From Membranipora membranacea (lineage: Eukaryota; Bryozoa; Gymnolaemata; Cheilostomatida; Membraniporidae), in the NCBI GenBank assembly GCA_914767715.1, contig OU612065.1, positions 19,342,001-19,406,000 on the forward strand: 64,000 nucleotides of DNA. Reading direction: 5' to 3'. Position numbers and translations under genes: made by a program. Shown one piece after another: positions 1-64,000 of this stretch; positions within the stretch are counted from its first letter, which is position 1, and each line of letters begins with the position of its first letter. The notes under the pieces are model-generated. The model was not told the origin of the DNA and made no database searches. It saw nothing but the letters and a program-made list of their open reading frames with translations.

Positions 1-254
1 AGGGAAAAACAGCACATTCATCAGTGCCTTACTTCTGCTGGCCTTCAGCAAGTAGTTGTAGGTACATCTTTCATCAGTAACCATGGCAATGAAAGTTTGT
101 TAGACCATAATAGACAGTTTTCTGAGCTCGTTTTTATGCCCCAATTCGGAGTTGTCCTCTCTCCAGTTTGGTACTTTTTAACCCACGCCGCATAGGAAAA
201 ACCTGCTGAAAGAGGGTTTTATTGAAAACCCTGATGCTAGGATAAAAATAATTT

Positions 255-2248
255 TTGATTCATGTTAATTGTGATTTATTAGTGAACGCCTGTAAGATAT
301 TGACATGTGACAGATCTATTTCTGATCACTACGCCACATTCCTTCAAATTGGTAGAATCAAACCTGTAAAGGCAAAACGATTGCTGATTAAATCTCGGAA
401 CTTTAAAAACCTAAACCCTATGGACTTTTACAATGACTGCTCTCATCTTCAACTCCGGCAAATCGCTTCAGATCCCAACCTATCCATTCATGAACAGACA
501 GAGAAATTAGATCAAGTAATCATAAGTATAGTTGAAAAGCATGCACCTGAAAAAACAAATCGAGTGCGTTGCAAGAAAAACAGATGGCTAACACCAGAAA
601 TACTACGTCTCATCACCCTCAGAAACAAGTACTATAAACAGGTTTTCAAATCTGTTCACTCTCCACCAAACTATCGGCCGATCTCCTCCCTCCCAATATT
701 ATCCAAAATATTCGAATCTGATATGAAGAACCAGATGATGCTGTTCACTGAAAAACACAATCTGTTCTCTGACAAACAATTTGGCTTCAGACAAAATCAC
801 TCTACTGAACAAATGCTGCTTTCTGTGCTACAAGAAAACAAAACTGGATCAGACTGCTCCCTGCTACATTAGAGCTATATCCCTAGACGTCCGAAAAGCC
901 TTTGACACTGTTAACCACAAACTTCTCTTGCACACCCTAGGCTAAAGGCAATTCTCACCCACCTCAGTAATGCTCTTAGAATCATACCTCACCAGCAGAT
1001 CCCAAATCGTGAAAGTCGGAGAGTCAAAATCAAATTCACTACCAATCACATGCGGAGTCCCACAAGGCTCCATTCTCGGCCCCATCCTCTTCAACCTTGC
1101 TATCAATGGATTGTTAATGTCTTTTGTAAATTCATTTGCTTACGCAGACGACACTTTGTTATTCTGTGAGGCAACAAGTATACCAGAGGTTCTAGAAAAA
1201 TCCAATACTTTATTGGAAGATGCATCTCAATGGTATAGCAGTCATCTCCTAAAACTCAACGTTCAGAAAACGCAATTTTGTATCTTCTCAAACAGGAATC
1301 TAAACGATTATTACCCCTTGAGTTTTCAAAACACAAAAATTGAATCACAGCTATCAATCAATGTTCTGGGAGTTGCTCTCGACACAGACCTCGCATTTCA
1401 TACCAATGCTACTGATGTTGCAACTAGAGCAAACAAACTAGTCTATCTTATTTCTAAACTTAAAAAATACATGTATGTTGAAGATTTCCTTAAAACTTAC
1501 AAAAGCATTGTCCGACCAATATTAGAATATTGCTCAGCAATTTACCTAGATACTATACAAAAGGTCACTGGAACAATTGAGAAAGTTCAAAATAGAGCAA
1601 TCAGAATTATTGTATCTCCTCCCAAGAAATTTTCTGTCACAACTGGTAGATTGCTTTAGTATTTAACCCACACTACTAAGTAGGCGACAATACCTATTTC
1701 ATAATTTTACACATAAAAAAGTTGCAAAAAACAAAGCTTCTAAGCATATCCTTAATCTAGTTCAAAAGTCCCGAAAGCATCAGCGTTGTCTGAGAAGCAA
1801 CTGCACTATAATTATTAAGCCTCATTCCGAACAAATTTTGGAAAATCAGCCCTTTTAAACTTACTTCACCAATATACACTTAAAGATAAATCAGCTAAAA
1901 CTCTTCTGACTTATGATTTAACAGGAACATGATACAGTAAACTCATAGTTTTATATCTCAACATTCTTTCATATATTTCTTATTTGCCAAACCGTTAATT
2001 TTTCGGCTAATCAGCTCCCCAACTGCAACACTATTATCCGATCTTATTATTCTTTAATACGTTTTTTACCTCATAACCAGTATGTAATGCCACATGTTAT
2101 TAATTATGATTAACTCTGTGTTTAACTTTGCTAGTAAACGTAATATATTTTTTTTGCTGTTTTCAGAGGTCAACAAGTTACCTATAATAGAATACTTTTT
2201 GTTATCGATACACTTCTAAGAAAACCTCTATAAATAAATAAATAATAA
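255..2248 (+). mobile_element. Degenerate non-LTR retrotransposon (Jockey/CR1-type LINE)
   Basis: This is a broken LINE lying in intron 1 of SLC5 copy A, antisense to that gene. The reading frame at 255-872 begins with what looks like the end of an endonuclease domain (SDHYATF) and continues into reverse transcriptase (NYRPISSLPILSKIFE, then a QFGFRQNHST block). A second frame, 970-1659, holds the catalytic core: CGVPQGSILGPILFN and the FAYADD box. Much of the stretch between endonuclease and RT is missing, the two frames are separated by a stop and frameshift, and translation past 1659 is scrambled. The 3' tail (about 2165-2248) ends in TAAATAAATAATAAT-like repeats and resembles a second tail at 11905-12003, so both probably belong to one family. 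The element is dead. The exact clade is a guess. Confidence 0.85.
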
Positions 2249-3740
2249 TGCTGTACGCCATGTCGAAAATCGGTTCACCAAACTTTACAAGCCATTTTCT
2301 TGACTTAAGATTTGCAGTTTTTTCCCTGTCGCGACATTTATTTTGACTCATAACATTTTTTGCAATAATGCTACAGTAAAAATAAACATGCATTCAGAAT
2401 CCTCAGAAAATTCTGTATCTGTTGATATCAAATGCCCAGAAACTTCAATTTTAACCCTAAGGTACATTTTAACTTGGGATGGCTCAGTTATTTTCACAGT
2501 TGAAACCTCCAAAATATTTGATGTTGAGTCGCAGTGACCTCTGAAAGTTCATTTTGGGGCAAAAAGTACACTTTTTAAATTAAGCCCTCGGTGCCTAGCC
2601 CTGTTCACACGGCCACGGGTTTTGGTTTTTTTGGTTTGGCTTTGGTTTGGTTTTGTCAAAAAACCAAAAAAAACCAAATCCCGTGGCCGTGTGAACAGGG
2701 CTACTCTGTGCCTTGTTATTGGGGTATTTGATAAGTTTATGCTTAAACCATATAGAGGAGGCATGGCACTAACTGGAGGAGTGACATTTTGTGACACTTT
2801 ATGTTTTTAGGCCTCCTGTCTTCGAAACTTAAACTTGATTTTTGCAATAGTAATAATGCCGTTTCTGACCCCTCATTACATGCGGCCCCATTAATGCAGA
2901 AACACAAATTCCCAATTTACTATACTATTTTGGTCTTGTCTGGTCTTTTCTGTCACTTCCATCAATAATCTTACCAGATTACAGATCCTGGTTGTCACAA
3001 CTGTATCAGATAATAACCCAAATTTTCACTAATTTAGGACAACATTTTCCAGTCATGATTCTAGATTTTGATTGAAGCGATTATTGATTATGGCTTTACA
3101 TTTTGAGATATTTGGACTTTTGTGGCTAAACTATACTTTATTTGGTCCAAAACATACACTCCTCACTAGCCAAAAACCTGAAAATAGGTTAAACAGCATG
3201 TTATACACACCAGCTGCCATAAAACTAGAGAGTATTTCCAAGGTTTTGATCGTGGTGTTTGATGATAAATTCAATAGCAGAGAAGTGATGAGCATAAACA
3301 TTTCTCTCTCGATGCTGAGCAATCCCCCAAAAAAGGTGATCCATTGTTGCAAACAATGTGCTTCGCATGTAATACAGCATATATTTTCATCACGCTTTTG
3401 CATAACGTAATTTGCTGCATCATTTTGCCCATTGCTGCCTATATGTTTCCAATGTAATTTAGTTAATGTACAATTAATCAAGTTAGAAGCTTGTGGTTTA
3501 AAAAAATTTGCGATATTAAACATTAGTCAGACTACTAGCAACGTATTAGTGAAGAATTTTGAGGGATGGGACAAGTAGTTCTTGAGAAACTGAAAAGGCG
3601 ATATATCACGTTAATTAAAACTCACCTTACGAATAACTACAATATTATTCATATTGATACATGATGGTGTAATCGATCAACAGGAGGAGTCTACTCAAGC
3701 TAAACAAACAGCAATACAAGGTTCAGATGCAAGAACTCAC
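1926..3740. other. Intron 1 of SLC5 copy A (rest): MITE and no coding exon
   Basis: No exon 2 of the symporter is recognisable anywhere to the left of 3741, so intron 1 of copy A must exceed 3.7 kb or the copy is truncated beyond the window. The stretch holds the LINE 3' tail, a palindromic element at 2596-2703, and AT-rich sequence. The open frames seen here (for example 3131-3523 minus) show no family resemblance and no splice context. Confidence 0.5.
2596..2703. mobile_element. Fold-back MITE flanked by TA
   Basis: A near-perfect inverted repeat of about 108 bp. The left arm TAGCCCTGTTCACACGGCCA is mirrored by the right arm ending GTGAACAGGGCTA. The inner part is T-rich (TTTTGG repeats) on one side and A-rich on the other, so the whole element can form one hairpin. 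The outer TA on both sides fits a TA target-site duplication, as in Tc1/mariner-type MITEs. No coding capacity. Confidence 0.7.
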
Positions 3741-3925
3741 CTTGCCAAAAGACTGCAGGAGACTGGAAACCAAGGCATGTTTTTATCTGCAAACAGATAC
3801 TCCCGAGTCGTTTTCTGTTTCCCTCCACTAAACGCATAGTAAAATCCGATGGAAGCTGACAGCAACAAAACTACAGCCAGGACAACATAGTCTGGCCATT
3901 GAAAATATATGGGATCTGTTGCCAT
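3741..3925 (-). CDS. SLC5 sodium/solute symporter copy A, exon 1 (partial gene)
   Basis: First coding exon of the leftmost tandem symporter copy. The start codon is at 3925 and the exon ends at a GTGAG donor in phase 2. The 61 encoded residues are nearly the same as those of copies B and C: a short N-terminus (MATDPIYFQWPDYVVL), the first transmembrane helix, then YYAFSGGKQKTTREYLFAD, the re-entrant start typical of SMCT/SMVT-type SLC5 proteins. Copy A shares GGKQ and VVLLLSA with B where C has GGNQ and VVLMLSA, which suggests A and B are the younger pair. Remaining exons must lie to the left of the window. Whether the gene is intact cannot be judged here. Confidence 0.8.
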
Positions 3926-4020
3926 GTTGAAGTTTTTCTAATGTTTTCTGCTGATCTTGATGTGCATACATATATTATATATAAGGCCATCTTATCTCAA
4001 TTCATCCATTGGTTGATTGG
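3926..4020 (-). promoter_or_regulatory. Predicted promoter of SLC5 copy A (CCAAT, GATA, TATA)
   Basis: Read on the minus strand towards the start codon at 3925: two CCAAT boxes (4016-4020 and 4008-4012), a GATAAG motif (3991-3996) and a TATA-like run (3971-3984) about 50 nt before the start codon. The same order and similar spacing occur before copies B and C, so the block was either retained by selection or is recent duplication. The 5' UTR would be only about 20-30 nt. Confidence 0.5.
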
Positions 4021-4336
4021 TCGATTGTAATCATATTTTATCATAAATATGTCAATGCCTTCTTATTGCTTCTTTTGTTTTTTGTTTTCACATGGTCTTA
4101 TTTGCTTCATGCATTGATCGGTGGTTAATATAAGTTCATAATAATTGCTTGTGAAGAGAGGCTAATCATAAATCATAAATCCTTACTCTGTGATATTACC
4201 ATAGAATTCAAGATTAAACAAGGATCAGAATTACCACTAGTATCTTTTTTGTAACCAGTGGCTAATGATGAGGGCAGTAAAATATTTTAACAATTCTTTC
4301 TACATTTTCGCTTCAATGTTATAACTTAGTTCGGAC

Positions 4337-4417
4337 AATTTAACGCAAAAGAATGCCAAAAAAGACCTCAAAAGTCCCTAAAAATAGCTGCTTTTTGGCA
4401 TTATTTTGCGTTAAATT
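4337..4417. mobile_element. Fold-back MITE
   Basis: Imperfect palindrome: left arm AATTTAACGCAAAAGAATGC (4337 onward) mirrored by GCATTATTTTGCGTTAAATT ending at 4417, with a short unpaired centre. No target duplication was identified with certainty. Confidence 0.5.
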
Positions 4418-5220
4418 CAAGAAAAATGAAGATGCAATGGAAATTTATGTTGGCATTTCTTGTGTGCACCATGGTTAATGAAAGCGGCTTCGTATGTGAG
4501 AACTTTCAAAAAACTTTGTTAGGTCACAATAATGGTTATTTGGAGAGCATGTTTGGCGTTATGCAAAGGTGGCGAAAATATTAGCCGTATTCGAGAGTCT
4601 ACTGTCATTGCAATATGCAAGCTAATTTTTTGAAAGTCAATGTGTATGACATTTGATGAGTACTCTAAGAGAAAATCATAATTAATTTTGATTCGAGCCT
4701 ATGATCTGTTGTGAATTAATGATTGAAATTTCACATATTTTCACGGCTCCACAAAAAAATACGTTGTATGGCGTGACGTAAAAAGTCAATTTAGACTAGT
4801 CATATATCAAAGAAAATCAAATTTTACGATGAACAAAATCTCTAAGTATACATTCCACCTGATTTGAAATTTCTTGCAATTAATTTGACTGCTTGCTCAA
4901 TCTGCATTGACAAAAAGAGTGTTTTCTGCCTCATTTCCTCCCTAAAATGACACAACGTCATCGAATCAAGTTTTTGTTCAGCTATTCATTTTCAGTAGCT
5001 CGGCAGCTTTCCAACGATATATGATATGTTGATATTAGGATCGGTCTTTGACATTACCTTAAAGGTTCATTACATGCATCCAAGCATTTTACACTAAGGC
5101 AGTTGGTCAGTAAGGTGTCAACAGCGAAAAAATTCGAATCTCACTTTAGAGATGTAATTGGTGACGGCGTTTACACCTTCATTGCAATTAAGCAGGAGGC
5201 AACAATTGCTAACGATATCC

Positions 5221-6700
5221 ATAACTTTTACTTATCATAGCTTTTAATGTTTTTTTGTTTTCAATACTTAATTGTTTCATTGTGAAATTTATTGTTTAAC
5301 TGTGAAAAATTTGCATAACTTCATACAGCGGTAATAAACCCTGTCAGTAGGCTATACTTATACGGGGCTTCATGATGGCAGGTTTTGGGAGAGCCTATAC
5401 ATGGTCATGTGGTGTGGGTGTCAGCCTGCAACCACTTGCAACCACCTGTACCTGAAATGGTGTGAATATTAAATGTGATACTGTAGCATCATGTTTACAC
5501 AGATAAAATATATCTAGATCATAGGTGGGCAACCTTTTCTTGAAAAAGGCCAATTTTACGCAGGCTCAACTCAAAAGGCCGCAACATATCCTTCAGGGAT
5601 AAAATTGGAACTGGAGTAACAATTTTGGCACATCCTATTTTGTAAATACTAAAACGGATTTGTGTAAAGACTGCAGTATGTTGCAAGAACCATCAACTCA
5701 ACAGAAATATCGGTTTATCTAATCTTCTGGAGTTTAGTGGAGTCATTTTACCTCATGATTTGATATTGTATGTGTCTGTATCCCTGTGTTTCATGTGTAT
5801 GACAAAGGACAGGGTGGGTGTGAGAGGGGTGCTGTAGTGCCCTCTAGCGGTTTGATTGTAAAATAGTTCATAACAGGACAGTTGAGATGGAGAAGTAAGT
5901 ATTTTCGAGCAGCGAAAAAAGGATTTTTGAAGTTTTTTGCGCCCTGTCATAATTTTCATCTTACAGGGCCCACCCTCCTACAAGGGAGGAATATTTTTGC
6001 AAATGGTTGTGAAATGAAAGGCCATATAGGACATTTAACCCATAATGCAGGAGCACTTTTAACAAAGAGACTTTTTGATACAAATCTACCTTTCGTCCAA
6101 AATGACGGTTTTGTAAAAAAATACTAATTACTATTGTAATTTTAACATCCAAAGGTTACTGTTTTGCGTCATTGCGAAAGAAAGACAACTTGAGAAAGTC
6201 GTTGGCACCAGTACCACAGTTATGATGATTTTGCGTAGAGTTGCTGGGGAAGCTTTGCATAATACAGAATGGCCACTATTTTGAAATATCTTGTACTTAC
6301 AGAGCGCTATGCATACTTGGTCCTCCACATAACGCAAGAGGAATCAAAATTGATGTGTAATAACTTTTTTAGGCATGTAAGGCCACAAAAAGGCCGCAAA
6401 ATATTACCCATTAGGCTGCACTGGCAAAAAGACCGCAGGTTGCCCACAGCTGATCTAGATAATGAAACCGACATACACAAAGATGCAATATCTCAAAGGT
6501 TGTATAAAACTGCTAAGTGGTAATCCAGTCAGCAGATTACATCAACTTACTTTCTAAACCCATAGAAGGGTTCAACATGGTGTGGTGACCAATTAACTGA
6601 AAAAGTGGGATGATAACCAAGCCAATTTTGTTAATCAGCCTGATGATTCAGCTAATCAGGTCATTGACTGCATAACTTAGCTAATGTGGTTTGCGTTACC
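5221..6700. repeat. Duplicated SLC5 upstream spacer, copy A
   Basis: This spacer is paralogous to 19160-19760 and in part to 28740-29190. Shared landmarks: CATACAGCGG near 5320, GGGGCTTCATGATGGCAGG near 5365, GGTGTGGGTGTCA near 5412, AGCATCATGTTTACACAGAT near 5485, the ATCTAGAT site (split here by a hAT element), GATGCAATATCTCAAAG near 6482 and the TTCAACATGGTGTG block near 6570. No coding exon was found. The rest of the spacer towards 7980 also resembles 19760-21060. Confidence 0.7.
5520..6452. mobile_element. Non-autonomous hAT-like DNA transposon, 933 bp, with 8-bp TSD
   Basis: The insertion is flanked by a direct 8-bp duplication ATCTAGAT (5512-5519 and 6453-6460). Both paralogous spacers keep a single copy of this octamer at the matching position (19422-19429 and 28883-28890), so they are empty sites. 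Ends are inverted: the left end reads CATAGGTGGGCAACCT and the reverse complement of the right end reads CAGCTGTGGGCAACCT. The TGGGCAACC core and 8-bp duplication are typical of hAT elements. The small open frames inside show no transposase motif. Insertion happened after the spacer duplicated. Confidence 0.82.
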
Positions 6701-7097
6701 AAATGATAAAGGGATCTGAATCTGAAGTCAATATGCTGTGCTGAGAAGCATTGCCGTGTCATCAGTTGATATTGCCATTTTTTATCATTACCTCAATGAT
6801 GCTGCTGATATCTGCTGGTGCCTAACTATGTTACAATAAACACAGACACAGAGGCAGCATACTTGTAAATATATCTGCGTATCTGCAAGAGTCTCATTTC
6901 TTCTGGTATACTGACAAAGTTTCCAATCATATTATCATAATAATGTATTGAGGTAGAAAATACTCCAGCTAAAAAAGCAGATGAGCACCAACCATAAGAT
7001 TAAAAATTTAAATAAAACAGTCAGTTTGAATAATATACATAATTATAGGGCCATATTTGAAGAAGACATGAGTAACACCTGTGTTTTTTTTCTCCAG

Positions 7098-7143
7098 CCG
7101 GAGGGCCGTCGAAAGGGGGAAAGAGTCTGGGGGCCCAGACTAA
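7098..7143 (+). repeat. G-rich dispersed motif, copy 1
   Basis: One of five copies of a G-rich block with consensus GGGGGCAAGAKTCTGGGGGC followed by TCAGACTA. This copy is preceded by CCGGAGGGCC, which is also seen at the copy at 38376-38428. It may be the end of an unrecognised transposon family. Confidence 0.4.
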
Positions 7144-7499
7144 GGTGTTTGTGGTGGCAATTCAAAATGTTGGCTACCCTACTATGATGATGATATTTGA
7201 TCCTTTTATATATCATGGTAGCAGCTTTTACAGTTTCTTGAAAATGTATTTTGCCACATGTTGGTGTTTGCTGAGGTCTTCTTGAGTAAAACGCTATGTT
7301 TCCAAGTCATCTAGTTCCACCCCCTTGTTCACTTCCCCCTCAAAGAAAAAAAATCAATTTATCATTTTTCAAAGTCTATAACATGACACCCATTTCTCCT
7401 TTCATCTTATTTACCAACAAATCATCATTTATACCTCAGAGGAGTTAAGTATTTACAGGAGGAAAAGTTTGTCTGTCCCGAGCAGGGTGGGTTGCAGGG

Positions 7500-7982
7500 T
7501 AGATGGCAGGGTGGGTGGCAGAGCTGGTAGCAGGGCTGGTGTAGTGGTTAAAGGTTTAAATACTAATTTAAATACCCATGCTGTTGATAAAGGTAAGCCC
7601 TCCATTCATAACCCTTGTTTGCCCATTCTTACCCAATACAAGTGGTGTGCTGAATAGATATCATGTGAGTTTTATCACATAAGCGCATTCTCCACAGGGA
7701 CCAGGGAAGGGAACTAACTGAACTGCAATCAAGTTCAAACCATTTAGACAATTATTTATTGGGAGGTTTTTCAATATAAATAAACAAAACCTTTTGAGCC
7801 TTGGTGATAACCAATCACTCTCTTGTCTTCCAGTTAGGCCAATAAGCCGCCATTAGATAGAAAACGATTTAAATCTAATCCTGACCTCAGACCTGACCTG
7901 AGAGGGCTTATTCTCCCATCAAAATTTTGGCAAGGGGGGGGGGCGCTGATCTAAGGCCACCCTTAGTGCTTCAAAGATCATA
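7500..7982 (-). other. 3' region of SLC5 copy B with candidate poly(A) signal
   Basis: A degenerate GGGTGGCAG-type minisatellite stretch lies at about 7485-7545, with a related one at 20640-20735 downstream of copy C. On the minus strand an AATAAA hexamer (plus positions 7755-7760) lies about 220 nt downstream of the stop codon of copy B and could be its polyadenylation signal. No gene was found here. Confidence 0.35.
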
Positions 7983-10900
7983 CTATGTTTTGTCTATGTG
8001 TACCTTCTCTTCACTTCTAATCTTTTCGTCATCCTCTGTGTTAGGAGCAGAGGCTTCTATTAACTCATCTTCAGTGAAGTCTATATACTCTTTCCAGATC
8101 TTACACAGTACTTTACTCTGAGTGACTCTTGGTGTCAGTAAGCGAAAGTTGACTTTGTGCTTCTTGGTCCTGTCTGGATACAAATACATTGGCCAGGGTT
8201 AGTTGGGATGGATGGAGAGATCTCAAGGCCGAGAAAAAGCAACAGGGAATTTCTGAAGCAGTTGTCCTCCTATAGCTCCATGCTATCCACTGCTAGGTTA
8301 CATTGCAAAATACATTGAATTGTCTCTGATTTAGGAATTTTACAAAGTGATTATACGTCAATATTAAAATATTGACCGCTTAATTTTAAAGAGATTTGGT
8401 AAGAAGATAAAAAATACATGATAACATAACTTTTACAAATATTACCACGTCCTAGCAAAAACATATTAGTGTGTCATTGGTGTGTTTAGCCAAAACAACG
8501 GCACTTATTTGCTTTTTAGACAAAAAACTGAATCTGAGGCAACACTGCTTGGCTGTGACCTACTTGTTATGATGCTGACTATGACCGCCACTAAGGTTGT
8601 CACCAATATTCCCGCAGTTTGAGTCCAGGCATATGATATATCATATATAGCATCAACACCAGTCCTGCAAAATACATGGGAGGTAGAATTACATATTGCA
8701 CCATTACATATTCCACCAGCACTCCCAAAGATGATGTGCACATAACACTACAACAACATGTTTTAATTAGCAAAGCATTGAATTAGAATTTGGCTGTTAT
8801 CTATTTAGTGATTCATTTTCCGGAAATCACCAGATGACTGCCATGTGAATAATGTACAATACAAGTGAGATGCAAAAATTAAATCATTTTCCACAAAAAT
8901 ACAAAAAATAAATCAATTCAACTGGGTCCGACATGGCGCTGTTAGACTTTGATATGAATCTTACCGATAGTGTGATTTGGGGTTCCATGTAGATGGGTCA
9001 TATATTGGGGAGCTGATATTCACAAGCTCAGTTGTGTTAGTAATATTACAGCCTGCCGTAGACAGTGGAAAGGCATATACATATGGCTTGTTTATTAATC
9101 CCCCTATACCCGTCCATCCAGAATATACTGAAACAATGAAAATATGATGATGGTAAATTGCAGAGCAACATGGAAAGGGCAGTTAGACCATCTTTTGTAC
9201 AAAAACCTCATAGGAATTAACTTTAATGATGCATAATTGTAACATCAGTAACAAACCTGCTCCACAGATGAAGGCTATCAGCACGGCTCTTCTGTTCACA
9301 AATGGTAGAAATATTCCCATGGAGAAGACAGCAAGACTGGGACCACCGAATACGCTGATAACTGTTATTACCATCTATAAATATAATAGTCTAATATATA
9401 ATTAATACAAATAATAATATAATATAATAAATAAATATATTAATCAATAGTCCCAAACATAATTATTTAAATTATTTTTTAGATAGTTGTTTCCATATGT
9501 TTCAATAACGCCACACCCCCAACTCCCCCTCCCCTCCTGTGACAGAATGTGAGGCATTGTATTGGATAGGATAGGCCTGCATATTAAGTTTTAAAAGAGT
9601 AATAGAGGCAACTAAAATCAGTTTCAGGAGTCAGCAGTCTTACTGTTAAGGGTAAGGACATGTGATCATATGATCCAGCTTCCATAACCGGCGCCGGCTG
9701 CCATTTCTGATTTTGTACTGGCAAGGCAGGTCTGTCCGGATCTGGGTCATCAATACAGGAGGTCTACTATGTGCTTGCGTGCAGTATAAAGATCCCCCTC
9801 TGCTTTTTGGTATTTACCCCACACAAGCCACCTGCGCTTAAGTGGGGTCTGTTAACTAGGGTGGTCAAGTAGAGCTGTGTATTGAAAAAGAAACAAAAAA
9901 TTCAAATCAAAGCTAGGACAATGAACTCAATCATAAGTTGATCAATTAACAATGGGTTTAGTTCATTGGCTCAATCAACCCAAATTTTATACAGTGATAA
10001 AAATCTGTGTAATACAATCATCAACTCACAGAAATGAGGCTGCTGCCAAAGTTTTTAGCAAAGAGCGTAAATACCACAGACAGGGCTCCGAAAACTATGG
10101 AGAGGATTTTAGTGGCCACTGTGGCTTGGTGGTCGGTCATCTGTGGCCTCAGTGGTTTTATAATATCTGTCATCAACATCGTGGCTGAAGCATTCACTGA
10201 AGAGCTTATGGTGCTTTAAAAGAAACAAAAAACAAAGTGTTCACTCAGATAAAGTCAAACTCAGTCTGAATTATACTAATCTGTAGGCATTTTGATGAGT
10301 CTAGCTTTCAGCTTCATAACCGATGTAAAAAATTAGAACATTATAGTCAACAAAACATTGATCGTGTTGGGGTAGTCATCTTCCAGCGCATCACAATGAT
10401 TATTTTATGTTGCTTTGCTTTTTACAGCCAAGCTTTACTGTTCTGATCTAAAACCACATGTGTGCTCACAATCGCATAAAACTTATCTAAAATTCTCAAA
10501 AGGAACTCTTAGATTGCACTGCACAGAGTTCTATGGCTATGGTGGGGGGTGAGGGGGGTGTCCTACTACACTACTGGTTTGTACCTTAAGGATTAGGTGA
10601 GGGAAAAGAGCTACATGGCTTTTGTGGGGGGGGGGGTCCTACCCCTAATACAATACTGGTTTGTACCTTAAGGATCCACTGAAGATAGCTGAGAGAATGA
10701 ATCCTGGTAGACCCGGCATGTGACCAAAGAGCTTCATCACAAAGAGAGGATAATACTAAAACATAGAATAAGAATTTATAGCAAAGTTGTGAATGTGATA
10801 TTGCAACAGTCTGGTATAGGGACGCTGTGAAGTTGTACATGTATATACTAGTCAATCAATACAAAAATAGTAGATACAGTCTCCAAGTAGAGTCTTTCAC

Positions 10901-13900
10901 CTCTCAGTTATTAGTCTGAGGGCTGAAGCCGCTTCAAATGCGAGTTTGTGGCATACTAATATTAAACATTCATGTCTGCCATGGTACTGGCACTTGCAGC
11001 GGTTTGAGCGCTCTGCACCCAGTTATAATTATATAACATATATGAATAAAAGAGCTGCATTGCAATGCAATGTAATGTAATGCAATGTAATGTAATGTAA
11101 TGCAATGCAATACAATACAATACAATACAATACAATACAATACAATACAATACAATACAATACAATACAATACAATACAATACAATACAATACGATGTAA
11201 TGCAATGCAATGCAATGCGATGCAATACAATGCAATACAATGCAATATGCACCAGTCTTTCTGCAGGATGTACCTGGTCTTTGCTGAATATTTCACCGTT
11301 TTCTCTTGGATCACAGTATCTGTTGGAGGAGAATATTACCAGGCCCATAACAGAACATGTCAGGGTGAAAATAACTTTCCCGAGAGCTGCACCTGAGTAC
11401 GCTCTGTGTAAAGAAACAGAATGAGGGTGAGAAAAATCCAATACTACAATAATTGTTGATTTAAAAGGAAAGTCTTACAAGTAAAGTGAAGCTATTATCT
11501 GTTGGCAGCAATGATTGACATACTTGATAATCTGTTTGTCAGAACCCAGAGTGAGTGCCCTCATGATTGACGCTTGGTCAATTCCAAACTGTTTCACTCC
11601 ACTTAGTATGCCATCGATCATCTGGTTCCACAAAGTGTGTCGCGTTCTAGGGTCGAAATCCAAAACCTTCTGCCATCTTGATTATAATAAAGGAAAGATA
11701 GAATTAGCCATAAGATTGAGCTGAAGTTATACGGTCTTACCACTTTTATGAGGGTTATACAAGGCTATGTTATGAAATCAAGGCAAGGGTTATGAGAGTG
11801 CTGAAGGCTGGAGATCCATGGAACAATTTTTGATCCACCATGTCAAATCAATCTATCATACTTTTACCACATGTAGCCTAATTAATCTTAATTTCTTTCT
11901 GTTTTTGGCTACCTCAGAGGTCAACAAGCTGCCTTTAACAATCTGTTATTTGTAAACTTTCAAGCCAACCTCTACAAATGAATAAATAGTAATAATAATA
12001 ATATCAGGTCAATCACTGACAATTGGCAATTCCAGAAAACTGCATTGTGGGATACTCTTCAACGCAGTCTAAATTTCTGGAGAACATGAATAATAAGATC
12101 GTTATGTTCAATAGCTTGTAGTGATCAAAATTGCAGGTGTCAACATACTCAAGTACATCAAGTCTTCCGCTCTTTCTGCTAACACTCGTGATCTCAGTGA
12201 ATCCTCCCTCATGAATTACGCCTGCTATGAACACAGTGAATATACCGGCAAACATAATCAGAAGCTGAAGTGTGTCAGTCCATAATACTGCCTTCATACC
12301 ACCCTGCAATAAAAATCATGCAGTTAGCGTTAATGGTCACTGAAAAAGTTTTCAGCTGCAGACAACCCTTTCCTTTTTGACCACCACGAATATAAATTGA
12401 ATTAAATTTGCTTTTAGCCAATACTTAGATTTTTCTGGAGGTAAACTTAGTTGTGCATATATATATATACTTTTATTGTCAGCAACAATTCATTATTTCA
12501 AATGTTTTTCATGATGTGACATAAATGGCAAAAAAGAAAAATGATACAAACAAAGATTCAACAAAACTATGCCAATAAACTGAAAAAATGTTGCATTAGC
12601 CTTTTCTTAAACATATTCAAAGTAAGAGTGCTTCTCAATGAAGAGGGTAAAATATTAAAGTTTGTTGCTATTTTGTGGTTTAAGTTGTCTAATGGAGGTT
12701 TAAGTAAGTGTGTATCTCTTCTTGGAAATCGGTGTGGTGTGGTAACAAAAAAATCAGAGATGTATGGAGGTGATAAATTATTCAGAGCCTTAAATCCCGT
12801 AATGCAAGTAAAATAATTGCTCCGTAATGGAAGGGGTAAAATTTTAAGTGATGTACATAGGTCATTAGTAGGTGACAAATAAAAAGGAATATGTTGAACA
12901 TTGGCCACAATTCTCAAGGCTCTTCTTTGCTGAGTGAAAATAGGGTTTGTGATATTTGATGCACATAAGCTGTAATATATATGGATACCATAAATGAGAT
13001 AACAGTGAATAAATTGAAAATAAAATTGTTTAGCAGAATGCGTGGTCAAGTAGGGTCTGCATAGCTTAAGTAAGTTTGTATTTTTTGACACCTTATCCAA
13101 AACAGTCTCACAATGACCATTCAATGAAAATAAGTCAGATATCTTAAAGCCAAGAAGTTCAGTTTCATGCCTTTGAAATATTTGGTTATTGTCAATTTTT
13201 AAATTTAATGATGATGCTCTCTATCGCATCAGGTACGGTAAGCTCGTTCAAATTAAGCCCATGAATTATTGATATCTACTGCCAACTTGCAAAGGGTTCA
13301 TCAGGAGGGCTGTGACATAATTACAATATATAATTATACAAATATTTATAGTTTTATTAAATATTTGTTATATTTATTTTTTATCAATTTTATTTGCAGA
13401 TCAAGTCACTAGGACATCGTGGCTCATGAGGGGGTCAACATTTGTTTTCAGTTGGGTCAGACGGCCGGTGGGTTGGTTGGGCAGTGAATAGGTTGGGAGG
13501 TTGGTCCTACAATCTGTATGAAGACAATCCTCTGTTTCTTCAAAAAATGGTAGTCGGCTATGGCGGGTAAGGCTATAGGTTAGATAGCCCTGTGTATAAA
13601 GTAAGAAAGCAGATAAACAGTCCTTCTAATTTCTAATTTTTAAGCTGTCCTGTCATTCAGAAGGGTAGGTCTTTCACTGTGAATTGAATATTCACATTGA
13701 ATCTTGTTGACTCCTCAGATTAAAAACATATAAATGGTCTGAAATTAGCTACACAGCACTACAACACTTATATATGTAAGTATAATTTGTATATCATGCA
13801 TATTGTTTTGGCAACAGTTGTGAAATCTTATAAGAGGTGGAAACTGCCACCTTCCTTTTGTACTTACAAGAACAGTATAGAGTAGAGACACTCCAGTTAT

Positions 13901-16900
13901 AAGAGCTACAGACACCCACAGGTTAATCCCTGTCACTGTGAACATACAAATACTGCTTAAAGACTACCCAAAGACCATTGCATGTTATAGTCGGGAAGTT
14001 TGTCAGATTTGCATGGTAAACAAATTCAAAGCTCTACTTGACATGAATAATTGATGGTGGAAAAAGTGCCTCCCATAAGGGAAGGTAACTCCCATTCTCT
14101 GCATTACGATGTCACAGTCTCACGGAAATGCTTGTTGCTTGTAGTGCACTTCCAGGAGACTGTGACATCATAATGCAGAGGATGGGAGTTACCTTACCTG
14201 CCTGCCTGCCATAACATGAATTGATCTTTGGGTGTCTTTAAGTGCCTTAACTATGAGCTTAGGATTATGAAGCCCCATGGATTTAAAAGACAAAATGTTC
14301 AAGAAACGGTGTACACAATATTGATTACTGGCTGGCAGTATATATATTTATATATCAATGATTGCTGATTTTTTGAATATAAAGATTCACAAAATATGAA
14401 TAATATGCTCAATTGTTTGACAAATCATACCTGCAGATACTGCTAACGATGGCCCGTATATCACCAAACCAGTAATAACCAGCTGTGAGAAAAACGAACA
14501 ATAGCATGGTGTAATATAACCTTTTTGGTAAGCTGCTTTAACTGACCTTTAAATTCCAATCGAATTACAATTAAATTTTCTATTTATCTTTACTTCAGAA
14601 AAGGAGCTGTCTTACATACCTACAATAACAGAAGATATAGATGAATGAGGCAAGGAGTTAGATACTTTAACTCCTTGAATAAGGGAACAGTGGCTGTAAG
14701 TTGTTCATTGTCACAAACTCTGTCAGTTCGAAGATGAGTAATTGTTATATATATATTTATATATCCATGTCATTTGCATTGGTCATTTTATAAATATAAA
14801 GCCACTCACCAGGTTCAAAATAGTTGCCCATTCTACAGTTAACTTCACTGCTTTTCCGAATCGTAGATCAAGGTACTATAGATATAAAAAAAAGAGGATT
14901 AGCAGCTTGACAACTGTGTTAAGGCCAATCCACAATGTCCCAGATACTGATCCCAGATGGTCCCAGTCCTATGTGCACATTGTAAACCCATCCCAGTGTA
15001 GCAATTGGGTTTTTGACAAGGTTTGGTTTGGTTTAATTTGTTGTGACATATATACATGTACATACATAATATAGTGAAATGATATAATGGTTTTGCCGCT
15101 GATGACTAAAAAACTAAAAGGTTCAAATGATAAAAAGTAATTGATAATAAAAAAAATAGCACAGATACAAACTAAAATAGAACATTGTATTAGCGTTTAC
15201 TGGAATTATTGCAGACAATTATAAAATGCCGTATAAAGCTGTCACTACCGATTGCTGCTCGATGTTTGTATGATTGCAGCCTTCCAGATCGGAGTTTAGT
15301 CAAGAATGAGTGGAAAGGATGGTGTTCATCCTTCTGTATGTGGATAATAAAGGAGTTCATTCTATCTTTGACAATGCAATCAAAACCACAGTTCTCTAGG
15401 CCATAGCTGCTTGCAGTTTTGTACACTTTGCGGATTGACTTGATGTCTCTATCATATAAATTGCTAAAAATGACTAGCAAACAATAGAAAAAACAGGATT
15501 CAACAAAACTACTAAAAATCTGATTGAGAAAATGATTGCTGGCCCTTAAAAACTTAAACTGCTTGACTAGATACAGGCGTTGTTTAGCACTCAATATTTT
15601 ACTTGCGATGTGGTTCTCAAAACGCAGTTTATTGTCCATTGTTACGCCAAGATATTTGACACTGGTGCTGGGAGTAATCACTGTGCCATCCAGGGAGAGC
15701 TGTTCAAAATCTGGGGGGTTACGCTGGGTAGTGAAAAGCATTTCATTTGTCTTGGTTGGGTTTAGCAGTAAATCACTGGATTTGCACAAAAGACTTATCC
15801 TACTGATCTCATCTAAATAGTTTGCAAAATCTGCATCAGCGGCTATGTTTCCAATTATAACAGTATCATCTGCGTATTTCAAAATTGGGACAGTTGAGTC
15901 CTTTTCAAATCTCAAGAAGAAGGTGTTCAGCTGATCTGCAGAGAATAATGGTATAGGTGTGGTTGTTGATGGATCGGTTGTCAGCCCTCCCATTTTCTTA
16001 ACATCACGCCATAGCTTTAGCTGGGTTTTTTGATAATTGTTCTTCTATATTCTGAGTGTATTGTTTTTTAGATTTGATGAGCTCTTTAGAAATGGATCGT
16101 TGTAGATGTCTAGCAGTTTTGGTTTCACCATTCCGTGTTGCTGCAAGCTTGTCATGCAGAAGTTTTGAAACGTGTTCATTAACCCAAGGTTTGCTGTTCT
16201 GATATAGCTTTTTCTTTACTGAGGGTATACTCAAATCGGTGCAGAAATTAATATATCCGGTAAGAACTTCAACTTGCTGATTGATATTGTCTTTGGCATC
16301 GATCAACACATCCCAATCTGTGCAATCGAAGCAGCCTTGTAATATCTCACAGTTGTCATCTGAGAATACACGTTTGTCAATCACTTTAGGTTTGCACAGT
16401 GATTTCGGCTTGTAAGACGGAACCAGATGAATAATATTGTGATCCGACTTACCCAAGGTATTCAGCTTCTGGCAGTATTTGTAGGCATTCTTGACATTTA
16501 CAAAACATTTATCTAGAGTTTTTCCGGCTCTAGTTGTTTTAGTCACTACTTGTTGATACTTTGACAGTTTTAGTGCTAATGTGTTGAAGGATTGCAGCAT
16601 TTGGATATTTAACCTCTAATTCTTGTATGTGTTGAGTAATGTAATTTTTTGTGCTTTCAGTGTTGGCAGCAGTTTTTGATTGTCCCGTTAGTGCTGGGGA
16701 AACTATGATATGCGTTCACATTGTTTTTGATCGTCCCAGATAGTCCAACAGCATCCCAGATCATCCAAATATTGTATTCACATAGTACCCAGTAGTCTGA
16801 GCCCCCTGAAATCTTGCCCCCGCCTGATGCCCCCCCAGCCGTGGCAAAGTACCATGATGTAAAATGAGTCTGGGTCAGTAATGTAAAAGTTGTAGCAAAC

Positions 16901-18919
16901 TTTCCCGTTTTAGTGCTATATTGAATATTAGTCAAATTCTAATAGCCATCATATATTATTTTGGAGTTGCCCCACCATACATAAATGAAGGCAATTCCCA
17001 TTTTTACATGTAGTGTGAATACAAAGGTATTAATAATATAACTCAGCCAGAAACCAATCAGTCAAGTAGCAGCAAACAGATAGTGCAGACTACTATCATA
17101 TTTCGTACTGAGGAAGCATATTATACCTTTGTACCAACTACGTATATATATATCATTATTAAATATTATGGATCCAAACAAAAAACTACAATAAAAAAAT
17201 AGACAAAAGCTAAAAAGAAAAGGAAAAAGAGAAGAAGGCAAGATTGGGAGAGGGACTCTACATACATATGACTGTTTACTGTACAACATGTATACTCATG
17301 AGGACAGCTCACAGGTCTATTCCAAAACCTGGGATTTTGGCTATGTTTGACAGTCAAACATTGCCAAAATCCCAGGTTTTGGAGTAGACCTGTGGGACAG
17401 CTAGATTACTCATATGAGGATTATATTACTTGTAGAGTCACCCAGAAGGCTGGCGGCTAGTAGAGAGGACAATCCACTGATAGCTCTGTGCTGAGAAGAT
17501 CTTGCCCAAATCTTGCTTGAGCAAGTCAGACTTTTGTAGCACTGATTTGAGGTGAGCCTGTTCTATCGATTGTATTGAGTTTAGTTGTATCGCCGATACA
17601 GTATCGGTTATTCTACAACCCCTAGTTTCAGACATAACAATAGACCCAGAGACATTTTTTTTGCTGGTATTATATCATATTCATGTTCACATAGACTGAG
17701 ATTGCTATCTGATATGGCTGTCTGGGACAATGTGGACCAGCCTTAGGCCTTCTTTTACTTTCCTCATATTATGAAAATTAGCCAAACATTGTTATATGAT
17801 AAACAATAGTTTAGATTGCAATATATTATTGTTAAAAATGTCACCTGAATAAATAAAAAGAAATAAAATCAGTGTAATGGGATCTAGGTTTGAGGAGATA
17901 ACTGACCTTGAAAATACTGACGACCTTCAGGTTGTAGAACACAGGTATGTAAAATGTTGTAGCTATGAATATTCCTACCGGCCGAAAAAATGCTCCCAAC
18001 ATGAATATCGTACCAAAGGAATAAATCTCCGTTGGTACAGAGATGAGAGTCAACGAAGATACAAAACTACAACAAAAGATGGAAGTATCTTAACATTAAA
18101 CACTGTTGGGGTTGGGGTGGACACCATCCCTCCCCCGACAGCCTGCCCAGGCTTATCTGTGTCAACTTCTCATTCCGATGTTTTACTAAAGAAATGGAAT
18201 CCTTCCCACCTCTCCCAATCACTCCCAAAAACAAACTGCAATATTGATGAACTTATCGGTCTTATCTCTACACTCCCCCCTTCCTTGGCCTCCTCCTCAG
18301 CCCACAACAGAAGTCTAGAACTCATGTTTGCCTTTTCCTCATGATACGTTAAATGTTTAAAGAAGCTTATAAATTACAATTAGTGCCCGCCTCTTCTGTT
18401 GTGAAAATCTCAAATAAAATGAAAATTCTAAACAGATCTGCCACATCAAGCTGTTGTTCAACTATAAATTGAAAATTCTATAATAATAGCTCTTCCCTCA
18501 CTCACAGTCTATTGAAGCTTCATCTGGCACAGTCTAATTTTTCAGTCTTTGTTTGCATAATGAAATAGGCAGCTGGCAGCTACAGCGACGACTTGGCGTG
18601 AAAGGCTGAAATTTAAATTCACCTTTCAAGTGACCACAATACTATTTATATTGATACATAGCGGTGTATTTCATTGACATGAGTCTACTCGATCCATAAA
18701 ATGGCAACTATTAAGTGTAGGTTCAAGAACTCACCTTGCCAAAAGACTGCAGGAAACTGGAAACCAAGGCATGTTCTTATCGGCGAACAGATACTCCCGA
18801 GTCGTTTTCTGCTTCCCTCCACTAAACGCATAGTAAAATCCAATAAAAGCTGACAGCAACAAAACTACAGCCAGGACAACATAGTCTGGCCATTGAAAGT
18901 ATATGGGATCTGCTGCCAT
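7983..18919 (-). CDS. SLC5-family sodium/solute symporter, copy B (SMCT/SMVT-like)
   Basis: Predicted plasma-membrane Na+-coupled transporter of small organic anions (monocarboxylate or vitamin type). Fourteen exons, in coding order: 18735-18919, 17907-18066, 14810-14875, 14431-14482, 13868-13935, 12149-12303, 11524-11676, 11274-11403, 10667-10755, 10030-10213, 9257-9374, 8965-9127, 8564-8664, 7983-8173. They sum to 1815 nt, 604 codons plus stop, the usual SLC5 size (13 helices). Family signatures: PTEIYSFGTIF in exon 2, YLDLRFGKAVK in exon 3, GGMKAVLWTD in exon 6, RHTLWNQ in exon 7, STISS then TDIIKP in exon 10 (Na+-site helix region), VFGGPSLAVFSMG in exon 11. Exon 12 encodes a loop with several N-x-S/T sites. 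The C-terminus is acidic and ends IDKT. Every exon length and phase matches copy C and no frame break was seen. Introns 2, 5, 6 and 8 hold LINE fragments, MITEs and a pentanucleotide repeat. Substrate cannot be told from sequence. Confidence 0.92.
9640..9830 (+). mobile_element. Degraded tRNA-derived SINE (family shared with 29240-29480)
   Basis: The sequence shares CCGGCGCCGGC, CATTTCTGATTT, GGTACTGGC-like and AAAGATCCCCCTCTGC blocks in order with the better copy at 29240-29480. The internal B box is degraded here. It lies in intron 10 of SLC5 copy B. Confidence 0.55.
11055..11248. repeat. Pentanucleotide tandem repeat (TACAA/TGCAA)n
   Basis: About 190 bp of 5-bp units. The centre is homogeneous (AATAC)n and both edges are TGCAA/TGTAA variants, as expected from mutation at the margins and homogenisation in the middle. 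It lies in intron 8 of SLC5 copy B, its edge about 25 nt from that intron's 5' splice site at 11273. Because 5 and 3 are coprime, it is open in several frames on both strands; those frames are not genes. Confidence 0.9.
11905..12003 (+). mobile_element. 5'-truncated LINE tail
   Basis: The stretch has CAGAGGTCAACAAG at its start, CCTCTA(C)AAA near its end and a terminal AATAAT-type microsatellite. All three are shared in order with the tail of the LINE at 2165-2248, so this is a short 3' fragment of the same or a sister family. It lies in intron 6 of SLC5 copy B, antisense to the gene. Confidence 0.6.
12450..13208 (-). mobile_element. 5'-truncated LINE (C-terminal part of reverse transcriptase ORF)
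   Basis: A minus-strand frame (12567-13124, extendable upstream to about 13208 through FKIS and KIDNNQ-like residues) encodes the end of a CR1/Jockey-type RT and its C-terminal region: LCRPYLTTHSAKQFYFQFIH, IYGIHIYYS, QQRRALRIVANV, then LPLPLRSNYF and SLRSTLTLNMFKKRL. The 3' end falls at an (AT)n stretch near 12456-12470. It lies in intron 5 of SLC5 copy B in sense orientation. No homologue is present in copy C, so it inserted after the duplication. Confidence 0.8.
14082..14195. mobile_element. Fold-back MITE
   Basis: Inverted repeat: left arm AAGGTAACTCCCATTCTCTG, right arm ending GAGGATGGGAGTTACCTT. The arms extend through GATGTCACAGTCTC and its complement, giving about 38-bp arms with two mismatches and a roughly 35-bp loop. 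It lies in intron 4 of SLC5 copy B. Confidence 0.65.
15190..16600 (-). mobile_element. Internally deleted L2/CR1-like LINE
   Basis: Frame 16004-16600 carries the end of an apurinic endonuclease-like domain (LDKCFVN, GKSDHNIIHLVPSYKPK) and the linker that follows. Frame 15190-15993 carries the second half of reverse transcriptase: LKYADDTVIIG (catalytic ADD box), LLLNPTKTNEM, SVKYLGVTMDNKLRF and the C-terminal tail. The fingers and first RT motifs that should lie between the two frames are absent, so an internal deletion joined them at about 16000. It lies in intron 2 of SLC5 copy B, sense to the gene. Confidence 0.85.
16792..16842 (-). repeat. G-rich dispersed motif, copy 3
   Basis: On the minus strand it reads GGCGGGGGCAAGATTTCAGG then GGGCTCAGACTAC. 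It is homologous to the copies at 38376-38428 and 38581-38618 and more distantly to 7098-7143. Confidence 0.4.
17310..17394. mobile_element. hAT-like palindromic MITE with 8-bp TSD
   Basis: An 85-bp near-perfect palindrome beginning CACAGGTCTATTCC and ending GGAGTAGACCTGTG. It is flanked on both sides by the 8-bp direct repeat GGACAGCT (17302-17309, 17395-17402). The 8-bp duplication and CA...TG ends fit the hAT superfamily. It lies in intron 2 of SLC5 copy B. Confidence 0.8.
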
Positions 18920-19012
18920 GTTGCAGTTTTGCTAAGAATGTATTCTGCTGATCTGGATGTGCATACATACATATAATACTGTTTTATCTCAATTCGTCCA
19001 TTGGTTGATTGG
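18920..19012 (-). promoter_or_regulatory. Predicted promoter of SLC5 copy B (CCAAT, GATA, TATA-like)
   Basis: Minus-strand order: CCAAT at 19008-19012 and 19000-19004, GATAAA at 18983-18988, and a TATA-like ATTATAT at about 18971-18979. This mirrors copies A and C. Confidence 0.45.
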
Positions 19013-19159
19013 TCGATTGCTATCATATTTTATCATTGCTTGTGAAGAGAGGCTTATCATAGCTGCAACATATTCCCACAGAGTAAAGCTGTGGCTTCAC
19101 ATGCCGTACTTTCCATAGGATCGGAGAACTTTAAGATTGGCTACGGTTTTGCCAACGAT

Positions 19160-21060
19160 ATCCATTACTTTTACCCATATCATAGCTTTCAATGTTTCAT
19201 TGTAAAAATTTGCATACCTTCATACAGCGGTTATAAACCCTGCCAGCAGGCTAGGTTTTGTGATACTTATATGGGGCTTCATGATGGCAGGTTTTGGCAG
19301 AGACTGGTACATGGTTAAACGGTGTGGGTGTCAACCTGCAACCAATTGCATCCACCTGCACCTCAATTGGTGTAAATATTAAATGTGATACTCCAGCATC
19401 ATGTTTACACAGATAAGATATATCTAGATAATGAAACCGACATAAACAAAGATGCAATATCTCAAAGTTTGTATAAAGTTGCTAAGTGGTATTCCAGTCA
19501 TCAGATTACATCAGTGTTTGTCTAGGACTACCTGATATGGCTGTCGCAGGCCATCCCCCCTAGCCGACCTGGAACAATTAATGGAGGCGGACCGGCACAT
19601 GCTCAAACTCTTCAGATACTGATGCGGGCATCACTCGGTGCGAAACGAAAATTATTTCCTCAACCCATAGATGGGTTCAAAATGGTGTGATGGCCAATTT
19701 ACTGAAAAAAGTGGTTTGATAACCATACCTGAATTGTTTTATCAGCCTATTGATCAGGAGCTGACATGGTGATTGACTCAATGAGCGTAGCTGATGCGAA
19801 TACCAAATTAAAAAGGGATCTGAAGTCAAGCCATTCAACAAAACTTAGCATTGAAAATGGAGGTCCCGATCATTGGGGCAGGGTCAGTTATCTGAGGCAA
19901 AATTGGAATATTTACCTCTTATGGTGTACTGAGAAGCATAGCCATGGCATCAGTTGATATTGCCACCTTTTTTAACATATCCTCACCGATGCTGCCAACA
20001 ATTGCCGGTGCCTAACTATGTTAAAACAAACATGCACAGAGAGGCAGCACGTTTATGTAAATATCTGTGTATTAGCAAGCGATTCGATACTTCCATTACT
20101 GGCAGAGTTTCCAATCATAGTATTATAATATGTGTTAAGGTAGAAACATAAGATTATAAATTCAAATAAAATAATATAAATAGTTATAGTGTCATGATCT
20201 TTGAAGAAAACCCCAGTGTCTTCTGGGCACCGTCGAATGTGGGGGTAAGAGTCTGGGGGCTCATACTAGGGTGTTTGTGGTGACAATGCAGTTATTGAGA
20301 GACAAAAATTCAAAATGTTGGCTACTCTTCCACGATGATGATATCAAAAACTTTTATATATCATGGTAATAGCTTATACAGTTCCTTAAAAATGTGCTAC
20401 GCCACATCTTTGTTGTTTGCTGATGTCTACTTGAGTAAAACGCTATGTTTCCAAGTCATCTAGTTCCACTCCCTTGTTCACTTCGCCCTAAAAGAGAAAA
20501 AATCAATCAACAATCATGTTTCAGAAAGTCTAACATGACAGTGAAACCTATTTCTCCTTTCATCTTATTTGCCAACAAAGAAATTGATCAATATATATCT
20601 CAGTGGAGTTAAGTATTCATGGGGGGAAAAGTTTTTCTTTCCCGAGCAGGCTTGATTTGGCAGGATTGGCAGGCAGGGTGTCAGCATGGGTGGCAGGACG
20701 GAGGGCAGGGGGAGTGGGAGGCAGGTTGGTGTAGATGTTGTAGGTTTAAATACAGTCACTACCTATGCTGTTATTAGAGGTGAGCCCTCATAATCTCATA
20801 ACCCTAGCTTGCCCACATTTACCCAGAAATACAAGTGGTGCGATTAATGAATGTCATGCCATTCTTATCATGTAAGCATTTTTATTCTCCTAGGACCAGA
20901 GAAAGGCGCTGAACAGCAACTAAGTACAAATCATATGGCAGTTATATTGTTTTATCATCCATCAGGTAGTGAATGATTTGAATCTGACCTTCAACCTGTG
21001 ACAGGACATGTGCACTCAGCAAAATATCAATAAGAAAACAATTTTGGCGCTGAGCTAAGG
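19160..21060. repeat. Duplicated SLC5 upstream spacer, copy B (empty hAT site)
   Basis: Paralogous to the spacer at 5221-7980 and more weakly to 28740-29190. The single octamer ATCTAGAT at 19422-19429 marks the unoccupied target of the 933-bp hAT element seen in copy A. A SINE tail sits at 19508-19640. A G-rich motif (copy 2) is at 20231-20270. An AATAAA on the minus strand (plus 20881-20886) could serve copy C, about 205 nt past its stop. No coding exon was found. Confidence 0.65.
19508..19640 (+). mobile_element. 5'-truncated SINE (tail shared with 50050-50230)
   Basis: GTTTGTCTAGGACTACCTGA, GGCTGTCGCAGGCCAT and CCCTAGCCGACCTGGAA occur in the same order as in the fuller copy at 50130-50195. 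The tRNA-like head is missing here. Confidence 0.65.
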
Positions 21061-21091
21061 TAAGACTCCCCTGATTGCTTCAAAGATCGTG

Positions 21092-24000
21092 CTATGCTTT
21101 GTCTACCCCTACCTTCTCTTCACTGGTGAACTTTTCATCATCCTCTGTGTTGGGAGCAGAGGCTACTATTGACTCATCTTCAGTGAAGTCTATATACTCT
21201 TTCCAGATCTTGCACAGCACTTTACTCTGAGTGAGTCTTGGTGTCAGTAAACGATAGTTCACTTTGTGCTTCTTTGTACGATCTGGATACAAATTCAGTG
21301 TGAGTTAGATGGTATCATAGCAGAGTTTTCAGTGCAGAGAAAAGCAATTAGGCGAATCTGAATTAGTTGCGCCCTCATGCAGAAAAAGAAGACAACTCTA
21401 CTAAGTTTTCATAATTGAGATTATAATACATAATATAAATATATCTTTATAAGCAAAGTCTGTTTTACGTAATAATTTCTGACTTTTTGAAAGTGGCTTC
21501 ATGTACTGTGGAGGTGAAATGGATTTGCAAGATAAAAATTTTCCATTTTTCACACGCTGGAATTAGAGTCTTGCTTTTATTCACTAGACCTCCTCTCCTG
21601 CCTTTCAAACCAAACCAACATTTACACCTCTAAGTTAAATGAAGTTTTTTTTCCACATCTTACCAAAGGGATCCAGTTTGAAAATGAAAACCATGATGTT
21701 AATATCTGCATTTTAATATACATATTCTATTTGGTATGTCTAACCAATGTGATGCTTCTGATTGACTGCTCTGATAGAAAAATAAGCAATCTTGTCTTGG
21801 GTTTGACCAAGGAGTAACAGGTCTCCGTGGTTTGACCTACTTGTTATGATGCTGACTATAACTGCTACTAAGGTAGTCACGGACACTCCAGCGACTTTTG
21901 TCCAGACATATGATAGATCATATATAGCATCAACACCAGTCCTGCAAAATACACAGCAGTTGGAAAAGGTATATTTCATCAACTCAGTTCCACTCCCACC
22001 AGTACTCTCAAGCCTATGCGCTCAAAAAATCTGTGTAAGTGTCCCATACTTTTTGATTTACTCTAGGGGAGTAAATGAAAGCTAGAGACCAGTTGAGTTA
22101 ATCTGATAGCTGAGGGGTAAGTAATAAAGTTGATAATACGAGTGAGGGTATGAAAACGCTTGTTAGTGATGAAGTTCTGGCTGAAATGGAGAACTTTTCC
22201 TCCTGCGAATACTTTACTCTTGTAAGGTATTTGGTGAGCCCGGTGTAGGAAATCCATTAGAAAGCTGTATGCCATTTCATCGTATGTCAGATGTGAGCGT
22301 GATGCATTTGTCAAAAAAAGCAAGAAGTTTTTCTAAAAAAACAAAACATTAAGCATAGGGCTGCTAGACTATAATGTGTGTTAACCTTACCTATAGTGAG
22401 ATTTGGGGTTCCATGTAGAAGGGTCATATATAGGGGAGCTGATATTTGCCAGCTCAGTTGTGTTAGTAATATTACAGCCTGCCGTAGACAGTGGATAGGC
22501 ATATACATATGGTTTGCTTATTAATCCCCCTATACCCGTCCATCCAGAATATACTGAAACAATGTTATGAGGATGGTAGTATGCAGTTCTTTTCTTTGGC
22601 ATGTTTCATCATAATTTGAACAAGGGTAAAACACTCTGATTTTGATTTGACTAAACTATATACCAAAATGAAACAATGCCAGAAAAATGCTAGCATCCTC
22701 TTAAAACCTACACAATCGCATCAAAGATTTTAACCTGATTGATGAGTACTGCGATGTTGTTTTCAATTGAAAAATTGTAGGGACAACAGATGGTATGTCA
22801 ATGTGTATTTTCTCGATTATTTTTGAATAATTTGGCTGGCACCGGGTTAGTGCATGTTTTGCAGTTCTTTTCTTAATTTTCAACAACATTATATTGCTTG
22901 ACTAAATTATCATATTTTTCAGCCAAGAAACCCTTATGACTTGGCAACAACAACAATGGAATTTAGTAACGTACCTGCTCCGCAGATGAAGGCTATCAGC
23001 ACGGCTCGTCTGTTTACAAATGGTAGAAATATTCCCATGGAGAAGACAGCAAGACTTGGTCCACCAAACACGCCAAGTACTGTTATTAGCATCTTTGAAA
23101 AAATAAAAGGCAAACAAAGTTTCAATAGCTGAATTTTAGTACAATATTTTATGAAGCCAAATAATGCAGCAGGTTGTAACCTATTCTTGATCAAATAAAA
23201 AGGTACTATTTCAAGGCAATCAATCATAGGATCGGTGATTGTAGATTTCCCACAATTCCTTGTGGCAAACCAAAGTGGTATACTATGTCATAGTTATTAT
23301 ATAGTTTTGTAGAAAGGCTAGACTACCCTGAAAATTGGAAATGCGATGGGATACTGGATACTTTGTTTGGATTGACATCAGTCTAAAAAAAACTTTAGGA
23401 AAGTTTGATTTTCATTTCTGACAAAATGCAAGATGAGACAGTGAAGTAAAATAAGTTATATATGGAAGTGGTATCAACTCCATGGATGATACAAATGATA
23501 ACAAAGCCTTCAACTCACAGAAATAAGGCTGCTGCCAAAGTTTTTAGCAAACAGTGTAAATACCACAGACAGCGCTCCGAAAACTACAGAGAGGATTTTA
23601 GTGACTACTGTAGCCTGTTGGTCTGTCATCTGAGGCCTTAATGGTTTTACAATATCTGTCATTAAAATCGTGGCTGAAGCATTTACTAAAGAGCTTATGG
23701 TGCTATAAAAGAATAAAATACAAAGCAAGCAAGATCAAGTCAAACTCAATGGCCAACGAATTATTGCCCTGTCTAGTATTACCCCTAGCTGCATGAAAGG
23801 AATTATATACAATTTCATCAACTGAACAACTTGCCAGAAAGAATCCATTATGCCATAAACTTTAACATATCACCGACCAACGTAACATGACAAAAGAGGC
23901 CATGTGAAAAAAGGAGGAATGGAATTAAACAATTCTTTTTAAAAAGCAGTTATCATAGAATGCTAACTTTCTGTGACAGCTGCATTAGATTGCGCTGCAC

Positions 24001-27000
24001 TGCTCTAACAGAACCTCATATTATGTGATGAAAAGGTACAGACGGAGTTATATGGCAATGGTTGAGGGAGGGGGTCCTACCCCTGCTACAATACTGGTTT
24101 GTACCTTAAGGATCCACTGAAGATGGCTGAGAGAATGAATCCTGGTAGGCCCGGCATGTGACCAAAGAACTTCATCACAAACTGAGGATAATACTAAAAT
24201 ATACAATGAGAATGTTTTATATAGTAAAATTATTCTGAGCTATGCAACTGTTTCAGTGATGTTTGTCATAGGTAAGACCGGCATCAATGTTGCCTTCATT
24301 CCAAAGCAAACTACACCTGTTGTACAGCGTGGCAATTGATATACAGGATTTATAAATAATATTTAGTTAGTTTATTATAGTTATATACACTTATAGTTAT
24401 TATTTTTAATCTATCAGGACAGCACTAGGTATCGCGTCACTAAGTGCTCATGCAGCTGCAAGTAGGAGTTGCTGTAATTCCATTATAGAGTGTATACTAA
24501 TACAAGTACATAGGCCCATTTCCACCACTGTGCATGAAGGAACTGTAAGAACACTTGTTTGTATGATGAACGTACCTGATCTTTGCTGAAGATTTCACCA
24601 TTTTTCCTCGGATCACAGTATCTGTTGAAGGAGAATATCACCAGGCCCATAACAGCACATGTAAGAGTGAATACAGTCTTCCCGATAGCTGCAACTGAGT
24701 ATGCTCTGAGAAAAGAAACAGAAATAGTGAACGGAGTAACACTGAATTAGCAGAAACAACTGTCCAAGCATCCACTTAAAAATTGCAAATAGGACAAATA
24801 TGTCACATGCATTAAGGAGTGATGTATCATTGTGGTGCATGTCATATTTGACTTGACTTCGACCAATTTTTGTTTCTTCAAACATTGCTTTTGTCAGCCC
24901 CAGCAACTGTTTATATATGTCCAGCTACTGTAAGTCTCTTCCTCAGATAGTCACAGAATCCTTCTGCTAGGATTTCATGGTTATAGGCAGTAAAAAAGCT
25001 GAGCTTGTTCCTCGGTTGCCAGCACGAGGCTTGGAGGAGAGGTTTTGAAGAGTGTCCCTGAAACTCTATATCCAGAAATGTAGCCAATGCCATATTTGAT
25101 AAGTTTTAAAGAGATATGTAGCGTTTTATTTTTGGCAGCCATGTTTGACATACTTGATGATCTGTTTGTCAGAACCCAGAGTGAGTGCCCTCATGATTGA
25201 GACCTGGTTTATTCCAAACTGTGAGATCCCTAATAGTATGCCAGCAGACACCTGATTCCAAAAGGTATGTCGCGCTCTGGGATCGAAGTCCAAAACCTTC
25301 TGCCATCTTAAATGTAAGAAAATTTTAAAAAAGAGTTAGAAATAAAGTTGGGCTGGTGTTGTGTGCCTCTACATATTTTGGTGAGGGTAATTAAACCCAT
25401 AAACCTTCTAAGCATAAAATAATTATTGCAATCTAGAATTGCGGAGGTGCATCCATTATAAACACAACTTTCTTTTTTATGTTAGTATTGACCTTTGGGA
25501 ATTCCAGAATATTGCATTGTGGGATACATATCACCATAATGGTCTATTGCTGTGAGCATGAGTAACAAGAGCTTCCAAGTATTTCACTTGCTCACAAGCT
25601 CAGGTCTATCAAAATAAACAGGTATCGACATACTCAAGTACATCGAGTCTACCGCTTTGTCTGCTGACTCTTGTGATCTCAGTAAATCCTCCCTCATGAA
25701 TTACGCCTGCTATGAACACAGTGAGTATACCAGCAAATATGATTAGGAGCTGAAGAGTGTCAGTCCATAATACTGCCTTCATACCGCCCTGTCAACCAAA
25801 TACCATTACTAGGTCAGCAAAACTCAATATTTTGATGCAGATAACCCCTAACATTGTGGCGCAGACATCTGAAGGGTTTGTGACAGGGCTACCCCGTCTG
25901 CCACAAAACTGAGCTCTCCCCATTCAGATGTAAGTTATTTTGCTGGTAATTCAATTATTCAGTACGTTCTTGCACTTTAAATTTTGTTTTTTGCCTACTC
26001 CATCATGAGTAACGGAAATGGTGCTTTCTGTACCTTCAACCTTCATCTAGAATTCTAGCTGGATAATGATCAGTGAGGAGGACAGGTCACTCACAGCGAA
26101 CCTTTATATTGTACCTTGCATCATCAAACCTAATTTAAGCCATCAACGCTCTAATGTGTTGACCCCTTTGATTAAAAAAATTGTAAAAGAAATACAATCA
26201 TCTACACAGCATATATAATACTATTTGATTTTATATATATATATATATACATAAATATATTATGGTTATATTTCTTTTATAATCTTTCAAATATTTAATA
26301 TATTTATTGGCGATGGTAACAAGGAAGAAGACAAAATATACCACCTGCCTTATATACTTACAAGAACAGTATAGAGTAGAGACACTCCAGTTATAAGAGC
26401 TACAGCCACCCACAGGTTAATCCCTGTCACTGTGAACATACAGAACACTGCAGTTGTTAGATAGCCTCAATCATGAGCTTAATCTAGCTATGGTATAAAA
26501 CTTATCTGGCCCGCTGATTGCTGGCTGGCAGTGGAAAAGTCTTTGATTTTTAGCATCCTTGACTTGCAGAAATATTTCAATGTCTTAACTTCAGGAAGAT
26601 TCACAAGAGTTGGATACACTTAATAGTTTGACAAATCTGACCTGCAGATACTGCTAAGGACGGCCCGTATATCACCAAACCAGTAACAACCAGCTACGAG
26701 AAAAAAAGAGGTACATTAATTTTTGATCATTGGAAAAATGACTGAACAGTGTACTATGACTTTTCAGGGAAAAGGATTCGTTGTGGGCTTGGTGTAAAAA
26801 TGGCTGTGAAAAAAGTCAATGAATAAATTCCCTATCAAATGATGTATTTGTCTTTGAATTGTTGAGGTTTAAATTTAATTATCTATTGATCTTCCAAGAC
26901 CACTATACTTTTCCATCACCACAAACATTTCCTGAACAAAGATACAGAGATGAAAGATTGATGCATATTTATACTGCAATATTGTGCTCAATTGTCGCAG

Positions 27001-28112
27001 GACTGAATGGTGAATCTCAGATGATCAATTGATTGAGATTTGAGGCTGGCCAGAAGGGCAAAAATTGAACACAAAAGGGCGTGACATATATATTCCCATC
27101 AACTCCTTGATTCTATCTGAAAAGAGCCATGAATCGCATTCCAGTTAAAATTACTTTAATTGAATTGAATGGTCTATAAAGTTACCTCACCTGGTTTAAA
27201 ACAACAGTCCATTCAACCATTAACTTCACTGCTTTTCCAAATCGAAGTTCCAGATACTTAAATGAGGAGATGACGGATTATTATTATAACATTGTGACTA
27301 TTCACGTTTTATTTGGCAGACAAATATCATCCTCATCATTTTACATAATGTGCCAAAGTTGCCAAAGTGGGCAAATGCTGGAAAAAGGTGTGATCCAATG
27401 ACAACTTTTTAGACTCATAAGTCATTCATACAGTCTGAATAAACATGTTACCAAATAATAAGCAAGAGTTGAGATTACAAGTATCAATTAATAGAGAAAT
27501 AATATTCACTGTTATGGGATTGTGGAAATACTGACCTTGAAAACACTGACGACCTTCAGGTTGTAGAACACGGGTATGTAGTACCTGGTTGATATGAATA
27601 TTCCCACTGGCCAAAAGAAAAACCCCAGCATGAAGATCGTACCAAATGAGTAAATCTCTGCTGGTAGAGATATGATATTCAAAGAAGATACAAAACTGCA
27701 ATAAAGTATGAGAGTATCAAAACATTTTACACAAATTGAGAAACTTGTGAATCTTTTCCATCAGGAAACCTCAGACAACCAGGTTGACGGAGAGGAATTG
27801 GCTCGTCACGCCTCAACTCGAATGCTAAAGTATCTTTCTATGACTAGGTTTGGGGTTAGTCAATCAATTAGGCTTCAACTCAAACAAATGGAAAGTTCCC
27901 GTACAAAGCAAAGATGTAAGATCTCACCTTGCCAGTAGACTGCAGGAGACTGGAAACCATGGCATGTTTTTATCTGCGAACAGATACTCTCGAGTCGTTT
28001 TCTGATTTCCACCACTAAATGCATAATAAAATCCAATAAAAGCTGACAGCATCAAAACCACTGCCAGGACAACATAGTCTGGCCATTGGAAGTATATGGG
28101 ATCCGCTGCCAT
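21092..28112 (-). CDS. SLC5-family sodium/solute symporter, copy C (SMCT/SMVT-like)
   Basis: Paralogue of copy B with the same gene structure. Exons in coding order: 27928-28112, 27536-27695, 27191-27256, 26642-26693, 26362-26429, 25634-25788, 25154-25306, 24576-24705, 24105-24193, 23519-23702, 22975-23092, 22391-22553, 21841-21941, 21092-21282 (604 codons plus stop). Diagnostic segments: NQKTTREYLFAD (exon 1), LPAEIYSFGTIFMLG (2), YLELRFGKAVK (3), GLVIYGPSLAVSA (4), VTGINLWVAVALITG (5), GGMKAVLWTDTLQL (6), FDPRARHTFWNQ (7), NRYCDPRKNGE (8), PGLPGFILSAIFSGSL (9), STISSLVNASA (10), VFGGPSLAVFSMGIF (11), NITNTTELANIS (12, probable glycosylated loop), YDLSYVWT (13). Compared with B it has compact introns and lacks the LINEs, so it is closer to the ancestral layout. 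The C-terminus ends GVDKA. Likely a plasma-membrane Na+ symporter for monocarboxylates or vitamins; substrate unknown. Confidence 0.93.
26226..26264. repeat. (AT)n microsatellite
   Basis: Short AT dinucleotide run in intron 5 of SLC5 copy C. Similar short runs occur near 12456 and 39197. Confidence 0.7.
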
Positions 28113-28216
28113 GTTGTAACTTTTCTAGAAAATGTGTTAATGTCTTCTGATCTTGATGTACTTATGTATATAAATATAATGTGGTCTTATCTATGTCCCA
28201 CTGAATAGTCCATTGG
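28113..28216 (-). promoter_or_regulatory. Predicted promoter of SLC5 copy C (CCAAT, GATA, TATA)
   Basis: Minus-strand order: CCAAT at 28212-28216, GATAAG at 28186-28191, TATAAATA-type run at about 28166-28180, then the start codon at 28112. Only one CCAAT is kept, against two in copies A and B. Confidence 0.5.
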
Positions 28217-28739
28217 CCGATAGGTTATCATAACTCAACATGGATTCTCATGGCAGGCTTATCATACCTGCTTCTTATGCTTTCAATTGAAGATTAACTG
28301 AGTGCCAGAATTTATGTGAGGATCTGTTTTGAAAACCTTTTCTATGGGCATGGACAGTGAGACATGCTTTTTTTCTCTTCTAAGTTCCACTTCAGGTTTT
28401 GGCAAAACAGATCAAACCCCGAAAGATGAGAGGTCATTGGAGAGCTGGAATTTGTGTGGGATCATTGTTAGACCAAGTTTTCTCTGCTCATGAAAACCAG
28501 AACAAAGTTCATTTTTATCATAAGTACTGGATCACACCTCCCAATATTTGCGAGCGCTACCTCAAAACTGTCAAATTTTGCTTCATTTAATAAGCAGAAA
28601 TCTGAGAATGACTATGATTGAAGTTTATGTTATCCAATTTAGTAACTTATTTAATTAAAAATTTAAAAATTAAATGTAAAACAACATTTATCTGCCCAGC
28701 AGAGTATGTTTATAGTTTTACTATGATTCAAGATCACAA

Positions 28740-29190
28740 GTTGCCGGAGAGCCTGGTACATGGTCATGTGGTGTGGGTGTCACCCTGCAACCACTTGCAG
28801 CCATCTGTACCTCAAATGGTGTGAATGCACATTATAATACTGCAGCGTCATGTTGACCGATGGGTCACAGATAAGATATTAAATCTAGATAGTGTCACCA
28901 ACATATGCTCTAGCTGAGATTCATGAGAAGTAGCACACTTTAAACAATATTTAGTATCTTTGCTTTAAATGTTTGGTCTAGTCTTTAAGATTAACATGAA
29001 TGAAAATTTCCCACTCCGGTTATATAACATAATCAAGTTTTGTGTGAAATACCGAAGTGATATTCCTAGCATACGATAACAGATATCCCACTTTCTCAAC
29101 CCATGGAGTGATTCAATATGGTGTGATGGCTAATTAACTGGAAAAAGTGGGTTGATAACCGAGCCAACTTTGTTTACCTACTTATGCAGC
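28740..29190. repeat. Duplicated SLC5 upstream spacer, copy C (most diverged)
   Basis: Retains CATGTGGTGTGGGTGTCA (about 28765), the empty hAT target ATCTAGAT (28883-28890) and TTCAATATGGTGTGATGGC (about 29111), in the same order as the spacers of A and B. Confidence 0.6.
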
Positions 29191-29239
29191 TAGTAGGATG
29201 AATGCTATGATTACTAGGCAATAAAGAGGGCTACAGTCA

Positions 29240-29480
29240 GGGGTCAGGAGTGGTCTGATGGTTAAGGGTGCGGAGTTGTGATCTGTGAGGTCCAGGTTCA
29301 ATTCCCGGCGCCGGCAGTCATTTCTGATTTGGTACTGGCGCGCCATTCATCATAGCCAGGTCCTTGCGGAACGGGACTAAAATACCAGAGGTCCACTGTG
29401 TGTTTGCACACCCCACATGCAGTAAAAAGATCCCCCTCTGCGGCGGGCATGGGTATAGGGTGTGGCTTGAGTACCATGGG
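29240..29480 (+). mobile_element. tRNA-derived SINE with intact A and B boxes
   Basis: A pol III A-box-like TGGTCTGATGGTTAAGG (29251-29267) and a B box GGTTCAATTCC (29295-29305) are followed by a non-tRNA body (CATTTCTGATTTGG, AAAGATCCCCCTCTGC). The body is shared with the degraded copy at 9640-9830. A tail with CCCTGTACCTGTACTCTAG continues to perhaps 29560. Confidence 0.7.
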
Positions 29481-29559
29481 TCCCTGTACCTGTACTCTAG
29501 AGGGGTAACCCTCTCCGCATTGACGAATTAGTACTTAGAGGGCTGCAGTGTCATGTTTT

Positions 29560-30515
29560 GAGTGAATGAAAGCCAATTGACACAATCGCTAAAAAGAATA
29601 GAGATGTGTCTTTTTTGTTTGGTGGATGTCAAACTAAATATCTTAACTTTTTTACTGCATAACGTAAAACCTGTATTATCATATCTTACAATACCATGTA
29701 TTACCTTTTCTCGTTTTTAACACCATAAATTGAGATAGTTCTCAAAAATGCAGTATCATCAACAGCAACACTTGGTCTTTTTTTATTTTGATAGTGCAGA
29801 CGCACTTGATCAATTCACCTTAACTTTGTGTTGGTAGTTTTATTGAAGTTAGATATCTAAACAAAGTTTTGTTTAAAATTTAAATATTGAGTTCTTTTTC
29901 TTGCTATAAGACAAAACAAATAACAAAAACAAAACTGAATGTTTGTGAAAAAAAAAGAGGATACACCTTGTAAAGACCAATAGGCAAACACACTACAACT
30001 TTTACATGATGACAAGTTTTTAGAAACATGATTGGAGAAAGAAAATAACAAAATTAAAATAGAAAAAATAATTTACACAATTGGGTTCCCACTTTGAGTT
30101 AGAAGCCGCTCCTAAGAAATACGTATCGCTACTACTATCATACTGCTTGGGATCATATAGTATCCAAGACATGCACAACATTGCTTTGAGTTGAAAGAGG
30201 TGATCTATGCCTTGCAAATACCAGAAAAAGGACAACAAATATTTGTGTATCAGTAGAGTAGATCAGCTGGCTACTATCGATTTGCCGCCATATCTATTTC
30301 ACTCTGAGAAAGAAGTTCCACACATTACTGTGAGATTTCACAATCAGTCACGACCTTCAAAAAGCATGCAGATATTGATCTGCGATAATACTGTTCTCTA
30401 AATCAAAATATTACTTAGAGGCAGTAAAATAAATGCATTAATTACGTTGCAGTGTATATAGATCTTAGATCCAGTTATCATACCGTTCTAAATGAGTCTA
30501 ATTGTTGTGAATCTG
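29560..30515. other. Spacer downstream of STUB1, nothing recognised
   Basis: AT-rich sequence between the SINE and the STUB1 stop codon, presumably including the STUB1 3' UTR. Open frames of 60-80 codons on both strands (for example 30207-30401 plus) show no motif, splice context or compositional signal of coding. Confidence 0.4.
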
Positions 30516-33500
30516 TTAAAACTCCTCAGCCCAAGGGTTTTCCTGCAGATACATATCAACTACTTCTTTCATTGCCAGGTTCGGTATGAGCTTCTCAGCA
30601 GTTAAATCAGCACGAGTGACAGGATCAAAGTGTCCAACCCTCTGCAAACAAAAAGGATCACAAGTCCTCATCTTGTGTTTCTACTATATGAGACAAATGA
30701 CTGCAACTGACTCACTACTTGACACACAAGGGGGGAGGGGGGAGGGGGCAAGGGTAAAAGGGTTAACCATATGCATTATGACACATTTTCCAATACGACC
30801 GATGTTGATTTCAACAACAGCTAACTAAACATAAAATCACTCCAAAACTAGCTTAACAAAACTCTAACTCCATATTTACTCCTCTAAGGGTACATGGAGC
30901 ATTGAGAAGAAACCATATTAGCCAAATTAGACTCACTCTACTGAAAACTACTTGCAGCAGTAGTGGAAATGGTTCAATTTTATATTCCAATTAATTTCTG
31001 TACATCATTGTACATGAAGAAAAATTGTCTATGATAATATCCCACAGGCACATATAATACTAAATAATACAAAAAAAATAACATCATACATTGCTATTGA
31101 ATACCCCAGATCAATTTTAATACAATTGCCTGCGTTCCAGTTGCTCCCTTCCACTGTTCAAGCCTGCGACGTGACAGGTTGAGGGGGAGCAGCTCCGAAT
31201 GCAGGCAAATGGGCCAAACTTGGTCTAGGAATACCCTAATGTAAACCTGTTTTTTTTTATAACTTACATGTAAATGCTGTTCTATGTCCTTCTTGTCATA
31301 TGTTATACCACTAGGAGTGATCACAGGCTCTCGCATCAACTCAAAACTTATTTTCCCGCAAAGATAGTCTGGAACATCCCTAGTTTTCCTTCTATCATCC
31401 ACTTGTTTGAACATGTCATTTAACTCTGCAATCTTACCATCCTGGATTTAAAATAAAAAGCGATTCCTGCCGAGTAATTTGAGATGTTTTTTCTTCAATA
31501 TCCATTGTTATAAATCGGTTTTATTGTCATAGCCAAATAAGGCGACTTGAGTTGATGCAAATGTGTTCTGAACCTTGATGTCCGTGTAACTAGTAGAAGG
31601 AAAATATGCGGACCCGAATAATATTACGCACAATGAATTCTTGATCAATCTTTATCACAGAAAAAAACGTTGGAGAGAAAGGTAAAATGTGGTGAAGGGG
31701 GATTGATATACCTAGATCAAGTTTGACCCAATGTGTCTGCATTCCGATTGTTTATATTCTAATGGGGAGCAAGCGGCAGCTCAAACTCCGAATAAAGGCT
31801 AATTGGATCATACTTGTTCTAGAATTCACCCAGTGTAACGATAACCATAAAGGCTACTCACACAGTCATGTTCTATCTTTTCTTTTTCATCTGTGTTGGA
31901 TGAATCCTTTAATCTTCTGAAATACAAAAGATTTTGGTGTTAGGGTTTTGTAGCCTGAAGAAAGTGTAGGTTTTGACTACGCTTTATGGACTTACGATAC
32001 CCTTACAAGTTTTCCGTACGATTTGCAAAAAAAGGAGTGGACAACTTTTGTGATTGACAGGTTTCTACCAGGGAGTTAGGGATTATGTAGGTATTAGGTA
32101 TTTTCATATTTGTCCCTTATGCACTTCCCAAAATACCTAAATTTTGCCCCAATAACTTATCACCGTGTAATGAGCATAACAGGGATAAAGAAGGTTGCAG
32201 AAATGCGTACTAATGATGACTTGCAATACACTCCTCAAATATGACCTTTCAAATTGATTGATTTAACCGCGTATTGCAAAAAAGCAAGATTCTGAGTGAA
32301 GACATTGATTTCATCTTCTGATTTCTACTCTCCCGATTCTGTTTAACTCAGCAAAAAAACCGCAACAAACTGTATTGATCTTATTTATATAGACATATAG
32401 ACAGTTTTCATCAGAATGTGGACTTGAATTGTGTCAAGATAGTTGGTAGTGACATTTCATTTTCAACCACTTTCTACTTTCCTTGGGAAAGTGGTTGGTA
32501 ATGAAATGCCACTACCAGATATCTCGACATAGTTTGAGCGCTTAAACTAGACTAGAAATCGAAGGCAGTTTATTTGCCAATCAAAAGTCTTGAGCTTGAG
32601 ATGAAATTAAGGTAGTCTAAGTGCTCAGACTCCAAGTCGCAGGCAGTTACCTGCGCCAGGAGTTTGATAGCTGGCGCAGGTAACTCCCTGCGCCTTGGAG
32701 TCTGAGCGCTTAGACTAACATTAAGGATACTTACTTTTCTTTATCTTCTAGTATGAGATTGTTGAGATATGATTGTAGCTCTATCTCCTGTTGTATTCTC
32801 TTCTCCTCCTGAGCGTTGAATCGCTTCCTCTTAGCCTTTCTTAAAGCACCGGAGATATCATCACCAAAGTTTAACCTTTGGTCCTTCGCTAAATCAAAAG
32901 CTACAAGAGCGAAAACATTTTCATTTCATCGACATTGTGGTATAACGATTTTTCCACCATAGCAAACTACCTCATATTTGAGCTTTGAAAACTGCCCATA
33001 TAAGGCATCCGATGTAATTTTTCAACTGTCAGCTTCCAGTAGCCAATGTGTTGGCTCCGATTGGCTAGGTGGAGCCAACACATAGACTAAGCTTTCAACC
33101 TTATCCAAGTCTCAAAAGTAACCATGAGTTGATGCCATCTTGCATTGACAACATTATACTAACCTGTTAGTGTTTGCTGCAATGGTGGAGATTCAGGCTC
33201 ATGATAAAGAATAAAAGGTGCAGGAAAAAGCATTGATCTGCTAAGGAACAAAGCTTGACTTAGCTGAAACGGCATTTCAAGTGTACTGAACGCCAATGCA
33301 CAGCATATAGTGAAGGAAATTTTGATAGATATTAGAATTCATTTAGGCAATTAGAATTCTGCTGGTACCGAAAAACATACTCCACAGATAGTCGCATTCT
33401 TGTATCATGTGATGTGCTACCATCATGAAGTTCATATGAGGATGAGAAAAGCTAGAGTTCTGGGTTAATTGGGTTAATAAGTTGGGTTAAAATTGCATGT

Positions 33501-35296
33501 TTGTCTCTGTCCAAAGACTGAGAAATATTAGTGCCCTAAGGGCGCGGCCGCCATATTCGGCACCAAGTTGTTCTCAGTTTGCAGGCAGGTTGGAGCACAC
33601 CGTCAATTGAGCTCAGTCGTGGCAGACCGCAGCGGGATTCAAACCCAAGACCTCCAACGCTTGCGCGTAAGAGGGCAGGCGCTCTAACCAACTGAGCTAC
33701 TTCCTACTCCTAAAATGTTCAGGAGGCAAAATAATACCGCTATCATGCATAAACATTGTCAGCGAGTAACTCACCTTTTGTGAGATTTTTTATAGATTCA
33801 TCATACATATTTTGTTCCATATACGCTTCACCAAGAAAGTAATGTCCTTTTACAGCTGCACTGTCTAACTCGAGAGCACGCTTGCAGTCTTTGATTGCAT
33901 CTTCCCATTTTTTTAGCTTTAGGTAGCAAAGGGCTCTGTTTGTGTAATATGTGGGTACTGAGTTATTCTTTATCTACAAGTAGAAACCATGAATGGTGAT
34001 GCGAAGATAAACATAAATGACATAGGCCTAGTAATTCATGATGAATAAGGATGATTGAGTCATGTAAACATTTGTGAAGCCACGATGAATAAACATGAGT
34101 AAAATCAGCAAAAACTAAGAATGCAGTTTTCACGTGGAAGCAGTGATAATTTAGGTGACTCATTTGCATACATGAGAAGAACACAAGCTGCAGATGTGCG
34201 TTGTGTAAGAGAAAATGTTGAGTCTCCGGCACCAATATGGCATGGGAGGGGTCCTGAGACTACAGGCCTTTCACTTATTGGCAAAGCTTATTCCAGATTG
34301 GCCCATCTGTTCTTGGTAAGATCTCTGAGCGAATGAGCCTAGCATGAGATGCGCCCCACATCTAAATATTAACGAGGCCATGCCGTGCCAGGACTGAGAA
34401 TCAAAACTGGTTGTTTTCAAGAGCATGAAATGAGTATAACATGATAAGTTACAACCCATCTACCCACATTGCCAGTTGGCTTAAGGCTATAGGATCGATT
34501 CTTGACCCACCAGGATATTATATATATAATATAATTGTTTTGATGGCGTTAGATATGATTGGAATGCGTAGAGCGTGCAGGGGACCGCATGGTTTTCTGT
34601 TATAGCTGTAGGCCTCTCCTATCCACCGTATCGTTGAAGACCTTTGACACCGTTTATGCAAACCACATCTATGTTTGGGTGACTTGTTCACTGGATCGGT
34701 ATGTTTGGTCTCAGCAATGTATGTTACATTACATTTTATAAGCCTCTTATAGGCCTTGAGCGCTGGAAGACATGTCCCATACAGCACCTGTCACATGTCT
34801 TGCAACTTGTAACTCTGCCCAATACTCAACAAATCCGCACACATGATAACTAAGTTGGGGTGCACAGGCAACTTGTTGACTGCATATCCCTTTGCTACAT
34901 GCTAATGTAAAATGTTGCACTTTTGCAGTGTTTCATGTGCTTGTGGTTAGTAACAGTGAGTTAGTTTAGTTAGGTGGTTTCTCTTGCATTGATCTGCTGA
35001 CAAGGTGGCTTGGAGGCCATCAACTCACTTTAGAATATTTGAGTTGACTTATGTTGAAGTGGGAGACATGAGGTTTAACTTTTTGGATAACTTATATTGT
35101 AACTGACTGACTACAAAGCAACTACTAGTAACTAGCTACTAGCTAGTAGTTGTTGTGTAGTCACTCACAGTCACAGAACTGAAAAAAAAGGAGAAAAACT
35201 CACAATTGCTTTGGAGTAACTTCCTATGGCATCTGAGTATTTCTTAGCCACAAAATACCTGTTGCCTTGCTCCTTCAACTCCACAGCTCCTGTCAT
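30516..35296 (-). CDS. STUB1: STUB1/CHIP E3 ubiquitin ligase and HSP70/HSP90 co-chaperone
   Basis: Cytosolic co-chaperone that binds the C-terminal EEVD of HSP70/HSP90 through TPRs and ubiquitinates clients through a U-box. Six exons in coding order: 35204-35296, 33775-33973, 32735-32900, 31862-31916, 31268-31441, 30516-30641; 813 nt, 270 residues (human protein 303, with a longer N-terminus). Start codon at 35296 gives [15 protein letters not shown], the first TPR helix. TPRs span about residues 6-107 with carboxylate-clamp positions kept (K8, N12, the N of YYTNRAL, the K of YLKLKK and of VKGHYFLG). A charged helical linker ([20 protein letters not shown]) follows. The U-box begins [20 protein letters not shown] and continues [16 protein letters not shown] and [14 protein letters not shown], ending NPWAEEF. 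All exon phases agree. Introns carry MITEs and a SINE. Confidence 0.95.
31107..31228. mobile_element. TAGAYCAAG-family palindromic MITE, copy 1
   Basis: Flanked by an 8-bp direct repeat GAATACCC (31099-31106, 31229-31236). Ends: CAGATCAATTTTAAT on the left; the reverse complement of the right reads CTAGACCAAGTTTGG. Internal TTGCCTGCATTCGGAG and GCTCCCCCT are shared with copies at 31713, 37558 and 42490. It lies in the last intron of STUB1. Confidence 0.7.
31713..31821. mobile_element. TAGAYCAAG-family palindromic MITE, copy 2
   Basis: The left end TAGATCAAGTTTGACCCAAT and the right end ATCATACTTGTTCTA are inverted relatives. The centre is more diverged (CTAATGGGGAGCAAGC). It sits in STUB1 intron 4, about 40 bp from exon 4, and no clear target duplication remains. 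Confidence 0.6.
32432..32530. mobile_element. Fold-back MITE (family shared with 44008-44095)
   Basis: Left arm TGTCAAGATAGTTGGTAGTG, right arm ending ACTACCAGATATCTCGACAT, with CAACCACTTTC / GAAAGTGGTTGG pairing near the centre. The right half aligns with GGAAGGTGGTTGATAACGAA and CTACTACTCTCGACAC at 44056-44095. It lies in STUB1 intron 3. Confidence 0.65.
32613..32719. mobile_element. Fold-back MITE with ATTAAGG direct repeats
   Basis: Begins TAGTCTAAGTGCTCAGACTC and ends GAGTCTGAGCGCTTAGACTAAC. Inner arms CAGTTACCTGCGCCAG and CTGGCGCAGGTAACTC face each other. Direct repeats ATTAAGG occur at 32606-32612 and 32720-32726. Its right edge is only about 15 nt from STUB1 exon 3 (32735-32900), on the donor side. 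Confidence 0.7.
33046..33083. repeat. Short perfect hairpin
   Basis: ATGTGTTGGCTCC, a 12-nt loop, then GGAGCCAACACAT: a 13-bp perfect stem in STUB1 intron 2. It may be the remains of a small MITE. Confidence 0.6.
33530..33710 (-). mobile_element. tRNA-derived SINE (minus strand)
   Basis: On the minus strand the tRNA-like head has A box TAGCTCAGTTGGT (plus 33687-33699) and B box GGTTTGAATCCC (plus 33634-33645), separated by a normal distance. The anticodon and T stems do not pair properly and about 100 bp of non-tRNA sequence follows, so this is a SINE rather than a functional tRNA gene. It lies in STUB1 intron 2. Confidence 0.65.
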
Positions 35297-36710
35297 GCTG
35301 ACAATAGTGAACAATTAAAGCGATGTTAAGAGGTTTTTTGCTAAACTTTCATCACATTTCTTGTATTAAAAATCAATCTAGAATCTTCAACAACTTTGCA
35401 GTTAGTGTTGTTGTCAAATACAGCCATAGAAGGTAAACCACCCACATCGATTCTGTATCTGAGTTCAGTTTTGTTTCTCAGACTACGAAAATTCCTTGAT
35501 TGAGAATTTACTGTGGAGAGGGCACAACTTCACATTGCAAGCATATCAAGATTCACTCTTTCAAGCATAGTAGCCTAAACATCATGTGCTGGTATTTCTA
35601 TCATACAATATCAGTTAAAAATATTGTTTTCGGTATAAGAAGTTTTCGGAGGAAATCCTCAGCAGAGCCAAGGAACCCCAGGCCTTTGGAAAAGCTTTGC
35701 CAATGCCTGCTCATTTTGGAAGCAAAGAAGTACAGAAAGGTGGATGCAAAATGCTCTAAATGAAAACTAAAAAGTATATTATCTGTATGTGTATCTATAA
35801 GTGCCCAGCTGCAGCTTTGATTGTCAAAAACTAATTTTAATCGAGCATGTTTTTGAAAATTTCATACAGTAGTTTGTAGTCTAGCTTGTATATAGAATCG
35901 CTATGTTTCTTTGCTCCGAATACCATGTTTCTTCCATCAACTGGTCTAAAAGTTGATGGGGTTTTTATATCGGAGCGTAGGAAGCTTACCATATGGAACA
36001 GCAATGTAGTGCTTAGAGGTTTTGGCACGCAACATTCCAAAATAGAATATTTTTTATCGATTCAATAACAATTCTCCGATATATTTGTAACAAAAATATA
36101 ACCATCTGAGGAAAAGCTCAACAAAATCAAAAGCTGGCACAGATTTACAATTCATATCGATAACAGACATCAAAGTGGTTATGTATTACATTTAATAATG
36201 TGCTGATGTGTGAAGTGCCAGAGTTGTAACACAAAAAAATTCACAAATTCAACAGTTATTGCATTAAACAGTTTAATCTATCACGATGGAAACCTCCGCA
36301 ATTAGCATGCATCTAAGTATATACTGCTTTGGGTGGTTTAGGCCCTGAATAAACCTCATCATTCAATTGTAGATTCAGTCATAGCCTACTGCATGCCACA
36401 TGGTATTTTAAAGTGTACAATATTTCCACATACAAGAAACAGTGGGACTGTGAATTCTCCTATCTGTAGGAACAAGGTATTTTCTAATTGGCAGTTCTAC
36501 ATTCTTAGTAACGCTTGCCATGCTATTGTAGGCAAGCAAAATGCTGATAGATCAGATACACAATGAAAATTGAATCCAACTGACGCTAAGACTAGGGTAA
36601 AAACAATCCACAAAGAAATTGACAATGCCTGAGTATGTCTCCGAGCTGAGTGGGTGCAGTTATGTATCAAATTTACGGAATCATTTACGTATAACATCAT
36701 ATAGTATAGT
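35297..36710. other. Spacer between STUB1 start and nucleobindin stop
   Basis: About 1.4 kb holding the presumed STUB1 promoter and the nucleobindin 3' UTR. No clear TATA box, repeat or coding exon was recognised. A weak direct inverted stretch (GTTTAAAAGTTGATGGGGTT region near 35942) was not interpretable. Confidence 0.4.
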
Positions 36711-37064
36711 TTAGTTACCAGGGGGCACTTCGGCATGTACAGCATTAGGATCTACAGCAGCTGGTTGAGCTGCCTGTTCAACATGTTCTACTGGTTGTGG
36801 TACATGTTGCTGCACAGGTTGCTCAGCATGTTGCTGAACTTGTTGTACTGGTTGCTGAACTGGTTGCTGTACTGGTTGCTGGACTGGTTGCTGAATGGGT
36901 TGCTGAACGGGCTGCTGGACTGCTTGCTGAACTGGCTGCTCAGCTTGTGCAGCAGGTTGCTCATGCATCTGTTGGGCTGGTGGATGTGCGTTATCTTGAA
37001 CTGGTGCTGGTGGGTCCTGGTTTTGTTGAGCTGGATCTACATGAATATTTTGTTGTGGGGGGAC
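36711..37064 (-). other. Nucleobindin last exon: PVQQ-repeat Gln-rich tail
   Basis: 118 codons, rich in Gln, Pro, Val and Ala. The middle is a run of [10 protein letters not shown]-type four-residue units, bounded by [14 protein letters not shown] before and [14 protein letters not shown] at the end. Vertebrate NUCB1 also has a Gln-rich end, but this one is longer and periodic. The 12-bp underlying repeat can expand and contract, so length variation among individuals is likely. The frames on the opposite strand (Leu/Trp-rich) are shadows of the repeat. Confidence 0.85.
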
Positions 37065-40000
37065 CTATCGAGGATAAGAGAGAAAAAAGTCATTTAGATT
37101 TGTGAATTCTGAGTATCACAATATAGCATACAGTGATTTCTGCTTTGTGCCATAAAATTATTGTTGAGTTGCCTGCTTTCACTTACACCTCCAAAAGTAA
37201 CCTCAGATTCCAAGTAGGAATGAAAATATGTACATCTCTAATCAACGAGGAGCATTGATTGATTTCATTCCTTACCTCATTTCGTATTTCTTCAGCACCA
37301 TTATTGTTGGCCTGAAAGTAAATAAATTATAATTTTTCAATTACCTTGGTATCAAGTTCTTTAATATCAAGGAATATAATATATCGGGTATCTGTACTAG
37401 CACCTGCAAAGCTGTCTGTGAAGCTTAGAATTTTAGTAGTTCAGCCACGTAATACAAAACAATGCAATAAATCTTTTAAAAAGTCACCAATCAAGCAAGT
37501 AGAGAAGAAGAGAGCTGCCACCAGAATTGTCATCGAGAGACATTGGTGAGGCTGGATTAGACCAAGTTTGGTCCATTTGCCTGTATTCTGAGTTGCTCCC
37601 CCTTCACTAATGACAAGTGGAGGGGGAGCAACTGGAAAGAAGGCGAATTGAATCAAACTTGATCTAGGCTAGATGGTGGTGGCTTTGAGAAAAAAAAACC
37701 CAAGTGTCATGCATTACAATTTTGACAAGTAGTCATAATAATCTATGGAATTGTTCAGACAAGACAGATTGAATGTCTAGCAAGGTCTTGAGGTAACGAA
37801 GAAGAACCAGTAAACAAATGAAATCATTTGCTAAGACAGGACATGCAATATTGGAATAAAATAAATCCAAGGCTTCAACAGCCAAAATAAAACTGCCCAG
37901 TTTTTTTTTGGAAAACCAGCAAGCAAGATTTTTGGTACCTGCATGAGGAGCATCTCCTGGTGTTGGCTATAATGAAGAGCACAAACAACACATAGTATAT
38001 TAGGTATCAGTCATGTTATCTTTTTGCTTACTTGATAACTTGAAACCATAGATTTCATAATTAAGTCTATGTTTGAAACCCATCAAGTAAGGTTAGAAGT
38101 GATGTTCCTAGAGGCAGCAAACACTTGTAGCACAAATTATATTGCAGTTTCCAAAAGCGCGTAACCATTCTAAGTAGGAACAAGAGTACATCTTTGTTGG
38201 TATAAGGAGAACCTAACTTACATGTTTTTCTTGGAATCTGGCTTCTTCCTCCTCTAAGGCTCTTTCAAACTCATCAAACTCTTTAACATCATATGCATCT
38301 CCGTCATCTAATCCCTGCTGAACAACATTATATGAGATAACACTTGCTAAACCATTTCTATCAATATTGTTATTGTAGTCTGAGCCCCCCCAGAATCTTG
38401 CCCCCGCCCCATGGCCCTCCGACCGGGCAAATGTTGTTGCTGTTTGCTGCTCACTTACAAGATTAACTGGTGAAACGGGAATTTCAACCCGATTCAACCA
38501 ATCTGTGAATAGTTAAAATTGAAAATATATCAAACTGAACCAGAACAATCAAAGTATTAATGAGAGGATCAGGACCAGCTTAGTCTGAGCCCCTAGACTC
38601 TTGCCCCCGCCCGGGAAGACCATTAGGCTATCTGAGATAAAACTATAGAGGATCAAGTTCAATGACAGGGTCAGAGCGAAAAAAACCAATGAGTTTTTAC
38701 TGCGCCAATACTCTACTGTAAATAATGTGATGAACATCATGCGCTGTAACAACAGCAAAGTTGGTAATATGACACCTATTGTCAGGTGCTCAGCGTTGCA
38801 AAATTCTGTAATTTATCAACCAAAAGAAGATGACCTGATCTTCCTAGGTATTCCAGGTTAAAGTGGGTAGAAAAGCTGAAAACTGGCCCTATTTAAAGTC
38901 TACTAACCTCCCAGTCATCCTCCTTCTCAAAATCTTCCATTTTAGTGGAAGAGATGAACTCATCGAATGAGACGAGACCGTCCATGTCTGCATCGATTTC
39001 ACCGAATACATGCTCTCTCATCCTATTCATCTCCTCGTCTCTCTCTACCATGTCATCATCAGGGTTAGAAGAGTTATATACCTTATCAAGCTGTCAGATA
39101 AATTATTATTATTATACATAGTGAGGTTTTCATTTATATAAGTATGTTATAAGCAAATGAAAACAACAACTTTTGACCTAATAGAAAAAAAGAAAATATA
39201 TATATATATGCTCAATAATAATAATTAGATGGGATCTGCTGGTTAGCCAAATAAAATATGCATTTATGTTAGTATATTATATGATTGTTATAATTTGCTC
39301 CTTTTTATCGAGCATGTATGATGATCATGTATCATTATAAAATATACTATTTTTTGAAATGATTGGTCTTCAGTTTTCCACAGATGCGAGTCCCTGTTAT
39401 TTGTTATGATTGTGTTTCTGGGGAATCTTCAATGGATAAGAATGAACTATGAGGCCCAAACACTGTTTCATGAATTCTGCAACATTAAAATGAAAAACAT
39501 AACCCACCTCAGTCTGGAAAAGGGCTTCGATCTCAGGTACATTCAAGAAACCATCGCCATCAATATCTAAAAGTTCAAATATATCAAAATTTAATCTCAT
39601 TCATTTGAATCTTGATTTATAAAGCCTGCAAAAAAATATTTAAGGGGTTTGTGAGTGATGGGAAAATAATAACAACAGCAACAGCCTCATGAAATCATTT
39701 TTAAAGTTGTCATCTCAGATGCATTGAGCAGGCAAATCACAAAATCAATTAGAAACTTTCATAAACGCAGTCACAAATTGGTATTAATCCGCAAAATGCA
39801 TAAATTGAACATTGAAATGTTAGCGTTGCAATTGTTTAAGCTATATAAGCTGTATTAGTTGATGAGACAGTCGAATTGTATTGTTAGGGTACACCATATG
39901 TGCGGAGGTACAAATATGATATATCGGAGTACGTTGATTTGATGGCAGGAAATCGGCAGGGCAAATCAAAAAGCCATGAAAGCAAGGCCACAGGATCACA

Positions 40001-43000
40001 AATATGATACAAAAATTGGTGAGCAGGTTTTGGATTTGGAAGCAGCTTGCCTTCATGATACCTTCATGATAGCCAACACAAAACATGAATGTTACAAGAG
40101 TTTATTGATCTCCAGGGTCCCTCACCATATATTGCATATCTGCCTCACATTAACATCAGCCCTTCCCCAAAACCTGTGGAGGGTTAACATGCTGGCCTCT
40201 GATATTGTTTGTCACATCGCTAAAAACCGTTCAAACCCGCACAAGTACCAGTGCGAATACCGGTATATTGAGTTCTTTGAAACAAACAATGTACGTGACG
40301 TGTCATTAGTTCGTGCTTTACAATAACGATGGAACTGGGCACGATGCAGAGAGCTTAGGCTGATATCTGTTTCTGGTGTGTGTTAGATGGATTTACATGT
40401 GCTGTAATAAACTTCTGCAGGTTTTTGCACAGTAGGGGAGAGTTCCGATCACACATAAATCATACATGAAGCGAACATACCGTGGAGCATGAAGAAGGCC
40501 TTAGGATCAAATTCAGTATTTTTCATGTCATCCTCCTCATTCCAGACCTCTTCTAATTGTTCTTTATTACCCTACATGATTAACACCACAGCTATACGTA
40601 CAAACACCGAGCACCATTAGGGATTTGAATTAGCGATTATTGAGTGCGGGATAACTGCATTATTACTTATAATCATAAGAGATGGAGCCGCACAGACAGT
40701 GCGTAGGAGATTTGTGCAGATTTTGACTGCACATTTAATCTTTTCAACTCTAATTCAGCAGTAGACTGCACTACGCACAGTGGAGATCTAAATCTACTGA
40801 GGCTAAATGATATATCTAAATGATATCGAGGATAAAATGAGAGGATTTGAGACATTGTTTCCCTACCACCAGTTATGATATTGACATGAGACATAAGACA
40901 TCACAGTAGGATATTTTTTCCCTATACCACACAGAGCATTGGAAGTACCTCAGATGAGAATATTTATTAGTAAAAGAATTATGATACAAAACACCATCCA
41001 ACCAACTATCTGATAGGTGAACATCTATGGCAGTATTTTTAACCTCAAATTATCAGCAAACATCCCAGACAACACCGGACAACCAAATCCTACAACCGCC
41101 ACCACGTTCAACTCTAAAATGACATCAGCACTAGAAGCAGTATCCGATTAGACGACAGCCTTAACATGCAGCAGTCACATGCAGGCAAGGTGTTAGAAAG
41201 TGCTCTTTCCTTTGCACCTTACCATGTAAACCAAAGAAAACATTAGGATTGAACTCAGCAGGGTCCATTCCGTCCTCCTCTTCCCAGACTTCCTCCAGCT
41301 GTTTCTTGTTTCCCTGCAGATCACATGTTATTGAGATAACCAGGGTTTGTCATTATTATTATCAGTTCTTATATGATATGTCAATTTACTTGTGTGCCAG
41401 TCAACAATATGTTAGCTCAAATATGTGTCAGCTCACATATCTGTTGCCAATCGGCAGCCAAGGTACAAACAAGTCAAACAATACAGGAACCTAGAATCAG
41501 GGTTACAGCATGCATGCAAGAGTGCTAAGTACATGTGGCAGTCCCAGAGTGGATGTTTCACCATAATGTGGTTTGCGAACGTCAAGCAAACAAATCAGAG
41601 AAAGTGTATGTGGATCCTCACAGCAGGACCCAGTCAAACTTGTGTCTAAAGGACTCATTCATTGTAAACAGTTAAACCCTACATGCTTGATCAACTTTGT
41701 GATAGCCCACACTTTGTAAGCGATATCTATCTTCGGCCCTCAAATATATTCTATCCATTTGTTTCAGTGGCAATGAAGCTCTAAGCATAGAGGTTAGTTT
41801 GAAACACTGTCAGGCATTAAATAAGGATAAGAATAGAAAGAAATGACAGGAATGCCAAAAAACTGGTGGTGGGTAGACATAGACTTAGTGAAACAGTAAC
41901 AATTGATGTATAAATGAAAAAATTAACCACAGAGCCCAGTGAAATGGGAACTGCATTTAACCAGATGGGACGTACACACAGAATTAAACTCTATGGACAG
42001 AGGTTATTTTTCCCCTTCCCTGAAAATTCTCATGCGGTAATATTCTCATACGGTATTATATCAGCAAAGTCAAGAAAAACTCAAATCCTATAACCTATAC
42101 CCAATGGAAAAACCTGAGGAAAATGAAGTTGATGAACAACAGCGGAGGGTAAAAAGATATAAAGCCCAATATGTGAGATTTGGTAAGATTGACATACCGG
42201 ATGGTTCATTTTAGGGTGCTCTTTATGTCTCTTCTGGCTCTCCTCGTGCTCCTTTCTGAGCCTCTCCTCCTCTTCTTTATCCTTAGCGTGTTTGAGCTCC
42301 TGTCTGTACTCGTGCTCTTTGTTCATCTCGTAACGCTTAAACTCATCTTTACGCTTTTTGTCCAAATTTGCTAAATCATCTGTAGTCTGAAAACGGAAAC
42401 AAATGGCTGTCACACGCTGTTTGACATTTTGTATTTGGGCTTTCATACTGTTATCCCAACAGTTAAGGCAAACGCCAATTCTTGACTGGACTAGGACAAG
42501 TTCAATCTATTTGCCTGTATTTGGAGTTGCTCCCCCTCGAGATGACAACTTGTCAGTAGAATGAGAGCGAGCTGAGATACTGGTAAATTGCTAGACTATA
42601 TTGGCATATCCAGCCCTTTTTTCATATCAAATCTTATGTTACTAAGAGTTAAATATTTGACAAAACTGATTATCCAAACACAGAACTGCACAAGGAAATC
42701 ATTTTGTTGCCTATAGATGTTATGTTAAGTTTATTATGGCCTATTTCTCGAGCCATGATCAATTGATCTTGATTGTGAGAGGGATTGTTGACATAACTGT
42801 AACAACACACTCTCTTATCACGTCACAGATGCGCAGTCCCATGAAACCATTGCAACTCATCTAACCTAAGTTCTCGGACAAATATATGCCTCCACATAAG
42901 AATCTAGCTCTGCCATTGACCAAAGCCAATGCGACACCAATCAGCTTAGCTGAGTGTATAGTTGAGACACTTACCTTTTTGATGAGCTTTTTCAAATCAT

Positions 43001-45737
43001 CAATTTCAAAAGAATGTGGATTAGAGTGGTCCACATGGTCTGTATCTACTTTTGGAAGATCTACAATTAAACCACGAAATCATAATTAGTAAACATGTAT
43101 TTTAGAATGAACCTAATATTCACAGAGAACAATGTATGAGTTTATCAGACCAACTGTCTAAGCACCAACAAGTCAATATGTCAGAGTAAGACACAGAGTA
43201 ATGAAGGAGAAAGTCAAACCAAACAGATATATGATACAAGCAGAACAACAACAACAACAGTGCCAAGATAACAAGCAGAGCAGGTTCATGAACGCCTCAA
43301 GTCACATGTATAACTTATTACTATTACCACGCAAAGCTCGACGCCCTGTGAACAAAAAAGCTGATCATCAGCATGTCAAGAGGGTGGTCAGCAGGTTAAC
43401 TACAGGTGGAAAAGAAGTCTTCTAAGTGACAAATAGCCAATATTTAGGTACAATTGGTTGTTTGGTGAAAAGACAAACATGGAAAGGTAACGAAAGCTAC
43501 AACAGAGTTAATGGCATGGCAAACATAAGGTAAGTGTTATAGGGTGTGATGTGATAAGCAGGTGTTATATACCTTGCGGATGTCTCTTGCCAGCTCGGAT
43601 GTCCTCTGAAATGTTATAAAACATCAAGGGACATGACAACACGAAATCAAACTCTCATTTTATGAGATAAAGAAAGATAAAATAGACCCGTTTATCCCCA
43701 TTGCCTCTGCCTTTTTATCAAATAATCTGTTAAATCAACCACAGTATAGATCTAAATCCATATTTAATCACTTATTATTAATTGTTGTGGGTCTTCCCCT
43801 ACCCTCAACTACAATGAAAATAGTTTCTGTGACGACTACTCACACCAGGATGCAAAGGAAATCCTATTGCTTATATTATTATCACATTAGTCTATTTGGT
43901 CGTTTGCCAAAGACAGCAAAACAATCATAGTAAACCAAAAATTTGAATGTACATGAGTCGTGTTGTTCATTTGACAGCAGAATGAAAATTCACCTTCCCA
44001 TCAAAACTTAAGAGAGTATATTTCATTATGAACCATCTTCCCATATAAAATGGTGGGAAGGTGGTTGATAACGAAATGCTACTACTCTCGACACAAGCAG
44101 CGTTTAAATTACTTAAATTACAGAATATTTTCATACCTGCGGTCTCTCGCATGAGCTTTTTATGGAGATCTCTCAGTCTTCTTACTTCAATCCGTTTTAT
44201 CTCATCTAATTTAGTTCTCGTATTTTTATTGGCAAACTGCAAGTAGTGAGCGATCTGCCCATTCTGCAAATAGATGAATTGTAGATAACATTATTTCACA
44301 TGCCATACCTTTCCCAATATCCCTTCTACCAGTATCAACATTCATCAAATCTCAAAAGATAAAACATATATGAGTATGTCTGAAAAACAATTGTCCCTGT
44401 CTGCAACCAATAAAACATCAAAACTGGAAGAGGATCGGGTAAAGGATATGTCAAAGTTGATGGGACAAAGTAGGAAATAACTGGGATACCAATTAACAAG
44501 TCAGGACCTGGAATAGGAAGAAAGAAAAATTCCCATACCAAAGTCATCCACCACCAAATGACTTAATATAAGCTGCGAATATGTTAACCAGCTTTAGGCC
44601 TATTAGCTTTCCCTATGCATAAACACAGATTTGAGCAGCATTTTTGAACCTTTATATCATCTTCAGTAATATTTGCAACAAGTTTTTGAAATTCTTCATC
44701 CTCTTCCAGAACAAATACAGTTTCGTTCAAATAATTTCTGTATTCAATAAGCAGTAGGTTGTTGTTATCCTCCTAGAGAAAATATAAAATTGAAGTTAGC
44801 GGTTGAATGTATAATAATTAAAAGTTAACATATTTATCTAACATACAGCGAGGTCTTTCTGGCCGTCGTCTCCCATTTTGTCAAGCTCTGCTTTGAATCC
44901 GTCATCAGCTTCCAAAACCTGGACAACCTCCTCTAAATATTTCTTATATTCTAGTTGAAGAAAATTATCCTGCCAATGTACAGAATATAAAGGTATACAA
45001 ATATGAAGCAGTGGATCACATGGTCACATCAAGGAGTTAGTAACAAGCGTTGCAGGCCTGCAACAAGATTGAAGATACTTCTGGACCTGAATAAGTTTTA
45101 ACCCCAATGAGTCCCTCCTTACCAGGACTAATTACCGATGAAATTAACCCTTTTTTTCATCCCGACAGAAGTTAAACATTTTATGGTAAGATAAGTGGCT
45201 GATATGAATGTGACGCAAATTGATGCTTTTTCCGATTCCTGACAGTAGGATGTTCCCGCTGGTTTGGTGGACAAACAGATTTCCGAATTTGAACACTTGT
45301 AACCAAATTGAGGGATAGTTTGCCAAATTTCCCAGCCAGCATATGTTTGTCTTGATAACTGAGAATAACTGTAACTAATCCAACCCTACCTATTGACCTG
45401 ATGAGAGAGTGTAGCCAATATGACCAACATCAACGTATGCATGTAACAAGCAAAATGAATAAAAAACTGTAGTGGTAGCAGAGAACTGACATGAGCAAAT
45501 TTATAAAATTCAAGAGTAAACAGTTCAAAAACTATAAATAATATTGAATAATAAATAATATTGTTTGTTTCAAGTTTATATTCACAATATTACAGTATCT
45601 TTACTTACATCCATTGGGTCTGTTCCTTCTTTCACCTCAGGTATATGAGGCTCTGGGTTGACAGGAGCTCCATGGCAAACACTAATGAGTCCTAAAACTA
45701 ACAGCACAGCAAAGGCTGTGCACTGAGAGCTCACCAT
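36711..45737 (-). CDS. Nucleobindin (NUCB1/NUCB2-type Ca2+-binding protein)
   Basis: Secreted/Golgi calcium-binding protein. Exons in coding order: 45609-45737 (signal peptide, cleavage probable after VCHG near residue 23), 44847-44969 (2a) and/or 44650-44772 (2b), 44137-44263, 43573-43605 (33 nt), 42975-43060, 42198-42386, 41223-41313 (7a) or 40481-40571 (7b), 39508-39566, 38908-39090, 38222-38314, 37949-37966 (18 nt, uncertain), 37276-37311, 36711-37064. With one exon of each pair the product is about 506 residues (human paralogues 420-461). Exon 6 has the family's [16 protein letters not shown] segment and HPKMNHP. EF-hand 1 loop is [12 protein letters not shown] (about 260-271) and EF-hand 2 [12 protein letters not shown] (about 312-323), both with full ligand sets. 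Exon 10 ([16 protein letters not shown]) matches the position of the G-alpha-binding segment reported for calnuc. The tail is built of PVQQ units. Confidence 0.93.
37558..37666. mobile_element. TAGAYCAAG-family palindromic MITE, copy 3
   Basis: Ends TAGACCAAGTTTGGTCC and (reverse complement) TAGATCAAGTTTGATTC. The flanks GGCTGGAT (37550-37557) and GGCTAGAT (37667-37674) are an 8-bp duplication with one mismatch. The centre pairs GTTGCTCCCCCTTCAC with GTGGAGGGGGAGCAAC. It lies in an intron of the nucleobindin gene. Confidence 0.75.
38376..38428 (-). repeat. G-rich dispersed motif, copy 4
   Basis: Minus strand: GGTCGGAGGGCCATG, then GGCGGGGGCAAGATTCTGGG and GCTCAGACTAC. It lies in nucleobindin intron 9, with copy 5 (38581-38618) about 150 bp away in the same orientation. 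The open frame that reads through it (38213-38497) is intron read-through. Confidence 0.45.
38581..38618 (-). repeat. G-rich dispersed motif, copy 5
   Basis: Minus strand: GGGCGGGGGCAAGAGTCTAG then GGGCTCAGACTA. Same intron and orientation as copy 4. Confidence 0.4.
40481..40571 (-). other. Nucleobindin alternative exon 7b (91 nt)
   Basis: Encodes [17 protein letters not shown] then [13 protein letters not shown] plus the first base of the EF-hand-1 aspartate codon. It has a good acceptor (ATGTAG) and donor (GTATGT). It has the same length, phases and alignment as exon 7a at 41223-41313, with roughly 60 percent residue identity. Because 91 is not a multiple of three, a transcript with both exons or neither loses the reading frame before the EF-hands. 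Confidence 0.85.
41223..41313 (-). other. Nucleobindin alternative exon 7a (91 nt)
   Basis: Encodes [17 protein letters not shown] then [13 protein letters not shown] plus one base. It is the closer match to the vertebrate segment (VWEELDGLDP...FNPKTFF). Acceptor CTGCAG, donor GTAAGG. It is separated from 7b by a 651-nt intron. It forms the entering helix of EF-hand 1 together with exon 8. Confidence 0.88.
42490..42545. mobile_element. TAGAYCAAG-family MITE, half copy 4
   Basis: CTAGGACAAGTTCAATCTAT followed by TTGCCTGTATTTGGAGTTGC and TCCCCCT matches the left half of copies 1 and 3; the other arm is lost or very diverged. It lies in nucleobindin intron 5. Confidence 0.55.
44008..44095. mobile_element. 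Fold-back MITE (family shared with 32432-32530)
   Basis: Left arm AAGAGAGTATATTTCATTAT and CATCTTCCCA; right arm TGGGAAGGTGGTTGATAACG then CTACTACTCTCGACAC. It lies in nucleobindin intron 3. Confidence 0.55.
44650..44772 (-). other. Nucleobindin duplicated exon 2b (123 nt)
   Basis: 41 codons starting [20 protein letters not shown] and ending NITEDDIK, homologous to exon 2a and to the vertebrate YHRYLQEVIDVLE...AEDIK segment. The ending matches the vertebrate segment better than 2a does. The donor GTTCAA is weak, so inclusion may be regulated. Both boundaries are phase 0. Confidence 0.82.
44847..44969 (-). other. Nucleobindin duplicated exon 2a (123 nt)
   Basis: 41 codons starting [20 protein letters not shown] and ending DDGQKDLA. 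Same length and phase as 2b; donor GTATGT, acceptor GGCAG. The intron to 2b (44773-44846) is 74 nt; its best branch-point match, CTAAC, puts the branch A about 51 nt from the 5' splice site and about 23 nt from the 3' splice site. Confidence 0.82.
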
Positions 45738-47323
45738 ACTAAGTGAGTCTCAGATTTTTAATAAGGCTAGCTAGTTGACTGTTGAGAAGACAGCAGCTGA
45801 CTGTATTGAAAGTTACAATAAAATCCGTTGGGAATTGTAACTAAGCAGCTCTTCAGGGTATAGGCTATATATTGATGGCTGTTCTCAAGCAAAGATGTTG
45901 GTAACTGTTCAGTAAGTCTTACAAGATCTGTGGTGGTTGTACAGATGGGACTCAAGATGATGTGGAGATCAAAGTGAAACTACTATATGTTTCCTTATGG
46001 ATTATAATGACTCTTGGATGAAATTTGATAGCAAAGAGGCAAGCAAATAGCGATAACATTATTTATCACTTATTGACCAATCAAGTGTTATGTCACTCTT
46101 TGGAACGATTCCATTGGATGAATAAGTGGGCGGCTCTTACAAAGTGAAACCTGTCTCACATGTTAAAAAAAAGAGGAATCAAGCAGAGCTAATATATCAA
46201 TAGAGCTTCGAAACTGGGGCGTGGTCTGGGCGTGTACTATATTATGACCTGAAAAAATAGCACTGTACACTAACTAATGGCAAAAAATGACTCGCTTAGC
46301 AAATCTGGTGTATGTTATCTATAAAGACAATCTGATTCTAACTACAACAATGTGAGCAAGGAGTTGGATGAGTTGATGTGAGTGCAATGGTGTTTGTTTC
46401 AGATGACAAAGTTATTTAGGCAAGAAGTACATGCTAATACCATAGTAATAAGAAAGATGAAAAGTGAGGAGTTATTTTTTATTTATTAAGAGGGACTCTC
46501 ACGGTGTAATTCCGTCACAACCAGTCTGCTGGAACAGGGAGGTTGGCAAGCACAACTTTCTGTAGTACAGTTGAATCAACTCCAGTTGTTTAGGCCTTGA
46601 CCACTCGGGCATTCAACCACTGGACTTGCACCAAATACAGATGGCCTGTGGTTGGAAGCATAGTCTAGAGCTGCACATGACCAGAAAAGAAGACTATAAA
46701 TTTTATTCCTTATTTCTCTCTAGGCACTCTGGATCTGTTGCAAATGAACTCGAGAATGCGGTGAGATATTCGGCTACCATAGAATTAATACAGATTTCCA
46801 ATGATGATTTCGATGTACTGAACATCCGATACAGGTCTGAGGGATGGAACTCAAAAAACAAGTACAAGATGCCACATAGAATCTCCTACAGATTAGCGAT
46901 TCAAGGTAGGAATTATTTCTTACAAAATGACAGACTAATAAAATATTTAAATGTTTTTATCGACACGCCAGGTTTTTCTTAGGCATGGAAATCCAACAAG
47001 CGCTTTAAAGTTATACAGGGGGGTCCTTGCAATTAGAAACAGCCAAAATCACAATTTGATCGCTCACTCCCTGAGTGAGTGATACCTGCTAGGCTCTCAC
47101 TTTCAGATTGCTCACTCACTTGATGGAACTATATACATTCAGAGTGAACGATTTGAGAGCGATTTTGTCTAATTGAAAGACCAAGTGAGAGATAATTTTG
47201 GAGCGATGTGATAGTGATAACTTGCTTTAGTAAAGGATCGCTCTCTAATTGAAAGACCCCCCTGATTAGAAATCTAAATCATAGCTTGAATACATATATC
47301 ACAGTATTTCTCTGATGTTACAG
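45738..47323. other. Spacer upstream of nucleobindin; possible orphan exon 46724-46905
   Basis: Holds the nucleobindin promoter region (no clear TATA box). A plus-strand open segment 46724-46905 is bounded by a TCTCTAG acceptor and a GTAGGA donor and encodes NELENAVRYSATIELIQ and YRSEGWNSKNKYKMPHRISY. Its phase does not join the transposase exon at 47324, so it is either unrelated or needs another exon. No family was recognised. Confidence 0.3.
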
Positions 47324-47892
47324 TTCATCGAACACTGGCTAACTCAATTGGAGGACAAAGTAAATGGTGTCGACATCACGGATGCAGATAGGTCAAAATG
47401 TCTGCTTTGCATTCAGACAAGAATCAGCTGGAGAATCACTTGTAAGTACACTTTACAATGTGATGCAAAATCTGTGATATTGATCAAGATTGTGGAATTC
47501 AAGATCTACATAGAATGCCATTTTGCACATACTTCTTCTCACCTAGTCGGCTGTATCCTTAGCACATACTATATTAGGCTAAATTCAAGTCTAGCTCAAC
47601 ATCTTTACTTTATTATAGACTCCCACCTCAAATAACCAAGATTAAGTGTGAGCTATCATTACGTCATTATAATATTCCTACAGGTCACTCCTTCTTAGCG
47701 CTCACTAAGGAGTTTTTGACTGAGAAATCGGTTTGTCAAGATAGCTTGGAGCAGTACTTTGGTCACCAAAGAGCCAAAACTGGCAGTAACAATGCTCCAA
47801 CTATGAGCGAGTTTCTAAATACAGCCAGGATACTGACAGTGACACAAGAGGCTGAATGTACTATATCCAAAGGGAACTACACTAAACTTTAA
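47324..47892 (+). pseudogene. P-element/THAP9-like transposase C-terminal remnant
   Basis: Two exons, 47324-47441 and 47684-47892, join in frame through a GTAAGT donor and CTACAG acceptor to give about 108 residues ending at a TAA. The segment SWRITCHSFLALTKEFLTEK followed by CQDSLEQYFGHQRAK and NNAPTMSEFLNTARIL resembles the end of P-element-type transposases, where a QD-x-LE-x-(F/Y)FG motif and an N-rich turn precede the final helix. No THAP zinc finger or catalytic core is present upstream, so this is a truncated copy or a captured 3' end. An AATAAA follows at 48018-48023. It could be a domesticated fragment; the preserved splice site hints at that but does not prove it. Confidence 0.6.
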
Positions 47893-48515
47893 AAAGACAC
47901 TATGGTGATCTCTGAAGAGCCAATGGAGAATGGAAGTTGACAAAGGAAATGAGTCATGAGTTTTTGTTAACCATTGTTGGGCTGAGAATGTAAAGTATTA
48001 CATAGCAATAGTATTTGAATAAAATTGCAGAAGTAAAATTACATAAAAGAGACTTAGAAAAAATTAGATACAGATTTTCCTGAAACCACAAGATCAGTTT
48101 GATTCTTTTATTGTAAACTCTGTCTAAAAACTGACAGAAGGATTGTTTCTTCTTATTGCTGTCTATTTATTGTTTACATTTATTTATAAATGCCGCACAC
48201 CTCACTCTGGAAAACTTTTGCACTACCTTATGAAATAAATCAAAGGCTTCAGAACTTGGTATGTTACAATCTACTGTGAGCCTTGTCAGAGTGCAGTATA
48301 GAGTCCATGACAAGATCTCTTACGTTGCAATTACTGCTCACATTGGAAAGAGTGGCAGATGAAAGAGAATCAAGCGCAATGAATAATGTAGAAAGCTGGC
48401 TGATACATATGTAAGTGCACCACGACCTAGAGGCAAAGAATTTCCCCCTATTAGACTAGCGAGAGAGTTCCCCCTGAGGTAGAGGTGAGTTGAGGTACTG
48501 CTTGCTTGCTCAGGA

Positions 48516-48896
48516 TATTTCTGTTGTGCAGCCTGCAAAAGAGACATCTTATATTGGTTTGAGTAAGATTAAAGCCATTAATACACAAATTGGTTTTATC
48601 ACAATAAGAACTTGTGGTTATGGAGACAAACTAAATTTTAACTTAAAGTAAGTTAAGTAAAGTTAAATGTTGCATAGCCGACCTCTGTGCTTCAATTCAT
48701 AAATTAGCCCTTCAAAAGTATTGGGTCGATATTCCTAAGATTGTTTTGGGTTGTTGATGTGAAAAACTTACGGCTTGCAGCGGGTATAGTCTTCAGCCTC
48801 AAAATGTTGAGCGCAATATGCCTTCTACTGAGCATTCCATTCACGTATGTGTTGACTAGGTCTTGCCTCACGACAGCTTTTAACCAATTCAATCCC
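48516..48896 (-). CDS. Possible 3' end of an unidentified minus-strand gene
   Basis: A candidate exon 48772-48896 has a TTATAG acceptor and a strong GTAAGT donor and reads GLNWLKAVVRQDLVNTYVNG and RRHIALNILRLKTIPAAS. Spliced to a segment starting near 48539 after TTTTGCAG, the frame closes soon at a TGA. No protein family was recognised and no upstream exon was found beyond the tandem repeat. This may be a fragment only. Confidence 0.28.
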
Positions 48897-48967
48897 CTAT
48901 AACATTCCAAAAATAGGTGTGAATAATCAGGGCCATTGTACATATTAACGTTGAGCAATGATTACAC

Positions 48968-49394
48968 AGGCTGACTTGATGGATTGTAAATTTGTAGCAT
49001 TTGCTCACTACAACCTATAACCTTCTGTAAGTTCATCAGAATCATCTCTAGTTGGTTTATTATTATTGTATAACTAGTAGGGTCAGTGCATTGCTGTAGT
49101 AACCTGAAATACATGGCCAAATATCATTCATTAGGCTGACTTGATGGATTGTAAATTTGTAGCATTTGCTCACTACAACCTATAACCTTCTGTAAGTTCA
49201 TCAGAATCATCTCTAGTTGGTTTATTATTATTGTATAACTAGTAGGGTCAGTGCATTGCTGTAGTAACCTGAAATACATGGCCAAATATCATTCATTCCT
49301 ATATGTATCTATTATTGTATAACTAGTAGGGTCAGTGCATTGCTGTAGTAACCTGAAATACATGGCCAAATATCATTCATTCCTATATGTATCT
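48968..49394. repeat. Nested tandem duplication (165-bp and 84-bp periods)
   Basis: A 165-bp unit beginning AGGCTGACTTGATGGATTG occurs at 48968-49132 and again from 49133. Inside the second copy, a shorter 84-bp unit beginning ATTATTGTATAACTAG (49227-49310) is itself duplicated at 49311-49394. The copies are almost identical, so both events are recent (or an assembly artefact). Confidence 0.9.
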
Positions 49395-49729
49395 ATCAAA
49401 CCCATTCTTATTGAAATACACAGACAAGGGGCAGGGCACTGTGACTGTCTGTAGACAGTTACCCCTCTGGTTGAGACAGGCTAAGTCTAAGAGAAAGAAA
49501 GCATGGGTCATATATGTCTTCAATAACCTTAAACAAAGGATACTAAAGCAATGATGAAATTTTGATATCTTTGAGAGCAAGTGCTACTCCTATCTAGGTA
49601 GATGCAATGTGATTTACCTGACTCTATCTTTTCTAGGTACTACAAACCATCAAACCATCTCCAAAACACCCGTCTGCTATTTTCTTTCTTCTAGTTTGAG
49701 TGCAGTGCAGCAGAAAATACTTGCTTTTG

Positions 49730-49890
49730 TGTGATTGGTTCATTAAACTCCAGTCACAGCTATTCTTATTATTACTACAATGGCTGTACAGTGCTATTTT
49801 TTTCAGGTGACACCTGATTGGTCAATTCTGAGCTGGCCCATATTCTGCCTGCTTATATATAGATAAAGGGACAGTAGAAGCTTAGGACTG
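49730..49890 (+). promoter_or_regulatory. Candidate plus-strand promoter (CCAAT x2, TATA)
   Basis: Inverted CCAAT boxes (ATTGG) lie near 49734 and 49817, and a TATATATAG run at about 49854 would place a start near 49885. It is upstream of SMYD4, but about 1.2 kb from its first recognised coding exon, so the link is weak. Confidence 0.25.
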
Positions 49891-50049
49891 CGTAAGCTTT
49901 GGAATCAAGCATAATTTCATTTTCACATTTCTATTTTTGGATTTTCTACCTTCTCTTTCACATTCTATCTACTGGAAGCTAGAATTTACAGTTATGTATG
50001 AGTTCAGAAATATCAGCCACGTTTGAGCTCATACATAGTGTCTCAGTCT

Positions 50050-50230
50050 GTGCAGAATCAGGGATAGCGTCGGAGGCGTCGGACTCAGGATCATTAGTTC
50101 CTGAGTTCGAGCCCCACCGGGTGCCACTGTTTGTCTAGTACTACCTGATTTGGCTGTCGCGGGCCATTAACCCTAGCCGACCTGGAATAGAATAATGGAC
50201 GATGGCTTGCCATATTGCCTAATACCTTCA
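50050..50230 (+). mobile_element. tRNA-derived SINE
   Basis: A box TAGCGTCGGAGG (50065-50076), B box GAGTTCGAGCCC (50103-50114), then a body GTTTGTCTAGTACTACCTGA, GGCTGTCGCGGGCCAT and CCTAGCCGACCTGGAAT that recurs at 19508-19640. Confidence 0.75.
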
Positions 50231-51143
50231 AAATTGAAGTTGGCGATTACTCATTCTTGTTGTTTAGTGTTAGTTAGTCCAAGGAGGAGGATTAGTCCAT
50301 TATCATTGATTTGAATAATGGACAACTCACCATCGGTCTCTGTGTCAGTGAATGATGTGGTTGAAAGGGATACTGACAGTCATACCCTGAGGCTGGAGAA
50401 TAATGAATGCAACCTCTTACAAAGCCAAAAGCTAGTTGCATGCATTGGGTTGATGATGAGTTGATGATGAAATGAGTTGGATCTCACCTGTAAAACAGAC
50501 CCTCAAATACATATTTGCAAGTGGTCAGACACTGTCATCACACAAACAACCCTACCCTTACATGGATTTGTTCTGCTAGTTAGAATTTGTGTAACTGTAT
50601 TGAAGATTGATGATCAATAACATATTTTTTTTCAGAGTACTTGGTGTGGAAGAAAGTCTAAGTCTGTGTGTCAAATGATGTGAATTGAGTACCTCCTGAA
50701 ACAACATACATGGTTTCATTATTGTATAGGTCAGCAAGAGAAAGATGGAGAAATATATTAGCCTTAATCCACAAGTCATGCGGTAGGTTATCTGCAGTGG
50801 TTTAAGTGGAGTTTTTCCTTTGTGGGTACTCTTCTCTCCGGGTGGAAAGCGGCCCAATGGGCCACATGCAGACCAAGGAATCTACGCTTACATATTTTTT
50901 TGCAATTATCTTACTCAATCAAATTGTGTCAATATATGCATGTTCTGCATACCAATTATGCAGACCAGATACAGGTAAGACCAGGAGGATAACAATATTT
51001 TCCCCACTTTGCTGCTGATTTAACGCTAGCTTGAGTGAAAAACAAACTTTACATCTAAACAATTATTTTCTTTCATTGCATATACATGATGTATGCTGTT
51101 GATCACATGAGAACAACAAAAAATACCTCTTTACCTTAGGGAA

Positions 51144-54100
51144 ATGAAGAGGATAGTCGGTAACGCTGAAGAAAAAAAGGGGAATTCTGAGTCAAGTGAA
51201 TCCCAGACTCTTCGCGAAAAGGCAAATGGTCTTTATAAACGGAAGAAACTGAAGGATGCACGAGCAATGTATACCAAGGTAATTCTCTGACCTTGCATCA
51301 GAAAATCCTCATTCCTCATCCTGCACACTATTTCATTCTTCAAACCCAATAAAGCTGGATCTAAGTTTCAGATAACAACTATTTCATACTGTGATAGTCG
51401 TAGTAGAAGGCTACTAGAAATAAATCTATACTTGAGAGATGGGGAAAACAACAGTGATGAGGTTTTCATTATACTATGAATCATTAGCTATTCAAGTTCA
51501 ATGTTTTCAATTCATTAAACGTTATACTTATAGAGTATAAAAGCTGCTGATTATGGTGATGAGATGATGTTACTGGCTCTGGGGAACCGGTCAGCTGTCA
51601 ACTTCGAACTCAAGCTCTACCAGGTTAGTAGTCATCATAATATATTAAATTTATACCTGTGCTTAGGTTCATGATGTTGTCTGTGCTCTTTGTATCTTGA
51701 CTTGTGGGAGCTGCTAGCAAAGTGTTTAAAACAATATATTCTTATTTCTTCTTCAAGTGCAAGGAGAACTCATGATTATTATATTTCATATTTCTCTATC
51801 ATGCTTATTTTATTCATTTTTTTTTATCAAGCGCAAGAAAAATCAAGCTTATTTTATTTCAGCTCTGTATAAGAGATATAGACATCATTCTTAGCTTTGA
51901 GGCTGCCTCTGCCAGCATGCAGAGTAAAGTCATGATGCGGAAGCTGAGGTGTTTGGAGCAGATTGGCGACTTGCAATGTTTTCGACAAGGTAACGCTTTC
52001 ATGCCAAGTGTTGAGTTACTCCAACTATATGAAGATAGATAACAATGGGTTGAAGATTTCTGTGGGTCTTTACTCATTAAATTGTACAATTATTTCAAAG
52101 TTTTTCATTACAATAGATTGCAGATTTTAATACATGATAAACATTACATGTGTTTCTAGTTGCAGAAGATATAAGTAGACTAGTTCAGACGCAGACCATT
52201 ACCCTGCAAGAAAAAGGTATGTTGTTGATTGCTCATGAGGCACAATCGCCATTTAATTTTCACCCAAGAAAATTTGTTAATTGACAGTATTCTTGGATAC
52301 TAAAATTGCATTGTGATTTCATGTTAGACCTTTTAGAGCTGTTGGCTTATTAAATGTTCCAAATTGCACACAATAATGGAAGTCACTCGTTGCGGTCCAC
52401 AAAGTTAATCTGCACATTACCCTAAACTCCCAAATTGATGTTATAATATTACATGTTTTGCAGATTCTACATACTTAAAAGAGAAGGGAAAGCTCTTTAG
52501 CTCTGTAAAATCTCAGTCAAAGACACAAAAGAGAAAATCAGCACAAGAACCATCCGCTGTAGATCATACCAAGGTGTATGGAGGAAATCATACAGAAATA
52601 ACAGCTGCTTCTCAAGTAATAGAAATGAAATATTCTGAGGAAAAAGGACGACATCTTAAGGTATGATGTCGATATGTTATGCTCACCACTTGATTCAGAC
52701 TCTATAACTCTTGTTACTTGAACAGAGAGAGAGCTGGTCCCGTTTGCAAAATCTTTCAATGTCACTTGATTCAGACTTTGTGTAATTAGATCAGTGGCAT
52801 TAGTGGAGTGTGCCACACTTTCTTTAACTATCAGAACATGGCACAGATGATGTTCGATATAGCAGCCGAATCAACCATCAAATATTGGCATTGTAAGCTG
52901 CCTCACAAGTTGCATAGATGTGTTTGGAGTTTTCTATACTCTGATGTATGTAAAACAATTCCCATTATGTGATTGCCTGACGCAATAAGTTTAGTACATA
53001 GACGGATAAACAAGCTAGCATTTATCGGATAATATGATATGATGTTTGCTACTTGTTTCATTCTCTGACAAATAAAATGTATGTTTAGGGATAAAAACTC
53101 GTAAATTTTCAGATAATCACTGTTACTACATAAACAAATGGGCCGAAAATTGACACAAAAAGTTTAATTCTGACTGGTGCTCATAATTGTTGTAGGTGAC
53201 TGAAGATGTTCCTGGTGGATCACTTATGATAAGTGAAGAGCCGTATGTTACAGTCCTTCTGCCTGATTACTGGACCACCCACTGTTATTATTGTCTTAAC
53301 TACTGTGAAGCTACTCCATTTTTGTAAGTGGAAATCAATTTAAAGATTTTGTATATTTTATGATAATTTTTTTCTCACATTGCAGCATGAATATGACATT
53401 GATGGAGGTATCATGATACACATTTCAATCCATTCACACAACAGATTGTAGTCTGAGTAAAGTGTCACTTGTCGCTAATATAAAGGGGTTTACTTACTGT
53501 TTATTTGATGTAAATGTCGCACTCGCTAGCCTACATTCAGATTATTAACCTGGTTTCTTTTGGTGATCACAGCTGTAGAAGAAGGTCGTGTCAAGTACAA
53601 TACTGCAGCAGAGACTGTCAGTTGAAGTCATCGGATTCCAGTCACAAATATGAGTGCAAGCACCTGCCTACCATCGTCAATGTGAGTGACCTCTTTCGAA
53701 ACTTACTTAAAATACACAAGCTTGCGGTTGGGGGATGTAGCAAATGCATATATCTCTACTTTTGCAATTGTTGGTGCGAAGGTAAAATAAGCACTTCAGT
53801 GATGCCCACTTATCTGCACTATATTTCTTTCTCTTGTTGGGCTACACTGATGTACCATAGGGCTTGTAATAAAAATAAGCATATTATGTTCATTGAGAAA
53901 TGCATCATTTAGAAATTGAGGAAGTAAACATTCACTCAGCTGACAATATCACATGGCTTACATCTACCTTGATTGTTTAGTTTTGGTTTCTACACATGTA
54001 ACGAGACAATATGTTTATTTCACAGACTGGTATTGGGCATCTAGCTTATAAGGTGGTTATTCAAACAGGCCTTAAAGTTTTGCTGAGTAAGTATTGTTGC

Positions 54101-57100
54101 CAGACAGTTTGTTTACTTAGAATTATGAGTTTGGTTGATGATGATGATGGTCCTTTTCAAAATTTGGACGGAAAGAAGATTTTGATTCACGGTCTCCTCT
54201 CGGTGTGTGAAGCCAAGTAAAGAATGAATAAGACAGTCATGCCAAGCATGCACATTCAGATGAAATCTTAAAATACATCTACCAAATAAGTAAAACATAT
54301 TTTCACTCAAATCAATGAAAGAATAAAATATAAGATATTATATACTTGAAGATGTAATGTATTTTTTGGTCTGAACTTGCTTCCCCTTCTATATGGGGTT
54401 ATTGGAAAGAAATCTGAAGCTTCTTTGCCATTAATTCTGAAAAAATATGACTCCTCATTTTCTACCAAATCAGAGCACCTCATTTTAAGTAAATCGAGAA
54501 TATTAAATTTGTTTATATAAAATGCAATTATACTTACCTTAATCCTGACAATGTTCGAGTCATGTATATCATCCAATAATGATAGAGGAATATCTGTCAC
54601 GAAAAATAGTGATGAAAAAAAGTCCATTCTACACTATTATTATTAATAACACTATAGATCATAAGGCTATGAGATCCGAGATGACAGCCCCTAGTATTGA
54701 TAATCAGAAGCAGCCAGCAGTGTCTTCTTATGATGAAGTCTACCAACTCGTCACCAATTCTCATCTAATTCAGCCAGCAGATCAAGCCAGCTATCAAAAG
54801 GTAATATCGTGTTCCATAATGATAAAGACTATAGATGATGTTGATCTGTGTTCTCTCATTTATTGTTATGAATACCAATAATGGGGGTAGTGGACCAGAG
54901 TAACAGTTGCTTAATAGTTGTACCACCAGTAATTCATCAATCTTAGCTCATCACTAAGATGGAGGAGCTTGACTCCTTGATCAGATTAAATATGGTGTAT
55001 CCATTATTCATGGCACTTGTTGATTGGTTGAACTTTGGTGTAAAAGAGATCAAATTCTCAACAATGGTAAACCACATAACCAAAGAGGGGCAAAGAGGGG
55101 TTAATCTTAACGAGTGCACAGCATTATATTCTAGGATAAGATGTTAATAACAAACAAAGGCGGAGCTGGTTGCGGCACTTAATTGCAGCTCTCAGCGTTT
55201 AGCAAACAAAGAGTAACTTAATATCAGGTCAGGCGATGGGCCAATTATCGGCAACTTAACTACGGCGTATTCAATACCATAAGGCCTGGTAAAGGATATG
55301 ACGTATATCTGGGCAATGTTCTGCTTATCTGAGCAGATAAATAAATGGATGTTGACATGATACCAATATTGCGTGACCACCTGTATCATCTCATAAGTCT
55401 TATTTTGTTTTGTACTGGAGTGGCAGGTGAAAAGGAATCAAGTCAAAGGACAAAAACCAATTGGACATTAGGTTCCTTCATGCCGAGCTAGGGTTGGGTG
55501 TTTTTGAGGGACCATAGAAGAGTATCGCTTCTCGGCCTATTGGCTAAGATCAAAGTGTAGTATCTGTTCTAATCAGTTTAATATCTGATTCGTGGCACAT
55601 TGTGTCACTATGATATTAATCTGATTTTTGTAACTAGGCGGCGCGCAGAGGCTTGCTTCGGCGCTGCCACGAGTTGTCCTGGTATTGCAGTACCTCCAGG
55701 CACGGCTCACCCCTCCACATCGGAGGAAAATAAAATCAAAGAAAGTTATCCATCAAAACCTAAAGCCACCCCTCTTACATCCAAAATTTGAGCACTTATG
55801 GTTATGTTATTCATTATTGTGATTACAATCAAATCCAATTTTTTTAATGCTTGTTATTTCAAATAAGAGCATTGGATTTGATCAGACTCAAAATCGGCAA
55901 CCATAGATATATAGAATATGAAAATGATGGATGTGATGTGTGGGTATTTTGAGGTCTTGAATGGCCACATTCGCCAAATTCAACAACAATGAGACCCGAG
56001 AGTTTACACCTTGGTCGTTGTTGAAAATATCTAAATTATCTAAAATATTTGAGGAGAAAATTGCAATCACCATTGTGGCTTTCAAAACTTATATATAAAA
56101 ATATATAGCTTGACTTAGTTATAAATGAGTTGTTATCCAGGCAACACTGATTTCTTGAGTGACTTGGCAACACCACTCCAGTCATATAAGGATACATTTT
56201 GTTTTGACCACCCCAGTCATTTCACATAAAAAAACTTGACACAATTATACATCACAAGCATTGTCATCTTCTAAAGAAGGATTCCTCTTTGCACACACGC
56301 AAAATTATGTTAATTGAATGCTCAAATGCCTCAAATTTGTCACTAATTACCAACCATGTTGTTCGTGTTATTAAACTTACTAAACTTATCAAACTTTATT
56401 TGTAGACATCAGTCTTACTAACGCTATGTCTGCTAGACACCGAGTTCTTTACTTCAATACAACACCCAGAAGAAGGACTCACCATACACCACCCCGATGT
56501 ACTCTACATAAGTGATCTGATCCTGAGGCACATCCAGCAGCTCATATGTAATGCTCATGCTATTACTATGATACAAAGTGCTGACGGAGCTGAAGAGAAA
56601 GCTGACTCTCTAGTATACGAGGAATCTCAGGAGAAATTAGCCACTGCTATCTACCCGACAGCTAGCCTCATGAATCATTCATGTAAACCTAATATCATTG
56701 TCAGGTATATATATACCACTAAATTATTTATATAGGTACGTGGTTTAGGATTTTTGATCAGAATAGGATCCTTCCGGTGTTTTGGCAGAAAAATTATTTT
56801 TCTTGCTGTTTGATCGCTGAGCAATGGATAGCAGACAAAGAAATACATATGGCAGCATATTCATATATTAGATATTATAAGATATTACTTATGTACTGAT
56901 GCCAACTATATTTATTTGATTACAGTTTTCTAGGAAAGCGACTGGTTGTGAAAAATTCTGTTGACCTAAAGAAAGGGGATGAAGTGTTCAACTGTTATGG
57001 TAAGACATACTTTTAGCTATCCTGTCTAATAATTATTTATTTTGATTTTCCTCACTGGCAGCTATGCCCTTTAGTTGAAAAGAATATGAATATATTGAGC

Positions 57101-58890
57101 ACTGTGTTTTGTAAAATAAAAACAAAGCTAGATTTCTTATCACTCTAGCTTGGTAATTCAGTTCGAGTTTGATGCCTGCACAAAAAAAGTTTTAGTCCCT
57201 ATATAATATACTGGTAGTCTATCTGACATATTGCAGGTCCTCACTACCAGAAGATGGAGTACATTGGAAGGCAACAATCACTCAAAACACAGTACTACTT
57301 CACTTGTGATTGTGAGGCCTGTGAACAGGACAAACGTAAATCGTCAAATATGAAGGTATTGATATCTCCGCTAGCTCTGTAAATAATAGATTTGCTGTTT
57401 TTTGTAGTAGAAGATGAAAATGCAAGCAGGTGATTCAGTATTCAAGTTTGCATGTTGGCTAACAACCAAAATTGGCCAGAAGAATAAGTTCTTTTCATTG
57501 TCAATTAGTTTTCGGCTTTCATTGATGTAGCACGTAAACTCATTGCCACATTTATTTACATGCAAACTACTATACAGTTCATATCCTGAGAGAACAACTC
57601 CCGCTTGTCTCACTCTCTTTGAAATAACAATCAAAACCACAGGCTTTGAAATAAATTGGCTGCAAATTTGCAAAGTACCCAACCGTTAGCCATGTCACCT
57701 GGCAACTTCAAAACAAAAAAGTGGCTGTGTGACAAGGCTCCCCATCCATGGATAGGGGGAGCTGTCTGCTCAATTGAGTTCAGAGTTTTTGAATGTCCAA
57801 GTTTTGTAAGTATTCATGCCTACCGGTATGTGTTTAAGGCCTTGTGCTGCCCTAAATGCCGAGGAAAGTCATATATAATCAGCGAGACAGAGGCTCTGTG
57901 TGATGGTTGTGGGCATAAGTATGATTGCAGACAGCAGACACTAACCCTTATATCTACTCTGCAGAACTTAGAGAGCCTGGAAACTCTGCCTCACAAATCA
58001 GGTGAGAGTCTTGACATAGGGAGTGTCTGGCTTAAAGGTAGTAAGGGAGGAATGTCCTTGCTGGGCTAATAAATGTATATGGATAGCCAAAATAATAATC
58101 TATTTAATAAAACTTGTTAACTTTGTTAAAATCTGGTCTTATCAAAAATATGAAAATTTTACTCACATACCAACTAGGATTTTCATTTTATATTTGAAAT
58201 GTTTTAGAATTGAGTTTTTTTCATTTTTTCTTTTGGGCATGTTTATATACGAGATGTTATTACAGATTTTTTGTATATTTCAGCTCTTAAATTGCTGAAT
58301 GCTGCCACAACCAAATTGAAGAATGTTGTACATGAGCATAGCATAGACTTAGCAAATATCTATGATAAAGAAGCTTCTCTGCACGCTTCTCTCGGTAATT
58401 AACTTACTTTCTGATTGTATCTCTTTGTTTCATTGAATGTATCAAGTTTTACTAACTCTTTCGAATATATGTTCTCAGTACTCCATGTGCAGCTGATGCG
58501 ACAAGTCCTAGTATTCTAATGTATAACCAAGGAGTAACAGGCTGTTGCTCCTTGGTATAACACAATATTCTTATGGCTTATGGCATATACATGTAATATA
58601 GCTAGCGAAATATGATATTTTTATTTTTTACAGGTAATATGAAATCATGTGCAGAATCTGTGAAGAAAAGTATAACAATACTGGAGAATATTTACCCTGA
58701 GTGTAGCATTGAGCTGGGACATGAGTATCATAAACTGTCTGAGATACTCTGCAACACTAAAGACTTTGCTCTAGCTTTAAATTATGCAAGTAAGGCCAGG
58801 ACTGTATTCAGAAAACAATACTTTGACAGTCATCCTCTGGTGCTTGAAATTGACTTGTTATGTCAGCAAATAGCTTCTGTGAAAATGTAA
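51144..58890 (+). CDS. SMYD4: SMYD4, SET and MYND domain protein-lysine methyltransferase
   Basis: Exons: 51144-51278, 51534-51623, 51863-51989, 52160-52216, 52464-52660, 53196-53323, 53573-53681, 54026-54086, 54658-54800, 56406-56704, 56926-56999, 57237-57355, 57839-58001, 58284-58394, 58634-58890; 2070 nt, 689 residues, all phases agreeing (human SMYD4 is longer at the N-terminus). N-terminal TPR: LREKANGLYKRKKLKDARAM and LGNRSAVNFELKLY. SET begins near VTEDVPGGSLMISEEPYV. The MYND zinc finger is spread over exons 6-7 (HCYYCLNYCE, then CRRRSCQVQYCSRDCQ and HKYEC). SET core NHSCKPN is near 439-445 and EVFNCYGPHY follows; post-SET cysteines CDCEAC. Exon 13 has an extra CCPKC...CDGCG pair. C-terminal TPR ends IASVKM. 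The start codon is the first ATG after a possible TTAG acceptor at 51137-51138, so an upstream coding exon may exist. Likely role, by family: lysine methylation or repression in the nucleus and cytoplasm. Confidence 0.92.
55524..55714 (+). ncRNA. U2 spliceosomal snRNA-like gene inside SMYD4 intron 9
   Basis: 191 nt, the usual U2 size. It begins ATCGCTTCTCGGCCTATTGG, continues AAGATCAAAGTGTAGTATCT (branch-point recognition GTAGTA intact; the AAAG form is the invertebrate one) and then stem IIa ATCAGTTTAATATCTGAT. Helix IIb is GTGGCAC-ATT-GTGTCAC, fully paired with one G-U. The Sm site ATTTTTG is followed by helix III, GGCGGCGC paired with GCGCTGCC, and loop IV CCTGGTATTGCAGTACCTCC with its U2B''-type loop. 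The sequence differs from well-known U2 genes while the helices are kept, which argues for a functional or recently functional gene. No proximal sequence element could be recognised upstream, so a variant or decayed copy remains possible. Confidence 0.85.
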
Positions 58891-59618
58891 AAGTTTAGGA
58901 ATAAGGAAGGTGGCTTCCATTCACAATCAGACTGTTCTCATCAGATTTTATAATTCAGTTAGACAGTTCAGACAGTTATTTTCAAATAATAAAATTGACT
59001 GCCATCTCCAAATTTAGCAGCTACACTCCTGTCGATTTTGTGTCGCCATGTCTAGATATAGGAGTCTTTTGTTGGATGAAGAAAACTAATTCGGTTGATC
59101 AAATACTTATTTTCTCCATCATAGAATTCAGATAACAATTTGAAATGAGTTTGATGACACAACAAAAATAAGGGAATTGTCAGGCTGCAAATATCTGGTA
59201 AGAAAAAAGCATTATGATTTACCCTATTTGGAGCTGTGCTCTCCTGCTCTTAACAACCTCTGAAAAACAGTTGTAACCTTGTATAAATGGACTGTCATAC
59301 ATCTTTTGTAATACAGGGATTTTTATCAAATAATGCTATTTTCAGATCTGTAGCAAACACTTCGCTATCATTGCCAATTTTAAATGGAGGATTTTCAAGA
59401 GTTATCAGCAAATACTCATAAATTGATTATTGAAACATTAGAGAAAGCATTTATTCCAGGCTATATCCAGGGTAAACAAACATGGCTGCCTATGGGAAAT
59501 TTTTGTTTCAATTAGGCTAACATTGCTCTTTAAAATATAACTTTCTGCAGTGTTTTATAGTTAGTTGATAGGGTATTGCTGTTTTTCTCCCAATGAGAAA
59601 GGTTAGGTGAATGCAAAA
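58891..59618 (+). other. SMYD4 3' UTR and spacer to CCDC191
   Basis: An AATAAA at 58988-58993, about 98 nt after the SMYD4 stop, is a good candidate polyadenylation signal. The remaining 600 bp up to the next start codon contains no recognised exon; it should hold the CCDC191-like promoter, with no clear TATA box. Confidence 0.45.
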
Positions 59619-62600
59619 ATGGACTCTTCCTCACGTCCAGAGCTATACAAATGGCAGAGGATCACCTCTAAAAACAGACAAACCCCAGTAAGTTTTTTTT
59701 AAATACATACATACTATACAGTATACATTGTGATAAGGTGAGCCACACAACCCAATGCAACACTAGACCAAATATTTTGACACACAAGGCGTTCAAACCA
59801 TTGATGCTAGGACTCTTTCTTCAGTTGTTTAACTCACCAACTTGGTTTCATACTGATAGGATAAACAGAAAAACTCATGAATTGAATTTGATTCACTCCA
59901 TAATAGTCAGTGTGTCATAACAATCTTAAGCCCTTACTAATTACAGCACACACTTGAGCATCTCATCAATATTTTACTCTCCAACGAAGACTCTAGGTGC
60001 TATCGTCAAGTACCGCTACAGGCTATGCTTGCCTACTCTGGTCATCACCACAGTCTAGAGAAGCTTGTCCTCTTACATCTAATATCATCGCTACACAATG
60101 CTGACATTACAGTGAAACTGCTGGTTTGGCCTAGGTGTTTTCCATAGGCAGATCCAGTATGGGAATTCACAGATTTCTAGCAGTTCTTCCTCATTAATTT
60201 GCTGTTTTGATGAAGGAAGTGCAATATAGGATGACTACCTATAACTCATTTGAGTATCTCATGTGAATCTTCTTTGCATTTGAAACTCATTTCTATCATG
60301 ATGTATTTTAATTGTTTGCCTACAGACCAAGCCCAAAGTAGAAGCTGTCACAAACGATATCCAACAATGGATTAAGGTGAGTGTGGAGAATGAAAAATTT
60401 TACACTCACAATGAATTGACACAGCCTATAAATGTCTTTATCTCCATCAAACATGCAAATGCTGGAGTGTAAGCTTTCTGTTCAAGCTTTCAAAATCTCC
60501 ATACTTAGATCGAGGCTGTCTCCTCCCTACCTTAAACGAACGGTGTACTAGGTTCATAGTGTTTTTAATCGCCCATTAATTGAGTGTCATGTATAATAAA
60601 TAGCCTCTCCGTCAATTATTCCCCAAAGCTAAATTTGATTTACTATTGCGTGTCTCGTGAGTAATAAGAAATTTTGTGTAAAATGTATTGCAGTGCTTCT
60701 GAAACCCCGAATATTATTTTGGAGAATTTAATATAAGTTTTGAGATCAGACCACATTGTGTTTGCTCGATCATCATCACTTATTACGAATATTTAATTTC
60801 AATCTCTCCCCACAGAAAGTAGAACAGGCTTCAGATTTCGCGGCAGCGCAAGCCTTTGGTAAGGCACGAGCTGGAAACTCTACCAAATCCTCTATACTCC
60901 ACACAGTGGATCAGCTGCATGATCACGATGCGGCATATGAAGAAGGTATAGAAGTATTTCTGTTCGGCACCATTCCCTAAGCTTAGATAAAGTGACAATA
61001 ATTAACTGTGAAGTTTTGGCTACGGAAAAGTGTGAAGTGTCCCTCGCTTTGTCTTTAGTGATCGTTATTCCCAGAATTCTTCTCGCTCACCTTTTGACAT
61101 TGTTATCAAGTATCAGTGTTGCTACTTCTTGCAATTAACAAATGGATGAAACAATTGGTCAATGCCACTGAAATTTGGAATCAATACCGGAAAAAATTGT
61201 CTATACGGCGCACACACCTAGCAATGCAGATTTTTCCTTCCATAACTCTGCTGCCATCATGATCTATTTCTAATTATGCAGCTCAGCAGCTTGTTAATGA
61301 TTGGGTGTCTGGTCAGCTACACAACATCAACGATCACAGTACTGAGGATGCCATCTGGTCAGATGAGGAAAATACGAACAACAACAACTTTGAACATTCA
61401 ATACAGAACATTATAGCTCAACAAGATGCTGGTGCACTGTCAATGGAAGGTATCTTTACCTGCCTAAATATTATCCATTGAATTAAGGAAATTAAGATTA
61501 TACGCCTTATTTGTAGTAGATTCCTCACTTATTTTGTAACATGAGTCTATAAATTCAGCCAAACCATTTACCATACATGACGTGTATACCGTACCATATA
61601 TATGTACCATGTGTACACCATCCCATACCATGTATCTGTATTTATCTGCAACTGGATCTAAGGTCTTTTGTTTTGATTCAGGTCTGCGGTTCAGCTGGCA
61701 CCATCGTCGAATCCATCATCACCTTCATCACAAATATTTTGACCACTGTGATACTAATAATGTACATGACATGCCATACAGGTGTCTATTTCTTTGTGGC
61801 TAAATTTGAGGTCTTTGTTAAAATTAAGGTCTGGAGTTGCGCTGTTACTGGCGTTGTCACTGTCAAATCTAGAAGTTATCTTCAGCACCAACATTTTGAC
61901 CCTGTGATACAAATAATACAATTTTTTATTTCAGAGTATGACAGGCTGATGAATATAGAAAACTACAGCGAAGATCTGATGACAGAAAATGTAATGGACA
62001 AACTGAGGAGCAAAGTAGTCGTGAAGCCTGAGTTTCTTATGGATCTTGGGGACATTGGTGGAAAACCTACCCATGTACCACAAAGAAAAGATCCAGCTTT
62101 GAAGATGCAGATCAGGCAAAGAAAGGTAGGGTAATTCTTGTTTCTTATTGCAACAATTTATTACTGACTGATTGCATTCAAGCATATTCCAATTGATGAT
62201 GAGCAAGTGTATAAAATTGTTTGCCGCCATTTGCCAGCCAGCTTACAATATATAAAAAGCTGCGTCTGATGTTCATTGGGAACAATTATTGTTATTATGT
62301 TGTTGTTTAGGTAGTGGAAAGAAAGGCTGACAGGAGAGCAGATCTTCAGAAGAAAAGGGAACAAGATGCAGCAAGGATCGAGGCTGTGAATGCAGCAAAA
62401 CAAAAAGCTGCTGAGGTATGAAACTGCATACAAACACAACGAGAAATTGAGGCACATACTCAAGTGTCAACTTTAATGTACAACAGACTCAAAGACTAAC
62501 TATTCAGTTAGACAACCCTATGGACTGTGTAATAATTGAGGATGACATCAAAGCAAACCCTATTTTTCTGCTGATTGCCACTCTATGTGTTTGTTACTAC

Positions 62601-64000
62601 CTTAGGAAAGACGCAAAGCAGCAAACAAGTCAAAACAGGAAGAGATTGAGATTCAAAGGGAAATGACAAGAATTAAGAAAGAGTTACAGGAGCAAAGAAA
62701 AGAACAACTCCGTAAACAGTATGTATTCTCTCCATTTACATTAAATTTGCTGCTAGATTTGATTTAATTATATTTTTTCAGGCTTTCTTATCCAGACAGA
62801 TGTGTGAAGGGAGTTGCCCTCTCAATTTTAAATAGAGAACAACTCCTTTTCTCGTGAGCGTTTGCTGAGAAAAATTTGATCGCGTCTTTGGCTCATAAAT
62901 TCACCATTCATAAATTGTCATCTCATACATCAATTTTTGGTGAATGAATTGGTAAAGTTCTGTTACAAACCCGCAATGTTTTTTGGGTATAGAGAATTAT
63001 GTTGCCTACACGTAACAAAAGATCAACAACATTTACTATTCCATCGATTTTTTGTTGCTGATATCTGCTATATATGTTATTCAGAGAAGAAGAAAGAGAA
63101 TTGGAAAAGCGGATAGCCCAAGTGGCGAGGTCGCAGGCAATAGCCAAACAACGAAAAGTGGAAGAAGATAATGATGTGCAAACTGCTAGAAGTCAGGCGA
63201 GTGATCTCAGTAATGAGCGCAAGCGTAAACTAGTCAAAGCCATGGAAGTAGCAGAAACCAGATTCTACTCGCATAATCTCAAGGTAATTTAACATTATAG
63301 GTCAGATATATAGATAAACCATGTCTCGGCTGTATTTTCCAACCAAAGCTTTCTGAGTTACTGTGTGATAACCATGGTGAGAAGTAACATAATTTATAAA
63401 TGAATATTGATAAGTTGTTGATCACCCCTTTATTCCAAGCACAGCATTGCCTATCTATCTCTATAGCCGTAAAAATTTGCTCCAGCCCTATCTTTCTGCA
63501 CCAACTGAGAGAGCAATGTGTGTGTATGCTCAAATGTTTGAACTTGTTTGTATACTGATGACATTCTCATTGATTTTAGTTGATGAGAAGATGTTTCAAC
63601 AGCTGGTTTGATATTGTACTCGAGAGACGACTACAACTAGGAAAAGCTCGAGCAGTATCAGACTGGAAAGCATTATTCAGAGCTTGGAATGCGTGGAGAC
63701 ATTTTTCAAGGGAACGGATGCTGGACAGAATGAGACATGAACATGAAAGCAGTATTATAGAAGGTCACAGGAAGTTACATCAGAGCACTACCCATTATGA
63801 GACTAGAATATTGAAAAAGTACTTCCTCCAGTGGCAGATTTGGCTGACACAACAAAGGCAGGCTAAAGAACTAGAGCAGGATCAGAAATCTGTTAGAGAT
63901 AAAATGTCCGCCTTTCTGGAGACGGGTAAGAAGAAGGCTCTGGAACAGAAACAGAAGAAGGAAGAAGAGGAGAGAACGTCTGCCCGACTATCCAGCTCGA
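59619..64000 (+). CDS. CCDC191: CCDC191-like coiled-coil protein (3' end outside window)
   Basis: Exons: 59619-59687, 60326-60376, 60816-60945, 61282-61449, 61935-62125, 62311-62415, 62606-62718, 63085-63283, 63580 to beyond 64000; all phases agree, giving about 415 residues in the window. The start MDSSSRPELYKWQRITSK resembles the conserved YKW(K/Q)RxTSK opening of CCDC191 (KIAA1407). It is followed by VTNDIQQWIKKVEQASDFA, also family-like. From exon 6 the protein is a long Glu/Lys/Arg/Gln coiled coil (ERRKAANKSKQEEIEIQ, EEERELEKRIAQ). Exon 9 has Trp-containing helical units (RRCFNSWFDIVLERRL, ALFRAWNAWRHFSRER, LKKYFLQWQIW) of the SFI1/CCDC191 type. The molecular role is poorly known; similar Trp-repeat proteins are found at centrosomes or cilia. 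Start codon chosen because it opens the conserved motif and ends in phase with exon 2. Confidence 0.78.

What the first reader, a model, noticed from the sequence alone, without database searches (positions are those of the whole stretch)
40481..41313. Mutually exclusive exon pair 7a/7b enforces alternative EF-hand-1 helices in nucleobindin
Two adjacent 91-nt exons encode homologous 30-residue segments ([17 protein letters not shown] and [17 protein letters not shown]) with identical phases (0 in, 1 out). 91 is not divisible by 3, so only transcripts with exactly one of them reach exon 8, which holds the EF-hand-1 loop. The swapped piece is the entering helix of that EF-hand, so the choice could tune Ca2+ affinity or partner binding. 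I am not aware of a described mutually exclusive EF-hand exon pair in nucleobindins.
Basis: partly seen in the sequence, partly recalled or inferred. Interest (0 to 1): 0.88.

Follow-up and report, generated by a model that had tools for sequence, protein, structure and literature searches.

The report
Swappable exon pairs in bryozoan nucleobindin
In the genome of what is very likely a colonial sea animal (a bryozoan), the gene for a secreted calcium-binding hormone precursor carries two interchangeable copies of one exon next to a calcium-binding site, and probably a second such pair in its hormone part, so one gene could make several versions of the protein; RNA data are still needed to prove it.

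Summary
On the minus strand a nucleobindin gene (36711-45737) carries two adjacent homologous 91-nt exons, 7a (41223-41313) and 7b (40481-40571), both AG/GT-bordered, phase 0 in and 1 out, 20 of 30 residues identical. Both together, or neither, gives an early stop; either alone reads through. Differences are fewer at codon positions 1 and 2 (13 of 60) than at 3 (19 of 30), so both have been kept as coding exons. Chromosome and mitochondrial lengths point to the bryozoan Membranipora membranacea. A paralogue on contig 2 has the same 91-nt exon once. New here: exons 2a/2b form a second tandem homologous pair over the nesfatin-1 active core; each alone completes Pfam NUCB1_N equally (119.7 bits each; 76.6 without). 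Two UGCAUG sites follow the 7a donor, and the genome has an RBFOX-like gene. The swap leaves the EF-loop residues untouched, so partner or conformational tuning is likelier than on/off Ca2+ binding. Mutually exclusive EF-hand exons are known in alpha-actinin and P/Q Ca2+ channels; my few searches showed none in nucleobindins. No RNA reads could be examined: exclusive use is inferred.

The parts
36711..45737 (-). Nucleobindin (NUCB) gene, hand-built coding span from ATG to stop
   Evidence: Spliced model gives NUCB1_N E=6.8e-34; its EF region matches nucleobindin 1, 1SNL, E=4.9e-31; exons
41223..41313 (-). Exon 7a, 91 nt, phase 0/1, [30 protein letters not shown]
   Evidence: 18 of 26 residues identical to 1SNL
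40481..40571 (-). Exon 7b, 91 nt, phase 0/1, [30 protein letters not shown]
   Evidence: 14 of 26 residues identical to 1SNL
42198..42386 (-). Exon 6, upstream of the pair, ends in phase 0
39508..39566 (-). Exon 8, EF-hand 1 loop ([12 protein letters not shown]; first codon split with exon 7)
38908..39090 (-). Exon 9, EF-hand 2
44847..44969 (-). Exon 2a, 123 nt, phase 0/0, nesfatin-1 core (M30-like)
   Evidence: 12 of 26 aligned residues identical to M30; NUCB1_N 119.7 bits with 2a alone
44650..44772 (-). Exon 2b, 123 nt, phase 0/0, second copy of the nesfatin-1 core; two N-x-T sequons by eye (NET, NIT); weak donor gttcaa
   Evidence: 8 of 20 aligned residues identical to M30; NUCB1_N 119.7 bits with 2b alone; donor score lowest of 15
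44773..44846 (-). 74-nt intron between 2a and 2b, shortest of 15 introns in the model
41178..41183 (-). UGCAUG, +40 from the 7a donor
41165..41170 (-). UGCAUG, +53 from the 7a donor
41509..41518 (-). UGCAUGCAUG (two overlapping UGCAUG), about 200 nt upstream of 7a

Best explanation
Exons 7a and 7b arose by tandem duplication of one asymmetric 91-nt exon of a bryozoan nucleobindin gene and are spliced mutually exclusively. Each mRNA takes exon 6, then 7a or 7b, then exon 8. Transcripts with both or neither shift frame, hit a stop and are expected to be lost to nonsense-mediated decay. 7a keeps the DGxDP segment also seen in 1SNL; 7b is the diverged form (DDMKN). The choice is probably set by trans-acting factors, with an RBFOX-type protein favouring 7a through the UGCAUG pair just downstream of its donor. 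The two products keep the same EF-loop residues but differ in the segment and helix leading into EF-hand 1, so the swap most likely tunes partner binding or Ca2+-induced conformation. Shown: exon anatomy, homology, frame, constraint, single-copy paralogue. Inferred: actual exclusive use, decay of wrong products, RBFOX control, functional effect.
For: Anatomy and frames. Codon-position bias between 7a and 7b: 9, 4, 19 differences of 30 each, Fisher p = 1.6e-4; NG86 dN = 0.25 with dS beyond estimation, LWL85 and YN00 giving no value. With either exon the EF domain matches 1SNL (110.8 and 100.1 bits). The contig-2 paralogue has one 91-nt phase 0/1 exon 7. UGCAUG twice in the first 60 nt after 7a: 5 of 5000 dinucleotide shuffles reach this, and 0.145% of all 60-nt stretches on the window's minus strand do; none within 250 nt of 7b or of the paralogue's exon 7. 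RBFOX-like RRM exons on contig 1. [quoted passage not shown]
Against: No RNA evidence. UGCAUG was one of five motif classes looked at, four or more in the two introns occurs in 77 of 5000 shuffles, and the window's minus strand is rich in it (29 against 15 on the plus strand). Exon 11 also has two (+92, +226). Intron-intron pairing did not exceed shuffles: 152, 108 and 191 of 200 shuffles reach the observed values. The 7a/7b acceptor tracts are pyrimidine-poor (0.50, 0.56) but so are those of exons 4, 8, 9 and 11, so this does not mark them as regulated.
Confidence: 0.8

Rival explanations
1. Only one exon (most likely 7a) is used in mature protein; the other is a decaying or silent copy.
For: No reads seen; 7b lacks the DP shared by 7a, the paralogue and 1SNL.
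Against: 7b keeps an open frame, 91 nt and both splice sites, with a donor score of 3.5 close to exon 6's 3.6 (recalled consensus); its differences from the paralogue are also concentrated at third positions (11, 8, 19; p = 0.0063). A recent loss of use could not be seen this way.
Confidence: 0.1
2. The pair is a quantity switch: inclusion of both (or skipping both) makes a nonsense transcript that lowers the protein level, rather than two working isoforms.
For: Both the double and the null products hit early stops.
Against: A poison exon need not keep coding constraint or complete an EF domain; both exons do.
Confidence: 0.05
3. Assembly artefact: two haplotypes or a paralogue collapsed into one locus.
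For: The genome note says contigs of a second haplotype were separated and deposited apart (PMC10290214 passage).
Against: 65% nucleotide identity with unrelated introns on either side, and a DNA search with 40400-41400 gave one place in the genome, itself.
Confidence: 0.02

Closest known systems
alpha-actinin 1 exons 19a/19b (also ACTN4)
   Same: [quoted passage not shown] PMC9741552 passages)
   Different: There one isoform loses Ca2+ binding and a brain form carries both exons; here the loop lies outside the swapped exon and inclusion of both breaks the frame
P/Q-type Ca2+ channel (CaV2.1) EF-hand exons, 37a/37b
   Same: Duplicated, mutually exclusively used exons in a Ca2+ protein (PMC9177970 passages; papers with the terms exon 37a, 37b and EF-hand listed; the exact exon roles are recalled)
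   Different: Membrane channel, not a secreted EF-hand protein; no common ancestry of the exon pairs is implied
Vertebrate NUCB1/NUCB2 (nesfatin-1 precursor)
   Same: EF region as in 1SNL, nesfatin-1 mid-segment M30 (PMC3516497 passage)
   Different: No tandem exon pair for these segments appeared in my searches, which were few and read mostly as listings
C. elegans unc-32 exons 7a/7b and egl-15 5A/5B
   Same: RBFOX proteins acting through UGCAUG set a mutually exclusive choice (PMC3585155 passages)
   Different: There the sites lie downstream of 7b (unc-32) and upstream of 5B (egl-15); here they flank 7a and binding is untested
OGDH exons 4a/4b
   Same: [quoted passage not shown] compare the 74-nt 2a/2b intron
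   Different: Not an EF-hand protein of this family; the branch points here are only motif matches

Membership tests
Nucleobindin | NUCB1_N N-terminal domain | tested here: met
   PF25434 E=6.8e-34, 117.5 bits, cut-off 27
Nucleobindin | EF-hand pair homologous to nucleobindin 1 | tested here: met
   1SNL E=4.9e-31 with 7a and 1.1e-27 with 7b
[quoted passage not shown]
   Introns on either side of 2a and of 2b are phase 0
Nucleobindin | Signal peptide and secretion | not tested
   N-terminus looks like one by eye; no predictor used
Mutually exclusive exon cluster | Neighbouring homologous exons of similar length and equal phase | tested here: met
   7a/7b 91 and 91 nt, 0/1; 2a/2b 123 and 123 nt, 0/0
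Mutually exclusive exon cluster | Combined inclusion absent or frame-breaking (criterion in PMC5740500 passages) | tested here: inconclusive
   Met by frame for 7a/7b; 2a and 2b could be included together in frame; absence needs reads
Mutually exclusive exon cluster | Junction reads bridging each exon | not testable with these tools
   No RNA reads available
EF-hand on/off exon switch (alpha-actinin type) | Swap changes Ca2+-coordinating loop residues | tested here: not met
   Loop is encoded by exon 8; both exons end in a G that completes the same Asp codon
RBFOX-regulated exon | UGCAUG in the proximal flanking intron | tested here: met
   +40 and +53 of 7a
RBFOX-regulated exon | Dependence on RBFOX protein | not testable with these tools
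   Only presence of an RBFOX-like gene shown

The most novel reading that the evidence does not exclude
One bryozoan nucleobindin gene uses two independent mutually exclusive exon pairs, one choosing the nesfatin-1 active core (2b adding two possible N-glycosylation sites) and one choosing the lead-in to EF-hand 1, giving four secreted prohormone/Ca2+-sensor isoforms from one locus, with RBFOX-type control of the EF-hand choice.
Probability: 0.4. Interest if true: 0.7.

Novelty: new member of a known kind. Interest (0 to 1): 0.52.

Why it matters
A 2022 paper states that no receptor had been identified for nesfatin-1 (PMC9004410 passage). A natural gene that swaps the hormone core and, separately, the lead-in to EF-hand 1 would give ready-made isoform pairs for testing which segment does what. 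It would add nucleobindins to the EF-hand proteins tuned by mutually exclusive exons. Public RNA-seq for the same colony is listed in the genome note, so the main claim is cheap to test.

Tried and rejected
RNA docking/selector pairing as the exclusion mechanism: no support. One search listed three inverted repeats, one pair (40856-40874 / 41861-41879) bracketing exon 7a (-21.8 kcal/mol), but the best ungapped pairing between the introns did not beat dinucleotide shuffles (152, 108, 191 of 200 reach the observed). An earlier whole-intron duplex test with block shuffles gave 2 of 40 shuffles at or below the observed energy for introns 6-7a with 7a-7b, 15 of 40 and 33 of 40 for the other two pairs, and 35, 5 and 4 of 40 around exons 2a/2b. 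I do not rely on it, because a duplex over whole introns mostly reflects composition; the 2 of 40 is told here as a result in the other direction.

U12/U2 splice-site incompatibility: the sites at 7a/7b look like ordinary GT-AG sites by eye. Steric exclusion for 7a/7b: the intron is 651 nt, rejected. For 2a/2b the 74-nt intron has yTnAy motifs at 22, 29 and 51 nt from the donor; the under-50-nt criterion is quoted in PMC5740500, so this is inconclusive.

In one search the 53-nt perfect hit between 2a and 2b flanks is the same sequence overlapping itself (the intron is 74 nt) and was dropped.

Weak acceptors as a mark of regulation: 7a/7b are no poorer than exons 4, 8, 9 and 11, so not used.

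Microexons 4 (33 nt) and m (18 nt) were placed by eye from AG/GT borders; adding them lowers the NUCB1_N score slightly (119.7 to 116.2 bits). They are unproven. The 3' end of the model (exons 11-13) was also placed by eye.

Identification of the species: a first text search with genome-note wording found nothing; the second, with a species name from recall, found the genome note.

Structure prediction was not attempted: the spliced domain is not a letter-for-letter reading of the DNA, which the tool asks for. Viral and prokaryote genome collections were not scanned for this animal gene.

Full report
What is there. The finding lies in a nucleobindin gene on the minus strand of the window. A hand-built spliced model runs from an ATG at 45737 to a stop at 36711. 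It matches Pfam NUCB1_N (E = 6.8e-34), and its EF region matches the solved EF domain of nucleobindin 1, 1SNL (E = 4.9e-31). Exons 7a (41223-41313) and 7b (40481-40571) are both 91 nt, enter in phase 0 and leave in phase 1, with AG and GT borders. They share 59 of 91 bases and 20 of 30 residues. Of four combinations translated, each exon alone reads on to the end; together they stop at once; with neither, exon 8 stops. No third copy was seen in the window.

Which organism. The window is part of a 339,339,785-base genome in 18 contigs. Contigs 1 and 2 have 41,072,641 and 39,529,243 bases and contig 18 is a mitochondrial genome of 14,741 bases, in which COX1 reads sensibly, judged by eye, with AAA as Lys and AGR as Ser. 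The genome note of the sea mat Membranipora membranacea (Bryozoa) gives 339.4 Mb, chromosome 1 of 41.07 Mb, chromosome 2 of 39.53 Mb and a 14.7-kb mitochondrion (PMC10290214, passages). It counts 21 scaffolds, not 18. The species was a guess from recall, then checked.

Both exons have been kept for coding. Between 7a and 7b there are 9, 4 and 19 differences at codon positions 1, 2 and 3, of 30 each (Fisher p = 1.6e-4). dN is 0.25 and dS beyond estimation by NG86; two other methods gave no value. The 250-nt intron flanks have no similarity (best 9 nt, E = 0.31). So the duplication is old and not a haplotype artefact.

Origin. A protein search of the genome gave 17 matches, 11 in this gene and 6 in a second nucleobindin-like gene on contig 2 (locus L010). 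That gene has one exon 7, also 91 nt and phase 0/1, and one exon 2, as far as tblastn shows. 7a and 7b are closer to each other (20 of 30) than either is to the paralogue (16 of 30 each), so the exon 7 duplication probably followed the gene split. For exon 2 the order is not resolved: 2a-2b 15 of 38, 2a-paralogue 15 of 34, 2b-paralogue 13 of 32. The asymmetric length of exon 7 is therefore inherited: once such an exon is doubled, only mutually exclusive splicing gives a working product. PMC5740500 reports lengths not divisible by three in 377 (60%) of 629 human clusters (passages), so this is a common safeguard.

A second pair. Exons 2a (44847-44969) and 2b (44650-44772) are each 123 nt, phase 0/0, and homologous (15 of 38 aligned residues); differences by codon position are 13, 12, 27 of 38 (p = 1.4e-4). 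They cover the nesfatin-1 mid-segment M30, whose sequence is printed in PMC3516497 (passage): 12 of 26 aligned residues for 2a and 8 of 20 for 2b, with 0 and 1 of 2000 shuffles scoring as high. With 2a alone or 2b alone the NUCB1_N score is the same, 119.7 bits; with both it is 132.3; with neither 76.6. So each can fill the same place. The frame allows both together, and the higher score with both does not speak against joint inclusion. The donor of 2b (gttcaa) is the weakest of 15 scored with a recalled consensus. I put alternative use of this pair at about 0.6. The intron between them is 74 nt, the shortest of 15 (the next is 211). By eye 2b carries two N-x-T sequons that 2a lacks.

What the 7a/7b swap changes. 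The ten substitutions are at positions 4, 11, 15, 17, 18, 19, 22, 24, 25 and 28 of 30. Four lie at 15-19, turning GMDPA into DMKNT; MDP is shared by 7a and the paralogue, and LDP stands there in 1SNL. In the entering helix the two Phe and the LH before the loop are the same in both. The Ca2+ loop is in exon 8. This argues against an on/off Ca2+ switch of the alpha-actinin kind and for tuning of partner contact or conformation. That step is inference; no structure was computed.

How the choice might be made. Five motif classes were looked for in the introns. UGCAUG, the RBFOX site, stands at +40 and +53 after the 7a donor and twice, overlapping, about 200 nt upstream of 7a. At least two in the first 60 nt occur in 5 of 5000 dinucleotide shuffles; four or more in the two introns in 77 of 5000; 0.145% of 60-nt stretches on the window's minus strand hold two or more. 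Among the other 15 exons of the model only exon 11 has UGCAUG within 250 nt (+92, +226), and the paralogue's exon 7 has none. The genome has RBFOX-like RRM exons on contig 1: the best and one other of 8 RRM matches, 2.6 kb apart on one strand, read GFGFVTF and RLHVSNIPFRFR. RBFOX-set exclusive choices are known in C. elegans (PMC3585155, passages). RNA docking found no support, with one weak contrary result told under Tried and rejected.

Comparison and novelty. Mutually exclusive or duplicated exons in EF-hands are known in alpha-actinin, and duplicated exclusive exons in P/Q-type Ca2+ channels (PMC9177970, PMC9741552, PMC4435478; passages). For nucleobindin, one search found 2 papers and one search found 5; I read nucleobindin passages in PMC9177970 and PMC5627052, and in PMC9004410, and saw the rest as listings; none describes such a pair in what I saw. 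One search found 51 papers, 12 listed, none of the 12 holding NUCB1 or NUCB2, so it tests little. The main text of the human survey PMC5740500 has no mention of NUCB. Subscription papers are not held. PMC5627052 states that a single nucleobindin is found in invertebrate species (passage); this genome has a second, diverged gene. I rate the finding a new member of a known kind, raised in interest by the second pair in the hormone core.

Noticed in passing
window 44650-44969 (-): Second tandem homologous exon pair 2a/2b over the nesfatin-1 active core; 2b carries two N-x-T sequons by eye and a weak donor.
   Followed up: yes
L010 (G000:C2:35346500-35356400): Second, diverged nucleobindin-like gene with one exon 2 and one exon 7; PMC5627052 reports a single copy in invertebrate species (passage).
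   Followed up: partly
window 43573-43605 and 43328-43345 (-): Two possible microexons (33 and 18 nt) that would insert [11 protein letters not shown] and GRRALR with dibasic, possible prohormone cleavage sites; placed by eye only.
   Followed up: partly
window 36806-36940: 12/36-base tandem repeat within the Pro-Val-Gln-Gln-rich tail exon of the nucleobindin model.
   Followed up: no
window 55524-55715 (+): Full-length U2 spliceosomal RNA match (180.5 bits).
   Followed up: no
window 252-1656 (+) and 15193-16044 (-): Reverse transcriptase (RVT_1) matches; only 946-1656 is over Pfam's cut-off.
   Followed up: no
window 31097-31447 (-): U-box domain stretch.
   Followed up: no
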